Shown: positions 1-64,000 of the stretch, one piece after another | How the letters are laid out: each line of letters begins with the position of its first letter | Position numbering within the stretch: position 1 is the stretch's first letter | Program-made: the position numbers and the translations under genes | The notes under the pieces: generated by a model | What the model was told of the DNA's origin: nothing | What the model saw: the letters and a program-made list of their open reading frames with translations, nothing else | The model's database searches: none | Assembly: GCA_903869265.1 (NCBI GenBank) | Contig: CAIPYE010000017.1 | Location: 1-64,000 of the forward strand | Reading direction: 5' to 3' | DNA: 64,000 nucleotides | From: an uncultured delta proteobacterium | GTDB taxonomy: Bacteria > Desulfobacterota > Desulfobulbia > Desulfobulbales > Desulfurivibrionaceae

Positions 1-2
1 CA

Positions 3-257
<255 letters not shown>

Positions 258-291
258 CTTGTTGTCATTATGTGTAAAATCGTGAAAAAGC

Positions 292-321
292 TTGAGTAGT
301 TACCCCAATCCGTGCTATAGA
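292..321 (+). promoter_or_regulatory. Candidate sigma-70 promoter for the RRM gene leader
   Basis: TTGAGT (292-297) and TATAGA (316-321) are separated by 18 bases. This lies 35 bases after the receiver-domain stop and about 215 bases before the RRM start, so a transcript from here would have a long structured leader. Prediction from sequence only. Confidence 0.45.
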
Positions 322-398
322 ACTCATTCGGTTCTGGTTTTTTTCTCGTTTTGGGAGGCGCCGGAACCCCCTGTGAGATTACCTGAAGATGTGTGAAG

Positions 399-427
399 AG
401 GGACCGCGCACCGGTCCCTTAATTTTT
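399..427 (+). terminator. Hairpin plus T-run in the leader of the RRM gene
   Basis: AGGGACCG (399-406) pairs with CGGTCCCT (412-419) and is followed by a run of seven T. An upstream stem pairs GGTTCTGG (330-337) with CCGGAACC (361-368). It is a complete intrinsic terminator shape placed after the promoter and 110 bases before the start codon. It could end a short leader RNA or act as an attenuator. It could also simply end transcription from the upstream kinase gene. Confidence 0.6.
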
Positions 428-537
428 TTGCACTTCTCCTGATGGGCCAATCGTTGGCCGGGGCGCTATCCTCCAACTCTGTGCGTTGGGTTTTTTGATG
501 GCGGTTGTTATGTATGCACATGAGGGAGGATGGATCA

Positions 538-813
538 ATGAATATGTATATCGGCAATCTTGCTTTTGGGGTCACCGAAGAAGAGTTGAAAGAGCTGTTT
601 TCCGCGTTCGGCGAAGTCGCCAGCATCAGTCTGGTTAAGGATAGGTTTTCCGGGCAGTCCAAGGGGTTTGGTTTTATCGAGATGCCCAACAACTCCGAGG
701 CGGACAAGGCGATCAAGGCCCTGAACAAGACCCCGCTCAAGGGCCGCGATCTTAAGGTGAACCAGGCTGAGGTGAAGAAAAAAGACAAGAAGCGTCGCCG
801 TCCCAGCTATTGA
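538..813 (+). CDS. RRM-domain RNA-binding protein (91 aa)
   Basis: A single RNA recognition motif occupies almost the whole protein: RNP2 is MYIGNL (residues 3-8) and RNP1 is KGFGFIEM (42-49), both with the aromatic residues that stack on RNA bases. A Lys/Arg-rich tail (KKKDKKRRRPS) follows, as in the small glycine-poor bacterial RRM proteins, some of which are cold-induced in other bacteria. The start at 538 is chosen because GGAGGA lies just upstream; an in-frame start at 505 lacks such a site and would add a non-conserved extension. A strong terminator follows. The role, probably RNA chaperone or post-transcriptional regulator, is inferred from the family. Confidence 0.93.
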   Translation: MNMYIGNLAFGVTEEELKELFSAFGEVASISLVKDRFSGQSKGFGFIEMPNNSEADKAIKALNKTPLKGRDLKVNQAEVKKKDKKRRRPSY

Positions 814-851
814 TCGGGATGTGGAAACGCTGCAAGGCGAAGGATTATGAA

Positions 852-888
852 AGCAGGTTGGGCCAATTGGCTCAGCCTGCTTTTTTTT
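852..888 (+). terminator. Rho-independent terminator after the RRM gene
   Basis: AGCAGG...CCTGCT closes a stem that continues through GGCC-AATT-GGCT and is followed by eight T (881-888). It sits about 40 bases after the RRM stop codon. Confidence 0.85.
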
Positions 889-940
889 GTGATACATTGG
901 GGGATGGTCGAAATTTAGACATTAGGCGCACAGGAGAGTA

Positions 941-1543
941 ATGGATACCAAGATAGCAGCCCTGCTTGAGGCGATCAAAAAGCTTGAAAAAGAACTTCTG
1001 CTCGAGATCGAAAAGAAGGAGGCGGAGTTTTACTATACGGTCATCGGCAAAAAGGTTCGGTTTGAAAAGGAGGTCAGAACACAGCACCGCGCTCTGATGC
1101 AGCGGCTGTCCCCCTATCTTTCCGAGGCCTCGCTCTTCAACCTCCTCACCGCGCCGTTTATCTGGTTCATGCTGATTCCGGCCCTGTTCATGGACCTGTC
1201 GGTTACGGCTTTCCAGGCTGTCTGCTTCCGGATTTACGGCATCCCCAGGGTGAAACGGCATCGCTACATGGTCATCGACCGCCACTCCCTTGCCTATCTG
1301 AACATCATTGAGAAGCTTAACTGCATGTACTGCGGCTATTTCAACGGGCTGGTCGCCTATGTTCAGGAGGTGGCGGCCCGCACCGAGCAATTTTGGTGTC
1401 CGATCAAGCATGCCCGGCGATTGGCGGCCATGCACAGCCGCTATGGGAAATTCCTGGAGTACGGCGATGCCGAGGGGTATCGCAAGCATATCGAGGAGGT
1501 GCGACGGGCCTTTGCCGATCTTGAAAAAGAAGAGGCGCCATGA
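941..1543 (+). CDS. Conserved hypothetical protein with a hydrophobic centre (200 aa)
   Basis: I do not assign a function. The first 50 residues are charged and coiled-coil-like (EAIKKLEKELLLEIEKKEAE). A hydrophobic stretch near residues 65-95 (FIWFMLIPALFMDLSVTAF) could be one membrane segment or a hairpin. The C-terminal half is Cys-, Tyr- and basic-rich (NCMYCGYFNG near residue 127, FWCPIKHARR near 153), and these cysteines may bind metal. It resembles an uncharacterised family seen in many proteobacteria. Its stop overlaps the start of the DUF2238 membrane protein by four bases, so the two are probably co-translated. Confidence 0.75.
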   Translation: MDTKIAALLEAIKKLEKELLLEIEKKEAEFYYTVIGKKVRFEKEVRTQHRALMQRLSPYLSEASLFNLLTAPFIWFMLIPALFMDLSVTAFQAVCFRIYGIPRVKRHRYMVIDRHSLAYLNIIEKLNCMYCGYFNGLVAYVQEVAARTEQFWCPIKHARRLAAMHSRYGKFLEYGDAEGYRKHIEEVRRAFADLEKEEAP

Positions 1544-2145
1544 AAACCATCGCCTGGGTAGCCATCTATCTGACGGCCCTGACCTTGTCCGCCATTGCGC
1601 CAAAAGACTTCTACACCTGGTTTCTGGAGGTGCTGCCCGCCCTGATCGGGGGTGGTGTACTGTTCTTTTCCCGCCGCCGCTTTCCGCTGACCCCGCTTGT
1701 CTATGGTCTGATCCTGGTCCACAGCCTCATCCTGATGCAGGGCGGCCATTACACCTATGCCGAGGAGCCCTTTTTCAACTGGCTCAAAGAGGTGATGGGC
1801 TGGTCGCGCAACAACTACGACAAACTGGGCCATTTCGCCCAGGGCTTTGTCCCGGCCATGGTGGCCAGGGAGATTCTGCTCCGCAAGGCGGTGGTCAACG
1901 GGCGCGGCTGGCTCAATTTTTTGGTGGTTTGTGTGTGTCTGGCGATCAGCGCCTTCTACGAGCTGATCGAGTGGTGGGTGGCAGCGCTCTCCGGCACCGG
2001 AGCCGACGCCTTTCTCGCCACCCAGGGGTATGTTTGGGATACTCAGTCGGATATGGCTCTGGCTCTGCTGGGGGCGATCATGGCCCTGCTTGTGCTGGGC
2101 AAAGCACATGATCGCCAACTGGCGGTTTTGGGGAGAGGGGTATGA
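1540..2145 (+). CDS. DUF2238/YjdF-family integral membrane protein (201 aa)
   Basis: Five to six hydrophobic segments span the protein. It carries the motifs I associate with the YjdF/DUF2238 family: HYTYAEEPFFNWL, the DKLGHFAQGFVPA region around residue 105, the FYELIEWW motif near 142 and the QGYVWDTQSDM motif near 168. These charged and aromatic residues inside predicted helices suggest a functional site, but no activity is established for the family. The start overlaps the preceding gene (ATGA). Likely an inner-membrane protein. Confidence 0.85.
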   Translation: MKTIAWVAIYLTALTLSAIAPKDFYTWFLEVLPALIGGGVLFFSRRRFPLTPLVYGLILVHSLILMQGGHYTYAEEPFFNWLKEVMGWSRNNYDKLGHFAQGFVPAMVAREILLRKAVVNGRGWLNFLVVCVCLAISAFYELIEWWVAALSGTGADAFLATQGYVWDTQSDMALALLGAIMALLVLGKAHDRQLAVLGRGV

Positions 2146-2149
2146 GAAG

Positions 2150-2506
2150 ATGAACTGTGATCGTTGCCGACAAGCGATAGCGTCAGGGGAGGAAGAGATG
2201 CTTCATGGCCAGGCGCTCTGTGAAGATTGCTACATGGATGCTTTTTCTCCCACCCGAACCTGTGACCCGTGGGCGGTGCGCAGCGCCATGCATTGCAAGG
2301 ACTCTGCGGGCGGGGCAGCGGTGACAGCGGTGCAGGAGAAAATCCTCGGCATTCTGCAAGAAACCGGCGGGGTTGGGATTGATGTCCTGGCCGCACGGTT
2401 GGGTGGCAAGCCCGCGGATATTCAGCGGGATCTCGCCGCTCTGCGCCACATGGAGAAGGTGCGCGGCGCACTGCGGGACGGGAAAAAGATTTTCTGTCTC
2501 TGGTGA
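2150..2506 (+). CDS. Small zinc-ribbon plus winged-helix-like protein (118 aa)
   Basis: The N-terminus has two CxxC pairs (C3, C6, C24, C27; CDRC...CEDC), a LIM-like or treble-clef zinc site. The C-terminal half (about residues 55-118) reads like a DeoR/MarR-type winged helix: QEKILGILQETGGVGIDVLA is followed by a second helix and a short strand ending KKIFCLW. This suggests a nucleic-acid-binding regulator, without a recognised family name. The start at 2150 is chosen over 2030 because the earlier start would overlap the upstream gene by more than 100 bases. The protein is third in an apparent three-gene operon. Confidence 0.75.
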   Translation: MNCDRCRQAIASGEEEMLHGQALCEDCYMDAFSPTRTCDPWAVRSAMHCKDSAGGAAVTAVQEKILGILQETGGVGIDVLAARLGGKPADIQRDLAALRHMEKVRGALRDGKKIFCLW

Positions 2507-2508
2507 GC

Positions 2509-3615
2509 TCAGAAAGAAAGCTCCTCCCACTCCCTGCCCTGCGATTGGGCCACCTCCCGGTTGATGAGTTTCCCCTGGTGCGTATTCACCCCCCGCAATA
2601 AGGCCCGGTCTTCCCGCAGGGCTTGGGCGATGCCCTTGTCTGCCATGGCCAGAGTATACGGCAGGGTGGCGTTGGTCAGGGCAAAGGTCGAGGTGCGCGG
2701 CACCGCGCCGGGCATGTTGGCCACGCAGTAATGGACGATGGAGTCCACCGTGAAGACCGGGTCGGAATGATAGGTGGGGCGGGAGGTTTCCGCGCAACCG
2801 CCCTGGTCGATGGCCACATCGACGATGACCGAGCCGGGCCGCATCAGACCGAGCATCTCTCGGCTGATCAGTTTGGGCGCCTTGGCCCCCGGAGAGAGCA
2901 CCGCGCCCACCACCAGATCGGCACGGCCAAGTTCCTCCTCAATGGTGTGCCGGCTGCTGGCCAGGGTAATCAGGCGGCCCCGGAACAGGTCGTCCAGCTC
3001 GGCAAGGCGACGCAGGTTGCGGCCCAAGATGGTTATCTCCGCACCCAGCCCCATGGCCATTTGGGCTGCATTGGTCGCCACGGTGCCGCTGCCCAGGATG
3101 GTCACATGCCCTGGGGCCACGCCGGGCACCCCGGCCAGCAGCACTCCGCGTCCGCCCGCTTCTTTTTCCAGGAAATGGGCGCCCACCTGGATGGCCATGC
3201 GCCCCGCCACCTGGCTCATGGGGGCCAGGAGCGGCAAAAAACCGTTGTCGAGCTGCACCGTCTCGTAGGCCACCCCGGTGACCTGGGCGTCCAGCAGCAC
3301 CTGGGTCAGCTCGGGGAGCGGGGCCAGGTGCAGGTAGGTGTAAAGGATCAACCCCGGCCGGAGCAGCGGATATTCCGGGGGCAGGGGCTCCTTGACCTTC
3401 ATGACCATCTCCGCCCTGCCCCAGACCTCGGCCGCGGTTGCGACGATCGTGGCGCCAGCCGCAGTGTATTGGGCATCTGTTATACCGCTGCCTGCCCCGG
3501 CTCCCTGCTCAATCAGCGCTGTATGCCCGGCCTGGACCAGCGTTTTGACCCCTGAGGGCACGATGCCCACTCGGAACTCCTTTTCCTTGATCTCCTTTGG
3601 CACGCCTACGATCAT
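2509..3615 (-). CDS. ald: Alanine dehydrogenase
   Basis: NAD-dependent interconversion of L-alanine with pyruvate and ammonia, in the cytoplasm. The protein (368 aa, normal length) begins [17 protein letters not shown], diagnostic of the AlaDH/PNT N-domain. The Rossmann nucleotide site is [12 protein letters not shown] near residue 172, and the catalytic region has [10 protein letters not shown] (about 75-84). The family signature [16 protein letters not shown] lies near residue 270. The start has AAGGAG eight bases upstream. It is the last gene of an operon with a kinase-like protein and a UspA protein, only 12 bases after the latter. In anaerobes it can serve alanine catabolism or nitrogen assimilation; the direction here is unknown. 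Confidence 0.95.
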
Positions 3616-3627
3616 CGCTGTTTCTCC

Positions 3628-4119
3628 TTATTCCACCACCATTACGGCGCAGTGTTTGGCATGGTGCAGGATCTTGCTGGAGGTGGAGCCGAACACGAAC
3701 TCCTCGCTGTGGGTGATGCCGCGGCGGCCCACGACCACGATGCAGCAGCGCAGCTTTTCCTGCTCCTCCAGGATGGCATCGCCGACGGAGATGTTGCTGG
3801 GCTTGAGGGAGAGGCGGGTCTCGATCTGGCCAGCTTCAAAGCCAGCGCCGAGGAGGATTTCCTTGTAACCGGCCAGAGTCTTGTGCATGGATGCTTCTTT
3901 TTCCGTAAGCCATTGCCGACGCTCTGCCTCGGTGGGGAAAAAATCCTCGGAAGGCTCGACGATTATGGAGAGCAGGGTGACAAAGACATCCCGGTCGCCG
4001 CTGAAAAAATCAGCCAGATACATCACCGCCCGTTTGGAGTTGTCCGATTCGTCCACCGCCACCAGCAGATGGCGTTCCGTGTCTCTGCGGCTCAGATCGC
4101 CGAAGTCTTGTTCGCTCAT
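3628..4119 (-). CDS. Universal stress protein, UspA family (163 aa)
   Basis: One Usp domain: the N-terminal strand HLLVAVDESDNSKRAV (about residues 17-32) with the conserved Asp, and the ATP-binding signature G-x2-G-x9-G-S/T near the C-terminus (GRRGITHSEEFVFGST). The glycine motif marks the nucleotide-binding subclass. A charged insert around residues 55-80 (DFFPTEAERRQWLTEKEA) is typical of anaerobe members. The start codon overlaps the stop of the upstream kinase-like gene (ATGA), so translation is coupled. It is probably a stress-linked adaptor; a link to the downstream alanine dehydrogenase is suggested only by position. Confidence 0.92.
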   Translation of the reverse strand: MSEQDFGDLSRRDTERHLLVAVDESDNSKRAVMYLADFFSGDRDVFVTLLSIIVEPSEDFFPTEAERRQWLTEKEASMHKTLAGYKEILLGAGFEAGQIETRLSLKPSNISVGDAILEEQEKLRCCIVVVGRRGITHSEEFVFGSTSSKILHHAKHCAVMVVE

Positions 4120-5123
4120 GCCTGCCTCCCTGTGAGGGAAACCATGTCCGCCCGGGCGCTGGCCAAGTCGTCCAGCATCTGGTCGGTGGTTTCGTAAAAG
4201 ATGTTCGCACCAAAGGAAAAATGCAGCAGCACCCGGTTCAAGGAGTCCGGGATGTAGGGATAGATCTTCTTGAGGTTGGCCACCCTGTTTTTGTAAGCGA
4301 TGCTCAGATCCTCGCCCCAGAGGGAGTCGAAGAGCTCCCGCTGGTCGCGGTGGAGATCCGCCACCAGCACGTCGCCGCGCCCGACCAGAAAGATGAGGAT
4401 GTTGCCCAGCCCCTGCAGGTCAAAGCCGAACAAGGATTCGCCCTGCTGGTAGTTGTAGTCGAAATCGATCCAGCGGTTTGCCAGGGTATCTGCGTCCCAA
4501 AGGATGTGGTCGCGTCGGATGTCGCCGTGTTTTTCGCCGTGGTCGTGCAGGAATTTGATGGCTCGGACCAGCTCGAGGTATTGATCGAGGACTTTTGGGA
4601 AGTAGTTGTGGAAGTAATCGCGATGGTCGGTGCCGTAGGACGTCACAACGTCGTCAAAACGCGGCCCGTGGATGAATTCCAGGATGCGAATGTTGTTGTC
4701 TGCCGCGTCCAGCACCCAGTGGCCGTGCATGAAATTTTTGTGGCCAGCAACCAGATCGAGAACCCGGGCCTCTTTTTTCGGGCTGCGGAAGCAGGTGATC
4801 GTTACCTCGCCCACCGTGGTCTCAAACTGTTCGTGGAAGACCAGCTTGAGGATTTTGGTGGCGCCGGTGGTCAGATCGATGGCCCTGCGCACCCAATATT
4901 TCGGTTCGTCGTCGATGCCGAAGCGGCCTTCCTTTTCGTAGCGTTTGACCCAGTAAGGCACACCGCCCAGGACCACCACATCGTTGTATTCCAGCCGGAA
5001 AAAATCGCTGGTGTCGGTGATGATCTTGAAGCGCGCAGGCACCCGGTCCGGACCGGCATACGCACCGATGAGCTCGCGGAGCGCAGCTTCTTGCAGGGTT
5101 TCGGCAGAGTGTACCATCACCAT
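4116..5123 (-). CDS. Protein-kinase-fold protein, divergent (335 aa)
   Basis: The centre carries a kinase-like catalytic loop, HGDIRRDHILWD (about residues 198-209), followed by WIDFDYN, which stands where the DFG metal-binding motif is expected. The usual Asn of the loop is replaced by His, and the N-lobe glycine loop is not obvious. This fits the RIO/aminoglycoside-phosphotransferase-like part of the kinase superfamily better than Ser/Thr kinases. GKKAEARVLDLV-type lysine positions near residue 115 could be the ATP lysine, but I cannot prove it. The second Met (5117) is better spaced from AAGGAGG than the first. Its stop overlaps the UspA start, so UspA may be a substrate or partner (inference). 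Confidence 0.8.
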   Translation of the reverse strand: MVMVHSAETLQEAALRELIGAYAGPDRVPARFKIITDTSDFFRLEYNDVVVLGGVPYWVKRYEKEGRFGIDDEPKYWVRRAIDLTTGATKILKLVFHEQFETTVGEVTITCFRSPKKEARVLDLVAGHKNFMHGHWVLDAADNNIRILEFIHGPRFDDVVTSYGTDHRDYFHNYFPKVLDQYLELVRAIKFLHDHGEKHGDIRRDHILWDADTLANRWIDFDYNYQQGESLFGFDLQGLGNILIFLVGRGDVLVADLHRDQRELFDSLWGEDLSIAYKNRVANLKKIYPYIPDSLNRVLLHFSFGANIFYETTDQMLDDLASARADMVSLTGRQA

Positions 5124-5196
5124 GATCCTCCTTGCTTATGGTAGCATCAAACAGAGGGACAGAGGCAATTTTTATTTTCCTAGGCTGTGGCCTCGT

Positions 5197-5703
5197 TCAG
5201 CGCGATGGAGCGGTTGCCTTGGGCAGGCGGGCCAGAAAACACGCCAGCCGGTCCGGGTTGCGCAGCTCCTCCTCGTCGGCAATGGGCAGATCGGGAAAGC
5301 GCTCCATGACCCCGCGGGCAAAGAGCCCGGGGCTGTGGGTTTTCTCTCCCGGCCCATGCACCGCCACCCGCTTGCCGCAGGAAGGGGAACGCGCCTTGAG
5401 GATCAGACCGCAGACTGCTTCGCCAGCCAGCGTGTCCAGCCGTTGGTCGATCCAGGCCCGCATTCGTTCGCTCAGGTCGCACCGGGTGGTGATGGTCATC
5501 AGCCTCGGGTTTTTCGGATCTCCCTCCAGCTGCATGGGCTCGCGGGGGATGCCCAGGCCGCACTCCGCCTCCGGGCAGAGCGGGACCAGGGTGAAGAACC
5601 GGAGGGCCTCCAGGAGCATGGGCTGGTGCCGGTTGCCGCCGTCGTAGCGGGTATTTTGGCCGAAGAGACAGGCGCTGATTCCGATTGCGATTGGAGTGTT
5701 CAT
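5197..5703 (-). CDS. DUF523 (YbbK-like) protein (168 aa)
   Basis: The protein starts PIAIGISACLFGQNTRYDGG and has the DUF523 pattern: VPLCPEAECGLGIPREPM near residue 41, LKARSPSCGKRVAVHG near residue 103, and the SPGLFARGVMERFPDLPIADEEEL tail. Conserved cysteines (C11, C44, C49, C109) suggest a thiol or metal site. In some bacteria DUF523 is fused to DUF1722; here it is alone. The start is the Met before NTPIAIG, because upstream in-frame sequence is an antisense shadow of the metallo-hydrolase gene. Function is not established. Confidence 0.88.
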   Translation of the reverse strand: MNTPIAIGISACLFGQNTRYDGGNRHQPMLLEALRFFTLVPLCPEAECGLGIPREPMQLEGDPKNPRLMTITTRCDLSERMRAWIDQRLDTLAGEAVCGLILKARSPSCGKRVAVHGPGEKTHSPGLFARGVMERFPDLPIADEEELRNPDRLACFLARLPKATAPSR

Positions 5704-5743
5704 GAAGATATTGTAGCATGAAAAAAAGCGAGGAGAACAAAAG

Positions 5744-6604
5744 ATGTCCCAGAGTTTCAGGCTTGGCGCTATCACAATTTTCCGGTTGCAAGGCGGAGAG
5801 TTCGAGGTCGATGGCGGCTCCATGTTCGGGGTGGTGCCCCGGGTGCTTTGGGAGCGGAAATGCGCCTCCACCCCGGACAACCATGTTCTTCTGGCAAATT
5901 CGTCCCTGCTGGTGCAAACGCCCCATGGCAACGTGCTCATCGATACAGGCCTTGGCAACAAGCTGACACCAAAGGAGAAGGGTATTTTTCGGGTGCGTGC
6001 CGGGTGGGATCTTCCGGCTGGTTTGGCGCGGCTGGGGCTCACCCGCGAGTCGATCGACCATGTCGTTCTCACCCACGGCGATTTTGACCATGCCGGAGGC
6101 GTCACCATGCTGGGCGACAGAGGCGAACCGGAGCTGACCTTTCCTGCGGCCAGGCACCACATCCAGCGCCAGGAGTGGGAGGACGTGCTGACTCCCAACA
6201 AACGCTCGGCCGACGCTTACTGGCCGGAAAACTTCGCGGGCTTGGTGGAGGGGAAAAACCTGCATCTGATCGATGGCGAGGCGGAAATTGTTCCGGGGGT
6301 GCGGGCGGTGCGCACCGGCGGCCACACCAGGGGGCATCAGGCGGTTTGGCTGGAATCAGGCGGGGAGATCGCTTTGCATCTGGGCGATCTCCTGCCCATG
6401 CCCGCCTACAGCAATCCCCTCTGGATCACGGCCTATGACAATTTTCCCCTGGATTCCATTACCGCCAAGGAGCAGTTTTTGGGGCAGGCGCTTGGCCTTG
6501 ATGCCTGGCTTCTTTTCTATCATGACCCGGAAATTTTGGCCTGCAAGCTCGATGGGGATGGCGCGGTGCGCGAGGGCTTATGTTTGCGGAAAAATATGGC
6601 GTAA
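5744..6604 (+). CDS. Metallo-beta-lactamase-fold hydrolase (286 aa)
   Basis: A complete MBL fold. The first metal motif is THGDFDHAGG near residue 110, with Asp where the common HxHxDH motif has the second His. Further ligands are GGHTRGHQAV (near residue 192), LHLGDLLPM with the bridging Asp (near 213) and a late His in FYHDPEI (near 263). It resembles the AhlD/YtnP-like group that includes lactonases, but the substrate is unknown. The start codon follows a reasonable AGGAG-like stretch. It faces away from the DUF523 gene, with a short shared promoter region between the two. Confidence 0.9.
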   Translation: MSQSFRLGAITIFRLQGGEFEVDGGSMFGVVPRVLWERKCASTPDNHVLLANSSLLVQTPHGNVLIDTGLGNKLTPKEKGIFRVRAGWDLPAGLARLGLTRESIDHVVLTHGDFDHAGGVTMLGDRGEPELTFPAARHHIQRQEWEDVLTPNKRSADAYWPENFAGLVEGKNLHLIDGEAEIVPGVRAVRTGGHTRGHQAVWLESGGEIALHLGDLLPMPAYSNPLWITAYDNFPLDSITAKEQFLGQALGLDAWLLFYHDPEILACKLDGDGAVREGLCLRKNMA

Positions 6605-6697
6605 ATTATGAGAGTTTCCCCTTGTTGATTTTTCCAAAAGAAGGTAACACAGCGGTTCTTTTCACAACAAGGTATCCCTTACAGGAGTTGCAGGAAC

Positions 6698-7099
6698 ATG
6701 GCTGAAAAATTGAAAATTCTGATTGCCGAAGACGAAGAGGTGGCACGGCAGATGCTCCAGATCGCCTTTCGGGACGGGGAGCAGTTTGAAACCCGGTTGG
6801 TTGCCGATGGAGAAGAGGCCCTGGCGGCTTTTAAGGAGTGGCAGCCCGATATCGTGTTGCTGGATATAGTGATGCCGCACATGAATGGTTTTACCGCCCT
6901 GACGGCCATCCGGAAGACCCTGAAAGACACGGCCACCACGGTGATCATGGTCAGTTCCGTCACCGACAAGCAGGATATCGTGGCCTGCGTCAAGCTTGGC
7001 ATCCAGGGCTATGTGCTCAAGCCTTTTGAGGTGAAAACTTTGGCCGCCACCGTGGTCGGGTATCACCAGAAGCACAAAAAAGTCACCAAGGTTTCCTAG
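6698..7099 (+). CDS. Stand-alone response regulator, CheY-like (133 aa)
   Basis: A single receiver domain: acidic pair AEDEE near residue 10, phosphoacceptor Asp in IVLLDIVMP (about residue 55), Ser in VIMVSSVTD and Lys in GYVLKPFEVKTL (about 108). There is no output domain. It resembles the single-domain regulators that act in chemotaxis or phosphorelays. It converges with, and overlaps by four bases, the end of the large PEP-synthase-like gene on the other strand. No kinase lies next to it. Confidence 0.93.
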   Translation: MAEKLKILIAEDEEVARQMLQIAFRDGEQFETRLVADGEEALAAFKEWQPDIVLLDIVMPHMNGFTALTAIRKTLKDTATTVIMVSSVTDKQDIVACVKLGIQGYVLKPFEVKTLAATVVGYHQKHKKVTKVS

Positions 7100-10000
7100 A
7101 GCGGCAGGATCTGCACCTCTTCCCGGATGGGATGGGCGCCCTGCAAAAACAACCCCTTGCGCCCGTCAATGCTGATGGCATCGCCGAAACGGATCTCGCG
7201 GCCATTGATCTCGCAGCGCTCTTCCGCCTCGTACACCTTCAGGGCGTTGCAGCCCACCACACAGGTTTTGTCCAGACGGACGGTGACCACTGCCGCATGG
7301 GAGGTCTGACCGCCGCGCGCGGTGAGCAACCCCTCGGCCATGGCGATCTCCTTGATATCCTCGGGTACGGTGTCTTGCCGGATGAGGATCAGCGGGGTGG
7401 TCGGGTCTTCCTCCTTGAGCTGCCGGATATTGGCTGCGGTGAACACGGCGCGGCCCGAGAGGGCGCTGCCGGCAACGCCGATGCCGTAACCGAGCACGGC
7501 TTTCTCCAACCCCTTGCCCTCGGTGAATACCGCAAATTTTTCCCGTTTTTTGATGGTGATCATGTCCCGGGTCTGGAGCAGAAACAGATCCGTCTCTTCC
7601 GGACCTTCAAAGGTGAACTCGATCTCCTGGGGGTTCCAGCGTTTTTCATAGACCAGCTCCCTAGAGATGGCGAGCAGCCGCTCGTACACCTTTGGGAACC
7701 TAATTTCCAGACTGTTTTCCGCAGGGCGACCGTCCAGCTCCGCCTGTTCCACCGAGACGGGCTGGGTATTGACCAGGCCGCTGACGATATCCTCGCCCTG
7801 ATCGCCGGTGGCGTAATCGCCCCACAGGGCCACCCGGCTCACTTTGCGGTAGGGGTGGGCGGTGAAGAGCACGCCGCTGCCCGATTCCGGCCCCAGGTTG
7901 CCGTAGACCATGGCCTGGACGATGACCGCCGTGCCCCAAGCCTCGGAGACATCCATCAGGCTGCGGTATTCCTGGGTTTTCTGGGTATACCAGGAGTTGA
8001 GCACCAGTTCCACTGCCCCGGTGAGTTGCTGCCATGGGTCGACGGGGATACAGATTCCAGCCTGGTGGATCTTCTCCTGGTACTCAAGGGCCAGCTCCTG
8101 CATCTGGATCGCGGAAAAATCCTTTTTCACCATGATGCCGTAACGGGTCTTGGCTTCGTCCATCAACCCCTGGAAAATCTCGCGCTCCATGTCCTCGGCC
8201 ATGGCCCAGGACTGGAGAAAGCGGCGGTAGTTGTCCCAGGCCAGATAGTCGATCTGGCAGGATGGGGGGTAGCCCTCGCCCGAAGACGCGGCAAAGCCCC
8301 GACTGATCTCCTCGCTCAGCCCTACGTTGTGGATGGTGGCCATCATCCCCGGCATGGAGATCGCCGCGCCGCTACGCACGGAAAGGAGCAGGGGGTTGGC
8401 CGGGTCGCCGAAGCGGCGGCCGGTCTTTTTTTCCAACTCGGCCAGGGCTTTTTTAATCTGGCCCATGAACTCGTCGCGGGCCTTGTAGAACTCCTTGATT
8501 ACCGGCCAGCAGCGGAAAATCTCCGTGGTGATGATAAAGCCGGGCGGCACGGGTTTGTTGTCCGTGGCCAGGACGGTCAGGTTGAAGCCTTTGTTGCCCA
8601 AGAGAATCAGGTTGTTGGTGCGGTGGTTCTTGAGGTGCAGGTCGCTTACGGCCCGGTCTGGGTTATAGGTCATCAACAGGTCGAGATCCTCTTCGCTTAA
8701 GATCTCCTTCTGGTGTTCCAGGGTCTGGTAGATGCGGGTGATGAAGTTGTCCAGATGTTGGAGGCCGAAGGTGGTGGCGATGAGATCCCGCATGAAGGTT
8801 TCTGAAAGCCTTAAGGTGTTGCCGGGCAGGTCGTCCGGCTCCCAGAGCGAGCGGTGTTTGGGCAGCAGGTTGGCTTCGCCGATCTTGGGGATGATGATGG
8901 AGAGGTTGTTTTCGTGGATGTTGGTGTAATAGGTGTAGATGATGTCCTTTACCCCCTCGGTGAAGCCCCGGAAGATGTCGAGGTACTGGGTGTAGGAGAA
9001 CCGTTTGATGTTAAACGAGCTGGTCAGGAGCGACATGTAGGTTTCCAGTCGCCGACTGGTGATGCCGTCGATTTTCAAGGCCCGCAGGTAGAGACGCAAA
9101 CATTTGATGATCCGGATGAAGGTGGCCCTGGTGATGAAGGAGAGGTTGACGGTGTCGGGCAGCTTTTCCAAATAGACGTTGGCCAGGTTTTCCAACCGGA
9201 AGGTGAGGCCCAGGGCGTCGAATTTTTTCTCCCGGTAGCGGCCATAGACCGAGGGAATGTCCACGGCGATATGCCGTTTGTAGTAGATGTCCTCCTTGGC
9301 CTCGAAGGCTTCCGGGCTCTGGATGGTTTCCTTGAGGCTCTCCAGGGTGTCGAGCAGGGCGTCCAGGCATTGGAAGGGGTCGCAGATCTCCAGATCGGTC
9401 AGCAGCTGCTCCATCTCCGGAAAGCCGGAGTTTGCGGCAAGATGCAGCTGGTGCCGAATCTCCTCCACGCCGAGGTTGTACTTTTGGTGGCAGAGCCGGT
9501 ACATCTCGACCATGAGGGTGAAGCGGCGAACCTCTTCGGGCTTGACCCCCTCCTGGGCGGCCAGCCAGGCGTCGCGGCGGCGGTCATCCCAGGTCAGCAG
9601 TTCCTCGATCTTGGTGATGGGGCCATCATGGTCGAGAACCCGGTCCATCAGGGTGTGGAGGTCGTCCACAAACGGTCCTTGGGTTGCTACCTCCTTGAGC
9701 ACTTCCTCGGGCAGGTAGCCTGTCAGGGCGGATTTGTCCAGGGTCTGCCAGAACAAAAAAATCGCCTCGATGAAATCGACAATAAGATTGCTCGACTCCA
9801 CATGGCTCTGTTTGCGCAGGAAATGGATGAGCCGATCCTTGCGCTTATGCATCTCATCCAGCTCGGTGGACACATCGCGGAGCTGGCCTTCCGCTCCGAT
9901 TTCATTAAAGAAAACCGGCATCAACTTGGCAAACTGCTTGGCCAGATTGTAGATGGGCTCGATGGGGTGGTTCAACAGCTGGGTGATGTCGCGCTGGAAA

Positions 10001-11367
10001 AGATCGGTGTCCTTGACGCAGGTGCCCGCGAGCTTGAGGTTGATGATCAGGGCGGAAAACAGGGTGGAGCACCATTTGGGCTCCTGCATGATCAGGCTGA
10101 GCCAGACCCGGATGTTGTCCAGATGGGCCGGGTTGGTGATGGGCTGCCAGTCGTCGTTGAGGCCTTGGAAATTGGCATACTGGAAGCCGAAGCGCACCGT
10201 TTCAAAGAGGAAGGTTTCCACCAGTCGGCTGTTGCCGCGATGGAACACTTCGCTGCCCAGAACCTGGATGCATTGCAGGGAGGTATGCGGGTATTTTTTG
10301 ACGTTGGCCTTGAGGAGCTGGAGGGTGGTGAGCAGGAAGCGCTCGATCTCCTCAAAGGTCTGCTGGCGGATGAGCTGGACCAGGCTGCGGTTGATCTCGC
10401 GCAGGGTTTCCTCGTGGATCAGGGCCAGGCCTGCGGTATCCATGATCCGGAAGAGGAAGAGCAGCTTGCGGTTCTCGGCAAAGCGGTCCACGGCCAGATC
10501 ATCGGTGGCGATTTCCTCGCCGAGCCGGTCCGGCGCCTGCTTGTAAAGACGGACAATGTCCATGTGATTGGGCAGGGCAAGCATCGCGCCCAAAGCGTCT
10601 GGGGCGGCGGGATCAATCTCGGTGACGGCGGCCAGATGCTCGCCCAGCTTCTGGTGGGAGATGGCGCTGAACAGGGAGCCGGAGCGCCAGCCCATGCATA
10701 GGTTCCCGCATTGCTCGGTAAACCAGGCGAGCGGATCTTCTTCGCTCAGCCAGTACTTGTAGTTGAGGGCCAAGACCCGTTGCAGGAGCCTCGCGGCGCT
10801 GGGTTCACAGGTGCAGCCCGGCGCTGCTAAGCAGAGCTCGTGCAGCCGGGTGAGGATCTTGCCCAGGGGGTGGTGGCCCTGGACCAGAAAAAGGAGAATC
10901 TCGTCATCCAGATCGTGGAGCCGGTCGAAACACTCGGCCAGGGCGGTCTGGTAGCGAAGCAGGCTGTCGGCGGTGAGCAGGGAGGTTTGTTTGTCCAGAT
11001 AGGCCAGCAGGCTTTCCATGGCCGTGGCCAGCAGCGGTTCGTTCTTGCGACCATCCTCCACCGCTCTCAGAAAGATACGGCAGAAGAGGCTGAACGCCTC
11101 CGGCCCCTGCTCGTGCCGGAAATAATGGTCGATGTTTTTGAGGACAAAGGAGCGGAGCCGGGGCAGGATCATCTTCCAGTTGCGGAACGGATGGCTGACC
11201 TCGTACAACAGGGTTTCGATGTTCTTGCTTATCCCCTTGTAGTTGTTGACGATATCGAGAAGAGGAAGCAGCGAGTCATCGATGGTCACCGAATCCACCG
11301 CAGTCTCAAGAAGATTGGCCTTGAGCGCGTCTGATTCCAGTTCCGGCGGGGTGTGTTCGGTGGTCAT
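7096..11367 (-). CDS. Giant PEP synthase/PPDK-like protein with a long unassigned N-terminal region (about 1423 aa)
   Basis: The last 550 residues hold a PPDK/PEP-synthase ATP-grasp domain (GNKGFNLTVLATDNKPVPPG; LLSVRSGAAISMPGMMATI; SGSGVLFTAHP; EFTFEGP...LLQTRDM). A swivelling phosphohistidine domain follows, with the catalytic His in GGQTSHAAVV. The protein ends soon after that domain, so the PEP/pyruvate-binding TIM barrel of true PPDK is absent. The first 870 residues are helical and acidic, with no motif I know. The start at 11367 is preferred over 11397 (a TTG codon) because AGGA lies just upstream. Probable activity: ATP-driven phosphotransfer to an unknown acceptor. No operon partner is visible on this strand. 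Confidence 0.88.
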   Translation of the reverse strand: MTTEHTPPELESDALKANLLETAVDSVTIDDSLLPLLDIVNNYKGISKNIETLLYEVSHPFRNWKMILPRLRSFVLKNIDHYFRHEQGPEAFSLFCRIFLRAVEDGRKNEPLLATAMESLLAYLDKQTSLLTADSLLRYQTALAECFDRLHDLDDEILLFLVQGHHPLGKILTRLHELCLAAPGCTCEPSAARLLQRVLALNYKYWLSEEDPLAWFTEQCGNLCMGWRSGSLFSAISHQKLGEHLAAVTEIDPAAPDALGAMLALPNHMDIVRLYKQAPDRLGEEIATDDLAVDRFAENRKLLFLFRIMDTAGLALIHEETLREINRSLVQLIRQQTFEEIERFLLTTLQLLKANVKKYPHTSLQCIQVLGSEVFHRGNSRLVETFLFETVRFGFQYANFQGLNDDWQPITNPAHLDNIRVWLSLIMQEPKWCSTLFSALIINLKLAGTCVKDTDLFQRDITQLLNHPIEPIYNLAKQFAKLMPVFFNEIGAEGQLRDVSTELDEMHKRKDRLIHFLRKQSHVESSNLIVDFIEAIFLFWQTLDKSALTGYLPEEVLKEVATQGPFVDDLHTLMDRVLDHDGPITKIEELLTWDDRRRDAWLAAQEGVKPEEVRRFTLMVEMYRLCHQKYNLGVEEIRHQLHLAANSGFPEMEQLLTDLEICDPFQCLDALLDTLESLKETIQSPEAFEAKEDIYYKRHIAVDIPSVYGRYREKKFDALGLTFRLENLANVYLEKLPDTVNLSFITRATFIRIIKCLRLYLRALKIDGITSRRLETYMSLLTSSFNIKRFSYTQYLDIFRGFTEGVKDIIYTYYTNIHENNLSIIIPKIGEANLLPKHRSLWEPDDLPGNTLRLSETFMRDLIATTFGLQHLDNFITRIYQTLEHQKEILSEEDLDLLMTYNPDRAVSDLHLKNHRTNNLILLGNKGFNLTVLATDNKPVPPGFIITTEIFRCWPVIKEFYKARDEFMGQIKKALAELEKKTGRRFGDPANPLLLSVRSGAAISMPGMMATIHNVGLSEEISRGFAASSGEGYPPSCQIDYLAWDNYRRFLQSWAMAEDMEREIFQGLMDEAKTRYGIMVKKDFSAIQMQELALEYQEKIHQAGICIPVDPWQQLTGAVELVLNSWYTQKTQEYRSLMDVSEAWGTAVIVQAMVYGNLGPESGSGVLFTAHPYRKVSRVALWGDYATGDQGEDIVSGLVNTQPVSVEQAELDGRPAENSLEIRFPKVYERLLAISRELVYEKRWNPQEIEFTFEGPEETDLFLLQTRDMITIKKREKFAVFTEGKGLEKAVLGYGIGVAGSALSGRAVFTAANIRQLKEEDPTTPLILIRQDTVPEDIKEIAMAEGLLTARGGQTSHAAVVTVRLDKTCVVGCNALKVYEAEERCEINGREIRFGDAISIDGRKGLFLQGAHPIREEVQILPL

Positions 11368-11448
11368 GGGAATCCTGAGTGATTCAAAAGACAGCAACGA
11401 CGCGGTGGGACGTGAACTGCTATAACCGTGATGCGAGGAGGCGAAAAC

Positions 11449-11487
11449 GGAGCAGGTCGGGTCAGTGTAGCCGCCCCGACCTGCTCC
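11449..11487 (-). terminator. Intrinsic terminator after the histone-like gene
   Basis: A perfect 13-base inverted repeat, GGAGCAGGTCGGG / CCCGACCTGCTCC, followed on the minus strand by GTTTTCG. It begins 12 bases after the stop of the histone-like gene. Confidence 0.75.
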
Positions 11488-11498
11488 GAAGAGGCCTG

Positions 11499-11903
11499 TT
11501 ACTTTTTGGCGGGCCGTTTGGCGGAAACAGATTTTACAGCTTTTGCCGCCGGTTTCTTGGCTGCCGCAGGCTTGGCAGCAGCTTTTTTGGCGGGAGCCTT
11601 TGCCGCAGGCTTAGCAGCAGTTTTTGGCTTGGCCGCCGGTTTTTTTGTTGCTACAGCCTTTTTCGCCGCAGGCTTGGCAGCGGCTTTTTTGGCGGGAGCC
11701 TTTGCCGCAGGCTTAGCAGCAGTTTTTGGCTTGGCAGCGGCTTTTTTTGTTGCTACAGCCTTTGATGCAGTTTTTGCCGCAGGCTTGGCAGCGGCTTTCT
11801 TGGCGGGAGCCTTTGCCGCAGTTTTTGGTTTGGCTGCGGCTTTTTTGGCCAGCGCTGGTTTTGCTGTTTTCTTCGGTGCAACTTTTCCTGTAACCTTTGA
11901 CAT
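11499..11903 (-). CDS. Histone H1-like Lys/Ala/Pro-rich protein (134 aa)
   Basis: After a short start (MSKVTGKVAPKK) the protein is almost wholly Lys, Ala and Pro in AAAKPKTAAK / KAPAKKAAAKPA units, like the C-terminal tail of eukaryotic H1 and bacterial AlgP, HctA/HctB and related nucleoid proteins. It is expected to bind and condense DNA through charge alone; there is no globular domain. The start at 11903 is chosen because GGGAGGAAG lies correctly upstream; a start at 11969 would add 22 unrelated residues. The gene consists largely of near-identical repeats. An intrinsic terminator follows. Confidence 0.9.
   Translation of the reverse strand: MSKVTGKVAPKKTAKPALAKKAAAKPKTAAKAPAKKAAAKPAAKTASKAVATKKAAAKPKTAAKPAAKAPAKKAAAKPAAKKAVATKKPAAKPKTAAKPAAKAPAKKAAAKPAAAKKPAAKAVKSVSAKRPAKK
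11578..11830 (-). repeat. Near-identical tandem repeats inside the histone-like gene
   Basis: The segment beginning CGGGAGCCTTTGCCGCAG recurs at about 11591, 11693 and 11804, giving spacings of 102 and 111 bases (34 and 37 codons). The matches extend over tens of bases and include synonymous positions, so the repetition is at DNA level and not only in the protein. Confidence 0.8.
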
Positions 11904-12249
11904 TCTCACTTCCTCCCTTAGTTTGGTTCTCTCCTTCTTCGGTTTCGGAATATGTAATTTGCTATGCACCGCTGCGTGGATATTTTTGGGTTTACCAGAA
12001 CGTGTCCGGTCATGACCACACTTGGCACAGAGGCAATTGTATCTTTTTGGCTCTATTATCGCATTGTTATCTCTGTTTTATTCCAAGATGTCGAGCATTT
12101 TTTCCAAGAAATACGGTGATAGCCCTTGTTTTTTTTATTTCGTCCATTTCAAGGCGAATGTTAATCCGTTGTTCCTCTTTTGAAAACAGACCGCAAGATC
12201 CTTGTCGCAGTAAGCCCCGCAGCTTTTTGTGCAAGCGAGTTATCTTGCA
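11904..12249. other. Intergenic stretch between gap and the histone-like gene
   Basis: This AT-richer stretch of 346 bases has no convincing open frame. The part next to 11903 holds the ribosome site (GGGAGGAAG) of the histone-like gene, and its promoter must lie further inside, but I see no clear -35/-10 pair. The gap stop codon is at the other end. A dedicated terminator for gap is not evident. Confidence 0.5.
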
Positions 12250-13254
12250 TTATAACGGCTTCTGGCTCTCCATCATCAAAATCAAATCCAGCACCCGGTT
12301 GGAGTAGCCCCACTCGTTGTCATACCAGGACAGCACCTTGACCGAGGTGCCGATCACCTTGGTGGACATGGCGTCGATCACCGAGGAGTGTGGGTTGCCC
12401 TGGTAGTCGATGGACACCAAGGGCTCTTCGGAATAGCCCAGGTAGCGGTTGGCCGCTTCTTTGAGGGCCTGGTTCACCTCCGGCACTGTGGTCGGTTTTT
12501 CCACCTCCATAACCGCGTCCACCAGGGAGACGTTGGGGGTGGGCACCCGCACTGCCAGTCCGTCGAATTTGCCTTTCAGCTCGGGGATAACCAGGGAGAC
12601 TGCGGCCGCGGCTCCGGTTTTGGTGGGGATCATGGAGAGCGCTGCAGCCCTGGCCCTCCGCAGGTCGCTGTGGGGAAAATCCAGGATGCACTGGTCGTTG
12701 GTGTAGGAGTGGACCGTGGTCATCAACCCGGTCTTGATGCCGAAGCGGTCGAGGATGACCTTGGCCATGGGCGCCAGACAGTTGGTGGTGCAGGAGGCGT
12801 TGGAGATGATGTGATCTTCGGTGGGGTCGTATTCGTCCTCGTTGACCCCCATGACGATGGTCTTGACCTTGCCTTTGGCAGGGGCGGAGATCACCACTTT
12901 TTTCGCGCCGGCCTCAAGGTGCATGGCTGCTTTTTCCCCATCGGTGAAGAGGCCGGTGGATTCCACCACGTACTCGACTCCCATTTCTCCCCAGGGAATT
13001 TCGGCGGGATTGCGGTGATTGAATATCCTGACCGCGCGGCCGTTGACCACCAGGCCATCCTCGGTGGCGGTCACGCTTTTGTCATACACGCCCATGATCG
13101 AGTCGTACTTGAGCAGATGGGCTAGGGTCGCGTTGTTGGTCAGGTCGTTGATGGCAATGACCTCGATATCGGCAAAGAGCGGATCTTTGTCAATGGCCCG
13201 AAAGATGTTGCGGCCGATGCGGCCAAAACCGTTGATGCCTATTCGTATTGCCAT
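12250..13254 (-). CDS. gap: Glyceraldehyde-3-phosphate dehydrogenase
   Basis: The glycolytic/gluconeogenic enzyme that oxidises and phosphorylates glyceraldehyde 3-phosphate with NAD. It has 334 aa, the usual length. It shows the Rossmann start MAIRIGINGFGRIGRN, the catalytic Cys in SNASCTTNCLAP (about residue 151), the phosphate-site HSYTNDQ region and the C-terminal SWYDNEWGYSNRV. The start at 13254 has GGAG upstream; the longer frame to 13365 runs through an intergenic repeat and is rejected. One repeat copy (13274-13379) lies between the ribosome site of this gene and glgA. Confidence 0.97.
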   Translation of the reverse strand: MAIRIGINGFGRIGRNIFRAIDKDPLFADIEVIAINDLTNNATLAHLLKYDSIMGVYDKSVTATEDGLVVNGRAVRIFNHRNPAEIPWGEMGVEYVVESTGLFTDGEKAAMHLEAGAKKVVISAPAKGKVKTIVMGVNEDEYDPTEDHIISNASCTTNCLAPMAKVILDRFGIKTGLMTTVHSYTNDQCILDFPHSDLRRARAAALSMIPTKTGAAAAVSLVIPELKGKFDGLAVRVPTPNVSLVDAVMEVEKPTTVPEVNQALKEAANRYLGYSEEPLVSIDYQGNPHSSVIDAMSTKVIGTSVKVLSWYDNEWGYSNRVLDLILMMESQKPL

Positions 13255-13273
13255 GCCATTCTCCTTTCCGTGT

Positions 13274-13379
13274 GTAACTGCCCAGCAGCACCGCATCTGC
13301 TTTGTCATCGGCCGACTCATGTGCAATAGCACACTTCGCAGGCCTCTTTCGCGCATCTGCGGCACTGCTGAACAGTTAC
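13274..13379. repeat. Palindromic intergenic repeat, copy 1
   Basis: Outer arms GTAACTGCCCAGCAG and CTGCTGAACAGTTAC enclose a core with CGCATCTGC...TTTGTCATCGGCC, an inner hairpin TGTGC-AATA-GCACA, and CAGGCCTCTTTCGCGCATC. Related copies are at 16467, 18077, 36114 and 63658. It lies between glgA and gap, immediately upstream of the gap ribosome site. Confidence 0.85.
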
Positions 13380-13452
13380 GGTCCGTGGTTTTCCCAACTT
13401 CCCGGTTTCAAGTTGGACAGTTTTTCTGTCGTTTTTCCCGTAAGGCGCGGAA

Positions 13453-15066
13453 TTATTGTACCTGCGAAAGCGCCTCATGATAAAGCGATAAATACCGGGC
13501 CAACACTTTATCCCAGGTGTAGGTGTCGTGAATCGTCCTGATCGCAGCTTTCTGCATGGCCTGGATTTTTCTGGGATTGGCGCGGAATGTTTGCAGGGCT
13601 GTCTGCATGGCGCCCATGAGGGCTGCGGACTTGTGCTCCGGGTAGGAAAAACCGGTTTCCCCGTCCTTCACCTTGACCAGGCCGCCGATGTGATGGACGA
13701 TGGGCAGGTTGCCGAAGAGCTGGGCAATATAGTCGGTAAGACCGCAGGGCTCGTAGCGGGAGGGGATGAGAAAGAAATCGCCTGCCGCGTAGATGCGGTT
13801 GGCAAGCTGCTGGTCGTAGCCCCGCAGCAGACAGATGCGGCCCTGATTTTTGCGGGAAGCGGCCAGCCCAGCCAGGGCCGTTTCAATATCCTTGCTGCCC
13901 GAGCCCTGGATCAGAACCTGGAAGTTCTGGTCCAGGGGCAGCAAGGTTTCGAGAGCGCCCAACAGCTTGTCCACCCCCTTTTGGGAGGAGAGGCGGCCGA
14001 CAAAGGTGAACAGCGGGTTGTCCGGCCGGTTTTCCAGGGTTCCGGTTTGACGAATCGTTTTCAGGCGGTGTCGGGCCAAATCCTTGAGCAGGCTCTGGCG
14101 GCATTTCGCCTTGCCTGCCAGATCGCCGCTGGCCGGATCGAAGGCGGCGGCAAGACCCAGGGGTTTTGGTTTGCTCGGGTCGAAATCCGCGGGGTTGATG
14201 CCGTTGGTCACGCCCTTGAGCACCACGCCCCTCGCCAGGAGCCGGTGGCCGAGCCAGCCGGTCAGCGCGTCCTCGTCGGTTTCCCGCAGTTCTTTGGCAT
14301 AGTTTTCGCTCACAGTATTCATCGTTGCATAGGGCGAGGCGGCGAGCAAGGGGTCGAATTTTTCGTCCAGCAGGTTGTTGCTGATCAGCGCCTCGGGCAG
14401 ACCGGTGATCGCCTTGGCAAAGGGCAGGTCGCCCACCTCCTGATGGTAGCCGATCCCGGCGTTGTGGATGGTTACCACGCAGCCGGTTTTGGCAAAGTAA
14501 TGGCGCCAGCCTTCGTTCTCGCGGAGCATGGCGGGCAGGATGGCGGTGTGGCCGTCGTGGCAGTGGATGATTTCGGGCCGCTCCCCGAGGCGGATCATCA
14601 GGGCCGCGGCCGCCTTTTGCAGCAGGACGTTCATGGCGAAGTAGTCGAAATGGCCGGAACCCTGGTGGTGGAAAGGGTCCAGGGCCTCGTCCTCAGCGGT
14701 ATAGGTGTAGACGCTCTTTTTTTCCAGATAGCGGGCCGCGTCGATCAGGTAGACGGTCAGCGCCCCCTTTGTTGCCGTCGATTTTTCCTTTTTGGCAAAA
14801 ACCCGCACATATTCCCGGCGCGGTTCTCCGGCGTAGTCCAGGTCGATGTCAAAACCCAGATCCAGGGGGGCAAAGCCCAGTCGTTTTGGGTCCATGAAGC
14901 CATAGAGCGGCAGGACCACGCTGACCTTGCGGCCCGAGCGCATCAAGGCCTCGGCCAGCTGCCGGGCCACATCCTTTACCCCCCCAGCCCCGGCCAGACC
15001 GTCGTATTCGCGGGTCAGCATCCAGACGGGGTTGATTTTTTTGTAAGGGCGAGATTCAGGGGCCAT
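13453..15066 (-). CDS. glgA: Glycogen synthase, GT5 family
   Basis: Transfers glucose from a sugar nucleotide to a growing alpha-1,4-glucan. The 537-aa protein has the N-terminal GT5 domain with a glycine motif GAGGVKDVA where KTGGLGDV is usual. The IHCHDGHTAILPAML and VVTIHNAGIGYH motifs follow in the centre. The C-terminal domain has FVGRLSSQKGVDKL (about residue 345) and the donor-site SRYEPCGLTDYIAQLFG (about 440) before HHIGGLVKVKDGETGF. The start at 15066 follows GGAG; the longer frame would begin with TTG. The missing Lys of the KTGG motif is unusual and could reflect a divergent synthase subgroup. The preceding lipoprotein and aroC are on the same strand. Confidence 0.9.
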   Translation of the reverse strand: MAPESRPYKKINPVWMLTREYDGLAGAGGVKDVARQLAEALMRSGRKVSVVLPLYGFMDPKRLGFAPLDLGFDIDLDYAGEPRREYVRVFAKKEKSTATKGALTVYLIDAARYLEKKSVYTYTAEDEALDPFHHQGSGHFDYFAMNVLLQKAAAALMIRLGERPEIIHCHDGHTAILPAMLRENEGWRHYFAKTGCVVTIHNAGIGYHQEVGDLPFAKAITGLPEALISNNLLDEKFDPLLAASPYATMNTVSENYAKELRETDEDALTGWLGHRLLARGVVLKGVTNGINPADFDPSKPKPLGLAAAFDPASGDLAGKAKCRQSLLKDLARHRLKTIRQTGTLENRPDNPLFTFVGRLSSQKGVDKLLGALETLLPLDQNFQVLIQGSGSKDIETALAGLAASRKNQGRICLLRGYDQQLANRIYAAGDFFLIPSRYEPCGLTDYIAQLFGNLPIVHHIGGLVKVKDGETGFSYPEHKSAALMGAMQTALQTFRANPRKIQAMQKAAIRTIHDTYTWDKVLARYLSLYHEALSQVQ

Positions 15067-15120
15067 GTTTTCTCCGGCCGGAATGGCTGGGCTTGTGTGT
15101 TGATGGGGAAAGCGGGTCAA

Positions 15121-15360
15121 TTATTGCACGTCGTTCGCCGGGAGAGGAAGAGAAGGCTCGTTGTCGGAGGCGGGATCCTTTTCCTTTTTGTGCCGAGCAT
15201 AGGAGACCTGGTCTTGTGAAGTGAGATCAAGCGGGTGCTGATCCATCCGTTCACGCATCTTGAGCCCCTCGTAAATGTGTTCGTAGACCTGTTCTTTTGA
15301 GGCACAACTGGCGCAGCAAACAGCAAAGGAAAAGCACAGGAGCAGAGAGATATATTTCAT
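15121..15360 (-). CDS. Small lipoprotein (79 aa)
   Basis: A typical lipoprotein signal: MKYISLLLCFSFAVCCASC, with a lipobox cleaved before the Cys near residue 19. The mature part is short, polar and rich in Lys, Glu, Asp and Pro (EHIYEGLKMRERMDQH). No known domain is recognisable. It sits between aroC (24 bases upstream) and glgA on the same strand, so it may share their transcript. Function unknown. Confidence 0.75.
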   Translation of the reverse strand: MKYISLLLCFSFAVCCASCASKEQVYEHIYEGLKMRERMDQHPLDLTSQDQVSYARHKKEKDPASDNEPSLPLPANDVQ

Positions 15361-15384
15361 GAATTTCCCGTTGTTCGAAAATAT

Positions 15385-16440
15385 TTAGACAATGGCTTTT
15401 TGCCGAAGCAGATGATCGGCCAGGGTCAGGGCCACCATGGCCTCGCAGACCGGGATGATCCGGGGAATGGCGGAGATGTCGTGCCGACCGCCGATGCTGA
15501 CCGTGACCGGCTTGTGGGCCAGGTTGATGGTCTGCTGCTCCCTGCTGATGGAGGGAATGGGCTTGACCGCCACCCTGGTCACGATGGCGTCGCCGTTGGA
15601 GATTCCGGCCAGGATTCCGCCTGCGTTGTTGCTGGCAAAGCCGTCGGGCAGGATGACGTCGTTGTTCTGTGAACCCCGCATCCCGGCGGCACCAAAGCCT
15701 GCGCCGATCTCGACCCCCTTGACCGCGCCGATGGACATCAGCGCTCCTGCCAGGGCCGCGTCGAGTTTCTCGAACACCGGTTCGCCCAGGCCAGCCGGGC
15801 AGCCGGTGGCCAGAATTTCGACAATGCCGCCCAGGGTGTCGCCCTCTCTGCGCACCGTCTCGATATGGCTGATCATTTTGGCTGCGGCCTCGTTGTCCGG
15901 GCAGCATAGGGGGTTGTCGTTGATTTCGGCCAGATGGCGCCTGGCGGTGGTGATCTCGCCCAGGGCCACGGTGTAGGCAATGACCGTGATGCCATGCAGG
16001 GAGAGGAGCTTTTTGGCCACGGCCCCCGCCGCCACCCGGCCCGCGGTTTCACGGGCCGAGGCCCTGCCGCCGCCCCGGTGATCGCGGATGCCGTACTTTG
16101 CCAGATAGGTGATGTCGCCATGCCCAGGGCGGAAGATATCCTTGAGATTGTCGTAGGATTTGCTCATGGCATCCTTGTTGAAGATGGCCAGAGCAATGGG
16201 GGTGCCGGTGGTCTTTCCCTCAAAGATCCCGGAAAGGATCTCCACTGCGTCCGGTTCTTTTCTCGGGCTGGCGGCAGGGCCTCCCTTGCCGGGCCGCCTG
16301 CGGTCCAGCTCCGTCTGGATATCCAGGGCGGTGAGCGGCAGCCCGGGAGGGCAGCCATCCAGGGTGGCGCCCACCGCGGTGCCGTGGGATTCGCCCCAGG
16401 TGGTTACGCGAAAAACAGAGCCAAAGGTATTTCCTGCCAT
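15385..16440 (-). CDS. aroC: Chorismate synthase
   Basis: The last step of the shikimate pathway, FMN-dependent anti-elimination of phosphate from EPSP to give chorismate. Normal length (351 aa). Signatures: GESHGTAVGATLDGCPPG near residue 16, RRRPGKGGPAASPRKEPD near 47, GHGDITYLAKYGIRDHRGGGRAS near 109 and FGAAGMRGSQNNDV near 240. The ATG at 16440, with AGGTG upstream, is preferred to the GTG at 16449. Shikimate kinase lies upstream on the same strand, with one intergenic repeat between them, giving an aromatic-pathway pair. Confidence 0.97.
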   Translation of the reverse strand: MAGNTFGSVFRVTTWGESHGTAVGATLDGCPPGLPLTALDIQTELDRRRPGKGGPAASPRKEPDAVEILSGIFEGKTTGTPIALAIFNKDAMSKSYDNLKDIFRPGHGDITYLAKYGIRDHRGGGRASARETAGRVAAGAVAKKLLSLHGITVIAYTVALGEITTARRHLAEINDNPLCCPDNEAAAKMISHIETVRREGDTLGGIVEILATGCPAGLGEPVFEKLDAALAGALMSIGAVKGVEIGAGFGAAGMRGSQNNDVILPDGFASNNAGGILAGISNGDAIVTRVAVKPIPSISREQQTINLAHKPVTVSIGGRHDISAIPRIIPVCEAMVALTLADHLLRQKAIV

Positions 16441-16466
16441 TGTTTGCACCTAACAGTATATGGGGT

Positions 16467-16573
16467 TAAGCGGTCACAGCGCACCGCATCTGCTTTGTCA
16501 TCGACCTGCCCGCATACCTGGTGTATGGCCGTCAGGTCTCTTTCGCGCATCTGCGGCACTCTGTAACCGCTTA
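16467..16573. repeat. Palindromic intergenic repeat, copy 2
   Basis: Arms TAAGCGGTCACAG and CTGTAACCGCTTA (one mismatch when paired) enclose the family core CGCATCTGCTTTGTCATCG and TCTTTCGCGCATCTGCGGCA. The inner stem is ATAC-CTG-GTAT type instead of the TGTGC type of copy 1. It lies 18 bases after the aroK stop. Confidence 0.8.
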
Positions 16574-16591
16574 TTTCGGAGTGTACGCCTT

Positions 16592-17176
16592 CTAACAAAA
16601 TATGGGGTTCTTGGGGAGCGAGGCTTCGACGGTGCGAAGAAACGCGTCGTCTCCCAGGGCCGTTTCAATGATGTGCACGATTTCTCCCGAGGTCTTGTTG
16701 CTGGTGTCCACGGTGAGGTGCGAACCTTTTTCATAGAGCGGTTCCCGCTCGGCCAGCACCTGGGCCACTTCGGCATAGATGTCCGAGTCGGTGAGGGAAG
16801 GCCGCTGGCTGGTGCTTTTTCCGTCTTCAGCCAGCCTGCGGCAGATGGTGTCGATATCGGCAGTGAGCCAGACGACAAGACCGGTCTGCCGCAAGAGATT
16901 CCAGATCTCCTGATGGAGGATTGCCCCGCCTCCCGTGGAAATGACCACGTCCTTGCGGCAGACCATTTCGGCCAGCAGATCGCGCTCCAGAAGGCGGAAC
17001 TGCCCCCACCCCTGCTGGGCCACGATCTGCCGGATGGGCTGCCCTGCCCTGACCTCAAGCATCTCGTCCATGTCGATGAAATCGAGGTGCAGGTGCTGGG
17101 CCAGCATCAACCCCACCAGGGTCTTGCCGGTGGCCCGGTAGCCGGTAAGGATTATTTTTCTTCGCGGTATAAACAT
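16592..17176 (-). CDS. aroK: Shikimate kinase
   Basis: Phosphorylates shikimate with ATP. Length 194 aa, slightly over the usual 170-180. The P-loop is GYRATGKT near residue 13; shikimate-binding DMDEML (around 37-42) and the STGGGAILHQE motif (about 80) follow, then the lid with RPSLTDSDIYAEVAQVLAERE. A C-terminal part (KTSGEIVHIIETALGDDAF) completes the fold. The family cannot be split into aroK or aroL from sequence alone here. It is followed on the same strand by aroC. Confidence 0.93.
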   Translation of the reverse strand: MFIPRRKIILTGYRATGKTLVGLMLAQHLHLDFIDMDEMLEVRAGQPIRQIVAQQGWGQFRLLERDLLAEMVCRKDVVISTGGGAILHQEIWNLLRQTGLVVWLTADIDTICRRLAEDGKSTSQRPSLTDSDIYAEVAQVLAEREPLYEKGSHLTVDTSNKTSGEIVHIIETALGDDAFLRTVEASLPKNPIFC

Positions 17177-17377
17177 ATAGAGAATTTACGGGAAAGAGAG
17201 GGGGAGTGTCAAGCGCGGCGGCGGTTTCTTTTCCCCTGATAGACCGCGAAGTACGAAAAAGCGCAAGGGTTTTGGCGGGTCAGGCACTCGGTTTTGGGCA
17301 GCAATGCGGTTTTGTGTTTTTGTAACCGACTGAAAACAAAGCGCAATTTGTGTTTTTTGAAACAGGATAAAAAAGGT

Positions 17378-17412
17378 TTGACTTTGTTTTTCTGAAATGA
17401 TAATTTTTATCA
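17378..17412 (+). promoter_or_regulatory. Peroxiredoxin promoter with an overlapping palindrome
   Basis: TTGACT (17378-17383) and TAATTT (17401-17406) are 17 bases apart. A perfect inverted repeat, TGATAA-TTT-TTATCA (17398-17412), covers the -10 region. Its form is Fur/PerR-box-like, so a peroxide- or iron-responsive repressor is plausible, but no such regulator gene is in the window. Confidence 0.5.
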
Positions 17413-17461
17413 AACACGGGATAAATTTCTTTGCTCATTCCTTTTACTGTGGAGATGTGTC

Positions 17462-18073
17462 ATGGCTGAAAATTGTTGCGGCGGTTTACAGGTTGGTCAA
17501 AATGTGCCGGATTTTACCATGGAAACCTACGAGCCCACTGATTACGGTTTTGGCAAGGTTTCGTTGGAGCAGTTGAAAAAAGCGGGCAAGTGGACGGTTC
17601 TGGTTTTTTATCCGGCGGATTTTACCTTTGTCTGCTCCACCGAATTGGGCGATCTGGCAGATGAATACGCAGAGCTTACGGGCGCCGGGGCCGAGGTGGT
17701 CACGGTGAGCACCGATACGATTTACACCCATCTGGCCTGGAAGCGGGAAGAGAAATTCCTGGAAAACGCCAAATATCCCATGGCTGCGGACCCCACCGGA
17801 GCGGTGGCCAAATTGTTCGGGGTCTATGACTACACCACCGGTCTGGCCTTGCGCGGCACTTTTATCATCAGCCCGGAGGGCAAGCTGGTCGCCTCCGAGG
17901 TGAATTTTTACAACGTCGGACGCAATGCCAAAGAGCTGTTACGAAAACTCAAAGCCAGCGTCTATGTGGCAGCCAATCCCGCCGAGGCCTGCCCGGCTCG
18001 CTGGGAAGCAGGCGACAAGACCCTGACCCCAGGAGCCAAGCTGGTCGGGCATGTGTATGAAGCCCTGAAGTAA
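17462..18073 (+). CDS. 2-Cys peroxiredoxin, AhpC/TSA family
   Basis: Reduces hydrogen peroxide and organic peroxides using a thiol reductant. The peroxidatic Cys lies in FYPADFTFVCSTELGDLA (about residue 58), and the resolving Cys is in NPAEACPARWEAGD (about residue 175). Between them are TVSTDTIYTHLAWK and GTFIISPEGKLVA. The length (203 aa) fits the typical 2-Cys Prx1/AhpC class. An unusual MAENCCGG start adds two cysteines. GGAGATG precedes the start. A repeat copy begins three bases after the stop, and a strong terminator follows. AhpF is not adjacent, so the reductant is unknown. Confidence 0.95.
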   Translation: MAENCCGGLQVGQNVPDFTMETYEPTDYGFGKVSLEQLKKAGKWTVLVFYPADFTFVCSTELGDLADEYAELTGAGAEVVTVSTDTIYTHLAWKREEKFLENAKYPMAADPTGAVAKLFGVYDYTTGLALRGTFIISPEGKLVASEVNFYNVGRNAKELLRKLKASVYVAANPAEACPARWEAGDKTLTPGAKLVGHVYEALK

Positions 18074-18076
18074 TTT

Positions 18077-18186
18077 TGCAACTGTCCAGCAGCACCACAT
18101 CTGCGTTGTCATCGGCCTGCTCTCCTGTGCAATAGCACATTTCGCAGACCTCTTCCGCGCATCTGTGGCACTGCTGAACAGTTGCA
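18077..18186. repeat. Palindromic intergenic repeat, copy 3
   Basis: Arms TGCAACTGTCCAGCAG and CTGCTGAACAGTTGCA enclose the same core as copy 1, including the inner hairpin TGTGC-AATA-GCACA. It begins three bases after the peroxiredoxin stop codon. Confidence 0.85.
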
Positions 18187-18263
18187 TTCCGTGATTTTCA
18201 TTCAATTTTTGCATCACGCGGGATAGTCGTGTAGTAATTTTTTTCTCCCCTCCCTCCCCACTG

Positions 18264-18303
18264 AAAGCCCCTTTTCCCCCTCCCTGGAAAAGGGGCTTTT
18301 TTC
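18264..18303 (+). terminator. Intrinsic terminator between the peroxiredoxin gene and the kamA operon
   Basis: AAAGCCCCTTTTCC pairs perfectly with GGAAAAGGGGCTTT around an eight-base loop and is followed by TTT. It lies between two convergent transcripts and can stop the plus-strand one; the minus-strand T-run is weak. Confidence 0.85.
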
Positions 18304-18308
18304 TGGTT

Positions 18309-20057
18309 TCAGGCGCGATTATTCCCGTGCATGCCGACCCAGAGCCCCAGAAAAAAATGGCGGGCATTGGTGCCCAGTGAACGGGTCCGGTAGCCGCCCT
18401 CCTGCACGATCAACGTGGGCAACCGCAGGCTGCCGAGCATTCTGCCGTTTTCCTCGAAATCCGCAGCAGAGAAGGACCAAGTGCCGGTAGGGTCATTTTT
18501 TGCCGTATCAAGCCCCAGAGCCACCACCAGAAAATGCGGCTTAAAGGCGCGGATCCGCTTAAGCGCCTTGTCCAGGACCGGTCGATAGGCTGCGCCGCCC
18601 AGCGTTTCCGGCAAGGGGTAGTTGCGATTAAACCCCTTACCGGCCTCCTCCCCCACCTCATCACTGAAGCCGGAAAAATAAGGATAGGCAAAGCTAGGAT
18701 GCCCGTGGATCGAGAGAGTCAGCACATCGTTGCGCTGATAAAAGATATCCTGGGTGCCGTTGCCGTGGTGGTAATCGATGTCAAGCACCGCCACCCTGCC
18801 CTCGCGGCTAAGATAATTGGCGGCGGTCCCGGCTGAATTGAAATAGCAGAAGCCGCCGAAAACCCGGCTTTCCGCATGATGGCCCGGAGGCCGGACCAGG
18901 GCATAGGCCAGGCGGTAGCCTTTTTCAAGGAGTTTTGCCGCAGTCAAGGCGCAGTCCACCGCGCCCTTGGCTGCCTTGTAGGCGTTGCGGTTCAAAGGGG
19001 TGAAGGTGTCGATGCAGTAGTAGCCGGCCCGGACCGGCAGATCCTTGGGCGGTCTGGCCGCGTTGCGGATGGGAAAGACATAGGGGTATACCGATTTGCC
19101 GGGCTCAAGGTTGGTGCAGACCTGTTTGAGATATTCGACAAATTTTGGGTCATGGACCTTTTTGATGTGCTGCTCGGAAAAATGGCGGGCCGGCATGCGC
19201 TCGAACAACCCGGTGGGCTCGATCCCCTTGAGAATGGAGGCAATGCGCACCGGTGCCTCCACATAGCCCCGTTCCCGGATATGGTGGATATCGTGCTTTT
19301 CATTGACAACCAGCGCGATCAATTTTTCCAGGGATTTGACGGGATGCACCTTGATCGGCTCTTTCTTGATATAGCGGGGGGCACGGCGCAGCACCGGATC
19401 GTCGGTAAACGATTCCACCACCATATTGATATAGCCCTTGGGGCAATCCTTTCCGTACTTGCGGATGAGGATGGCGCGCACGACCTCGCGGGCCCTGTCC
19501 CTGGCAAGGGGCTTGGAGCTGCCGAGGTCGTCGTAGACCAGATAGGGCGGGCAATCGTATTCGGGTTTGAGCGGTGTTTCATAGGCGGTATTGATGATGG
19601 GCAAGGCCCCGTAGCGCTCGTAGAACCTGAGCCGCGCCCGGCTTTGCTTTACCGTGGCCGGGTCGCGGCAAATTTTTTGCTCATCGGGCAGGCATTCCAT
19701 GAAGATCCCTTCATCGCCGAGGGAGCGGGCCTCCTCGCGGACCCGTGCGTACAGGGCGCCGCCGATGCCGCTGGCTGCGGCTTTCGGGTCCACGGAGATG
19801 AAGTCGAGAAAGCAGAAGGAAAGGTCCGGGGCATGGTTGAGCAGGGCAAAACCTTTGACCCGAGGCTTCATGTCGTCGGCAACGAAAAGAATGGTGCGGA
19901 AGCGGTACTTCAGCGGGTTGGAAAGCTTCTGGGCAAGACTGTTGATCTCGTTTTCCGATAGCGCCGAGAACTGGCTGCGCAGGATTTGCTGCACCTGATC
20001 GATGGTTTCGTGGTCGATGGAGAGGGTGTCGTCGTAGATCCGGCGGATGCGAAACAT
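18309..20057 (-). CDS. GNAT acetyltransferase fused to a histone-deacetylase-family amidohydrolase (582 aa)
   Basis: The first 190 residues form a GNAT-like domain (FCFLDFISVDPKAAASGIGGAL, with the acetyl-CoA loop, and LRFYERYGALPI). From about residue 265 on lies an arginase/deacetylase fold: RPPGHHAESRVFGGFCYFN, DIDYHHGNGTQDIF, a metal Asp in LGLDTAKNDPTG, and EGGY with the catalytic Tyr. All zinc ligands are present. The PPGHHAE and GGFCYFN motifs are nearest to acetylpolyamine amidohydrolase. The start at 20057 has AAGGAG well placed. It is the last of five tightly packed genes. It probably adds and/or removes acetyl groups on a small amine. Confidence 0.9.
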   Translation of the reverse strand: MFRIRRIYDDTLSIDHETIDQVQQILRSQFSALSENEINSLAQKLSNPLKYRFRTILFVADDMKPRVKGFALLNHAPDLSFCFLDFISVDPKAAASGIGGALYARVREEARSLGDEGIFMECLPDEQKICRDPATVKQSRARLRFYERYGALPIINTAYETPLKPEYDCPPYLVYDDLGSSKPLARDRAREVVRAILIRKYGKDCPKGYINMVVESFTDDPVLRRAPRYIKKEPIKVHPVKSLEKLIALVVNEKHDIHHIRERGYVEAPVRIASILKGIEPTGLFERMPARHFSEQHIKKVHDPKFVEYLKQVCTNLEPGKSVYPYVFPIRNAARPPKDLPVRAGYYCIDTFTPLNRNAYKAAKGAVDCALTAAKLLEKGYRLAYALVRPPGHHAESRVFGGFCYFNSAGTAANYLSREGRVAVLDIDYHHGNGTQDIFYQRNDVLTLSIHGHPSFAYPYFSGFSDEVGEEAGKGFNRNYPLPETLGGAAYRPVLDKALKRIRAFKPHFLVVALGLDTAKNDPTGTWSFSAADFEENGRMLGSLRLPTLIVQEGGYRTRSLGTNARHFFLGLWVGMHGNNRA

Positions 20058-20059
20058 GG

Positions 20060-20533
20060 TCACAACTCCTTGAGGTAGATCACCTTGTCGTCGCCGTCCC
20101 GGTAAAAATCATGGAGAACGCAGGCCACCTGGTAGCCGTTTCTTTCATAAAAGTTGCGGGCCGGATCATAGCCCGGCGTGGAGGAGGTGTCCACGTAAAC
20201 CTTGGCCGACCCTTGGGCGCTCAGCTCCGTTTCCATCCGGGCAAGCAGCTGCCGACCTATCCCTTGTCTGCCCAAGGCCGGATCCACCGCCACCCAGTAC
20301 AGGTCGAAGCGGCGGTCGGTCATGGGGATATCCCCATAGCAGATAAAACCCACCACCCCCTGGTCCTCGCTCACCGCCACGAAAATGCAGTAATCGTTTT
20401 TTGCCGGGTCCAGGGTGTCGTCGATGACCTCGATGGCCACTGCCACCTCCTGGGCATTGAAATTATCCTGCTGCTCCACCAGCCTGAGAAGCTGGGCGCG
20501 GTCTTTTGCGGCAATGGGGCGGATGGTGATCAT
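20060..20533 (-). CDS. GNAT-family N-acetyltransferase (157 aa)
   Basis: A stand-alone GNAT: N-terminal IRPIAAKDRAQLLRLV, the acetyl-CoA pyrophosphate loop VDPALGRQGIGRQLL (near residue 88), and the C-terminal NFYERNGYQVACVLHDFYRDGDDK with its conserved Asn and Tyr. A role acetylating a small amine, amino acid or peptide is consistent; the acceptor is not predictable from sequence. Its start overlaps the stop of ATP-grasp B by four bases, and its stop is only three bases from the downstream deacetylase start. Given the KamA neighbour, an acetyl-beta-lysine (AblB-like) reaction is a reasonable hypothesis. Confidence 0.9.
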   Translation of the reverse strand: MITIRPIAAKDRAQLLRLVEQQDNFNAQEVAVAIEVIDDTLDPAKNDYCIFVAVSEDQGVVGFICYGDIPMTDRRFDLYWVAVDPALGRQGIGRQLLARMETELSAQGSAKVYVDTSSTPGYDPARNFYERNGYQVACVLHDFYRDGDDKVIYLKEL

Positions 20534-21531
20534 AGGGCGCCCCTCAAGGAAACCAACCGAACGAATTCCCCGATCATCTCCGTGTAACTCATCGCGCTTT
20601 CGGCCACGGCGGCGGGAAAACCGGCGTCCGGGCTCAGGCAGGGATTGGCGTTGATTTCAAGGATGGCAAGGCGACCCTGCTGGTCAAGGCGCAGGTCAAC
20701 CCTGGCGTAGTCGCGCAGGCCGAAGAGTCCGAAGCAGTTCTGGGCCATGTGGCGCATGGCCTGCTGCAAGGGTTCGGGCAGGTTGTCCGGGAAAATCCGC
20801 TGGGTGTGTTGGTACTCAAACGATTCCTCGTCCCATTTGGCCTTGTAGCTGACGATCCGGTGCAGATCGGTGGGAAAGCCGGAAAAATCAATCTCTGCCA
20901 GGGGCATGACCTGTGCCTGGGGATAGCCGAAGAGCGAAACGTTGAACTCGCGGCCGGCGATATACTCTTCCACCAGGATGGCGCCGTAGCGGGCGTAGAG
21001 CTCTTCCAGCCGGGGCAGCAGATCACCGCTGCTTTCGACCACCGATTCCTGCTCGATGCCGATGGAGGCGTCCTGGAAGCGGGGCTTGAGGATCACCGGA
21101 AAATTGAGGCCCGCAGGCCGCAGCACCTCGTTGCCATCATAGAGAAAGAAGGGTGGCGTGCGCAGGCCCGAGGCGGCGAGCAGCCTTTTCACCGTGAGTT
21201 TGTCTGTGGAGAGAAGCAGTGCCATGGCCGAGGAGCCGGTGAAGGGAATCCCCAGCAGCTCAAGCACCGCGGCCGGGTGGCCTATGAGGAGCGGGTCTTC
21301 GTCCACCGACTCGCAGAGGTTGAAAGCGATGTCGATTTCCGCTGCCTGGACCTGGCTGACAAAGCGGCCCAGATCGCGGGTAAATGGGATGCGCACATGG
21401 GGCTGGCCCAGTTCGTTGAGTGCACCTTCGATACCCTCCACCTGGGCCAGGACATCGGCGGATGATTCCCAGTTCGGTTCGCCTTTGGGGATCGGCTGGT
21501 TGTGGATGATGCCGACTTTTAGGTGTTTCAT
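20530..21531 (-). CDS. D-Ala-D-Ala-ligase-like ATP-grasp protein B (333 aa)
   Basis: ATP-grasp fold of the Ddl group: pre-ATP-grasp domain with VGIIHNQPIPKG (residues 6-17) and AFNLCESVDEDPLLIGHP, then the DKLTVKRLLAASGLRTP segment. The ATP-binding part has PVILKPRFQDASIGI, LVEEYIAGREFNVSLFG and the Mg-binding end RVDLRLDQQGRLAILEINANPC. The N-terminal NxxCE pattern is not that of peptidoglycan Ddl, and the enzyme is paired with a paralogue, so cell-wall D-Ala-D-Ala synthesis is unlikely. It probably joins a carboxyl group to an amine with ATP. It overlaps both neighbours by four bases. Confidence 0.9.
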   Translation of the reverse strand: MKHLKVGIIHNQPIPKGEPNWESSADVLAQVEGIEGALNELGQPHVRIPFTRDLGRFVSQVQAAEIDIAFNLCESVDEDPLLIGHPAAVLELLGIPFTGSSAMALLLSTDKLTVKRLLAASGLRTPPFFLYDGNEVLRPAGLNFPVILKPRFQDASIGIEQESVVESSGDLLPRLEELYARYGAILVEEYIAGREFNVSLFGYPQAQVMPLAEIDFSGFPTDLHRIVSYKAKWDEESFEYQHTQRIFPDNLPEPLQQAMRHMAQNCFGLFGLRDYARVDLRLDQQGRLAILEINANPCLSPDAGFPAAVAESAMSYTEMIGEFVRLVSLRGAL

Positions 21532-22526
21532 TCCGTAAGCCCGAGGCGGGCAATGGCGGCGGCAACGATTTCGCTGAGCAGTTCCTGGTAGGAGATGCCG
21601 TACTTGGTGGCGATGATGCAGAGGTCGGAATGCTCAGGGTGCAGTCCGGCCAGGGGGTTGACCTCGATGAAATTCGGAATGCCGTTGGCGTCGGAGCGCA
21701 GATCCACCCGGCCGCCGTCCCGGCAGTCCAGAGCATGCCAGGCGTCCAGAGCGGTTGCCTCTGCCTGCCGGGCTTCGGCATCGTCCACCTTTCGGTATTC
21801 CACCAGCTCATCGCAGAATTCCTTGTTGTGGTACGAATAGACCTCCGGCTCGGAGTTAGGCAAAAGGACCACCTCCATCACCCCGATGCTCCGGGCATTC
21901 TTGCCGTTGCCCACGATGCCCACGGTGAACTCCCTCCCCGGCAGATAGGATTCCACCAGCACAGGCTGGTGGAAGGTTTGCAAAAGATCGGCGCAGACCA
22001 CATGCAACTCTTCGGCGGTGCTGATCTTGGAGGCCGGGGTTACGCCCTTGCCGGTGCCCTCGGCCACGGGTTTGGCAAAGACCGGATAGGGCAGCGCCAC
22101 GTCGGCGACATCCCCCATGGACTTCACCACACCAAAGGCGGGGGTGGGGATGCCGAGATCCCGGACCACATGCTTGCTCATGCCTTTGTGCAGGGTCAGC
22201 CCCAAGACCAGAGGGTCTGAAAAGACGTAAGGAATTCGGTGCGCCTCCAGCAAGGCGGGCACCAGGGCTTCCCGGCCAAAGCCGTACAACCCTTCGCAGA
22301 TATTAAAGACCAGATCCCAGCGTTCGCCAGCGAGAAGCCGGGGCATGAGGCCCATGAAGTTGCCGATGGGCACGGTTTCATGGCCCATGTCCCGCAGGGC
22401 TTGGTCAATGGCCGCGATGGTCGATTCCCGGTCGAACTCGGCGGTTTCTTCTTCTCCGTAGCCTGCTGCCAGATAGTCGCTCCGCAGGTCGTAGGTTATT
22501 CCGATGAGCATGGATTTTCCTTGCAC
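21528..22526 (-). CDS. D-Ala-D-Ala-ligase-like ATP-grasp protein A (332 aa)
   Basis: A paralogue of protein B with the same domain order: IGITYDLRSDYLAAGYGEEE at the start, VFNICEGLYGFGREALVPALLE, HKGMSKHVVRDLGIPTPAF, then PVFAKPVAEGTGKGVTP, LVESYLPGREFTVGIVG and GRVDLRSDANGIPNFIEVNPLAGLHP, which holds the metal ligands. The FNICEG and EVNPLAGLHP motifs are those of Ddl-related enzymes outside peptidoglycan synthesis. It follows kamA directly and overlaps the start of protein B by four bases. Two different ligases suggest a two-step peptide assembly, or one active and one divergent partner (inference). Confidence 0.9.
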   Translation of the reverse strand: MQGKSMLIGITYDLRSDYLAAGYGEEETAEFDRESTIAAIDQALRDMGHETVPIGNFMGLMPRLLAGERWDLVFNICEGLYGFGREALVPALLEAHRIPYVFSDPLVLGLTLHKGMSKHVVRDLGIPTPAFGVVKSMGDVADVALPYPVFAKPVAEGTGKGVTPASKISTAEELHVVCADLLQTFHQPVLVESYLPGREFTVGIVGNGKNARSIGVMEVVLLPNSEPEVYSYHNKEFCDELVEYRKVDDAEARQAEATALDAWHALDCRDGGRVDLRSDANGIPNFIEVNPLAGLHPEHSDLCIIATKYGISYQELLSEIVAAAIARLGLTE

Positions 22527-23744
22527 TCAGCTTGCCCGGCCTGCCGCGCCGATCACATCGGGGTAGCGGTAGACCTTGCCTTCGTAGTTTCGGAGCAAAA
22601 GATCGTTGCCCTCGCGGCCGACCACGGTTTCCGGGATGAGCGGAATCTTGCCGCCGCCGCCGGGAGCGTCGATCACATAGTTGGGCACGGCATAGCCGGT
22701 GGTATGGCCGCGCAGCCCTTGGTAGATCTCCAGCCCTTTCGAAACCGGGGTGCGGAAATGGGCCGAGCCGATGATGGGGTCGCACTGGTACAGGTAATAG
22801 GGCTTGACCCGGATCTTGACCAGCCCGTGCATGAGCTGCCGCATGGTCTCCACGGAATCGTTGATCCCGGAGAGAAGCACGGTCTGGCTGCCCAGGGGGA
22901 TGCCAGCGTCGGCGAGCATGGTGCAGGCCCTGGTCGCCTCCGGGGTCAGTTCGTCGGGGTGGGTGCAGTGGATGCTCATCCACAGCGGGTGGTGTTTTTT
23001 CAGCATGGCGACCAGCTCAGGGGTGATGCGCTGGGGCAGGACCATGGGGGCCTTGGTGCCGATGCGGATCATCTCCACATGGGGGATCTGGCGCAGACGG
23101 CCAAGCAGCCAGTCCAACTGCTCATCGGCCATGGTCAGCGGATCGCCGCCGGAAAGGAGCACGTCGCGGATGGCTGGATTGGAGGCGATGTAGGCAATGG
23201 CTTTCTGCCAGCGGGCCGGGCTGTGGCTTTTGCGGCGGCCAACCATCCGGGAGCGGGTGCAGTAACGGCAGTAGCTCGAACAGTAGTCGGTGACCAGAAA
23301 GAGGACCCGGTCGGGATAGCGGTGTATCAGGCCGGGCACCGGGGAGTGATTGTCCTCGCCCAGGGGGTCGTGTTCCTCGCCTTGGGAAACCAAGAGTTCG
23401 TTGACCACCGGCACCATGGTGCGCCTCAGCGGCTGCTTCGGCTCGTCAGGGGAAATGAGGCTGGCATAATAGGGGGTAATGGCCAGGGGCAGGGTGGCGC
23501 CATTAAAGGCCATGGCCTGCCGCTCGCTATCCGAGAGGTCGATGAGCTTGCCGAGTTTTTTGAGGCTGGTGATGCGGTTACGGAGCTGCCAGTGCCAGTC
23601 GTGCCAGTCATCATCTGTGGCGAGGGGGAAATGGCGTTGGCGGAAGGTGAGGGAGGGAACTTGGCCGGGAAACGGAAAGGCAGGACTGGGGCAACACCCT
23701 GGAGGTTCCTCTTGCTCCTCAATCTGCTCAACTTTTTGTTGCAT
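22527..23744 (-). CDS. kamA: Radical SAM lysine 2,3-aminomutase-like protein (KamA family, 405 aa)
   Basis: The 4Fe-4S cluster motif is YCSSYCRYCTR (CxxxCxxC) near residue 158. PLP-radical aminomutase hallmarks follow: DVLLSGGDPLTM, SIHCTHPDELTPEA, YYLYQCDPIIG...HFRTP and VIDAPGGGGKIPLIPE. In the family, two Asp residues in these last two motifs bind the lysine side-chain amine, while glutamate-using relatives carry Lys and Asn there. Both Asp are kept here, which favours lysine to beta-lysine (the residue assignment is from memory of the literature). It is the first gene of the operon, with a good promoter about 110 bases upstream. Length is normal for the family. Confidence 0.9.
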   Translation of the reverse strand: MQQKVEQIEEQEEPPGCCPSPAFPFPGQVPSLTFRQRHFPLATDDDWHDWHWQLRNRITSLKKLGKLIDLSDSERQAMAFNGATLPLAITPYYASLISPDEPKQPLRRTMVPVVNELLVSQGEEHDPLGEDNHSPVPGLIHRYPDRVLFLVTDYCSSYCRYCTRSRMVGRRKSHSPARWQKAIAYIASNPAIRDVLLSGGDPLTMADEQLDWLLGRLRQIPHVEMIRIGTKAPMVLPQRITPELVAMLKKHHPLWMSIHCTHPDELTPEATRACTMLADAGIPLGSQTVLLSGINDSVETMRQLMHGLVKIRVKPYYLYQCDPIIGSAHFRTPVSKGLEIYQGLRGHTTGYAVPNYVIDAPGGGGKIPLIPETVVGREGNDLLLRNYEGKVYRYPDVIGAAGRAS

Positions 23745-23847
23745 CGCTCTTCTCCTTGCTGGCTGGTGGAACCGATGGAAAGGTTAAAGAATTTCAAAAC
23801 GATACCGCTGATACCCCTAAGCGGATCAACATACGTGACTGAACCAG

Positions 23848-23876
23848 TTTATGCCCATTGCGTGGAAAAGTGTCAA
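23848..23876 (-). promoter_or_regulatory. Candidate sigma-70 promoter of the kamA operon
   Basis: On the minus strand TTGACA (23876-23871) and CATAAA (23853-23848) are 17 bases apart, a full -35 consensus with a 4/6 -10. This leaves a leader of about 100 bases before the kamA start. Confidence 0.6.
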
Positions 23877-23986
23877 GAAAAAAATCAAGGGAGGATGTTT
23901 TTTTAACTCGTTGTTTTTGTGCAGTTTTTGTATTTTTTTGGATTGACCATGTTGCTGGCGGAGCGAGGCGGGGCGGAAGGCGATGG

Positions 23987-24550
23987 CTAACTATTTAAAA
24001 TAATTTGCAATAATTCAGAGAGATCTTGGAGGCTGAAGGGCTTGGGAACAACCCCGCAAAAGCCGTATTCGCTGAAGCGGGCCATGATCGGATCGTTGGC
24101 GTATCCGCTGGAGACAACAGCCTTAACCTGGGGGTCGATCTGGCGGAGGTGTCCAATGGCCTCTTCGCCGTCCATGACCAGAATCTCACCCTGGCCTAGC
24201 GGGGTCGTTGCCTCGGTGGGTTTTTCCACCAGGGGGCTTTTCCCGGCCGAGGGAAGATAGATGGAAAAGAGCGCGCCCTTGCCCGGTTCTGACTCCACGG
24301 TGATGTGGCCTGCGTGATTGGCTTGATGGCCATCGTCGCCTGGTTGGCAAAGCTCTGATAGATGCCGATTGCATCCTCGCTGAACACCCGGGGCTCCAGG
24401 GTATGGCCGATCAGTACCCCGAAGACCTCCTCGCCCAGCATCATGGGCACGCAGAGGGCGGAACGGATATTTTTTTCCACAACAAGGGAGGGAATCTCAA
24501 ACCGGGTTTCCGTACAGGCTGTTCAGGTCAACGGTGCAGGCCAGACTTTG
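23987..24550 (-). pseudogene. Decayed GAF/histidine kinase/receiver gene
   Basis: Fragments of one sensor kinase lie in order but in different frames. A GAF-like part (EKNIRSALCVPMMLGEEVFG...VFSEDAIGIYQSFANQA) is followed by an abrupt junction to the end of a HATPase domain (VESEPGKGALFSIYLP), and then a receiver domain. That receiver lacks its middle, running from ILVMD straight to GEEAIGHLRQ, with KPFSLQDL at the end. A further upstream frame shows CTVDLNSLYGN before a frameshift. The phosphorylatable His region and the receiver Asp region are gone, so it cannot signal. The next gene, a hybrid kinase, may have been its neighbour or source. Confidence 0.75.
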
Positions 24551-24633
24551 CGAGAAGGCACGCAACTTGGTGTATCACTAGATTATGCTATATGTAACAT
24601 CAAATGTACAAGGTTAAAAACAGGGGGACATAA

Positions 24634-26982
24634 TCAGGCGCTATTTCCGAGGTCGGGAAGAGAAGGGGTATTGAGCCGCTCCACAAGCGTTTTGATGGTG
24701 AAGGGCTTTGAGACATATCCGTCCATGCCTGCGGCCAGGCATTTTTCGCTATAGCCCTTCATGGCATGGGCGGTTAAGGCAATGATCGGGATGTGTCGGA
24801 CGGTTCCCTGTTCCTGGGCGCGGATTGCCGCAGTTGCCTCAAAGCCGTCCATTTCCGGCATCTGCACATCCATCAGAATCAGGTCGAAATGTTCGGCCCC
24901 GTATTTTTCCACGGCTTCCCGGCCGTTATTGGCGATCACCACGGAGTGCCCTTCCTTTTCCAGCAGTTTTTGCGCCACTTTTTGGTTCACAAGATTATCT
25001 TCCGCCAGCAGGATGTGGAGTTTTTCCTTCATTTCCGCCCGAGGCTTTTCGGTTGACGGCCCAGTCGGTTCCGGCTGCACAAAAATGGTGGAGATGCTCT
25101 TGAGCAGATCCTTCTGCCGACAGGGTTTGAGCAGATAGGCATGCACTCCGAGGCTCTTGCTTCTTTCCTTGTCTTCCGGCAGGCCGGCGGAGGTGAGAAC
25201 AATCACCGGCAGTTGGGTCAGGTCAGGGTGAAGCCGGATTTTTTCAATCAGGGTGAAGCCGTCCATTTCCGGCATCTGGATGTCGATAATGGCCAGAGCA
25301 AAAGGCGATTTGTCATCAAGGTGTTCCTGTAAAACCCTCAGCGCCTCTGCGCCGCCGGAAACAGCCTGCGCCTGCATGGCAAGCTGGGCAAGTTTTTGCA
25401 GCAATATTTTCTGGTTGATGGGGTTGTCGTCCACAACCAAAACGGATTTTCCCGCGAGGAAGGCCGGAGATGCCTGCGGGATGGCTTTTTCGCCGGATTG
25501 CTTTTGGCAGAGGATGGTGAAGAAAAAGGTGGAGCCGACATTGGGCGTGCTTTCCAGCCAGATGCGCCCCCCCATGAGGTGGACAAGGCGGGAGGAGATG
25601 GAGAGCCCCAGGCCGGTGCCGCCGAATTTTCTGGCCATGGAGCTGTCCACCTGGCTGAAGGCATCAAAAATCTTTTGCTGGTGATCTTCGGGAATGCCGA
25701 TGCCTTTGTCGGAGACGGAAAACAGTATTTCAACGGCCCCGTCATACTCCCCTTTAAGCTGCACGTTCAGGAATATCTGGCCGGAGTCGGTGAATTTAAT
25801 GCTGTTTCCCAGAAGGTTGGTTAAAATCTGCTGGAGGCGAAAGGCGTCGCCAATGAGGAATTCCGGAACATCCTCCTCGATATGGCATACCAGCTCCAGT
25901 TTTTTCTCGTGCGCCCGAACCGCCAGCTCCTGCGTGGTATCCTCAATGGTTTCCCGAAGATTAAAATCGCTGGAGGTGATGTCCAGCTTCTGCGCCTCGA
26001 TTTTGGAAAAATCGAGGATATCGTTGATGACTTGGATGAGACGGTTGGCCGAAAGATCGATGGTTTCCAGGTAATCCCGTTGTTCTTCGCTCAGCTCGGT
26101 TTGCAGGGCCAGTTGGGTCATGCCGATGACCCCGTTCATGGGAGTGCGGATTTCATGGCTCATGTTGGCCAGGAATTCCGATTTTGCCCGGCTTGCCGCC
26201 TCCGCGGCTTCCTTGGCCAGGATAAGATCGTGCGTCCGCTCCTCGATCTTTTTCTCAAGACCGCTCTGCGCCTGGGTGAGTGCCTGATCCCGAAGTTCGA
26301 TTTCATGGAGCATTTCATTGAATCCCATGGTCAGGGCGCCGATCTCGTCCTTGTTTTTTACCTCCGCCCGCATGGAATAATCCTGATTGCGCGTAATTCC
26401 GCGCATGGTTGCGGCAAGCTGTTCAATGGGTTTGGTGAAGATCCGCTGCAGTTTTCCCGTGATGAGCCAGACGAGGAAAAAGGTTGTGCCCATGACCACA
26501 AGGGCCACCAGGATATAGCGTTTGATCAGAACCTGTTCGTCGTGGAGATTGGAGCGGGCAAAGACCAACCCCACGGTTTTGTTTTGGAGTTTTATTTCGG
26601 TGAGGAAATCGACGGAATACTTGCCAAAGACCGGAGTGTTGAGGGGAATGGTTGGCGGCTGAAAACCTTTTGCGCCCGCGCCATAGGTGGCAAAGACCCG
26701 CTGGTTCGGGGTGAGGATGGCGGCATACTGGATGCCGGGCTCGGCGCGGAGGGCCAGCAGCGTTTCCGTGGCTGCGTCCGGATCGGAAAAGACCACGGCG
26801 GAGGATGCGTTTTCGGCAACGGCCTTGGTCAGCACAGCCATGTTTTTTGCCAGGATACGCCTGAAGGTGAAAAAGTCGTAGGAAAACATGACCGTGTTGA
26901 CAAAAAACAGCACGCCGCCGGTAACGAGCATGATTATCAGCAGAAGCTTTTTTCTGATGGGAAGCGCGTTAAAGTATTGCAT
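24634..26982 (-). CDS. Hybrid histidine kinase with CHASE8-like sensor and two receiver domains (782 aa)
   Basis: Order: transmembrane segment (about 14-33); a periplasmic part similar to the CHASE8 region of YfiN ([25 protein letters not shown]...AGIQY-type segment); a second membrane segment (about 155-175); HAMP; HisKA with the phosphorylated His in [15 protein letters not shown] (about 275); HATPase with [18 protein letters not shown] and [10 protein letters not shown]; receiver 1 with IIDIQMP; receiver 2 with LILMDVQMP and GYVSKPF. Its start overlaps the end of the YfiR gene by 14 bases, so the two are coupled. It should take signal from YfiR and pass it by phosphorelay. No Hpt or output partner is adjacent. 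Confidence 0.93.
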
Positions 26983-27643
26983 ATTCCCTGGCTGTTTCCT
27001 GGCTCAGACGTGAGGTTGTAATGTTGGGCGCGGTGGCGCGGAAGGGCCTGTCGTAATCTATTGCCGACTGCTCCGGGGCAACGGCCAGCATGAGAAGCCG
27101 CGAGCTGATCTTGAGATCACCTTTTTCCGTTGAGCCCGGATTGATCTGAAATTTGATCTTCGCTCCCTTTTGCACAAAGTTAATGTCGCCGCCCAGAGTG
27201 ATGAAGTTTTTCTCCTCGCCCACGGTGATCACCGGTTTTCCCTTGAGCTGGGCCAGCACCCTCGGCAGGTCGGCATTTTTAAAGGACTCCAGGAAAAAAA
27301 CCATGTGCGCCTTGCCGAGATCCTCGGTGGAGTTGGTCATGATAATTTTCAAAGGCCGGGCACCGATAAAGCTGTTCTGCAAGGCGTGGTCGATGGCGCG
27401 TTCTTTGCCCCCGCCGCCGACAAGAACCAGGATAAAAGGACTGTTTGGGGCATCAAAGGAACGGTCCGGCCACTTGATGAAATTGAAAAAATTGTAGAGA
27501 AAACCAGCCTTGAGCTCATACTCTTCATACTCCGCCCCATATGCCTTGCCAAAAGGCAGGCACAGGAGGCACAGGAGCGCGAGCACAGCGAGAAGGCGCT
27601 TGCTGCCGGGGTTTGTCTGTATTTGTGAAATGCCAGTCGCCAT
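26969..27643 (-). CDS. YfiR-family (DUF4154) periplasmic protein 1 (224 aa)
   Basis: A Sec signal ([20 protein letters not shown], cut near residue 37) precedes a YfiR domain with [56 protein letters not shown] and [10 protein letters not shown]. In Pseudomonas, YfiR holds back the inner-membrane cyclase YfiN by binding its periplasmic domain; here the downstream partner is a hybrid kinase with a similar sensor. The C-terminal 25 residues ([22 protein letters not shown]) extend past the core. It starts nine bases after the TonB receptor stop, so the receptor, YfiR and kinase form one operon. Confidence 0.92.
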
Positions 27644-27652
27644 GGACGCCGC

Positions 27653-29725
27653 CTAGAAGGTCATGCGTACTTGCGCATAGACGCTGCGCTCAATTTCCGA
27701 AGGGATGATGTTGATGTACAAAGAGCCGAACTCAGGTTGGGCATTATCCAGCAGATTCCGGCCCACCAGGGAGAGTTCGAGTGCTGGGTTGATCTGCCAG
27801 CCGACTCGGGCATCAAGGGCAACGTAGCTATCGATGCCATAGGTTGGCAGATTGTCAACATACCGCAGCCAAGTATCAAAGGTGACGCTGGAGCAGAGGT
27901 TCATCATGGAGCGCAGCGAGATCTGGTTGCGGGGGCTTTCCCCTTCGGCATCCTCGCTTGCTAAAAGGCCCTGGCCGGTTTCATGTAAATCAAGGCGTAG
28001 GAAAGTGTAGGCCAGTTGCAAGCGCCACCAGTCCAGGGGCTTGGCATCGGCCACCAGCTCGAAGCCATAGGCGTTTCCTTCCATGGTATTTCCGGCTTCA
28101 TAATTGAGTTGGTAGGGTAAGGCCGGATTGCCGGTCATGATGAAAGGGATTGCTGAAGGAGGTGTTGTTCGCAATCGGCTGTAGTCGTTGAGAAAGGCGG
28201 TTGCGTCAAAGGCCAGCTTTTCATGGACCTGGGTCCGGTAGCCGATTTCATAGGCAATGAGTTTTTCGGACCGGTACTCCTCGTTCCCGTTAATGACAAA
28301 CTCCGCCAATCCCGGAGGGAGAAGGGAAAGAGGGGCTGGGAGTGCCGCGTTGGGAACAATGGCGCTGCTTATCCGGATGTTGTGCTCGGCCTGCGAGGGG
28401 GTTCGCACTGCCTGGCTCACCGCAGCCCAGAAGGTATGGTGCTTGTGCGGGGTATAGAGCAACCGGGCGTTGGGTTGAACCTCATAGCCGGTGTAATCGT
28501 TGTGCTCGAACTTGGAGCCAAGGGTGAGGCGGAGCAGGTCATCGACCAGGGTGATCTCATCCTGGACAAAGCCGCTGAGCAGCATATCGGTTCTGCTGGC
28601 CGGATCAAAGGAAAAGGTCGGGCTGTTTTCCAGGACATCATGGGAGTAGCGGTAGCCCAGGCCCCAGGTAAGTTCCTGTTTCGCGGTGGCCTGAAAGCGG
28701 TGCTGGAATTCAATGTCCGCCGTGCCCCGTTCGTCGCCCAAAAGCCGGTCATTGCTCCTGGCCAGGTCGTAATAGGCCTGCAGCGACATCTCCGAGTTGT
28801 CTTTTTCTTTTCTGGTCAACCGGGTCAGAAAATTTCCGCCCCTGATGTTGCTGGGATTGTTGATGTTGGTTGTGTAGGGCATGCTTGTTGTGGGGATGTT
28901 CGTTGTTGCGTCTGCATTCCCGTTGTATCCATCCCCCTGGATGGTGAATGAATAGGGGGAATCCGGGGCGGCGCTGTCCAGCCGGAAGCCGCCCCGCGCC
29001 TGGTGCCAGTCGTCATTGGCCTTGCTGCCGTTAGCGGATTCCAAGTCGCCGCGATAGAAATTTTTCCCGTACACCCGGTAGGTGGTGTGGTCATTGACCT
29101 TGGCGCCATAGCGGGCGGCGCCGAATCCTTTTTCCTCGGAGCCGGTTCCTGCGGTGAGCAGGCCGCCCTGGGTGTCTACAGAGTGCTTGCTGATGATATT
29201 GATCACGCCATTAACTGCGTTGGCGCCCCAAAGGCTGGCCCCAGGGCCGCGGATAACCTCGATCCGTTCGATGTCATCGAGCATGGTATCCTGGGCATTC
29301 CAGAGGACTCCAGAAAAAAGCGGGTTGTACACGGTGCGGCCATCCATGAGCACCAGCAGCTTGTTGGAGGAAAAACCGTTGAACCCCCGGCTGCTGACCG
29401 CCCATTTGTTGGCGTCTATCTGCGCCACCTGGAGGCCGGGCACCATGCGCAACACCTCAGGAATGCTGGTGGCGCCCGAGCGCTTGATGTCTTCCTGGGT
29501 GACCACAAAAACGGCGGCGGCCGCGTCGCTGGCTTTTTCGGCTTTTTTGGAAACCGAGGTGATTTCGACGGAGAGCAGTTCTTCCAGGGAAAGCGCAGTG
29601 ACATTGGGACGCGCCGCCCAGCAGGGCTGGCTGCTGGCAATCAGGATGGAGATTGCCGCAAGGGTGGTTGCTGCTGTGCGGGACAGAACCCGTTTTTTTC
29701 TGCGGAATGAGCGGATGGCTGCCAT
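27653..29725 (-). CDS. TonB-dependent outer-membrane receptor 1 (690 aa)
   Basis: A signal peptide (AATTLAAISILIASSQPCWA) is followed by a plug domain with the TonB-box-like start SLEELLSVEITSVSKKAEKA, VFVVTQEDIKRSGATSIPEVLRMVPG and IEVIRGPGASLWGANAVNGVINI. The beta-barrel of about 500 residues ends in Phe (VYAQVRMTF), as expected of Omp85-assembled barrels. Domain order and length fit siderophore, cobalamin or copper receptors, but no substrate is evident. The gene is followed immediately by YfiR and the hybrid kinase, so ligand binding could be reported inward, a hypothesis. It is preceded by 165 bases from the second YfiR gene. Confidence 0.93.
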   Translation of the reverse strand: MAAIRSFRRKKRVLSRTAATTLAAISILIASSQPCWAARPNVTALSLEELLSVEITSVSKKAEKASDAAAAVFVVTQEDIKRSGATSIPEVLRMVPGLQVAQIDANKWAVSSRGFNGFSSNKLLVLMDGRTVYNPLFSGVLWNAQDTMLDDIERIEVIRGPGASLWGANAVNGVINIISKHSVDTQGGLLTAGTGSEEKGFGAARYGAKVNDHTTYRVYGKNFYRGDLESANGSKANDDWHQARGGFRLDSAAPDSPYSFTIQGDGYNGNADATTNIPTTSMPYTTNINNPSNIRGGNFLTRLTRKEKDNSEMSLQAYYDLARSNDRLLGDERGTADIEFQHRFQATAKQELTWGLGYRYSHDVLENSPTFSFDPASRTDMLLSGFVQDEITLVDDLLRLTLGSKFEHNDYTGYEVQPNARLLYTPHKHHTFWAAVSQAVRTPSQAEHNIRISSAIVPNAALPAPLSLLPPGLAEFVINGNEEYRSEKLIAYEIGYRTQVHEKLAFDATAFLNDYSRLRTTPPSAIPFIMTGNPALPYQLNYEAGNTMEGNAYGFELVADAKPLDWWRLQLAYTFLRLDLHETGQGLLASEDAEGESPRNQISLRSMMNLCSSVTFDTWLRYVDNLPTYGIDSYVALDARVGWQINPALELSLVGRNLLDNAQPEFGSLYINIIPSEIERSVYAQVRMTF

Positions 29726-29890
29726 GGCGATGCCTCTCTTTTTTGCCCTGCGACTATGTCTTGTGGAATCAATAATAAAATTTTACTCTTTTCCCGCAGG
29801 CCTGGCAAGCGAGAGAAAGATGCTTGGCACAAGGGGTTGCGCCTTTACCGTCTTGTCAGCCCTTCTTCAAGCGGTTAGACGACGATAGCG

Positions 29891-30433
29891 TTATTGGATC
29901 ACCTTGGTGGCCAGGCGCAGCAGCTTGGAGCTGAGATTCACTCTGTTGGCGCGGGCGGCGGCTAGATTGGCCTCGAAAGTCACCTTGTTTTGGTCCATGC
30001 TCATGTTGAGGGCAACGCCCTGAAGCGCTGCGTCTTGCGAGTCCGCCACGGTCAACACCGGCCTGTCGTTCAGATTGTCAAGTACGCGTCGCAGGTTGCC
30101 AATCACCGGGTGGGTGATGAACACGGCCTGACAACCTTGCAAGCCATCCACGCTGTTGATGCGTTTCACCGCCAGGCTGCGGGCGCCGAGGCCCTTTCCC
30201 TGCATTTTGTTGAGATCCTCGCCGAAGGGGTCTGGGCCATAAACGCATAGAGTGATAGTATTACCCACCTCAGAGGGCCACTCGGTGAAGGCCAAGAAAT
30301 TATACAGGAAGGCCGCCTTGATTTGATACTCGGCCAGGCTTTCGGCATGCACCAATGACGGGCAGCACAGCAGGCCAAGCATCCAGAAAAGGAGGCGGAA
30401 ATCTGTTTTTATTCCAACCTTAAACCAGTCCAT
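29891..30433 (-). CDS. YfiR-family (DUF4154) periplasmic protein 2 (180 aa)
   Basis: A signal sequence (LLFWMLGLLCCPSLVHA, cut near residue 31) then a YfiR domain: EYQIKAAFLYNFLAFTEWP, LCVYGPDPFGEDLNK, FITHPVIGNLRRVLDNLNDRPVLTVADS and NLSSKLLRLA. It shares the FLYNF-x-W-P and RPVLTV motifs with YfiR protein 1 but is otherwise divergent. The start at 30433 (second of two Mets) is the likeliest, giving a normal signal peptide; 30448 is possible. Gene order is receptor 2, this gene, then receptor 1, so it repeats the receptor-YfiR arrangement. Confidence 0.9.
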   Translation of the reverse strand: MDWFKVGIKTDFRLLFWMLGLLCCPSLVHAESLAEYQIKAAFLYNFLAFTEWPSEVGNTITLCVYGPDPFGEDLNKMQGKGLGARSLAVKRINSVDGLQGCQAVFITHPVIGNLRRVLDNLNDRPVLTVADSQDAALQGVALNMSMDQNKVTFEANLAAARANRVNLSSKLLRLATKVIQ

Positions 30434-30486
30434 GACGCCTCTGGGCATCCGGTCTGGGGTGGAAAAATGATGGCGGCAGGAAGACA

Positions 30487-32450
30487 TTAGAAGCGATAAT
30501 CCAGTTTGGTCCAGATGCTCCGGCCGTCTTGAACCAGCGCGTTCTGCCAGTTGGTGTCGGCGGCCGGTTGTTCGTAGCGCTGGTCGAACAGGTTGTGAAC
30601 GCCCAGCGACATTTCCATCTGCGGGATCCATTTGCTCGCGGTCAAAGTCAGATTGGAAAGCAAATAGCCATCCACATAAGAGCCATCTTTTGTCTGGCGC
30701 TTGGCGTCGTACTGGAGTTCATACCCCAGACGCAGTCCGGACCAAGGCAGCGGCTGGGAGAGGTTGAGTTTCCCCAGCCATTGGGGGGAATTGAGCGGCT
30801 CCCCGCCGTTGGCGAACTCGATATTTTGATAGGACACGCTGCCGCGAACACGGCCGCCGGCCTCCCAGGACTTGGCGGCTGACAGCTCCACGCCGTGGGC
30901 CCGGAGCTTGTCGCCCGACTGGTATTGCGGCAGCCCGCTGACGGGATCGATGCCCAGGGTTACGATATCCAGCATGGTCCACTGATAGATCGAGGCGCCG
31001 ACACTGAAATCATGCGCCAGCCGCTGATCTACATGCAGTTCCAGGGTATCGATGGTCTCGTTTGCCAGGGATGGATTGGCCACCTGGGTTACTCCGTCAG
31101 CATAGTCTCGCTCCGAGGAATTGGGCGCGCGATGGGCACGTCCGTACATGGCTTTCACCGTGGTTTCCGGCAAGGCCTGCCAGATAAGCGCTGCCCGCGG
31201 GCTGAATAAGGTCTCCGTGTTATTGAGACGGTCCATTCGTACGCCCAGGGTGGTCGACCAGGTGTCGCTGAGGCGCCATTCGTCCTGGGTGTAAACGCCG
31301 AGGCGAGTGCCCGAGTCGGTGATTTGCGTATCCACGACCGGGGTGGTGAGGTCATCGGCGGTTTGATCAATGCGGCTATTGTTCTGGCCCTCCATCCCCA
31401 GCATGAGTTTATGGTTGGTCAAGCCCGTATAGAGCAGGCGCAGTTCACCACCCGCCCAGTCACTCGCGCCAGAGCCAAGACCAGAGATCCCCGTGAAGCT
31501 CAAAAGACCGGTGTAGCGGTACCGCCCCAGAAACAGCCGCCCCAGCATGTCCACGGTATGGCCGGCAAAGCTGTCCTGGTATGCCAGTTGGGTCAGCATG
31601 GATTTGTCGCGCACATATTGCCCCGATGTCAGCGGATCGGAGAAAAAAGATGCCGTGGGGTCATCCTTGCGGCGATTGCCGTAGATAAAGTCAAAGGACA
31701 GGGGACCGCGGATAATACGGCTGAAGAATTCTTTGTCCGATGCGCCGTCTTCATCAACCGCCAGGCCGGAGATCCCAGTGCCCGGGTAATCCATGAGCAG
31801 ATCCTCGCCCCGGGAGTGCATGCCCGAGGCGGAAAACAGCATGTTCGTGCCGTTTTCCAGAACCTTTCCCCAGCTGACACGACCTTCTCCCAAGGATTGG
31901 GGACTTTGCCAGCCAGCGGACAACTCGCCGCCATCCACCGTGGCGCCACTGCGGGTGATCACGTTGATGACCCCGAACATGGCGTTCTGGCCATAGACCG
32001 CGCCGCCCGGTCCGGCGATGAATTCGATGCGCTCGACCAGGTCCAGATCCAGCGGAAAATCGCGTCCGATTGGCGCGCTGTCATACACCGTATCGTTGAG
32101 GCGATTACCGTTGATGGCGAGCAGCACCCGGCGTTGTAATCCCCGGGCAGGCCGAAACCCCGGGCGCCTATCTTGCTGTATAGCCGGTCGTAGGAGAGAT
32201 GGATGCCCGGCAGGCTGGCCAAGGCCTGGTCCAGGGTGCGCCAACCGAAGGCCTTGATCTCGTCACGGGTGATGACGCTGACCACGCCCGCCACTTCGCT
32301 TTGCTTCTGTTCGTACTTGGAGGCGGTGGTCACTGTGGTTTCCAGCAACTGCTCCAGGCTCAGCTCGGTGGGGTTGCTGGCGGCCCGGACAGGCAGAGCG
32401 AGCGCAAGGGTCAAGCCCAGTATTAAGGCGATGTTGACGATGATAGCCAT
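30487..32450 (-). pseudogene. TonB-dependent receptor 2, with a frameshift near 32130
   Basis: The N-terminal part (32450 inward) has a signal peptide (MAIIVNIALILGLTLALAL, cut near residue 23), TonB-box-like TELSLEQLLETTVTTASK and the plug sequence TRDEIKAFGWRTLDQALASLPGIHLS...GARGFGLPGDYN. The remaining barrel and plug (LLAINGNRLNDTVYD...FIAGPGGAVYGQNAMFGVINV) continues in the next frame to a terminal Phe. One missing base between about 32129 and 32136 explains the shift, since adding a C restores DYNRRVLLAING. This may be a real null mutation or a sequence error; the rest of the gene is undamaged. YfiR 2 follows 53 bases downstream. Confidence 0.85.
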
Positions 32451-32679
32451 AAATTTGCCTCGAAGAGGTTGGATTGTGGGGCAACACTTATGAAGGACAG
32501 GATGACTATTTGTATCGTTTTCCCGGAACTATGGCAAGCGGGAAAGAGGCGACCGGCATATGCTCTGCCTGAATCCTGCAATGGCACAGGAAGCTGTTTA
32601 AAAATGGGAAAATAAAGCCTGGATTTTTATCCTGGGTTTTGAGTACCTTGTTTTCTGCTGGGAAAATACAGGGAGAGAT
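32451..32679. other. Intergenic stretch between receptor 2 and the SpmAB gene
   Basis: These two genes are divergent, so the stretch should hold both promoters. The receptor start has a GAGG ribosome site next to it. I see no convincing -35/-10 pair, no hairpin with a T-run and no repeat copy. Confidence 0.4.
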
Positions 32680-33984
32680 ATGAAAGAGAAAGCCTCGCTT
32701 ATCAATATCATCTGGCTGTCCCTGGTCGTGCTGGCCACGGTGACGGCCGCCTACACCAACCGGATGGACGCCCTGACCAAGGCCTCGTTCGAGTCGGCCA
32801 AGGACGCGGTTGTCCTGGCCATCGGCCTGATCGGCCCTATGGCCCTGTGGCTGGGGATCATGAAGGTGGCCGAGGCCGGGGGGCTCATGCGGATTGTGGC
32901 CCGCTGGGTGCGGCCCCTGATGGTCCGGTTGTTTCCCGACGTGCCCCACGATCATCCGGCCATGAGCGCCATGATCATGAACATGGCGGCCAACGCTCTG
33001 GGCTTGGGCAATGCGGCCACGCCCATGGGGATCAAGGCCATGCAGGAGCTGGAAAAGCTCGCCCCGGAAAAAGGCACGGCCACCAACGCCATGTGCCTCT
33101 TCCTGGCGATCAACACCTCCAGCGTCACCCTGCTGCCCCTGGGGGTGATCACCATCCGGGCCGCCGCAGGCGCGACAAGCCCGGCCGCCATCTTTATCCC
33201 CTCTCTCATCGCCACCACCTGTTCCACCATCACCGCCATCGTGGCGGCCAAGATGCTGGCCCGGAGAAATAGCGGGGTGGAGCTGGTTGCGGAGCAGGAG
33301 GTCTGCGAGACAGCAGCATCCGAGGCCGAAGTCTGCGCCGAACCGGAGCTGTTTGCGCCGAGTGCGATGGGGAAATGGTTCATCTGGCTGCTGGTTGCGG
33401 TTTTTGCGGGGGGAGCGGTATATCAGTTGAGTAGTGCGACGGAGCCGCTGGCCTTTTCCGCGGTCAGGCTCAACAGCCTGTCCAGTTGGCTGATTCCGGC
33501 CCTGATCTCCGGGCTGCTGATTTTTGGGTATCTGCGGGGGGTGCGGATCTATGAAACCATCACCGACGGGGCCAAGGAGGGTTTCACCACCGCCATGCGG
33601 ATCATTCCCTTCATGGTGGCGATTTTTGTCGCCATCGGCATGTTTCGGGCCAGCGGGGCCATGGATATCCTGGTTTCCGTCCTCTCGCCCCTGACCTCTG
33701 CGGTGGGCATGCCGGCCGAGGCCCTGGCCATGGGGTTGCTGAGGCCCCTTTCCGGCAGCGGCTCCTTCGCCTTCATGAGTGAGATCATCAAGCAATCGCC
33801 GGACAGCCTGCTTTCCGCCATGGTTTCGGTGATCCAGGGCTCCAGCGAAACAACCCTCTATGTGCTGGCCGTCTATTTCGGCGCCGTGGGGGTTCGACGG
33901 ACGCGGCATGCCCTGCCTGCCGCGCTCTGCGGTGAGACGGCCGGGCTCATTGCCGCAGTGACGGTTTGCAATCTCTGGTTTTAA
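32680..33984 (+). CDS. SpmA-SpmB fusion, nucleoside-recognition (GATE) membrane protein (434 aa)
   Basis: Two homologous halves, each with several membrane helices. The first holds GPMALWLGIMKVAEAGGLM, NMAANALGLGNAATPMGIKAM and NAMCLFLAINTSSVTLLPLGVI, as in SpmA. The second holds AKEGFTTAMRIIPFMVAIFVAIGM, LLRPLSGSGSFAFMSEI and QGSSETTLYVLAVYFG, as in SpmB. A polar loop near residues 205-225 joins them. In endospore formers SpmA and SpmB act in spore-core dehydration; the fused form occurs in many non-sporing proteobacteria, where its role and substrate are not known. A good ribosome site (GGGAGAG) precedes the start. Confidence 0.92.
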   Translation: MKEKASLINIIWLSLVVLATVTAAYTNRMDALTKASFESAKDAVVLAIGLIGPMALWLGIMKVAEAGGLMRIVARWVRPLMVRLFPDVPHDHPAMSAMIMNMAANALGLGNAATPMGIKAMQELEKLAPEKGTATNAMCLFLAINTSSVTLLPLGVITIRAAAGATSPAAIFIPSLIATTCSTITAIVAAKMLARRNSGVELVAEQEVCETAASEAEVCAEPELFAPSAMGKWFIWLLVAVFAGGAVYQLSSATEPLAFSAVRLNSLSSWLIPALISGLLIFGYLRGVRIYETITDGAKEGFTTAMRIIPFMVAIFVAIGMFRASGAMDILVSVLSPLTSAVGMPAEALAMGLLRPLSGSGSFAFMSEIIKQSPDSLLSAMVSVIQGSSETTLYVLAVYFGAVGVRRTRHALPAALCGETAGLIAAVTVCNLWF

Positions 33985-33990
33985 GTGGCC

Positions 33991-34527
33991 TCACCACCAG
34001 AACTCGGGGTATCGCCTCGTCTTGGGGATATTGTTCACCAGCAGCGCGATGACCAGCATGATGCAGGCTCCGGCTCCGGCGGGAACAAGCGCATAGAGAT
34101 AGCCCAGGGCATAGATCTTCTCGCTGCCGATCACCGCGATGAGGGCGGTGGCGCCGCCCGGCGGGTGCAGGGTTTTGGTGAGGTGCATCACCGCGATGGC
34201 CGTAGCCACCGCCACTGCCGCCGCCAGCCACATGTGCGGGGCCAGCATCTTGTAGCTGGCCACCCCGATCAGGGCCGAAAGCACATGGCCGCCGAGGAGA
34301 TTGCGCGGCTGGGCCAAGGGGCTTTTGATGGCGCCGTAGATCAACACCGCCGAGGCGCCGAAGGAGCCGATGAGCATGAGCAGGTCCGATTTGGGCAGCA
34401 GATTGTAGTTGATGAAGGCCACTGCGGCAATGCCCAAAAAAGCGCCGATCCAGGACCAGAAAACCTCGGACAGGCTTACCCTGGGCGGGCTGGTGGTGGT
34501 GCCGCGCATCTTGTCGAAATAGTTCAT
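33991..34527 (-). CDS. HPP-family transmembrane protein (178 aa)
   Basis: Four hydrophobic segments and the family's name-giving motif in HLTKTLHPPGGATALIAVIGS (about residue 117), together with YNLLPKSDLLMLIGSFGASAVL and SPLAQPRNLLGGHVLSALIG. HPP proteins are inner-membrane, and some plastid and cyanobacterial members are reported to transport nitrite; the substrate here is unproven. Its start overlaps the stop of the CBS-domain gene by four bases, and the pair lies downstream of an HcpR-like palindrome that also appears by nrfHA. That association makes a nitrogen-oxide-linked role reasonable. Confidence 0.92.
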   Translation of the reverse strand: MNYFDKMRGTTTSPPRVSLSEVFWSWIGAFLGIAAVAFINYNLLPKSDLLMLIGSFGASAVLIYGAIKSPLAQPRNLLGGHVLSALIGVASYKMLAPHMWLAAAVAVATAIAVMHLTKTLHPPGGATALIAVIGSEKIYALGYLYALVPAGAGACIMLVIALLVNNIPKTRRYPEFWW

Positions 34528-35138
34528 GGCGTCTCCCTTTCCGGAAAGGCGTGCATGAGATCGCTGCGGGTGAGAATGCCGAGCAGCCGCATCTTGCTGT
34601 CCGTCACCGGCACCCGGTTGATCCTTTTTTCCCGCATTAGCTTGCCGACCTCATGCAACAGCGCGTTTTCTGAAACCGTGATCGCAGGAGCGGTCATGAT
34701 CTCCCCTGCGGTTTTTCCCCGCATGGAGAGTGCGAAACAGCCCCCGCTGGCAAGGCTGTCGGCGATCAGCGCCATGCAGGAGGTCTGGCTGCCGTCGCCC
34801 ATGTTCCGGAAGAAATCCTGCTCCGAGAGGATGCCGGCCACGGTTCCGTCCTCTTGGACAACGGGCAGACCGGTGATGTGGTGCTTGGCCATGAGCGCCG
34901 CCGCTTCGGCAAGGGGGGTCTTCGGCCGGACCGAGATGACCTGGCGGCTCATGATCTCGGCGATGCGCAGGCTGTTGTACAGGCGGGTCTCCGCGTGCTG
35001 ATAGGCGAGCAGGTAGAGTTCCTTGAAATCCCCAGCCGAGATGTCGAGGTAGCCTGGGATTTTTTTCATCGCCTCGTAGACATCTTCGTCCGAGAGCAGC
35101 TCTGCAGGGTCAAGCCTGGGTCTGTTTATCTCCGACAT
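34524..35138 (-). CDS. CBS-domain protein (204 aa)
   Basis: A tandem CBS (Bateman) pair occupies residues 60-200: RQVISVRPKTPLAEAAALMAKHHITGLPV and DGTVAGILSEQDFFRNM in the first, then GEIMTAPAITVSENALLHEVGKLM and RINRVPVTDSKMRLLGILTRSDLM in the second. The first 60 residues are an acidic helical part (ELLSDEDVYEAMKKIPGYLDIS). Such pairs sense adenine nucleotides or NAD-type ligands and often control a partner transporter. The HPP membrane protein that follows, with overlapping codons, is the obvious candidate. Confidence 0.92.
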   Translation of the reverse strand: MSEINRPRLDPAELLSDEDVYEAMKKIPGYLDISAGDFKELYLLAYQHAETRLYNSLRIAEIMSRQVISVRPKTPLAEAAALMAKHHITGLPVVQEDGTVAGILSEQDFFRNMGDGSQTSCMALIADSLASGGCFALSMRGKTAGEIMTAPAITVSENALLHEVGKLMREKRINRVPVTDSKMRLLGILTRSDLMHAFPERETP

Positions 35139-35210
35139 CGCGGGTCCCCCTTGTTGCTGAATAGATAGATGCGTTTGAATGCACCGTATTGCACAATCCG
35201 GCTGCCATCA

Positions 35211-35224
35211 TTGACCTAGGTCAA
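35211..35224. promoter_or_regulatory. HcpR-like palindrome upstream of the CBS/HPP operon
   Basis: TTGACCTAGGTCAA is a perfect 14-base palindrome, 73 bases upstream of the CBS start (minus strand) and 191 bases before rdgB. It agrees with the TTGAC-N4-GTCAA form that I recall for the Crp/Fnr-family regulator HcpR in sulfate reducers. Near-identical sites flank nrf and the nitrite chemoreceptor. Confidence 0.65.
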
Positions 35225-35414
35225 GTGTCTGCAATTATCTTAGCGAAAGACAGGCCCGAGAGACAAGGGATAAGAAAAAAGACGCCTGATCGCGAGGATG
35301 CTGAAACGGCTGCAGTGATGGAGCTTCTACCGCCAATCTTGACTTCCGGCGGTGATGCGGGTAAATGATCACTTTGCCTGACTACGTTAGCGGCGACACA
35401 CAAGGAGAAAAAAT

Positions 35415-36110
35415 ATGTTCAATATATTGGTGCTGGCTACGACGAATAAGGGAAAGCTTAAGGAGTTCAAGGAGCTGCTCAAGGATTTTCCGGTGGAGAT
35501 TCAGAGCCTGGCCGATTTCGGCCCTATCCCCGCAGTGGTTGAAGACGGCGCCACCTTTGACGACAATGCCTATAAAAAGGCGCATTTCACCGCCAAGGTT
35601 CTGGGGCTGCCCTGTATAGCCGACGATTCCGGGTTGGCGGTGGAGGCTCTGGATGGCGCGCCCGGCGTGTACTCGGCCCGTTATGCCGGGGAGAATGCCA
35701 GCGATGCGGAGAACACCGCCAAGCTGCTTAAAAACATGGAAGGGGTGGCCAACCGTAAGGCCGCTTTTCACTGCGTGATCTCCATCGCCGTGCCTTCCGG
35801 TCCGGCCCTTACCTACGAAGGAACCTGCGAAGGCGAGCTGCTCATCGCGCCCCGTGGGGAGGACGGCTTTGGCTACGATCCAATCTTCTTCTATCCCGAG
35901 CTGGGCAAGACCTTTGCCGAGTTGACCATGGAGGAGAAAAACAAGGTGAGCCACCGCGGCCGGGCCATGGCCGAGATGGCCGGTGAGTTCGAGCAGGTGC
36001 TCAAGTGGCTCAAGCAGCGGCTCACCGAGGAAAAACCGCCCAAGCCGGATCACGAGCAGTTTGAGCACAACGACTGGTCCGAAGAGATCATGGTGCGTGA
36101 GGTGAAGTAA
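35415..36110 (+). CDS. rdgB: XTP/dITP pyrophosphatase (Ham1/RdgB family)
   Basis: Removes non-canonical purine triphosphates such as dITP and XTP from the nucleotide pool. Signatures: ATTNKGKLKEFKELL (residues 8-22), VVEDGATFDDNAYKKA (about 40), ADDSGLAVEALDGAPGVYSARYAG (about 70), GEDGFGYDPIFFYPE (about 150) and NKVSHRGRAMAEM (about 176). Most homologues have about 195-205 residues; the extra 25 at the C-terminus (PKPDHEQFEHNDWSEEIMVR) are acidic and not part of the fold. AAGGAG lies upstream. A repeat copy starts three bases after the stop. Confidence 0.95.
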   Translation: MFNILVLATTNKGKLKEFKELLKDFPVEIQSLADFGPIPAVVEDGATFDDNAYKKAHFTAKVLGLPCIADDSGLAVEALDGAPGVYSARYAGENASDAENTAKLLKNMEGVANRKAAFHCVISIAVPSGPALTYEGTCEGELLIAPRGEDGFGYDPIFFYPELGKTFAELTMEEKNKVSHRGRAMAEMAGEFEQVLKWLKQRLTEEKPPKPDHEQFEHNDWSEEIMVREVK

Positions 36111-36113
36111 GGT

Positions 36114-36238
36114 TTGTAACCGTTCAGCAGCAGCGCATCTGCTTTGTCATCGGCCTGCCCGCATACCATATGTATGGCGGACAGACCTCTTTCGCACATC
36201 TACGGCAGCAGCGAAGCGGCGCTGCTGAACGGTTACAA
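36114..36238. repeat. Palindromic intergenic repeat, copy 4
   Basis: Arms TTGTAACCGTTCAGCAGC and GCTGCTGAACGGTTACAA pair perfectly. The core is CGCATCTGCTTTGTCATCGG with inner stem CATAC-CATAT-GTATG and then CAGACCTCTTTCGCACATC. A second stretch, GGCAGCAGCGAAGCGGCG, is absent from the other copies. It begins three bases after the rdgB stop. Confidence 0.85.
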
Positions 36239-36961
36239 TTACTTTGGTAGCCGATAATTTTGCGTCCCGGACATATCTTTGCTCCCCCCCTCTCCCGCAG
36301 GTGGGCGAGGGGAATTTTCTCTCTGCAAACGAATCTCCCCGTTTTCCGCAACACATTCTACCCCAGACCCTGCCAGCTGCTTGAACAGCGGTCTGCCAAA
36401 GAGAAAAAACTCCATCTCCAGCGAAATCCCTGTTTTTTGGGCAACATCGGCCCTGATGGCCAAATCGTCGCGCACCAGCTCGGTGAGTCGGGCGAGATCC
36501 TCCGGTCCGTCGGCTTGGGCGAGCAGCTCGGTGAAGACCCGCCCTGGACAGGCCTGTTCATGGCGCTCGATCTCCGCAAGGATTGGGTCGTTGGGGTTGA
36601 TCAGGTCGGTGCGGCGTAGGGTATTCTGGTAGATGGTGGCCAGGAGGGCCTCTGGCTGCCAGCAATGAAGAACCCTGCAGGTTGCCGGGCGGTGTGCGTA
36701 GATGGTGCAGGCGTTGCCTTTTTCGGCAAAGAAGAGGCAGGTCCAGCCACTCCCCTGCCCCCGGATCTTGAGCAGCTCAACGGGCACAGGCTCAAGCTGG
36801 GCAATGGCCGGGTTGTACCCCAGCTCCCCTTGCCGGATGGTGACCAGCTGATCGTGGTGGATATACCCTTGGCGAACAAGGTCGATATCCTCCCGATTCA
36901 GAGCTGGTCCGCCGTTTCGGCAACAGGTGCCGCATTGTTTGCAGTGTTTGGTATCTTTCAT
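36239..36961 (-). CDS. YkgJ-type cysteine-cluster protein (240 aa)
   Basis: The start CKQCGTCCRNGG (CxxCxxCC) and the later CLFFAEKGNACTIYAHRPATCRVLHCW pattern belong to the YkgJ/zinc-or-iron-chelating cysteine cluster family (C8, C11, C14, C15; then C75, C86, C97, C102 or nearby). Function is unknown, but the motif likely binds metal or an Fe-S cluster. The C-terminal 25 residues (SPRPPAGEGGSKDMSG) are encoded by a GC-rich palindrome (36287-36312), so the natural end is probably earlier. The start Met (MKDTKHC) fits the family. Confidence 0.85.
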   Translation of the reverse strand: MKDTKHCKQCGTCCRNGGPALNREDIDLVRQGYIHHDQLVTIRQGELGYNPAIAQLEPVPVELLKIRGQGSGWTCLFFAEKGNACTIYAHRPATCRVLHCWQPEALLATIYQNTLRRTDLINPNDPILAEIERHEQACPGRVFTELLAQADGPEDLARLTELVRDDLAIRADVAQKTGISLEMEFFLFGRPLFKQLAGSGVECVAENGEIRLQRENSPRPPAGEGGSKDMSGTQNYRLPK

Positions 36962-37261
36962 GTTTCAAGAGTAAAAGCGTACGGGGTATTCTGGTCGCAA
37001 TATGATCCTTGTCGGTGTCGAATAGGGCGCACAATTCGCCTCTCCGCAGGCGATAAATTTCTCAATCTTGTTATAATAATCCATGCAAATAATTTTTTCT
37101 TATATGCCATATTGCTGTTTTTGTGTTGAAAAACGGAGAACGGTTTTTCCTGCCTCTCCCCCTCTTGTCATCTCTGGCATACCCCTTGCGTATATACCAA
37201 AGCAAAGCGGTGCATGAAATGATTCTGCGCCGCCCAGGACATCCGGAACAGGAGGTCGGCC
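36962..37261. other. Intergenic stretch before the small membrane protein and merR
   Basis: Three hundred bases with several AT-rich -10-like words (TATAAT near 37072, TATATA near 37190), but no clear -35 partner at good spacing. A GTATATAC palindrome at about 37189-37196 is near the expected operator position for the MerR regulator, but this is weak. Nothing else is visible. Confidence 0.4.
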
Positions 37262-37459
37262 ATGAAAAAGACACTCTGCAGCGAAAAAAACCTCACAGCC
37301 CCGATTTTAGAAGAGACCTCAGGCAAGCTAGCCGAAACCTTCTGGTTTGTCAGCTCCTTTGTCATGTCGCTGATCATGGGTCCTTTTGCCGCAGTCCCCG
37401 CGATCATCGCAATTTTTTCCCTGAAAGTCGATGGGCCCATGCCCATGGAAATATCTTGA
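37262..37459 (+). CDS. Small membrane protein (65 aa)
   Basis: AGGAGG precedes the ATG with ideal spacing, which supports translation. The central region (TFWFVSSFVMSLIMGPFAAVPAIIAIFSLKV, about residues 27-57) could form one or two membrane helices. The N-terminus has a Lys-rich start and Cys at residue 6. I do not recognise a family. It lies 15 bases upstream of the MerR gene and on the same strand as ftsH, so it may be part of that unit. Confidence 0.65.
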   Translation: MKKTLCSEKNLTAPILEETSGKLAETFWFVSSFVMSLIMGPFAAVPAIIAIFSLKVDGPMPMEIS

Positions 37460-37474
37460 TAACGAGGCTCCACC

Positions 37475-37891
37475 ATGAACGCACTGTCTCAGACACCTGA
37501 ATCCTCTGTCCCGACTTTTGGTCATCCTCTGCTGGCCGATGACCAGGCCGTCCTCACCATCAGCGCCGCCGCCGAGATGCTGGCTGTTACCCCACGCACC
37601 CTGCGGATGTATGAGCGCGACGGACTGTTGGCCCCGGTTCGCCATGGCAAGTGGCGCTATTATAGCCTGGACAACCTGAAATGGGTTTCCTGCCTGCGCA
37701 CCATGATCCACGAACATGGCATCAGCCTGGCCGCCATTCATAAGTTGCTGCAATACACGCCCTGTTGGAACATTGCCGCGTGCTCCTTTGAGAAACGCAA
37801 GCTCTGCACGGCTTTTATGTCCAGTGGTCTGGTGCCGAAAAAGATTGACCGGCTCAGCGGCTTGCCCGTCGATTCCCCAGTTTCCGCCTGA
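37475..37891 (+). CDS. MerR-family transcriptional regulator, cysteine-rich (138 aa)
   Basis: The winged helix-turn-helix is LTISAAAEMLAVTPRTLRMYERDGLLAPVRHGKWRYYSLDNLKWV (about residues 27-71). Cysteines at 73, 97, 103 and 111 (CWNIAAC, KRKLC) follow the DNA-binding domain, a pattern consistent with metal or redox sensing, unlike HspR. The C-terminus is short, as in MerR proteins that sense small ions. It stands directly before ftsH, and it may control that gene or the small membrane protein upstream. No operator is obvious. Confidence 0.88.
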   Translation: MNALSQTPESSVPTFGHPLLADDQAVLTISAAAEMLAVTPRTLRMYERDGLLAPVRHGKWRYYSLDNLKWVSCLRTMIHEHGISLAAIHKLLQYTPCWNIAACSFEKRKLCTAFMSSGLVPKKIDRLSGLPVDSPVSA

Positions 37892-37955
37892 TTGCTTGCA
37901 TCTTCCACTCCGCATCGTGTACAAAGGGTAGAAAAACAACCCGGAGGTACACGCC

Positions 37956-39728
37956 TTGAACCAATTTTACAAGAACTTGTCCATCTGGCTGGTCATCGCC
38001 CTGGTGGGTCTGCTGCTGATCCATCTTTTTAATCCAACGGAGGAGCCGGTCAACCAGATCAGCTACAACGATTTTCTGGAAAGCGTCAACTCGGGCAAGG
38101 TGAGTAAGATCACCATCAGGGAAAACGTGGCCGAGGCCCAGGATCTGGTGGGTAACCGCTTTCAGACCGTGTTGCCGGACAGTTTGGAGCAGGTAAAGCC
38201 CTTTATGAAAGAGGGGCTCAGCCTGAAAGTGGAAAAGAAAAAAGAGCCCCATTGGCTGGTGAGTATTATCGGCTCCTGGCTGCCTATGATTGTGCTGGTG
38301 GGCCTTGGCCTCTATTTCATGCGCCAGCAGCAAGGCGGTGGCGGCAAGGGGTTGATGACCTTCGGCAAGAGTCGGGCCCGCCTCATCGAGGGCGAGGAAT
38401 CCAAGCTCACCTTTGCCGATGTGGCCGGCATCGAGGAGGCCCGCGAGGAGTTGGGCGAGATCGTTGATTTTCTCCGCGATCCCGGGATCTTCACCCGGGT
38501 AGGGGCAAAGATTCCCAAGGGCGTGCTCCTTTCGGGCGAGCCGGGCACTGGCAAAACTCTGCTGGCCCGCGCCATTGCCGGGGAGGCCCAGGTGCCGTTT
38601 TTCTCCATCAGCGGCTCTGATTTTGTCGAGATGTATGTGGGTGTCGGCGCAAGCCGTGTGCGGGATCTGTTCAAGGAGGCCAAGAAAAAGGCGCCCTGCA
38701 TCATCTTTATCGATGAGATCGATGCGGTTGGCCGCCAGCGCGGGGCAGGCACCGGCGGCGGCAACGACGAGCGCGAGCAGACCCTGAACCAGCTGCTCGT
38801 GGAGATGGACGGCTTCGAGGCCAATGCAGGGGTTATCATCATCGCGGCCACCAACCGACCCGACATCCTGGACCCGGCTCTCAAGCGGCCGGGCCGGTTC
38901 GATCGGCAGATCATCGTGCCTCTTCCCGATGTGCGCGGCAGGGAAAAGATTCTCAAGGTCCACGCCGCCAAGGTTCAGCTGGACGCCGATGTGGATATGT
39001 CCATCATCGCCAAGGGCACCCCCGGGTTCTCCGGGGCAGAGCTGGCCAACATGGTCAACGAGGCAGCCCTGATGGCGGCCCGCTTTGAGGTGGGCAGAAT
39101 CTCCATGGCTCTCATGGAAAAGGCCAAGGATAAGGTGATGATGGGGGCTGAGCGCACCAGCATGATCCTCACCGGCAAGGACAAGGAACTCACCGCCTTT
39201 CACGAGGCGGGCCATGCCCTGGTGGCCCGGCTGCTGCCAGGCACCGATCCGGTGCACAAGGTGACCATCATCCCCCGTGGCCGCGCCCTGGGGTTGACCA
39301 TGCAGCTGCCCACCGACGAGAAACATTCCCAGTCCCGGTCGTGGCTGATGAACAACCTCTGCATTCTTTTGGGCGGGAGGGTGGCGGAAGAGATCGTCTT
39401 CGGTGATGTCACCACCGGCGCGGGCAACGACATCGAACGGGCCACGGCCATTGCCCGCAAGATGGTCTGCGAGTGGGGAATGAGCGAGGCCATCGGCCCA
39501 ATGAACTTTGCCGGTCCCGATGAATTCGGGCGGAGCCGCCAGTCCTACAGCGGGGAAACCGCAGTCAAGATCGACCAGGCCGTGACCGGACTGGTGACCG
39601 AGGCCCGGGAAACAGCAACCCGGCTGCTCACCGAAAACCGGCCGATCATGGAGGCCATGGCCAAGGATTTGTTGGAAAAGGAAACCATTGGCAGCGAGGA
39701 TATAGAGCGGTTGATGGCAGCTGGCTGA
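37956..39728 (+). CDS. ftsH: ATP-dependent zinc metalloprotease FtsH (590 aa)
   Basis: Membrane-bound AAA protease that degrades misassembled membrane and regulatory proteins. Two membrane helices lie near residues 5-23 and 100-120. The AAA domain has Walker A at G194-T201 (GEPGTGKT), Walker B IIFIDEID, and the SRH in [19 protein letters not shown]. The zinc site is HEAGH at 416-420, with a later Asp in [20 protein letters not shown]. The length is a little shorter than E. coli FtsH (644) because the acidic C-terminal tail is missing. A terminator follows at about 30 bases. The upstream MerR regulator may control it. Confidence 0.97.
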
Positions 39729-39756
39729 TAATTGCGGCGAGGCAGTGAATGCATGG

Positions 39757-39787
39757 GCGGCAGGGGAAACTCCTGCCGCTTTTTTTG
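39757..39787 (+). terminator. Intrinsic terminator after ftsH
   Basis: GCGGCAGG pairs with CCTGCCGC around GGAAACT and is followed by seven T. It lies about 30 bases after the ftsH stop. Confidence 0.9.
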
Positions 39788-39814
39788 TCTTGCCCCCACC
39801 CCTCCAGGTTCTCC

Positions 39815-39844
39815 TTGACAGGTCTGGTCCGGCAAGGGTAGGAA
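39815..39844 (+). promoter_or_regulatory. Candidate promoter of acnB
   Basis: TTGACA (39815-39820) and TAGGAA (39839-39844), 18 bases apart, about 60 bases before the acnB start. The -10 is weak. Confidence 0.4.
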
Positions 39845-39905
39845 TCTGGTTTGGGAAAAATCACCGGGCTGCCCCGGTTTCTTATTCTGCAAGGAGGTCG
39901 TACCC

Positions 39906-42440
39906 ATGCTTGAGGCGTATCAAAAACATGTTGCCGAGCGGGCTGCCCTTGGCCTGCCTCCCCTTCCCCTGTCCGCCGCCCAGACCAGTGCTCTGGTTGC
40001 GCTGCTGCAAAAACCGGCCGCAGGAACAGAGGCGACCCTGGTGGACCTGATCAGCAACCAGGTTCCCCCTGGCGTGGATGAGGCCTCCAAGGTCAAGGCC
40101 GAATTTCTTGCCGGGGTGGCGCAGGGGAAGATCACCTCGCCTCTCCTTGATAAGAAGGAGGCGGTACAGCTCCTGGGCACCATGCTGGGTGGCTACAATG
40201 TGCAACCGCTCATCTATTTGCTGGATGATGCTGGCTTGGCCGGGGATGCGGTCGCGGCCCTTTCCAATACCCTTCTGGTGTATGATTCCTTTAATGACGT
40301 GGCTGCCAAGGCAAAGAGCAACCCCCATGCCAAGCAGGTGCTGACCAACTGGGGTGAGGCGACTTGGTTCACCTCCCGGCCCCCCATGCCAGAGGAACTC
40401 ACCGTCACCGTGTTTAAGGTCGCGGGCGAGACCAACACCGATGATCTTTCCCCGGCCTCCGAGGCGTGGAGCCGCCCGGATATCCCCCTGCATGCCCAGT
40501 CCATGCTGATCAACCGGCTGCCCGGCTCGCTGCCGAAGATCGAGGAGCTGAAGAAAAAGGGGCACCCCATCGCCTATGTGGGCGATGTGGTGGGCACCGG
40601 CTCCTCCCGCAAGTCCGGGGTCAACTCCATGCTCTGGCACATGGGCCGCGACATCCCCCATGTGCCGGCCAAGCGTACCGGCGGGGTGGTCATGGGATCG
40701 ACCATCGCGCCGATCTACTTCAACACCGCCGAGGATTCGGGCATGCTGCCGATCCAGTGCGATGTGACCTCCCTTTCGACCGGGGATATCATCACCATCA
40801 ACACCCGCACCACCACCATCAGTCGGAACGGTCAGACTGTTACCACCTTCAGCCTCTCCCCTGCCACCCTGCCCGACGAGGTCCAGGCCGGGGGGAGGGT
40901 GAACCTCATCATCGGCCGGGGCCTCACCGCCAAGGCCCGCGAGGTCCTTGGTCTGCCGCCTTCCACCCTCTTTCGGGAGCCTGAGGTGCCCAAGGACAGT
41001 GGCAAGGGGTACACCCTGGCCCAGAAGATGGTGGGCAAGGGTTGCAATCTCCCCGGGGTGCGGCCCGGCATGTACTGCGAGCCGAGGATGACCTCGGTGG
41101 GCTCCCAGGACACCACCGGCCCCATGACCCGCGACGAGATCAAGGAGCTGGCCTGCCTGAAATTCTCCGCCCCCCTGGTCATGCAGTCCTTCTGCCATAC
41201 CGCCGCCTACCCAAAGCCGGTGGATGTGAAGACCCACCAGACCCTGCCCGGCTTCATCAGCGAACGGGGCGGCATAGCCTTGCGCCCGGGCGACGGGGTG
41301 GTCCATTCCTGGCTCAACCGCATGGTCCTGCCCGATACCGTGGGCACCGGCGGCGATTCCCACACCCGGTTTCCCATCGGCATCTCCTTTCCGGCCGGCT
41401 CCGGGTTGGTGGCCTTTGCCGCAGCCACCGGTTCCATGCCCCTGGTCATGCCGGAGTCGGTGCTGATTCGCTTCACCGGGACAATGCAGCCCGGTATCAC
41501 CCTGCGGGATCTGGTCAACGCCATTCCCTATGTGGCCATCCAGAAGGGGTTGCTCACCGTGGAGAAAAAGGGTAAGAAGAACCTCTTTGCCGGGACAGTG
41601 CTGGAGATCGAGGGGCTGCCGGACCTTGCGGTGGAACAGGCCTTCGAGCTGGCCGACGCCTCGGCCGAGCGCTCCGCCGCCGCCTGCACCGTGCGGCTGA
41701 ACAAGGAGCCGGTGGCCGAGTTTCTCCGCTCCAACGTGGTGCTGCTGAAAAGCCTGTTGACCCGGGGCTATCAGGACGCCACAGCCATCCGTAACCGGAT
41801 CGCTGCCATGGAGGCATGGCTGGGTGCACCCGAGTTGTTGGTCCCGGATGCGGATGCCGAATACAAAGCAGTGCTGGAGATCGATCTCAACACCATCACC
41901 GAGCCGGTGCTGGCCTGCCCCAACGACCCGGACGACGTGAAGCTGTTGTCCCAGGTGGCGGGTACTGCCATCGATGAGGTTTTTGTCGGCTCCTGCATGA
42001 CCAATATCGGCCACTTCCGGGCCCTGGCCAGGATTCTCGACAACGGTCCCCAGGTGGCTGGCCGCCTCTGGGTGGCGCCGCCTACTCGTATGGACGAGGA
42101 GCAGCTCAAGGCGGAGGGGGTGTACAGCATTCTCGGCAGGGCCGGGGCGCATACCGAAATCCCCGGTTGTTCGCTCTGTATGGGCAATCAGGCGAGAACC
42201 CGCGACAACGCCGTGGTCTTCTCCACCTCCACCCGTAACTTCGACAACCGTATCGGCACCGGCGCCAAGGTCTTCCTGGGCTCGGCCGAGCTGGCCGCCG
42301 TCTGCGCCGTATTGGGGCGTATCCCCACCGTGGGAGAATACAACAAGATCCTTGGCGAACGGGTGACCCCCAAGGCGGACGAGGTGTATCGGTATCTCAA
42401 CTTCCACCAGATCAAGGGGTACGCGGAGAAAGGCTGGTAG
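39906..42440 (+). CDS. acnB: Aconitate hydratase B
   Basis: Isomerises citrate and isocitrate through an Fe-S cluster. Length 844 aa, close to AcnB (865 in E. coli). The N-terminus ([23 protein letters not shown]) and HEAT-like first 160 residues are specific for the AcnB branch, as is [20 protein letters not shown]. Catalytic parts include [33 protein letters not shown] and [15 protein letters not shown], with cluster cysteines at SCMTN and [10 protein letters not shown] complete TCA-type segment fits either an oxidative or a biosynthetic role. Its own promoter is likely, separated from ftsH by a terminator. Confidence 0.97.
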
Positions 42441-42544
42441 GTATTGTTTTTGCCGTGGATTCCGTGCTACGATAATTAAATGGGTTCCTTTGCGCCGCAG
42501 GCGCAATAACAATGCGGTCACCTTGCAGGAGAGTATGGGAGAGT

Positions 42545-42928
42545 ATGCCGGAAAAACGCAAAATTTTGATAATCGAAGACTCTCCCGTGATTGTCGGCAT
42601 GGTCTGCGCCATGCTTAAGCGGGAGGGATACGAGACCGTGGTTGCCGAGGATGGCCGGAAGGCCATGGAGTTTCTTCAGGGCAATATAGTGCCTGATGCA
42701 GTGGTCCTCGATATCCTTCTGCCCTATGTGGACGGGTTTGAGTTACTGGCTGAAATGCGCAGGCTCCCGGCCTGGAAAGAGGTGCCGGTTATTATGCTCA
42801 CTGCCAAGTCCCAGGAGCACGATGTGATCCGCGGCCTGGATTTGGGGGCGGATGATTATATTGTCAAGCCCTTGCGGCCCATGGAACTGGCGGCCCGGCT
42901 TCGGCGGTTTTTCAAGGGTGCTTCATGA
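42545..42928 (+). CDS. Response regulator, single receiver domain (127 aa)
   Basis: A receiver domain with acidic pair IEDSP near residue 9, phosphoacceptor Asp in AVVLDILLPYVDGF, Thr/Ala in IMLTAKSQ and Lys in DDYIVKPLRPMELAARLRRFF. It has no output domain; the C-terminal helix is complete. GGGAGAGT before the start supports 42545. Its stop overlaps the start of the YaiO-like gene by four bases, so it is translationally coupled to a surface-polysaccharide type operon. The likely function is post-translational control of that machinery by an unseen kinase. Confidence 0.9.
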   Translation: MPEKRKILIIEDSPVIVGMVCAMLKREGYETVVAEDGRKAMEFLQGNIVPDAVVLDILLPYVDGFELLAEMRRLPAWKEVPVIMLTAKSQEHDVIRGLDLGADDYIVKPLRPMELAARLRRFFKGAS

Positions 42929-44154
42929 CCCGGTTTTTTTTGCCGGTCCTCTTGGTTGTTGTCTGCATGGCCAGCCCTGTCTTGGCTTACGAAAACCTGG
43001 GGCAAGCCATCGAGCAAAAAGATTTTGTCGCGGCTGAAGCAATGGTGCGCGATAAATTACAGAACAATCCGCAGAGCGGGGAACTAAATTTTCTGCTGGC
43101 CCGGCTTTTGGCCTGGCAAGCTCGATACGAGCAGGCTCTTTCCTTGTATGAGATGCTGTTGCGGCAGGCGCCGACCAACAGCGATTATGTCCTTGGCCAG
43201 GCCCAGACCCTTTTTTGGAGCGGTCAGAAAGAAGCTGCCGTGGCTGCGGTGAAAAAAGGGCTGGTTCTCGCCCCGAAATCCCAGGCATTGAAACGGTTGC
43301 ACATCCAGATCCTGCTGGACGGGAAAGATGAAGAGTCTCTACAGAAGGCAGCGGATCTGCTTGTTGAGGCCGAGCGACAGTTTGGCCCGGAACCCTTTGC
43401 GGATCAGCGTTCTCAGTTGCAGGATTTGCGGGCGACGGGGACATGCTTTATTGCTAGGCGTGAGGTAGAGGCTGGGTTGAGTTATGAGCATCTCACCAAA
43501 GGGTATGCCGAGTGGAAGAGCGCCTATCTGGACGGGGAATGGCTCTATGCACCCCGCCGGGTTCTTTACGGCAAGACGCGGATTACTGATCGTTTTTCCC
43601 TGACCGATGAAGAGTTGGCGATCGGAACCTATCAACCTCTGGGCAGCCTTTACGATTACCAGCTTGAAATCAGCGGCAGCCCCAGCTATGAAATTCTCCC
43701 CAAGTATTCCCTTTTGGGCGGCCTTTCCCGAAAGCTTCCGGACAATTGGGATGCCACCCTTGGAGCCCGACATTCCGAGTACAGTGCAACCTACAGCAAT
43801 TTATATAGCGCCAGCTTGGGCCACTATTTTTCCAGCCAACGCCTGGAGTATACCCTCTATATTGGTAAGGCTGAGGCTGCGCCCGAGACGTATACCCATC
43901 GATTGCAGTGGACCAGGTTTTATGATGAGCGCAGCCGTTTTGCTCTTTATGTGGCAGCCGGGCAGGAAACGGAAAATTCCGGTGAGTTTGGGCCTGCGCA
44001 GCTTATAAGCAGCAGTGTGCTCAGTATGGGCCTTGTCGGTCGGCACTGGCTACCGGGAGACCGTTGGGCGCTCAGCTACGAATTCTGGCGTCACGAGCAG
44101 GGCGACCGATACACCCGCTGGGGAGGAGCCCTTGGGATTCGTCTTCAGTTCTGA
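42925..44154 (+). CDS. YaiO-like outer-membrane beta-barrel protein with TPR repeats (409 aa)
   Basis: A signal peptide (FFLPVLLVVVCMASPVLA, cut near residue 21) is followed by tetratricopeptide-like helices (residues 23-155: ENLGQAIEQKDFVAAEAMVRD, NFLLARLLAWQARYEQALSLYEML, YVLGQAQTLFWSGQKEAAVAAV). The C-terminal 230 residues are strand-rich, alternate polar and hydrophobic residues, and end GGALGIRLQF with a terminal Phe. This is the YaiO arrangement, linked in some bacteria to surface polysaccharide production. It overlaps the upstream response regulator and sits five bases from the next gene. Confidence 0.87.
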   Translation: MTRFFLPVLLVVVCMASPVLAYENLGQAIEQKDFVAAEAMVRDKLQNNPQSGELNFLLARLLAWQARYEQALSLYEMLLRQAPTNSDYVLGQAQTLFWSGQKEAAVAAVKKGLVLAPKSQALKRLHIQILLDGKDEESLQKAADLLVEAERQFGPEPFADQRSQLQDLRATGTCFIARREVEAGLSYEHLTKGYAEWKSAYLDGEWLYAPRRVLYGKTRITDRFSLTDEELAIGTYQPLGSLYDYQLEISGSPSYEILPKYSLLGGLSRKLPDNWDATLGARHSEYSATYSNLYSASLGHYFSSQRLEYTLYIGKAEAAPETYTHRLQWTRFYDERSRFALYVAAGQETENSGEFGPAQLISSSVLSMGLVGRHWLPGDRWALSYEFWRHEQGDRYTRWGGALGIRLQF

Positions 44155-44158
44155 AACC

Positions 44159-45208
44159 ATGGTGGGCTACGCCTATGTAGGGCTCGCCGTTGTCTGTCTC
44201 ATCACCCTGTTCATGATCCTCTGGATCGTTTTCCTGCGCATACGGCTGTATCTCGGCCAACAGCATCAGGCCCGTTTCAGGGCAATCTGGCTGCCGATTT
44301 TCACGGAAACCGCCCTGAGTCAGAACCGCCATCGAAAGGATGTGGATATCTCTGTCCTCAAGCGCCGGGATTTTTTTCTTTTCATGAATTGTTGGCTGGA
44401 TTTTCAGGAGAGCCTTTCCGGCCATGCTTTGATCAGAATGAACGGCCTTGCCCGCCAGTTTAAGCTGCATGTGTATGCACAGCGCCTTCTGCAACGGGGA
44501 AGAATGCACCAACGTCTGGTGGCGATGGTGTTTCTTGGTGATCTGCGGGATCGGTTCAGCTGGCCTGTCCTGGAAGAGTTGCTTTCCAAGGAAAACAGCC
44601 TGCTTTCCATTCTGGCGGCTAGGGCGCTTATCAAGATTGATCAGGAGCGTGCCTTGCCCATTGTCTTTGCCGAGTTGGTCAGGCGCGATGATTGGCCGGA
44701 AGCCAGGGTGGCGGTTTTACTTCGCAGTGTCCTGACCGCCGAGTTGGCAACTTCTCCCTTGTTTGATGCCTTGCTGAACAGTACGGATTCCGGGGCTATC
44801 AAGCTCCTGCACTATGTGGAGCACATGTACAATGAGGAAAAAAATCGGATTCTGCGCATTCTTCTCGAGCGTAGTAACTCCGACCGCCTCACCTCCCGGA
44901 TACTCAAGCGCATTCAGTGCGATCATGAACTCGACCTTGTTCGTCAGTATGTCGGACACAGCCGCTGGCATATTCGCATGCAGGCCGTGGCTGCCTTGGG
45001 ACGGATCGGGAAGCGGGAGGATATTTCTTTGCTGCTGGAGCGTCTGGGTGATGGAGAATGGTGGGTACGCTACCGTGCGGCTCAGGCATTAATCAAAATG
45101 CCCGGCATGACCCGCCCGGAGCTGCAAATAATCCATGACAACCTGGAGGATTCCTTTGCCAGGACCATGCTGGAGCAGACCCTGATCGAAGAGGGGGCGC
45201 GGCAATGA
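44159..45208 (+). CDS. Membrane-anchored HEAT-repeat protein (349 aa)
   Basis: One N-terminal membrane helix (VGLAVVCLITLFMILWIVFLRI, about residues 6-27) is followed by a cytosolic alpha-helical solenoid. HEAT-like repeats are visible as HQRLVAMVFLGDLRDRFSWPVLEELL, SILAARALIKIDQERALPIV, HIRMQAVAALGRIGKREDISLL and WWVRYRAAQALIKMPG. No enzymatic motif is present, so it is probably a scaffold. The ATG at 44159 is used since earlier starts overlap the YaiO gene by 140 bases; the ribosome site is weak. Its stop overlaps the glycosyltransferase start by four bases, so the two products are likely partners. Confidence 0.87.
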   Translation: MVGYAYVGLAVVCLITLFMILWIVFLRIRLYLGQQHQARFRAIWLPIFTETALSQNRHRKDVDISVLKRRDFFLFMNCWLDFQESLSGHALIRMNGLARQFKLHVYAQRLLQRGRMHQRLVAMVFLGDLRDRFSWPVLEELLSKENSLLSILAARALIKIDQERALPIVFAELVRRDDWPEARVAVLLRSVLTAELATSPLFDALLNSTDSGAIKLLHYVEHMYNEEKNRILRILLERSNSDRLTSRILKRIQCDHELDLVRQYVGHSRWHIRMQAVAALGRIGKREDISLLLERLGDGEWWVRYRAAQALIKMPGMTRPELQIIHDNLEDSFARTMLEQTLIEEGARQ

Positions 45209-46602
45209 GCCAGCAGCAGATAATTCTCTGTGCAGAATGGTTTTTCTTCATCTATTTCTTTTTTTTAAATAGCGGCTATCTTCTTTTGAATTTTTTGGCC
45301 TCCTTCAAGGTTGGCGACTATCTGGAGTCCAAAGACATCAGTAGCTTGCCCCAGGTGTACAGCGATCTTGAGCTGCCCATCAGCATTCTGGTGCCTGCCT
45401 TCAACGAGGCAATCACCATCGAGGAGGCGGTCCGCTCCCTGCTGCAGTTGCGGTATTCCGAGTTTGAGGTCATTGTCATCAATGACGGCTCCAGCGATAA
45501 CACCCTGCAGATCCTCAAGCAGGCTTTTATGCTCAAGGAAATTCCCGAGGCGTATCGGGTACGTCTGGCAACCCAACCGGTGCGTGCCATCTACCGATCG
45601 CTCAATCACCCCAATCTGAGGGTGCTTGACAAGGAAAACGGTGGTAAGGCGGATTCTCTGAATGCGGGGATAAATGATGCCCGCTATCCCTTGTATTGTG
45701 GGGTGGACGCCGACTCCATGTTGCATCCGGAAAGCCTTAGACTCCTGGTACGCTCTTTTCTGGAGGATTCGAGTACTGTGGCCTGCGGCGGGACGGTACG
45801 GCTCGCCAACGGTTGCGAGATCAAGGGCGGGGTTCTGGAGCGGACTGGGCTGCCCGGCAACTTTCTCGCTCTCTTTCAGATAGTGGAGTATCTGCGCGCC
45901 TTTCTTTTTGGGCGTTTGGGCTGGGTACCGCTCAATGCCCTGCTGATCATCTCGGGCGCCTTTGGCCTGTTTCATAAGGAAACCGTAGTCCGGGTCGGCG
46001 GGTACCGCGCTAATACGGTGGGCGAAGACATGGAGCTGGTGGTGCGATTGCACCGGGTTCTGCGCCGCGAAGGGCGCGCTTACCGGATCACTTTTGTACC
46101 CGATCCGGTCTGCTGGACCGAGGCGCCCGAAGATCTCGCGACCCTGAAAAATCAAAGAATTCGCTGGCAGCGCGGCTTGGGCGAGAGTCTTTCCCTGAAC
46201 TGGTCTCTGATGTTCAGCCGTAGTGGCGGCCTGCCCGGTTGGTTCGCTTTTCCTTTTATGGTTTTTTTTGAATGGTGGGGACCTGTTTTTGAGATTGTTG
46301 GCTATGTTTTCATGTTCGGGGCCTACGCGATTGGCATCCTCAACCCCGAGGCCATGATCGCCTTTCTTTTGGTGGCCATCGGCCTGGGCGTTCTCCTTTC
46401 CACCAGTTCCTTGCTCCTTGAGGAACGCTCCTTCCATATCTATCCAAAGAGCGGTCAGACGCTGCTCCTTTTCTGTGGAGCGGTAATGGAAAATTTTGGC
46501 TACCGCCAGCTCTTGGTCCTTTTCCGGTTGTACGGTTTGCTACAAAGCCTGTTCCACACCAAGTCGCGCTGGGGTCGCATGCGGCGCCGGACGCTTGGCT
46601 GA
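45205..46602 (+). CDS. Membrane glycosyltransferase, GT2 family (465 aa)
   Basis: Processive-type GT2. An N-terminal membrane helix (LCAEWFFFIYFFFLNSGYLLLN) is followed by the GT-A domain: ISILVPAFNEAITIEEAVRSLL, VINDGSSDNT, DKENGGKADSLNAGI, DADSMLHPE, ED(MEL) and the acceptor-side QRIRWQRG (QxxRW). C-terminal membrane helices follow (FFEWWGPVFEIVGYVFMFGAYA and later). It resembles poly-N-acetylglucosamine or cellulose/hyaluronan-type synthases without the PilZ domain. With a YaiO-like barrel and HEAT protein in the same operon, a secreted polysaccharide is the best guess; the sugar is unknown. Confidence 0.9.
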   Translation: MSQQQIILCAEWFFFIYFFFLNSGYLLLNFLASFKVGDYLESKDISSLPQVYSDLELPISILVPAFNEAITIEEAVRSLLQLRYSEFEVIVINDGSSDNTLQILKQAFMLKEIPEAYRVRLATQPVRAIYRSLNHPNLRVLDKENGGKADSLNAGINDARYPLYCGVDADSMLHPESLRLLVRSFLEDSSTVACGGTVRLANGCEIKGGVLERTGLPGNFLALFQIVEYLRAFLFGRLGWVPLNALLIISGAFGLFHKETVVRVGGYRANTVGEDMELVVRLHRVLRREGRAYRITFVPDPVCWTEAPEDLATLKNQRIRWQRGLGESLSLNWSLMFSRSGGLPGWFAFPFMVFFEWWGPVFEIVGYVFMFGAYAIGILNPEAMIAFLLVAIGLGVLLSTSSLLLEERSFHIYPKSGQTLLLFCGAVMENFGYRQLLVLFRLYGLLQSLFHTKSRWGRMRRRTLG

Positions 46603-46620
46603 CGGTCCTCGTTTGTTGTC

Positions 46621-46977
46621 CTAAATCCCGTATATCTCCTTGATCAGCGCCAGCACCCCAGGTTGCCGTTGGTAGGTCGCTTCGGCTTCCCGTTCTACCC
46701 GTGGTGAACAGGTGCGGTTGTTGGGCAGCCCTTTGCGGTCGTCCCGTGCGTGGATAAGTTCGTGCAGCAGGGTCATGTCCCGGTCGTGTTCCGAGAGAAG
46801 ATGCTGGGTATAGATGTTGACCTCGAAGGTGGCTGGGTCATATTCTCCTTTGAGCTGCTGGGGGTGTTTCTTCCGCCGCCAGTGGATGACAAGGCCATCG
46901 TTGTAAAGTTGGATTACGTTGTTTTTGGTCAGCATGGCGGATGTTCCGGATGATGGCGTTTGGCGATGTTGTTCCAT
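46621..46977 (-). CDS. Zincin-like protein with HELIH motif (about 118 aa)
   Basis: The LLHELIHARDD motif (HExxH, about residue 75) gives two zinc ligands and the catalytic Glu; EREAEATYQ further on could provide the third. The first part (NVIQLYNDGLVIHWRRKK) forms a strand-rich start as in other small zincins. I place no specific substrate; it may be a peptidase or a metal-binding relative. The start at 46977 (MEQHRQTP) has no strong ribosome site, and a start at 46935 (MLTKNN) is possible. It converges with the glycosyltransferase gene, 18 bases apart. Confidence 0.75.
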   Translation of the reverse strand: MEQHRQTPSSGTSAMLTKNNVIQLYNDGLVIHWRRKKHPQQLKGEYDPATFEVNIYTQHLLSEHDRDMTLLHELIHARDDRKGLPNNRTCSPRVEREAEATYQRQPGVLALIKEIYGI

Positions 46978-47169
46978 TGTGCGTGGGAAAATAAAAAAGG
47001 GCGACTCTTTTTTTGTAGGGGAGAACCAGCTCAGGCAGCATGTTCTTGGCGGCATAAAAAAAGATGGAAAAACGACAGGGGCAACGGTAGGTAAATAAAA
47101 GGATAATGGTGTTGTCTAAGGGGGTTTTTCAGGACGGGACCCATTAACAGCAAGAACACGGAGGGATGT

Positions 47170-47708
47170 ATGTCATGGTCTGTTTTTCGTCATACAGTGG
47201 GTTATTTGCCGCTCCTGCTTTTGGGCGTGCTCTTTGCCGTCGGCCCGGCATGGGCTGCTGATGCGGGGGGGCGCTACCCCCTTTGTGAAACTGGACGCTG
47301 GCGGCAATGAACTGGCGGCGGATGCGGCCAGCTGGGTTATGGTCAAGGACATCAAGACCGGCCTGGTTTGGGAAATGAAGACCATCGACGGCTCGGTGCA
47401 TGATGGGGGCAATCAATATACCTGGAAGGAGGCCAAGGAGGTCTTTGTGGCCGAACTGAACAACTCAAAATTTGGGGGCTTTACCGACTGGCGAATGCCC
47501 AATGATACGGAAATCAACTCGATCATACGGCAAGACCAGGAGGAGCCCTTTGTCGATACCGCCTATTTCCCCAACATCCGCCCGGCCAATTACTGGAATT
47601 TTTACATCTGCGGCAGTGGGGCGATCATGAGCGATACCAAAGCTTTGGTAAAAGAGCGCCCGGAGCGGAAAGCAGCATGTCATTGCGGTACGAGGCAAGG
47701 CGCAGTGA
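47170..47708 (+). pseudogene. DUF1566-domain secreted protein, two frameshifts
   Basis: A signal peptide starts at 47170 (MSWSVFRHTVGYLPLLLLG...AWAADAG) after GGAGG. The frame is then lost in a run of seven G (about 47266-47272), and the mature domain continues in the next frame: ADAASWVMVKDIKTGLVWEM, YTWKEAKEVF, FGGFTDWRMPNDTEI, ANYWNFYICG. A second shift near 47670 is needed to reach the family end KQHVIAVRGKAQ, which stops at 47708. Domain content matches DUF1566 (FimH/Lcl-like, often surface exposed). It looks inactive as written, or both homopolymer errors are artefacts. Confidence 0.8.
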
Positions 47709-47753
47709 TGGTCTAAGACCGCAAAGGCGGATTCGCAGAGATGCAGATAATCT

Positions 47754-48629
47754 TCACCGCGAGCCAGCGACCTCCCAAAAAGCCAGAATCTTTGGGTTGC
47801 GCAGGTTCTTCTTCACGATACAGACGCCCAGGGAGAACGGGGCCAGCTGGGGAGAGATGTCGAGTACCATGATCTGTTTCTGGAGTGGGCTTTTTTCCAG
47901 CACCAGTCTGGGCACCACCCCAACCCCGCAGCCCAGGCTGACCATGGCGATAATCGCTTCGTTGCCCGCCACCTGGGCGTAGATGTTGGGCAGGATCTTT
48001 TTCGCGGCAAACCAGCGGTCGAGCCGTTCCCTGCCCAGTCCCTGTTCGGCCACAATCACAGGGGTTTTTCGCCAGTCGATCTCTTTGCCGTCATACACCA
48101 CGATTTCCGGGAAGTCCAGCGGTGCGATGAAGACCAGCGGCGTTTCGGTGAGTTGCATGAATTCCAGGCCTGCGGGAGGCTTGTCCGGCAGGGCGTCGAT
48201 GATCACCTCCACCTCGCCGTTGCGCAGTCGGGCCAACCCCTGGGCTGCGTCACCGGTCTGGAGTTTGATCTGCACCTCCGGACAGGTCTTGCGGAACCTG
48301 CTCAGGATAGCAGGCAAAATGCCGTAGGCCGCGGTTACCGAGCAGTAGAGGGAGATGTCGCCGTGCAGGGTGGCGGAACTGGCAATGCCCTCTTTCAGCT
48401 CTTTCCAGCGCTCAATGGTCTCCTCGGCGTACTGCTTCAGGGCCTCGCCAGCCTTGGTCAATCGCACCGAGCGGTTGTCCCGGTCAAAGAGGAGTTCCCC
48501 CACCTCGGCCTCAATGCGCTGGATGGTGCGGGTCAGGGCCGAGGGCGTCACATGGCAGGCGCGGCTGGTTTTGCCGAAGTGCAGGGATTCGGCCAGGTGG
48601 CGAAAGAGTTTGAGTTCCTCCATGTCCAT
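47754..48629 (-). CDS. ilvY: IlvY-type LysR-family regulator (291 aa)
   Basis: The N-terminal winged helix (LKLFRHLAESLHFGKTSRACHVTPSALTRTIQRIEAEVGELLFDRDNRSV) is a LysR HTH. The C-terminal part is a substrate-binding fold (SLYCSVTAAYGILPAIL, GVGVVPRLVLE). It is divergently oriented to ilvC, like IlvY of E. coli, which activates ilvC in response to acetohydroxy acids. A start at 48629 is chosen for better spacing from GGAGAG than 48635. An IlvY-style palindrome lies just upstream, within the divergent promoter region. Confidence 0.93.
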   Translation of the reverse strand: MDMEELKLFRHLAESLHFGKTSRACHVTPSALTRTIQRIEAEVGELLFDRDNRSVRLTKAGEALKQYAEETIERWKELKEGIASSATLHGDISLYCSVTAAYGILPAILSRFRKTCPEVQIKLQTGDAAQGLARLRNGEVEVIIDALPDKPPAGLEFMQLTETPLVFIAPLDFPEIVVYDGKEIDWRKTPVIVAEQGLGRERLDRWFAAKKILPNIYAQVAGNEAIIAMVSLGCGVGVVPRLVLEKSPLQKQIMVLDISPQLAPFSLGVCIVKKNLRNPKILAFWEVAGSR

Positions 48630-48646
48630 GTTCATCTCTCCAGTTG

Positions 48647-48661
48647 TTGCAATTTACGCAA
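48647..48661. promoter_or_regulatory. Candidate IlvY operator
   Basis: TTGC-AATTTAC-GCAA is the LysR-type T-N11-A palindrome (TTGC-N7-GCAA) in the ilvY-ilvC divergent region. The IlvY operators of E. coli have this form, which supports the ilvY call. Confidence 0.6.
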
Positions 48662-48683
48662 TACAATATCGCGAACAAGTCAC

Positions 48684-48711
48684 TTGACGCAACAGAAAAT
48701 GGAGCTATGAT
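48684..48711 (+). promoter_or_regulatory. ilvC promoter
   Basis: TTGACG (48684-48689) and TATGAT (48706-48711) with a 16-base spacer, 54 bases upstream of the ilvC start, which itself has AAGGAG. The candidate IlvY operator is directly upstream of the -35, as expected for an activator. Confidence 0.65.
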
Positions 48712-48764
48712 GGCCTGATAGTAAGAAAAGAAAAACATATTTCCAATACGATAAGGAGAACACA

Positions 48765-50237
48765 ATGGGAAAGAACTACTTCAATAGCCTGCCGCTGCGC
48801 TTGCAGCTTGAGGAACTTGGCCAGTGTCGCTTCATGGACTCTTCCGAGTTCAACGGGGTGGAGGCGCTTAAGGGCAAGAAGATTGTCATCGTCGGCTGCG
48901 GTGCCCAGGGGCTGCATCAGGGCCTCAACCTCCGGGACAGCGGCCTGGACGTCTCCTACGCCCTGCGCGAGGAAGCGATCAAGACCAAGCGCCAGTCCTA
49001 TAAGAACGCGCATGGCAACGGTTTCACCGTGGGAACCTTTGAGAAACTTATCCCCAAGGCCGATCTGGTCATCAACCTCACCCCGGACAAGCAGCACACC
49101 AAGGTGGTTTCTGCCATCATGCCGCTGATGAAAAAAGGGGCGACCCTTTCCTACTCCCACGGCTTCAACATCGTGGAAGAGGGCATGCAGATCCGCAAGG
49201 ATCTGACGGTTATCATGGTGGCCCCCAAGTCCCCCGGCACCGAGGTGCGGGAGGAGTACAAGCGCGGCTTCGGCGTGCCCACCCTGATCGCGGTGCACCG
49301 CGCCAACGACCCCCAGGGCAAGGGGTGGGAACAGGCCAAGGCCTATGCCTGCGGCACCGGCGGCGACCGGGCCGGGGTGCTGGAGTCCTCCTTTGTCGCC
49401 GAGGTGAAGTCCGACCTGATGGGCGAGCAGACCATCCTTTGCGGCATGCTCCAGGCAGGGTCGCTCCTCTGTTACGACAAGATGATCGAAAAGGGCATCG
49501 AGAGCGGCTATGCCTCCAAGCTCGTTCAGTACGGCTGGGAGACCATCACCGAGGCGTTGAAGCACGGCGGCATCACCAACATGATGGACCGTCTCTCCAA
49601 TCCGGCCAAGATCAAGGCCTTCGATCTTGCCGAGGACCTGAAAGAAATCCTGGCCCCGCTCTTTGCCAAGCACATGGACGACATCATGAGCGGCCATTTC
49701 TCCAAGACCATGATGGAAGACTGGGCCAACAATGATAAGAACCTCCTCAAATGGCGCGCTGCCACCGGCAAAACACCTTTTGAGAAGTCCGTCTCCACCA
49801 AGAAGAAGATCAGCGAGCAGGAGTACTTCGACAACGGCATCCTGATGGTGGCCATGGTCAAGGCCGGGGTTGAGCTGGCCTTCGACACCATGGTCTCCGC
49901 CGGGATCAAGGAAGAGTCCGCCTACTACGAGTCGCTGCACGAGGTGCCGCTCATCGCCAACCTCATCTCCCGCAAGAAGCTTTACGAGATGAACGTGGTC
50001 ATCTCCGACACCGCCGAGTACGGTTGTTACCTCTTTGCCCACGCCGCCGTGCCCATGCTGGCCAAGTTCATGAAGAAGATCGACACCGACGTGATCGGCA
50101 AGGGTCTTTCTCTAAAGGACAACGGGGTGAGCAATGTGGAGCTGGTCCAGGTCAACGAAGCGATCCGCTACACCGGGGTCGAGGAGATCGGCGCAGAGCT
50201 TCGTTCCTACATGGGCGCCATGAAGCCCATTCTCTAA
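48765..50237 (+). CDS. ilvC: Ketol-acid reductoisomerase, class II (490 aa)
   Basis: Second step of isoleucine and valine synthesis: Mg-dependent alkyl migration and NADPH reduction. The 490-aa length is that of the long enterobacterial form (E. coli 491), in contrast to the 330-aa class I. Signatures: [21 protein letters not shown] (NADPH site, about 38), [22 protein letters not shown] (about 112), [20 protein letters not shown] and two repeated KARI C-domains with [17 protein letters not shown]. Long-form ilvC paired with IlvY is unusual outside Gammaproteobacteria in my experience; possible transfer. A strong terminator follows. Confidence 0.96.
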
Positions 50238-50263
50238 TCCCGCAGCAAAAGTCTGCCGTTGCA

Positions 50264-50295
50264 AAGGGGAGCCCGCACGGGCTCCCCTTTTTTTT
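50264..50295 (+). terminator. Strong intrinsic terminator after ilvC
   Basis: GGGGAGCCCG pairs with CGGGCTCCCC across CA and is flanked by AAA and a run of eight T. It is about 30 bases after the stop codon. Confidence 0.95.
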
Positions 50296-50350
50296 CGGCT
50301 GGTCCCGAGATTTTTCCGCCGGCAAAAATTGCCTTGCCCCCATTAAAACG

Positions 50351-50443
50351 CCCTGTGGTACAATATTATTATCTTTTGGCGCGTTCGCTTGCTAAACCAC
50401 CTAACCCATAAAGGAGGACAAGACAATGCGGAAACGGGTATGA
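50351..50443 (+). promoter_or_regulatory. Promoter-like region and 5-codon frame in the ilvC to BON-protein gap
   Basis: The gap 50238-50650 holds no real gene. CCCTGTGGTACAAT (50351-50364) resembles a -10 region and is followed about 60 bases later by AAAGGAGGACAAGACA and ATGCGGAAACGGGTATGA, a strong ribosome site on a five-codon frame. The nrf leader (52973-53046) has the same layout: CCCTGTGCTACAAT, about 60 bases, AGGAGG, ATG. The tiny frame may be a leader peptide or the remains of a lost gene. Confidence 0.4.
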
Positions 50444-50650
50444 ATCGGCTGATCATGGACCGACGGAGCCGGAAGGCTTCTTTCCCAACGGCATGAAAAC
50501 CAAGTGGAAATCTCATCTTGTTTTAGTCGCCAATCTCTCCTGCGATTGACGACAACCTCTGTTGCCTCCTCGGCGCGAGAGAAAAAAATAGGCCTCATGT
50601 GTAGGGGGGAAGATCGAAATCTGAATAAATCACTCACAAGGAGAATCATC

Positions 50651-50962
50651 ATGAAACTGGTCAATCTGTTTGGGAGTTTTTTTCTCGTCATTCTGCTGGT
50701 TTCTTTTCTGGGCTGCGCTTCGACGTCAAAGCAAGAGGGAACCGGAGAGTATCTTGATGACTCAGTTATTACCACCAAGGTAAAGGCGGCAATTTTCGAG
50801 GAGGCTTCGTTGAAGTCGAGCGAGATCAACGTCGAAACCTTCAAGGGCGTGGTTCAGTTGAGCGGCTTTGTCACTTCTCAGTCCGGCATCAACAAGGCGG
50901 TCGAAGTTACGCGCAACGTCAAGGGGGTGAAATCGGTCACCAATTCCATGCGCCTTAAGTAA
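50651..50962 (+). CDS. BON-domain lipoprotein, OsmY-like (103 aa)
   Basis: A lipoprotein signal (LFGSFFLVILLVSFLGC, cleaved at the Cys near residue 22) and one BON domain (YLDDSVITTKVKAAIFEEASLKSSEINVETFKGVVQLSGFV, about 33-73, then VTRNVKGVKSVTNSM). BON domains bind phospholipid surfaces and occur in osmotically induced proteins such as OsmY. AAGGAG precedes the ATG at 50651; the frame to 50504 has no such site. It begins a run of four small envelope genes, probably stress related. Confidence 0.9.
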   Translation: MKLVNLFGSFFLVILLVSFLGCASTSKQEGTGEYLDDSVITTKVKAAIFEEASLKSSEINVETFKGVVQLSGFVTSQSGINKAVEVTRNVKGVKSVTNSMRLK

Positions 50963-50994
50963 GGAAAGCACGCAATCGGCCGGGTCACAGCCAA

Positions 50995-51040
50995 GTCTCA
51001 TTTGCTCCATGGATATTGAACTCCGGGGAGCAAATGAGAC
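50995..51040. repeat. 14-base inverted repeat after the BON gene
   Basis: GTCTCATTTGCTCC (50995-51008) and GGAGCAAATGAGAC (51027-51040) pair perfectly around an 18-base loop. There is no following T-run, so it is not a classical terminator; it could be an mRNA stabiliser or a regulatory stem. Confidence 0.65.
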
Positions 51041-51182
51041 GGCAGTTATGATCAGACGATGGTCCTGGGCTACTACAGATCGACGCGGAAAGGGCATCGC
51101 AGCATCAAGGAAGCGTGCATGCGGCGCAGCGGGGTTTACATGATCTCCGGCTTTACTGCTTATAAAATAAGGGGGGAAGCAT

Positions 51183-51332
51183 ATGTTGTGGACGATTTCC
51201 GTGATACTGATAATTCTCTGGGCGCTGGGCCTGATCAGCAGTTACACAATGGGAGGTTTCATTCATCTGCTTCTGGTCATTGCCATTGTTGTTGTTCTGC
51301 TCAATATCATTCAGGGGCGGCGTGGCAGATAA
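51183..51332 (+). CDS. Lmo0937-family small membrane protein (49 aa)
   Basis: Too short for most gene finders. The sequence begins MLWTISVILIILWALGLISS, then TMGGFIHLLLVIAIVVVLLN and a basic end QGRRGR: two membrane helices joined by a short turn. This arrangement matches the lmo0937/DUF5670 family, which is common near stress genes. A GGGGGAAGC ribosome-site-like stretch precedes the ATG. It belongs to the run of small envelope proteins between ilvC and the nrf genes. Confidence 0.8.
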   Translation: MLWTISVILIILWALGLISSYTMGGFIHLLLVIAIVVVLLNIIQGRRGR

Positions 51333-51366
51333 TCTTCATTCAAGGCTGACAACCGAAAGGAACGAG

Positions 51367-51588
51367 ATGAAAACAGACACCGTGGTAGCCATCATTCTCA
51401 TCGCCATAGGGATTCTGGCCCTTGCCTATCAAGGCATTACCTACACGACCCGCGAAAAGGTTCTTGATCTCGGCTCCATTGAGATGACGGCGGAGAAGAT
51501 GAAAACATTTCCGCTGCCGCCGATCGTGGGGGTTGTTACGTTGGTGGGTGGTATTGTTTTGCTGATCAAGGGAAGAAAAAATGACTGA
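51367..51588 (+). CDS. DUF3185-like small membrane protein (73 aa)
   Basis: The N-terminus VVAIILIAIGILALAYQGITY (about residues 6-26) is one membrane segment, and the C-terminus PPIVGVVTLVGGIVLLIKGRKND (about 51-73) is another, with a polar loop SIEMTAEKMKTF. The layout resembles DUF3185 membrane proteins. GAAAGGAACGAG precedes the start at 51367. It has no known activity and lies 34 bases after the Lmo0937-like gene, likely on the same transcript. Confidence 0.75.
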   Translation: MKTDTVVAIILIAIGILALAYQGITYTTREKVLDLGSIEMTAEKMKTFPLPPIVGVVTLVGGIVLLIKGRKND

Positions 51589-51654
51589 TGACGTCCGAAT
51601 GTTTCAGCCGTGCGGAGATTGTTCTGCCGCGCTCATTTTAAAAAAGGTGGAACT

Positions 51655-51894
51655 ATGTGGGAGCACGATTGTTGGGCCGGCTGGGGACATGGTCTGGGAA
51701 TGGGAGGAATGATCATGATGCTGTTGTTCTGGGCGTTGATTATTGCAGGCATCGTTATTCTTATTGGTCGGCTGAGACAGAGGGAATTTAGCTGCCGTGG
51801 GGAGACGCCTCTGGACATTCTGAAAAAACGCTACGCCTTGGGCGAAATCGGCAAGGACGAATTTGACCGGATGAAAAAGGATCTGGAATCATAA
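51655..51894 (+). CDS. SHOCT-domain small membrane protein (79 aa)
   Basis: A His/Trp/Gly-rich start (MWEHDCWAGWGHGLGMGG) that could bind metal, one membrane segment (MMLLFWALIIAGIVILIGRL, about 22-41), and a C-terminal SHOCT helix pair (PLDILKKRYALGEIGKDEFDRMKKDLE, about 53-78). SHOCT domains oligomerise or tether proteins. AAAAAGGTGG lies just upstream of the ATG at 51655. It ends the run of small envelope proteins. Confidence 0.85.
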   Translation: MWEHDCWAGWGHGLGMGGMIMMLLFWALIIAGIVILIGRLRQREFSCRGETPLDILKKRYALGEIGKDEFDRMKKDLES

Positions 51895-52210
51895 CCATGG
51901 CAGGTCAACGGTTGTCGGGAATTTCTCTAATGATGAAATCGCAAAACAATCACGACTTGGGCCGCTCACCTGTCATGATTTCAACGAGCCACGGATCGCG
52001 CTCATAGTGACGAAGTTTTTTTGCGAAGCGACCAGGTGAATCCCCATTTTTTCTTGCCAGCAGCCTTTTGCGTATGGGGTTTGCTGAAAACCCAACAAAT
52101 ACCATGCTGGCCATCTGATAAAATCGTAGCTTTGAGGGAGAACTTCAACCTACCAGATCAGAGGAGGCCAGCATGGTATTTGTCCGGCAAGCAAGGATTT
52201 TTCTGCCTCC
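51895..52210. other. Intergenic stretch with an inverted-repeat element
   Basis: About 316 bases between convergent genes. The only structure I see is the inverted-repeat element at 52095-52183. No coding frame in it is convincing. Confidence 0.6.
52095..52183. repeat. Inverted-repeat element (MITE-like)
   Basis: ACAAATACCATGCTGGCC (52095-52112) and GGCCAGCATGGTATTTGT (52166-52183) are an exact 18-base inverted repeat bounding an 89-base unit. Short ATCTGAT/ATCAGA words extend the pairing inside. No transposase or clear target duplication is next to it. It is unlike the five-copy repeat family. Confidence 0.75.
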
Positions 52211-52714
52211 TTACATCTTCATCTTCTTCATTTCCTGCCTTTTTTGCCGGATCATCCGGGTGTCCTGATACATGTCCTGATAGGCCGCGCTGATAGCTGC
52301 CTCGAAATCGACCACCTCCCCGCCGTTTTCGGCGACAAACTTCAGGGCCTCATCCTTGCTGGCAAAGGCCCATTTGGCCCGACCGGTCATGACCCCTTTG
52401 ACCTTGCCGCCCAGCACCCAGGTCGCCGCTTCGGCGTTGATCAACTCTTTGCTGTTGTAGTCGCCGACCTTGATGGCTGCAGGCGTCTTGTCCAACTGGT
52501 TGGCCAAATCCAAGGCAGCGCAGTGGAGGCTGCAGAGTCCGACGGTGCTGCCGTCTGCGTATTCGATCTGCATCCGGCTGTGCGCAAAGTTCTGCCGGTC
52601 CATGCCGCAGTACTTGCAGGAAGCATGCTGGGCGATATCAGCCTGGTCCATGGCCATGGCGACTCCTCCGATACAGGCCAGCAGCAGGGCACATAACAAA
52701 AATAATTTTTTCAT
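52211..52714 (-). CDS. NosL-like copper/redox accessory protein (167 aa)
   Basis: A signal peptide (LFLLCALLLACIGGVAMA, cut near residue 21) precedes SCKYCGMDRQNFAHSRMQIEYADGSTVGLCSLHCAA (about residues 32-67), a CxxCGM motif with later Cys/His like the NosL family. NosL delivers copper to nitrous-oxide reductase in denitrifiers, but members also occur without nos genes, as here. The second half has KGVMTGRAKWAFASKDEALKFVAENGG. AGGAG precedes the ATG at 52714. It is divergent from the nrf genes and shares their palindrome-bearing region. Confidence 0.88.
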   Translation of the reverse strand: MKKLFLLCALLLACIGGVAMAMDQADIAQHASCKYCGMDRQNFAHSRMQIEYADGSTVGLCSLHCAALDLANQLDKTPAAIKVGDYNSKELINAEAATWVLGGKVKGVMTGRAKWAFASKDEALKFVAENGGEVVDFEAAISAAYQDMYQDTRMIRQKRQEMKKMKM

Positions 52715-52956
52715 GGGGCGTTCTCCTTTTGTTTTCTCGGGATTTGAGATTATCCGACAATTTTTTATAGACGTGTAATTATCAAGCAACCAATCGGAAG
52801 CACAATGCGACAAATTGTCGCACTTGGCGGGCTGCCGCACGATGGGGCGGCAAGGTTGCTAAAGGGAATGTCGGCTTGTATATGGCATTTCTCAGGGTTT
52901 TGGCACCCGGTACAGTTCTCTTAAAATGACGCGGCGAAGCGTCAACATGAATTGAC

Positions 52957-52970
52957 TTGACCTAAGTCAA
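52957..52970. promoter_or_regulatory. HcpR-like palindrome in the NosL-like/nrf divergent region
   Basis: TTGACCTAAGTCAA sits about 80 bases before the first nrf-cluster start and about 245 bases before the NosL-like start. A second half-match, GTCAA-N6-TTGAC, lies at 52941-52956. TACAAT (52982-52987) is a candidate -10 downstream. The rest of the 330-base gap shows no gene. Confidence 0.65.
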
Positions 52971-53046
52971 GTACCCTGTGCTACAATTTTTGTATCCTTA
53001 AAGTGCGTTCTTGCAAAAAAACAACCACATAGAGGAGGCGAAGAAA

Positions 53047-53214
53047 ATGAAGAAACCGATATGGATGGGCTCGATCATGACCCTGAGCATGGTCTGGGCA
53101 AGCTCTGGTCTGACGGCAAGCAAAGCGGCAAAGCCCAATAAGGGCGTGGATGAGGCCACCTGTTTTTCCTGCCATCAAGAGATCAAGGAGCTGAAAAAAT
53201 GGGATCATTTTTGA
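53047..53214 (+). CDS. Short monoheme c-type cytochrome, probably truncated (55 aa)
   Basis: AGGAGG precedes the start and a signal segment (MGSIMTLSMVWASSGLTAS) follows. One heme motif, CFSCH, comes near the end (VDEATCFSCHQEIKELKKWDHF). Related upstream proteins in nitrite-reductase clusters are, to my recollection, longer and multiheme, so this looks like the first heme of a larger protein that has been cut. The stop falls 16 bases inside the next gene, nrfH, whose start codon is in the other frame; such a junction could arise by deletion. Whether the protein functions is unclear. Confidence 0.65.
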   Translation: MKKPIWMGSIMTLSMVWASSGLTASKAAKPNKGVDEATCFSCHQEIKELKKWDHF

Positions 53215-53663
53215 GTGGTAAACGGCTGCGGATAGTAGTCGTTGCCGCTCTCTCCGCAACCCTGATCGGTTTTTATCTGCTGCTGGGGCCGCCGCGCCTC
53301 TTGGCCAAATCCGAGTCGCCAGACTTCTGCGCCGGTTGTCATGTCATGGAGGGCGAGTACACCAACTTCATGCATTCCGGCGCGCACCGTCGGAAAACGT
53401 GCGTTGATTGCCACCTGCCCAACGACAACCGTGTCCTGCACTACGTCTGGAAATCCATTGACGGCATGAAGGACGTGCTATTTTTCCATTCCGGTCATGT
53501 GCCCCAGCGGATCACGCTGTCCGAGCATGGGGCCAAAGTGGTAAAGGCGAACTGTCTCAGGTGTCACAGCCAGCTGGTGTCGCAGATGAACACCTCACGC
53601 AACTGCTGGAGCTGTCATCGCCGCATCACCCACACCGGGGCCGGCAGCATTCAAACACTCTAA
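53199..53663 (+). CDS. nrfH: Cytochrome c nitrite reductase small subunit
   Basis: Tetraheme NapC/NirT-family quinol oxidase that passes electrons to NrfA. One N-terminal membrane anchor (RIVVVAALSATLIGFYLLLG, about residues 10-29) is followed by four CxxCH heme sites: CAGCH, CVDCH, CLRCH and CWSCH. The length of 154 aa is normal. It precedes nrfA by 27 bases, the standard order in this phylum. Its start overlaps the stop of the short monoheme protein by 16 bases. Confidence 0.95.
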   Translation: MGSFLSGKRLRIVVVAALSATLIGFYLLLGPPRLLAKSESPDFCAGCHVMEGEYTNFMHSGAHRRKTCVDCHLPNDNRVLHYVWKSIDGMKDVLFFHSGHVPQRITLSEHGAKVVKANCLRCHSQLVSQMNTSRNCWSCHRRITHTGAGSIQTL

Positions 53664-53690
53664 CCCGCCATATCACAGAGGAGAACGAAT

Positions 53691-55136
53691 ATGAAGAGGA
53701 AATTGCTTGCAACATTCATGACCGCCGCACTGTGCGGTGTTATGACAACCGCCTGTGCACCGCCCAAAGCGGAGCAGGTCAAAGGCGTAACTATTCCGGA
53801 CGGCACCATTGATCCGGCGGTTTGGGGCAAGGCCTATCCGGAGGAATATGAAGGCTGGAAAAAGACCGAAGATCCGACCCCGGCTGGCAAAAGCAAGTAC
53901 AAAAAAGGCAACGATGGTGGACAAATCTTCGACAAACTGTCTGAATATCCCTTTAACGCCCTGCTCTTCAACGGTTGGGGCTTTGGCGTCGAGTACAACG
54001 AGCCCCGTGGCCATTACCATATGCTGACAGACCAGCTCGAAGTTGATCCCTCTCGGGTCAAGGCCGGCGGCGCCTGCCTGACCTGCAAGACCCCCTACGC
54101 CCAGCAACTTGCCGACAAGTACGGCTCTGATTATTTCTCAAAGCCCTATAAGGACGTCCTTAACCTGATCCCCCAAAAAGATCAAAAACTTGGGGTCGCC
54201 TGTATCGACTGTCACAACAACAAAGATATGACCCTCAAGCTTTCGCGCGGATTTACTCTGGGCAAAGCGCTTGCCAAGTTGGGAGTCGATGAGACCAAAC
54301 TGACCAATCAGGACAAGCGAAGTTTGGTGTGCGCCCAATGCCATGTCACCTATATGGTCCAAAAAACCCCCGAGATGAAATCGATGGATGTTATCTTCCC
54401 CTGGGATGGAAGCAAGTGGGGCAATATCTCCATTGAGAACATCATCAAGAAGCTCCGCAGCGATAAGTCCTATGGCGAGTGGACCCAAAGTGTAACCGGC
54501 TTCAAAATGGCGTTTATCCGCCATCCAGAATTCGAGATGTTTTCCAACAACAGCGTGCATTGGATGGCAGGCGTCGCCTGTGCTGATTGTCATATGCCGT
54601 ACACCAAGGTCGGTAGCAAAAAGATTTCCGATCACCGGATCATGAGCCCGATGAAGAACGACTTCAAGGCATGCCAGCAGTGCCACGCCGAGACCCCGGA
54701 ATGGTTGAAGAGCCAGGTGATAGCCATTCAGGATCGGGCGGCATCACAGTTCATCCGCTCCGGCTATGCTTTGGCCAGGGTGGCCAAACTTTTTGAGCTG
54801 ACCCACAAGGAGCAGGCCGCTGGCAAGGAGATTGACAAAGAGCTGTACGATCTGGCCAAGGATCACTATGAAGAAGGGTTCTACCGCAACCTGTTCTTCG
54901 GCGCGGAAAATTCTCTCGGCTTCCATAACCCCAGCGAGGCGATGCGGATTCTGGGCGATGCCACCATGCATGCCGGCGAGGCCGAGGCGCTGCTGCGCCA
55001 GGCTCTGACCAAGGCCGGGGTAAGCGTCCCGGTCAAGATTGACTTGGAACTGCCCAAGTACACGAACAACCGCGGAGCCAAGAAGCTGATGTTCAAGCCG
55101 GAGCAGGAGGTGAAGGATCCGTTCGGACCCCAGTAA
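53691..55136 (+). CDS. nrfA: Ammonia-forming cytochrome c nitrite reductase (481 aa)
   Basis: Six-electron reduction of nitrite to ammonium in the periplasm. Heme sites in order: CLTCK (catalytic Lys-ligated heme, residues 129-133), CIDCH, CAQCH, CADCH and CQQCH, as in the pentaheme enzyme. NVHWMAGV-type sequence near residue 288 and the Ca-site area are present. The N-terminus is a lipoprotein-like signal (MKRKLLATFMTAALCGVMTTACAPP). An HcpR-like palindrome lies in its upstream region, and a chemoreceptor with a nitrite-sensing domain lies on the other side. Two hairpins follow. Confidence 0.97.
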   Translation: MKRKLLATFMTAALCGVMTTACAPPKAEQVKGVTIPDGTIDPAVWGKAYPEEYEGWKKTEDPTPAGKSKYKKGNDGGQIFDKLSEYPFNALLFNGWGFGVEYNEPRGHYHMLTDQLEVDPSRVKAGGACLTCKTPYAQQLADKYGSDYFSKPYKDVLNLIPQKDQKLGVACIDCHNNKDMTLKLSRGFTLGKALAKLGVDETKLTNQDKRSLVCAQCHVTYMVQKTPEMKSMDVIFPWDGSKWGNISIENIIKKLRSDKSYGEWTQSVTGFKMAFIRHPEFEMFSNNSVHWMAGVACADCHMPYTKVGSKKISDHRIMSPMKNDFKACQQCHAETPEWLKSQVIAIQDRAASQFIRSGYALARVAKLFELTHKEQAAGKEIDKELYDLAKDHYEEGFYRNLFFGAENSLGFHNPSEAMRILGDATMHAGEAEALLRQALTKAGVSVPVKIDLELPKYTNNRGAKKLMFKPEQEVKDPFGPQ

Positions 55137-55228
55137 CGGCTCGTTTGTGTGTGGGTTGTAAAGACACGCACGGAACCAAGAAAACCCTGATGGGAACCTC
55201 ACTATTGCGTGGGGCTGCAGAGGATCAT

Positions 55229-55258
55229 GGGGAGAACGGGATTGCCCGTTCCCCCTTC
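55229..55258 (+). terminator. Hairpin after nrfA
   Basis: GGGGAGAACGGG-ATTG-CCCGTTCCCCC with one bulge, followed by a C/T-rich stretch. The T-run is imperfect, so termination strength is uncertain. It lies about 90 bases after the nrfA stop. Confidence 0.55.
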
Positions 55259-55302
55259 TTCTCTCAGCTTGACAATTTTTAAGTCATAGAGGAAGAGCCA
55301 TA

Positions 55303-55341
55303 AAAAAAGGAACGGCGGGTTGAACCTGTCGTTCCTTTTTT
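55303..55341. terminator. Bidirectional terminator between nrfA and the chemoreceptor gene
   Basis: A-run, then GGAACGGCGGGTT pairing with AACCTGTCGTTCC (wobbles allowed), then seven T. Transcription converges here, so it can stop both strands. Confidence 0.85.
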
Positions 55342-55374
55342 TATGCAAAGTGCGCTGAAAGACGCAGGTCGGAA

Positions 55375-57177
55375 TCAGTCCGCGCCCCGCACCAGAGCGG
55401 TCAGGGCGTGCACCGTTTCCTTCATCTGTTCCGCCTGTGCGTCCAGCTCTTCGGAAGCGCTGGCAGCTTCTTCAGCAGTGGCGGCGTTCTGCTGGGTCAC
55501 CGAATCCAGTTCGGTAACAGCCAGATTGACCTGGCCGACCCCCGAGGCCTGTTCCCGCGAGGCCGTGGCGATCTCGCTCATCAAAAGGGCGACCTTGGCG
55601 GTGCTGTCGGCCACCTCCTGGAAGGACTGGTTGGTGGAGGTCACCAGTTTTTCGCCGGCCTGCACCTTCTGCACGGTTCCCTCGATGAGCCCGGCGGTGT
55701 TTTTTGCCGCCTCCGAGGCCCGCATGGCCAGATTGCGCACCTCGTCGGCGACCACGGCAAAGCCCGCGCCGGCCTCTCCGGCCCGCGCCGCCTCCACCGC
55801 CGCGTTCAGGGCCAGCAGGTTGGTCTGGAAGGCGATTTCATCGATGGTCTTGATGATCTTGGAGGTCTCCTCGCTGGCTTTTGAGATTTCCCCCATGGAC
55901 AGGGTGAGCTGGCCCATGGAGACATTGGCCGTGTCGATCACCTTGCGCGCCTCACGGGTTAAGGCCTCAGCCTGGCCGACGTTGTCGGCGTTCTGCTTGG
56001 TGACGGCGGCAATCTCTTCCAGGGAGGCCGAGGTTTCCTCGATGGCGGCGGCTTGATTTCCGGCGCCGTCCGCCAGGGACTGGCTCACCGAAGAAACCTG
56101 GCCCGCGGCGGCATGCACTTCTCCGGCGCCATTGGTCAGGTCATCGCTGATTTGCTCCAGCGAGCCCACGATGAGGGAAGAAAGGTAGGCTGCCATCAGG
56201 ATGCTCAAAGCAATGACGATCAGGGCGGTGGTAGCGGTGATGATCAGCGACGACCTGTCCGCCTGCATCCTGCTGTCCGCCATGGCAACGAGGTCCTTTC
56301 CAAGCTGGGTTTCCACCTCTTTCATCAGTTCAATCTTTTTGGTGATGGTGTCAAACCAGCGCTCCGCCTGGATGCCGAAGCCGCCCTCCTGGTGTTTGTC
56401 AAGGGCGGCGGTCTCCATGGCGGCAACCTCCGCGATTGCCGGGGCGTTCATCTTTTCCTTGTAAAAATCCTTGGCCTGGATTTCTGCAAAGGCATGGAAA
56501 TTATCGAGAAAAACCTTCTGCGCCGAGAGTATTTCCACACATTTCCGGTACATGCCGGGGGCGAAGCTGTCGTTGGCAAAGGTGTTGCTCAACACCGCCC
56601 GTTCTATGCCCATCCGCTCCTTGGCCTCCACAAAGTTGTAGTAGGCGGTGAGCGCCTTCATGATTGCCTGGTCCGGGCTGGTTTGGGCGATCAGGGGGAT
56701 GGTGGTCAGAAATTCATGGATTACCCCGGTGTAAAAGGCGATGGCCTCCGGTCCGGCGATGGACTGGGCATCGGCCTGCTGGCGGATCGCGGCGATCTTG
56801 TCGATCCCGGCCAGGGCGGCTTGCAATTTTTCATGCAGGGCGGGGTCAGCCTTGTCGGCTTTGGAATGGGCAAGGAAATCCTTGAGGGCGGCGACCCGTT
56901 TGTCGGTTTCCCCGCGTTGGCCCGGGAGACGATCCGCGAATTTTTGCCCCTTGCTGCCAAGAAAACCGGCGGTCATCCCCCGCTCCTTCTGGGCCTCGTG
57001 GGCAATCTCCGTGCTCAGACCGGCGATGGCGGCAAGCTCTTTGATGGAAGCGGCTTGGCGCAGGGTTGTGTAGCGCTCCGCGCTATTGGTGATGAGGATT
57101 ACGATCAGGAACAGCACCGGCAGGCAGACAAGCAGCCGCAACATGCTTTTGATGGTGAGGTGTTTGACGAAATTCAT
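55375..57177 (-). CDS. Methyl-accepting chemotaxis protein with nitrate/nitrite-sensing (NIT) domain (600 aa)
   Basis: Membrane helix near residues 12-30, then a periplasmic NIT-type domain: [19 protein letters not shown] (about 57) and [24 protein letters not shown] (about 180). A second membrane helix ([21 protein letters not shown], about 310-330) and the signalling domain follow, with MCP hairpin tip [43 protein letters not shown]. The NIT domain is named for sensing nitrate and nitrite. Its location beside nrfHA and a shared upstream palindrome support taxis toward or away from nitrite. Confidence 0.93.
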
Positions 57178-57252
57178 GGGTGATGATCCTCCAAGGATGG
57201 TGTGTGTTTCCCCTCAACCCAGTAAGACTAGCATGTTGGCGAGACAGTAGAC

Positions 57253-57266
57253 TTGACCTAAGTCAA
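57253..57266. promoter_or_regulatory. HcpR-like palindrome upstream of the chemoreceptor
   Basis: TTGACCTAAGTCAA, identical to the site before nrf, is 76 bases upstream of the chemoreceptor start (minus strand) and 34 bases after the end of the rhodanese gene. Confidence 0.65.
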
Positions 57267-57299
57267 TTCTAGGTGTTTTTACCTATGATTGCCAGCAGA

Positions 57300-57734
57300 T
57301 TATCGCGCTTGCAGGGGCAAGCCCGCCGCCTTCCAGGCGCTGATGCCGCCAGCGAGGTTGTAAATCTCCCCGTACCCCTTTCCGGAAAAATACTGGCCCA
57401 CCGCATAGCTTCGCCCGCCAATGGCGCAGATCAGTAAGAGGGGCTGGCCCGTGGGCAGGGTCATCCTGCCCTGGGCCAGTTCGCCAAAGGGAATGAGCTT
57501 CGAGCCGGGAATGGACCCCTCGTAGAGTTCCTCCGGTGAGCGGACATCCACCAGCACCAGGTCTTTGCGGGTTTCGATGAGGGCCTTGGCCTCTTGCGGG
57601 GACAGGGAGCGGAAGACTGATGGCTGGCCGGAGCCCTGTGACGCCGGTTTGTTTTCCGGGGCGGTTTTGTCGCCGCAGGCGATCACCGCAAGCAATAGGA
57701 TCAAGAGGGAACAGGCCTGAAGACATTTTTTCAT
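57300..57734 (-). CDS. Rhodanese-like lipoprotein (144 aa)
   Basis: A lipoprotein signal (LQACSLLILLLAVIAC, cleaved near residue 20) puts a rhodanese domain on the outer surface or periplasm. The domain has SLSPQEAKALIETRKDLVLVDVRSPEELYEGSIPGS and the active-site loop CAIGGRS, with Cys near residue 104. It ends with NLAGGISAWKAAGLP. Likely a thiosulfate or persulfide sulfurtransferase. It follows the cysteine desulfurase gene at 24 bases on the same strand. Confidence 0.9.
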   Translation of the reverse strand: MKKCLQACSLLILLLAVIACGDKTAPENKPASQGSGQPSVFRSLSPQEAKALIETRKDLVLVDVRSPEELYEGSIPGSKLIPFGELAQGRMTLPTGQPLLLICAIGGRSYAVGQYFSGKGYGEIYNLAGGISAWKAAGLPLQAR

Positions 57735-57758
57735 AGAAATCTCGGGTGGTTATGTGGG

Positions 57759-58916
57759 TTACGATTCTGAGTGGATCCGGTCCAGGGCGTTGAGGGCGGT
57801 CTGGATTTCGGCCTCGGTGTTGAAAAAGCCTGGGGAAAGGCGCAGGGTGCCCTGGGGAAAGGTACCGATGCTGCGGTGGGCCGCAGGTGCGCAGTGGAGC
57901 CCACCCCTGGCCATGATCCCGTATTGGCGGTCGAGCTGAAAGGCCAGATCGGCCACGCTTCTTCCTGCCATGGTCAGGGAAACCGCCGAGCCTCGGTTGG
58001 CGCTGGCCGGGGGGCCATGCACGGTGATCCCTTTGATCTGGTGCAAGCCCGCGAGCAGCAGGCGGGTGAGGTGTTCTTCCTGGCGGCGGATCGTTTCTCG
58101 GCCGGTGCTGCGGATAAATTCCAACCCTGCGGCCAAGCCGCCAATGCCAAGGGTGTTGGGCGTTCCCGACTCATAACAGTCCGGCATCATCTGCGGCTGC
58201 TCTTCAAGCTCCGAATTGCTGCCCGTGCCGCCCATGGTCAGCGGCGCGGCCATGATTCCTTTCCGGAGCAGAAAGCCGCCGGTGCCGGTGGGGCCGAATA
58301 ACCCCTTGTGCCCGGTGAAGGCGAGAAAATCGATGCCAAAGGCTTCCATGTCCAAAGGGAAAACCCCTGCGGACTGGGCCGCGTCCACCATGAGCAGCGC
58401 CTCGCCCTTGCGGCTACCGATGGCACCAAGATCGGCCACGGCTCCGGTCACGTTGGAGACATGGTTGATGATGATCAGCCGGGTTTTCGCGTTCAGCCGT
58501 TTGGGGATATCGTCCGGGTCGATGGCGCCGGTGGAGTCGGTGGGCAGAATCGAAAGGACAATCCCTCGGGCCTTTTCTAGATGGCGCAGGGGCCGCATCA
58601 CCGAGTTGTGTTCCATGCCTGTGGTCAGCACCTGGTCGCCCGGTTTAAGCAGCCCGAAAATCCCCACGTTGAGCGCCTCGGTGACATTGCTGGTGAACAC
58701 CACCCGGCTTGAGTCCGGGCAGCCGAAAAAAGCGGCGACCAGCTCGCGGGTCTCAAAGATCACCCGGCTGGCGGCCAGGGAAAAGCGGTGCGCCGAGCGG
58801 CCGGGGCTTAAGGAAACCTCCTGGATCAGCCGGTGCATGGTCTCGGCCACTGCCGGGGGCTTGGGAAAAGAGGTGGCGGCGTTGTCGAGATAGATGGGGG
58901 GAGGTGAATCGGGCAT
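57759..58916 (-). CDS. Cysteine desulfurase-like aminotransferase class V (385 aa)
   Basis: PLP enzyme. IYLDNAATSFPKP (residues 8-20), THSNVTEALNVGIFGL, HNSVMRPL, VDAAQSAGVFPLD and the PLP Lys in FTGHKGLFGPTGTGG (about residue 198). The active-site region near the end is GGLHCAPAAHRSIGT, with the Cys that is the catalytic residue in the EF2568/SufS-like subgroup. In genomes of this type the family is often with yedF, linked to selenium and sulfur transfer. It is followed by a rhodanese gene. It may feed sulfur or selenium to tRNA or selenoprotein pathways; the target is inferred. Confidence 0.88.
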   Translation of the reverse strand: MPDSPPPIYLDNAATSFPKPPAVAETMHRLIQEVSLSPGRSAHRFSLAASRVIFETRELVAAFFGCPDSSRVVFTSNVTEALNVGIFGLLKPGDQVLTTGMEHNSVMRPLRHLEKARGIVLSILPTDSTGAIDPDDIPKRLNAKTRLIIINHVSNVTGAVADLGAIGSRKGEALLMVDAAQSAGVFPLDMEAFGIDFLAFTGHKGLFGPTGTGGFLLRKGIMAAPLTMGGTGSNSELEEQPQMMPDCYESGTPNTLGIGGLAAGLEFIRSTGRETIRRQEEHLTRLLLAGLHQIKGITVHGPPASANRGSAVSLTMAGRSVADLAFQLDRQYGIMARGGLHCAPAAHRSIGTFPQGTLRLSPGFFNTEAEIQTALNALDRIHSES

Positions 58917-58937
58917 AGTTAGGGGAGGCGGCGGCCT

Positions 58938-59549
58938 TCAGTAGGGGCTGATCACCTTGCTGGCCTGGGCCATGGCGTCCATGATCTCGAACATGTTGGA
59001 GGGGTTTCCCACCAGCAGGGAGTCCTTGAGGTTGAAAAAATCCAGACAGGTGCCGCAGGAGTATATTTCCACCCCCATATCGGCCAGTTCCCGGAGCGGC
59101 GCGATCAGGTCGGATTGGGTGGCAGTGATTTTCACCCCGGTATTGTAAAAAAATATTTTGGCTGGCAAGGGACTGAGGTGCTTGATGGTCTTGATGTAGG
59201 CCCGCATGAGCACCCCGCCCAGGGCATCGTTGCCCCTCCCCATGGTGTCGGCAGGAATAACGATAACCAAGCCGGCGCCGGGCAGGTCGCAGCGATACTC
59301 CTCCGGGGCCAGATCCTTGGAAGGACCCTGGTGCGGACCCTTGCTGATCGTGATGTGGCGGGTGTCTCCGGAGGCTCGGATCTCCACACCGCAACCCTGG
59401 CTTTTACCGAAGCGCTCCAGATTGCTCTGGGCGGCCTCATTGTCCACCAGCACCTCCACCGCGCCTTGTTCAAGGAAGTCGAGCAACTCCTTGGCCCTGA
59501 TCACGGGTTGCGGGCAGGCCAAGCCTCGGCAGTCGAGCACCGTATGCAT
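58938..59549 (-). CDS. yedF: Selenium-metabolism protein YedF (203 aa)
   Basis: Fusion of a TusA-like N-domain (HTVLDCRGLACPQPVIRAKELLD, with the catalytic Cys in CPQP near residue 13) and a C-terminal DsrE-like domain (ARIFFYNTGVKIT-type region and EIYSCGTCLDFFNL with CxxC near residue 166). The two-domain form is the one described as associated with selenium metabolism. Members likely carry sulfur or selenium as a persulfide. It is directly upstream of the cysteine desulfurase gene and downstream of a PilZ-domain gene, on the same strand. Confidence 0.9.
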   Translation of the reverse strand: MHTVLDCRGLACPQPVIRAKELLDFLEQGAVEVLVDNEAAQSNLERFGKSQGCGVEIRASGDTRHITISKGPHQGPSKDLAPEEYRCDLPGAGLVIVIPADTMGRGNDALGGVLMRAYIKTIKHLSPLPAKIFFYNTGVKITATQSDLIAPLRELADMGVEIYSCGTCLDFFNLKDSLLVGNPSNMFEIMDAMAQASKVISPY

Positions 59550-59568
59550 ATTCCGCCCCCTCCTGTGC

Positions 59569-59916
59569 TCAGTCGTTAAAGCTGATCTGGCTCACCAGAC
59601 CGCTGATGATCTCTTGGGTTTTCTGATCGAGCTTGGGAGCGGCAAAGCCTGTGTCGTAAAAATCAGGGTTGATATCGTTGGAGCTCCACATGCTTTTGGC
59701 CTCGAAATAGATATCCTTTTGCGAGAAATATCCCTCGGGCAGCATCATCCGCAGCTTGTAGGTCCGGTTGGTGGGAATCCGCTGCTTGCTCACCAGCTTG
59801 AGGCCGTTGGTGGTCAGATCGACGAGATGCCCCAGGAGTTTGTTGGCTTCATCGTCATAAACCTCAAGGTAATACACGAGGTGTCTGCGTTTCAGGGACC
59901 GGGTTTCATCCGCCAT
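59569..59916 (-). CDS. PilZ-domain protein (115 aa)
   Basis: A minimal c-di-GMP receptor: the N-terminal Arg region (SLKRRHLVYYLEVYD, near residue 8) and the second motif DLTTNGLKLVS, near residue 33, correspond to RxxxR and D/NxSxxG. The remainder forms the strands of the barrel (YKLRMMLPEGYF, DIYFEAKSMW). It is single-domain, so it must act on a partner. It is between cmk and yedF, 9 and 19 bases apart, likely co-transcribed but without functional relation. Confidence 0.88.
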   Translation of the reverse strand: MADETRSLKRRHLVYYLEVYDDEANKLLGHLVDLTTNGLKLVSKQRIPTNRTYKLRMMLPEGYFSQKDIYFEAKSMWSSNDINPDFYDTGFAAPKLDQKTQEIISGLVSQISFND

Positions 59917-59925
59917 GGTGTCCTC

Positions 59926-60606
59926 CTAACGGGCTGATTTGGCAATGCTGGCCAGCATGCAATCGATGACCGCCGCAGGGCCCATGCTGGAAGAATCGAC
60001 AATAATCGCGTCATCGGCTGGCTTAAGGGGTGCAAGCGCACGCCTGGAATCATCATAGTCACGTTTGCTGATCTGGTCCAGAATTTCCTGATAATCCACG
60101 ATCTGCCCTTTTTCCGCCAATTGCGCCTGACGACGGCGGGCCCGTTCTTCGGCCGAGGCGACCAGGAAAAACTTGCAGGACGCCTTGGGAAAAACCACGG
60201 TACCCATGTCGCGGCCCTCGGTGACAATGGAGCCTTTTTCCCCCAGTTGGCGTTGCAGGGCGGTGAGTTTTTCCCGCACCAGCGGGTTGGCGGAAACCCG
60301 CGAGGCGACCATGCCCATCTCCGGGGTGCGGGTGGCCTGGGAAACATCCTCGCCGTTCAGCAGCACCCGCACATCGTCGTCGCCGTTGGGCACTAAGGTC
60401 AGCTCGATTTTGGCCAGGCATTGTGCAAGCGCGGGCGTGTCGGCCAGATCAATGCCCTGTTGCTCCAGAGCCAAGCCCACGGCCCGGTACATGGCACCGG
60501 TGTCCAGATAGGTAAAGTGGAGTTTTGCTGCCAGCCCCCGGCTGATCGTGCTTTTCCCGGCGCCCGAAGGTCCGTCAATGGTGACGATACCCTTAGGATC
60601 AAGCAC
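59926..60606 (-). CDS. cmk: Cytidylate kinase
   Basis: Phosphorylates CMP and dCMP. The P-loop is GPSGAGKST near residue 11; LDTGAMYRAVGLAL, then GRDMGTVVFPKA (about 130) and FFLVASAEERARRR follow. The DDAIIVDSSSM part ends the fold. A GTG start at 60606 is chosen: GAGGTG lies just upstream and the resulting length (226 aa) is normal, while the ATG at 60633 would add nine residues and more overlap with hisC. The gene overlaps hisC by eight bases. Confidence 0.9.
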   Translation of the reverse strand: MLDPKGIVTIDGPSGAGKSTISRGLAAKLHFTYLDTGAMYRAVGLALEQQGIDLADTPALAQCLAKIELTLVPNGDDDVRVLLNGEDVSQATRTPEMGMVASRVSANPLVREKLTALQRQLGEKGSIVTEGRDMGTVVFPKASCKFFLVASAEERARRRQAQLAEKGQIVDYQEILDQISKRDYDDSRRALAPLKPADDAIIVDSSSMGPAAVIDCMLASIAKSAR

Positions 60607-61702
60607 GGCCCACCTCGTCAAGTGCTGTGGCAAGCGCCTTGACGAAGCGCTGATTTTCCGCGGGCAGCCCCACGGTGATGCGGATATAGGTCGGAAATCC
60701 GTAGGCGTTCATGGGCCGGACGATGACGCCTTGGTGGAGCAGGGCATCGTAGAGCTTCTTGCCGTCGCATTTTACGTCGATGAGGAAAAAATTAGTCTGG
60801 CTGGGAAAGGGACGGCAGCCGAGTTTTTCCACCTCGCTGCTCAACCAACCGATGCCCTCCCTGGTGAAGGCGATGGTTTTTTCGTAATGCTCGTCATCAC
60901 CCAGGGCCGCTAAGGCTCCTGCCTGGGCCGGGAGATTGACATTGAAGGGCTGGCGCACCCGGTGCAGGTAGTCGGCGATGTCGGCATGCATCAGGCCGTA
61001 GCCCACCCTTAAGCCCGCCAGGCCGTACGCCTTGGAAAAGGTGCGCAGGGCCACCACCGGCACCCGGTGTTTGAGATAGTCCCTGGCGTCGAGGCGAAGT
61101 CTAGGCTCGACAAAGTCCACATACGCCTCGTCCAGGGCGACGATCACCTGATCCGGCACCTTGTCGAGAAAACCGCTAAATGCCTCGTTGCTGAACACCG
61201 TGCCGCAGGGATTGTTGGGGTTGTCGAGAAAGATGAGCCGGGTTTTTTTCGTGATCTCTTGGATGATACCGTCGAGGTCATGGTGCATGTTGACCAGCGG
61301 CACCACCCGGTTGACGCCGCCCTGGGCCTGTACCGCCTTCTGGTACACGAGAAAGGTGGGCTGGCTGGTGATCACCTCTTCGCCCGGAGCGAGAAAGGCC
61401 GCGATCAGCAGCTGGATCACCTCGTTGGAGCCGTTGCCGAAGACCAGCTGGTTGGCGGCAACGCCGATTTTTTCGGCCAGCGCTTGGGCCAGGTAGTAGC
61501 AACTGCCGTCTGGGTAGCGGTGCAGGTTTTTCAGGCTGTCGGTCACGGCGGCCACGGCCTTGGGCGACGGCCCCAGAGCATTTTCGTTGGAGGCCAGCTT
61601 GATGGAGCCGGTGATGCCGTATTCGCGCTCCAGTTCTTCCAGGGGCTTGCCCGGCGGATAGGGGATGAGGCTTGCGATGTTGTCGCGTACAGGGAGTTTC
61701 AT
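60599..61702 (-). CDS. hisC: Histidinol-phosphate aminotransferase
   Basis: PLP enzyme of histidine synthesis. 367 aa, the usual length. Motifs: LASNENALGPSPKA (residues 36-49), GNGSNEVIQLLI (about 93), FLDNPNNPCGTVFS (about 154), DEAYVDF (about 190) and the PLP Lys in LRTFSKAYGLAGLRVGYG (about 227). Its stop overlaps the start of cmk by eight bases. Other his genes are not in the window, so histidine synthesis is scattered. Confidence 0.96.
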   Translation of the reverse strand: MKLPVRDNIASLIPYPPGKPLEELEREYGITGSIKLASNENALGPSPKAVAAVTDSLKNLHRYPDGSCYYLAQALAEKIGVAANQLVFGNGSNEVIQLLIAAFLAPGEEVITSQPTFLVYQKAVQAQGGVNRVVPLVNMHHDLDGIIQEITKKTRLIFLDNPNNPCGTVFSNEAFSGFLDKVPDQVIVALDEAYVDFVEPRLRLDARDYLKHRVPVVALRTFSKAYGLAGLRVGYGLMHADIADYLHRVRQPFNVNLPAQAGALAALGDDEHYEKTIAFTREGIGWLSSEVEKLGCRPFPSQTNFFLIDVKCDGKKLYDALLHQGVIVRPMNAYGFPTYIRITVGLPAENQRFVKALATALDEVGRA

Positions 61703-61738
61703 GGGGGTAAATCCTTATAAGCTTATAGCTCTAAGCTA

Positions 61739-63205
61739 TCAGCTGCCAGCAATCATTGGCTTTTTTCCAGCCAGATCGAGTCGTTGCTCCAGGGCATAAG
61801 CGGCCCGGAAGATTTTTTCCTCACCAAAATGAGTGGCCTGGATCTGGAGGCCGATGGGCAACCCGCTGCTGCTTATCCCGCAGGGCACCGACATGCCGGG
61901 CAATCCGGCCAGATTGGTGCAAATAGTAAGGATATCGGAGAGATACACGCTTAACGGGTCGTCGATCTTTGCCCCGATCTTCCAAGCCGGCGCCGGGGTG
62001 ACCGGGGAGACCAGCAGGTCGCACTGGGCAAAGGCCTTGGCGTAATCGCCGACGATCAGGGTGCGGACCTGGGAGGCCTTTTTGTAGTAGGCGTCGTAGT
62101 AGCCGGAGGAGAGGGCATAGGTGCCGATGATGATCCTTCGTTTCACCTCTTCGCCGAACCCCTTGGAGCGGCTGTGGCGGTACATCTCCAGGAGTTCGTG
62201 CTGGTCGTGGTCGCGGAAGCCGTACTTGACCCCGTCGTAGCGGGCCAGGTTGGAGCTGGCCTCGGCCGGGGCGATGATGTAGTAGGCTGCCACCCCGTAC
62301 TCGGTGTGGGGCAGGGAGATTTCCACGGTTTTGGCCCCGGCTTCTTGGAGCAAAGTGATCCCCTTGCGCACCGCCTGCTCCACCTCCGGGTCAAGGCCTG
62401 CGCCGAAATATTCCTTTGGAATGCCAACAGTGAGTCCCTTGCAATCGGGGGTAAGGGCAGCGGTGTAATCCGGCACCTCCTGGTTGACCGAGGTGGAGTC
62501 CCGCGGGTCGTAGCCGCTGATGGCATTGAGCATGATGGCGGCGTCGTGGACATCCTTGGTGAGCGGCCCGACCTGATCCAGGGACGAGGCATAGGCCAGC
62601 AGGCCGAAGCGGGAGACCCTCCCATAGGTGGGCTTGATCCCGACGATCCCGCAGTGGGAGGCGGGCTGGCGGATGGAGCCGCCGGTGTCCGAGCCCAGGG
62701 AGGCGATGCACTCGTCAGCCGCCACCGAGGCTGCCGAGCCGCCGCTGGAGCCGCCGCAGACATGGGCGAGGTTCCAGGGATTTTTGGGCACCCCGTAGGC
62801 GCAGTTTTCGTTGGCCGAGCCCATGGCGAACTCGTCCATGCTCACCTTGCCGAGGATCACCGCGCCTTCGGCCCGTAGCTTTTCCACCACCGTGGCGTCG
62901 TAGGGCGGGATGAAGGGTTCGAGGATCTTGGAGCCGGCGGTGGTGCGCAACCCCTTGGTGCAGAGGACATCCTTGATGGAGAGCGGTATGCCGCAGAGGC
63001 TTCCGCCTTCGCCTCTTTTACGCTGTTCATCAGCGGCCTCTGCCTGGGCCAGGGCTCCGTTGCGGTCCAGGGTGATATAGGCGTTGACCTTGGGCTCCAC
63101 ACCGTCGATCCGGTCGAGCACCGAACGGGTGAGCGCCAGGGAGGAGATTTCGCCCTTGGCAAGGAGATCCTGCAAGGCGTGAATGGTTAAGGCGTGGAGT
63201 TCCAT
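61739..63205 (-). CDS. gatA: Glutamyl-tRNA(Gln) amidotransferase subunit A
   Basis: Releases ammonia from glutamine for the transamidation of Glu-tRNA(Gln) or Asp-tRNA(Asn). 488 aa, the normal length. The amidase triad is visible: Lys in [10 protein letters not shown] (about residue 77), cis-Ser and nucleophile in [28 protein letters not shown]-type sequence (about 150-178). The Met at 63205 ([11 protein letters not shown]) is the family start; the longer frame runs through the gatC terminator region. gatC lies upstream with an intrinsic terminator between them. gatB is not in the window. Confidence 0.96.
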
Positions 63206-63262
63206 AATGTACCGTACCGCTGCTGATTTTCTAGGATGCCTGCCGCTGGCGCGGGGAGCGCC

Positions 63263-63292
63263 AACAAAAACGGACCTCGGAAAGGAGGTCCG
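63263..63292 (-). terminator. Intrinsic terminator between gatC and gatA
   Basis: On the minus strand GGACCTC pairs with GAGGTCC (loop CTTTCC) and is followed by GTTTTTG. It lies about 45 bases after the gatC stop and 58 before the gatA start. Confidence 0.8.
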
Positions 63293-63334
63293 TAACGGGC
63301 AGGCAGCATGGCTTTGGGCCAAAGCCTGAAGCCA

Positions 63335-63619
63335 TCAAATAACCCTGGGCACCACGAAGGCCTCGCCGTTTTGCAACGGGCCGTTGGCCAGCGCCTCCTG
63401 TTGGGACAGGGATTTGCGGGTCTCGTCTTCGCGGAAGGCATTGCGGACATCCAGGGCATGAGTTGTGGGTTGAATGCTGGTGGTGTCCAGCTCGCCCAAT
63501 TTTTCCACATAGCTCAGAATGCCATCCAGCTGCAGGGTGGTTTTTTCCACCTCTGCTTCCGACAGCGAAAGCCTTGCCAGTTTGGCCACATATCGTACTT
63601 CTTCCGGGGTAATTTTCAT
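63335..63619 (-). CDS. gatC: Glutamyl-tRNA(Gln) amidotransferase subunit C
   Basis: Small structural subunit of the GatCAB complex (94 aa). The start MKITPEEVRYVAKLARLSLSEAE and the region LDGILSYVEKLGELDTTSIQPTTHALDVRNAFREDE (about 35-70) are diagnostic. The C-terminus ends GEAFVVPRVI, as in other GatC. It stands before gatA on the same strand, but a terminator lies between them. A repeat copy is upstream of its start. Confidence 0.95.
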   Translation of the reverse strand: MKITPEEVRYVAKLARLSLSEAEVEKTTLQLDGILSYVEKLGELDTTSIQPTTHALDVRNAFREDETRKSLSQQEALANGPLQNGEAFVVPRVI

Positions 63620-63657
63620 GGTTTGTTTTGTAACGCATTCAGCCGGGCAAGTCAATC

Positions 63658-63697
63658 GTAACCGTCCAGCAGCGCCGCTTCGCTGCTGGACGGTTAC
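63658..63697. repeat. Palindromic intergenic repeat, copy 5 (minimal)
   Basis: GTAACCGTCCAGCAGCG and CGCTGCTGGACGGTTAC pair perfectly over 17 bases around a six-base loop. This is the outer stem of the family without the core. It is 35 bases after the stop of the HD-GYP gene and 38 bases upstream of gatC. Confidence 0.8.
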
Positions 63698-63732
63698 AGT
63701 CAAGCCCAGACGGTATTGGAAGAGTGCAGAGA

Positions 63733-64000
63733 TCAGCTTGTGCCCATTTTTGCCTGGTTTTCGAGAACATCGGTAAAGACCCGCACCACCTCGGGGTCAA
63801 ACTGGCTCCCGGCGCAACGGTGCAGCTCGGCAATGGCCCCCTTGAGTTCCAGGTTCTGCTTGTAGCTGCGTTTGGAGGTCATGGCGTCATAGCTGTCCGC
63901 CACGGTGATGATCCTGGTCAACAGGTTCAGGTCGCTGCCGCCCAGACCGTCGGGATAGCCCTTGCCGTCCATGCGCTCGTGGTGGTGGCGGACGATGAAC
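63733..64000 (-). CDS. HD-GYP-domain protein, C-terminal end (partial)
   Basis: The frame continues past the right edge. The visible part is HHHERMDGKGYPDGLGG, the HD-GYP signature including the GYP residues, followed by LLTRIITVADSYDAMTSKRSYKQN and ELHRCAGSQFDPEVVRVF. These belong to c-di-GMP phosphodiesterases. The N-terminal sensory part and the HD pair are outside the window. A PilZ protein nearby (59.6 kb) suggests c-di-GMP is used in this genome. Confidence 0.9.
   Translation of the reverse strand, partial: FIVRHHHERMDGKGYPDGLGGSDLNLLTRIITVADSYDAMTSKRSYKQNLELKGAIAELHRCAGSQFDPEVVRVFTDVLENQAKMGTS

Follow-up and report, generated by a model that had tools for sequence, protein, structure and literature searches.

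We find that a single bacterial gene encodes, in one chain, a GNAT domain followed by a zinc deacetylase domain, both with conserved catalytic residues, and that this fusion is tied genetically to four other genes, which encode a lysine 2,3-aminomutase-type enzyme, two ATP-grasp ligases and a free-standing GNAT. Both domains are of known kinds, and it is their combination that is new. The operon is a stronger clue to function than the domain pairing, and the earlier sequence-only reading of this DNA had named it only in passing. Our preferred interpretation, to which we give a probability of about 0.5, is that the fusion would act in an accessory capacity, in tailoring or turnover, by editing how a beta-lysine-derived small molecule built by the ATP-grasps is acetylated.

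In the window (i.e., the whole 64,000-nucleotide stretch of DNA that was analysed), the fusion is the last of five minus-strand genes, in the order aminomutase, ATP-grasp 1, ATP-grasp 2, GNAT and fusion, and because adjoining genes overlap by 4 bases or abut, the five fit one operon. The ORF list and the translation place the ATG of the fusion gene at 20057 and its stop at 18309 on the minus strand; the sequence-only reading had these coordinates exactly right but left the strand unstated. The features are as follows.

22527..23744, minus strand: lysine 2,3-aminomutase-type radical SAM enzyme, 405 aa (Pfam, NCBIfam; alignment)
21528..22526, minus strand: ATP-grasp ligase 1, D-Ala-D-Ala-ligase-like, 332 aa (Pfam, NCBIfam; alignment)
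20530..21531, minus strand: ATP-grasp ligase 2, D-Ala-D-Ala-ligase-like, 333 aa (Pfam, NCBIfam; alignment)
20060..20533, minus strand: free-standing GNAT, 157 aa (Pfam; alignment; homologous to the GNAT domain of the fusion by blastp and hhalign)
18309..20057, minus strand: GNAT-deacetylase fusion gene, 582 aa (ORF and translation; 80 full-length relatives)
19563..20057, minus strand: GNAT domain of the fusion, residues 1-165 (Pfam; AlphaFold model; Foldseek PDB)
19761..19790, minus strand: predicted acetyl-CoA pyrophosphate loop, residues 90-99, ending SGIG (G97 and G99 in 80/80)
19617..19625, minus strand: FYE, residues 145-147, on helix alpha4, with Tyr146 as candidate general acid (Tyr146 in 80/80; model)
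19263..19562, minus strand: conserved linker or helical region, residues 166-265 (invariant L197, Y201, Y209, S216, H255 and H258)
18333..19262, minus strand: zinc deacetylase domain, residues 266-575 (Pfam; sequence and fold matches in the PDB to acetylpolyamine amidohydrolases)
18876..18881, minus strand: catalytic His-His, residues 393-394 (invariant in 80/80)
18756..18782, minus strand: DIDYHHGNG, residues 426-434, with zinc ligands D428 and H430 (invariant)
18507..18509, minus strand: zinc ligand D517 (invariant in 80/80)
18390..18401, minus strand: EGGY, residues 553-556, with catalytic Tyr556 (invariant in 80/80)

The presence of two domains in one polypeptide, as the sequence-only reading had proposed, is borne out by Pfam, by the fold models (pLDDT 85 and pTM 0.81 for the full-length fusion) and by relatives at 80 loci, mostly from metagenome-assembled genomes, that are 55–93% identical over essentially their full length. 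Among 296 Desulfobacterota genomes, the deacetylase clade is always fused, with the same GNAT half in 33 of 33 strong matches. Because of these full-length relatives and the constant GNAT half, we could rule out that the fusion is a product of chance or a frame artefact. The pairwise identities of the GNAT and deacetylase halves correlate at 0.72, a value reached in 0 of 500 permutations, and this indicates a shared history of the kind that an old fusion would leave.

The labels of the 80 loci include Thermodesulfobacteriota, Pseudomonadota, Bacteroidota, Spirochaetota, Planctomycetota, Chloroflexota, Nitrospirota, Acidobacteriota, Synergistota, Bacillota, Fibrobacterota, Ignavibacteriota and several candidate phyla, and a Rhodospirillaceae is among the named strains with the fusion, as are Dasania sp. 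GY-MA-18, Pseudodesulfovibrio pelocollis SB368 and an Ancylomarina sp., the last three of which are cultured and have all five genes. One of the 80 is a nanoarchaeal bin, which may be a binning error. Since the phyla interleave in the tree of relatives, horizontal spread of the fusion is suggested. We found no plasmid record that holds most of the fusion. An analogous pairing is on Rhizobium plasmid pCB3171_2 (L126, 6582-8110), where adjoining GNAT and superfamily deacetylase genes overlap next to an aminotransferase gene, with biotin-carboxylase-like genes close by; unlike in the fusion, the two are separate genes, and no lysine aminomutase is annotated in that stretch.

The partner genes point to lysine chemistry and amide ligation. 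Aminomutase residues R164, D322, D359 and K366 align with Arg134, Asp293, Asp330 and Lys337 of lysine 2,3-aminomutase (LAM; PDB 2A5H). Across 41 aligned aminomutases, D322 is kept in 40, as is D359, which falls in a gap in one. According to published work on LAM and glutamate aminomutase, the two aspartates that match Asp293 and Asp330 mark lysine as the substrate. A lysine 2,3-aminomutase and a GNAT are also what this set shares with the AblA/AblB pathway to N-epsilon-acetyl-beta-lysine, but the present set adds two ATP-grasps and a deacetylase, its aminomutase scores 494.6 bits against the NCBIfam AblA equivalog, under the cut-off of 525.4 (the match stops at model position 359 of 417), and no match to TIGR03827, the AblB acetyltransferase, was found in the genome of the window. 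A second KamA-family aminomutase (L085, 1486-2535, G000:C1), 52% identical to that of the operon, is without ligases and adjoins a gene that we named UspA-like by eye.

Both ATP-grasps match Pfam Dala_Dala_lig_C and keep the core catalytic residues of D-Ala-D-Ala ligases (Ddl). They fall under the NCBIfam Ddl cut-offs, with 129 and 138 bits versus 243 for the best family, and the orthologs of ligase 1 form a group that stands well apart by score from ordinary Ddl and is tied to the aminomutase. The free-standing GNAT is homologous to the GNAT domain of the fusion (27% identity, E = 8.6e-7; hhalign probability 95.5%), and because of this homology we suggest that the two would have related acceptors.

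That the fusion belongs with these four genes is evident from their distribution. At least one ligase-like gene is present in the sampled stretch of 49 of the 80 fusion loci (doubtful in one, L021), and, with K for the aminomutase, A1 and A2 for the ligases, G for the GNAT and GH for the fusion, the five-gene set occurs in at least five orders: K-A1-A2-G-GH, K-A1-A2-GH-G, K-GH-A1-A2-G, GH-A1-A2-G-K and A1-A2-G-K-GH. In six relatives (L039, L040, L058, L059, L064 and L072), the fusion and the free GNAT make up a single GNAT-deacetylase-GNAT chain. We considered whether lone fusions prove independence from the operon and rejected this because the set is found elsewhere in the genome: of the 31 genomes whose fusion is isolated, 28 hold an intact ligase 1 ortholog (>300 bits, where other Ddl-like matches, ligase 2 included, score ~80–180), and it almost always neighbours an aminomutase gene. 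The remaining genomes are those of L010, which holds broken pieces of ligase 1, and of L014 and L036, which hold none.

Among the 296 Desulfobacterota genomes, ligase 1 is present in 111, the fusion in 33 and both in 32, an association with an odds ratio of 75 and a Fisher p of 2e-14, where the p value ignores shared ancestry. The sole fusion genome without ligase 1 (G098) is, by matching coordinates, the genome of L010, and in 14 of the 32 genomes with both, the two genes are no more than 6 kb apart. The fusion is not an obligatory step since 79 of the 111 genomes with ligase 1 are without it, and we found no unfused deacetylase of the same clade that replaces it in the set-bearing genomes of this phylum. 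Twenty loci that carry the set without the fusion are mostly the plain four-gene core. At one of them (L113), ligase 2 and the GNAT are fused into a 511-aa protein, and at L121 (6269-8299) two Ddl-like ligases form one 676-aa chain with neither an aminomutase nor a GNAT detected next to it, which may represent a variant pathway. Beyond close relatives, no further gene (a transporter, for instance) was found to join the set repeatedly; a MarC-like gene recurs at three loci, and four have a sigma-54-type regulator, each named by eye.

Two irregular loci were noted. A deacetylase-only version of 330 aa, without a GNAT, lies within a core cluster (L089, 9093-10085) in a genome that has the full fusion elsewhere (L017). 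In a KSB1 locus (L080, 7789-8862), the aminomutase frame has an in-frame stop, which is a pseudogene, a frameshift or an assembly error.

In the pathway that we propose, the aminomutase would make L-beta-lysine, the ATP-grasps would link one or two further amino acids to it through its carboxylate or its amine, and the free-standing GNAT would acetylate an amine, with the epsilon-amine as the likeliest target. The GNAT domain of the fusion would transfer acetyl from acetyl-CoA onto one amine, and the deacetylase would take acetyl off another position, or off the finished product when conditions change. A beta-lysine-containing amide would be expected because the lysine-type residues of the aminomutase and the Ddl-like residues of the ligases are kept, and small-molecule acetyl editing appears most likely because both catalytic sites of the fusion are kept in near-constant company with the four-gene set. 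An accessory tailoring or turnover role fits best because most core-bearing genomes are without the fusion. A fuller version, toward which we are tentative and rather doubtful, is that an undescribed and widespread pathway leads to a beta-lysine peptide-like metabolite whose acetylation pattern would be set by a chain with two opposed active acetyl sites, which may, for example, shift acetyl from one amine to another within a molecule or be toggled by the supply of acetyl-CoA.

The same genes can be arranged differently, with one GNAT shielding the epsilon-amine of lysine or beta-lysine, the ATP-grasps coupling the right amine and the deacetylase unmasking the product, while the fusion channels the intermediate. 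Such a scheme accounts for an acetylase and a deacetylase in one pathway with amide ligases, and arginine and lysine synthesis are precedents for acetyl protection, but we think it unlikely because deprotection by the clade of the fusion is not required for the core product where that clade is missing, as it is from the 79 genomes above.

In the GNAT half of the fusion, Pfam Acetyltransf_1 matches residues 49-127 with E = 6.5e-5. Because its score of 23.6 bits is little above the cut-off of 20.7, the assignment from sequence is real but weak, and the predicted fold carries the claim. An AlphaFold model of residues 1-265 (32-sequence alignment; mean pLDDT 86, pTM 0.81) has the element order b1-a1-a2-b2-b3-b4-a3-b5-a4-b6-b7, which is the GNAT topology, and the best 50 Foldseek PDB matches of this model include GNATs (2r7h, GCN5, PaiA, RimI and others) at probability 1.00. 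The GNAT-type N-terminus claimed by the sequence-only reading is thus upheld by the model, and a lack of the fold, named there as grounds for abandoning the claim, is not what the topology and Foldseek indicate. The GNAT half has no significant sequence relative in the PDB, even with a profile, the best acetyltransferase being a putative streptothricin acetyltransferase at a nonsignificant E = 0.04.

In GNATs, GxG holds the pyrophosphate of CoA, the thiolate receives its proton from a tyrosine on alpha4, and the base can be an acidic residue of b4. The fusion shares the fold, the GxG loop and the alpha4 tyrosine with the superfamily (RimI, PaiA, GCN5), and differs from it by the loss of the first residue of the Q/R-x-x-G-x-G motif and by the fused deacetylase. 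When the acetyl-CoA loop (Q/R-x-x-G-x-G/A) is inspected, as the sequence-only reading had advised, GxG is present in 80 of 80 relatives and the Q/R position is not kept, being mostly T, A, P or S; therefore acetyl transfer is possibly weak, or another acyl-CoA is used. The invariant residues of this half are G97, G99, Y103, E121, P124, D125, R142, F145, Y146, E147 and G150, and position 85, which lies on strand b4, holds Asp or Glu in 79 of 80. The lost Q/R residue and a Pfam score barely above cut-off would suit a GNAT domain that transfers no acetyl and acts as a sensor of acetyl-CoA or amine, or as a substrate-recognition module for the deacetylase. We regard this as improbable, and the suggestion of a GNAT fold used only for binding is disfavoured, since GxG, Tyr146, Glu121, Asp125 and Arg142 are invariant, position 85 is acidic in all but one relative, and a plain scaffold has no need of the alpha4 tyrosine.

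The deacetylase half is the clearer of the two by sequence, with a Pfam Hist_deacetyl match at residues 266-569 (E = 8e-75). The complete zinc deacetylase described in the sequence-only reading, with HH, DxDxHHGNG and EGGY, holds across the family: RPPGHH (389-394), DIDYHHGNG (426-434), D517 and EGGY (553-556) are invariant in the 80 relatives, as are H393, H394, D426, D428, H430, D517 and Y556 individually, with D428, H430 and D517 as the Asp, His and Asp zinc ligands. The full-length model is nearest to the acetylpolyamine amidohydrolases 6PHR, 9GKZ, 3MEN and 3Q9B, in agreement with the sequence search. With these enzymes (6PHR, 9GKZ and 3Q9B; cluster 4 of PMC11532494), the fusion shares the arginase-deacetylase fold, 33–38% identity over residues 266-571, the zinc and catalytic residues, the RPP and EGGY motifs and the L2-loop arginine. 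It differs from them in its N-terminal GNAT, its lysine-aminomutase operon setting and the replacement of Glu106, Glu117 and PIS. Glu117 of the Mycoplana ramosa enzyme, a polyamine-recognition residue in polyamine deacetylases, aligns with F352 (80/80). Glu106 and the PIS gatekeeper of that enzyme, which PMC11532494 gives as specificity features of bacterial polyamine deacetylases, align with residue 341, mostly P, S or A, and with PTG (80/80), respectively. R331 (80/80) matches Arg95, one partner in the Arg95-Asp163 dimer salt bridge of the L2 loop; where Asp163 would align, most relatives have R or K, and E396 (80/80) is nearby.

Because the replacements at polyamine-recognition positions are invariant, we suggest that the deacetylase of the fusion has a different, conserved substrate. 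The earlier label of acetylpolyamine amidohydrolase type stands for fold and ancestry but not for the residues that recognize polyamines. A polyamine acetylase and deacetylase with no relation to beta-lysine would fit the nearest solved structures and the retained L2-loop arginine, yet it is quite improbable given those replacements and a set with no recurring polyamine genes. A switch in which the fusion would both place and remove acetyl on the lysines of proteins, e.g., the enzymes of its own operon, is the most improbable alternative. In some bacteria, protein lysines are substrates of GNATs and of deacetylases from this superfamily. Some peptides are also deacetylated by one acetylpolyamine amidohydrolase from the same cluster (PMC11532494). 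Against such a switch, the fusion is strictly tied to a predicted small-molecule amino-acid pathway and is joined to the pathway GNAT in six relatives. Two more deacetylase-superfamily genes are present in the genome of the window, at G000:C17:64999-65859 (L081), ~1 kb past the end of the window, and at G000:C15:118157-119029 (L082).

For the small molecule that the fusion would edit, likeness to N-epsilon-acetyl-beta-lysine points to a neutral or zwitterionic compatible solute; this is the weakest step of our reading, with perhaps one chance in three. Beta-lysine derivatives are known solutes, and sodium riboswitches can control aminomutase genes (PMC9337991, PMC3543383). No sodium or c-di-AMP riboswitch was found in the window or near 18 other sampled loci, and in one locus only (L023) a mechanosensitive-channel-like gene, identified by eye from its sequence, lies 28 bases upstream of the fusion.

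We found no description of the fusion, of the five-gene set or of what the set produces in the open PubMed Central literature, and the main text of a survey of bacterial deacylases (PMC11532494) does not mention fused domains or a GNAT-deacetylase chain. Roughly one in three of the sampled Desulfobacterota genomes has ligase 1 of the four-gene core, and the five-gene set is found across many phyla; should its product be a solute or signal built as a beta-lysine peptide, a widely shared piece of the metabolism of anaerobes and of marine life has yet to be mapped. If one natural chain does both add and remove acetyl, with each site strictly selected, it would offer opposed activities in a form open to direct testing, and it would caution against homology-based polyamine- or histone-deacetylase names for such deacetylases. 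Elsewhere in the window, at 11499-11969 on the minus strand, a 156-aa protein consists nearly entirely of AAAKPKTAAKPAAK-type repeats and resembles bacterial histone-H1-like DNA-binding proteins.
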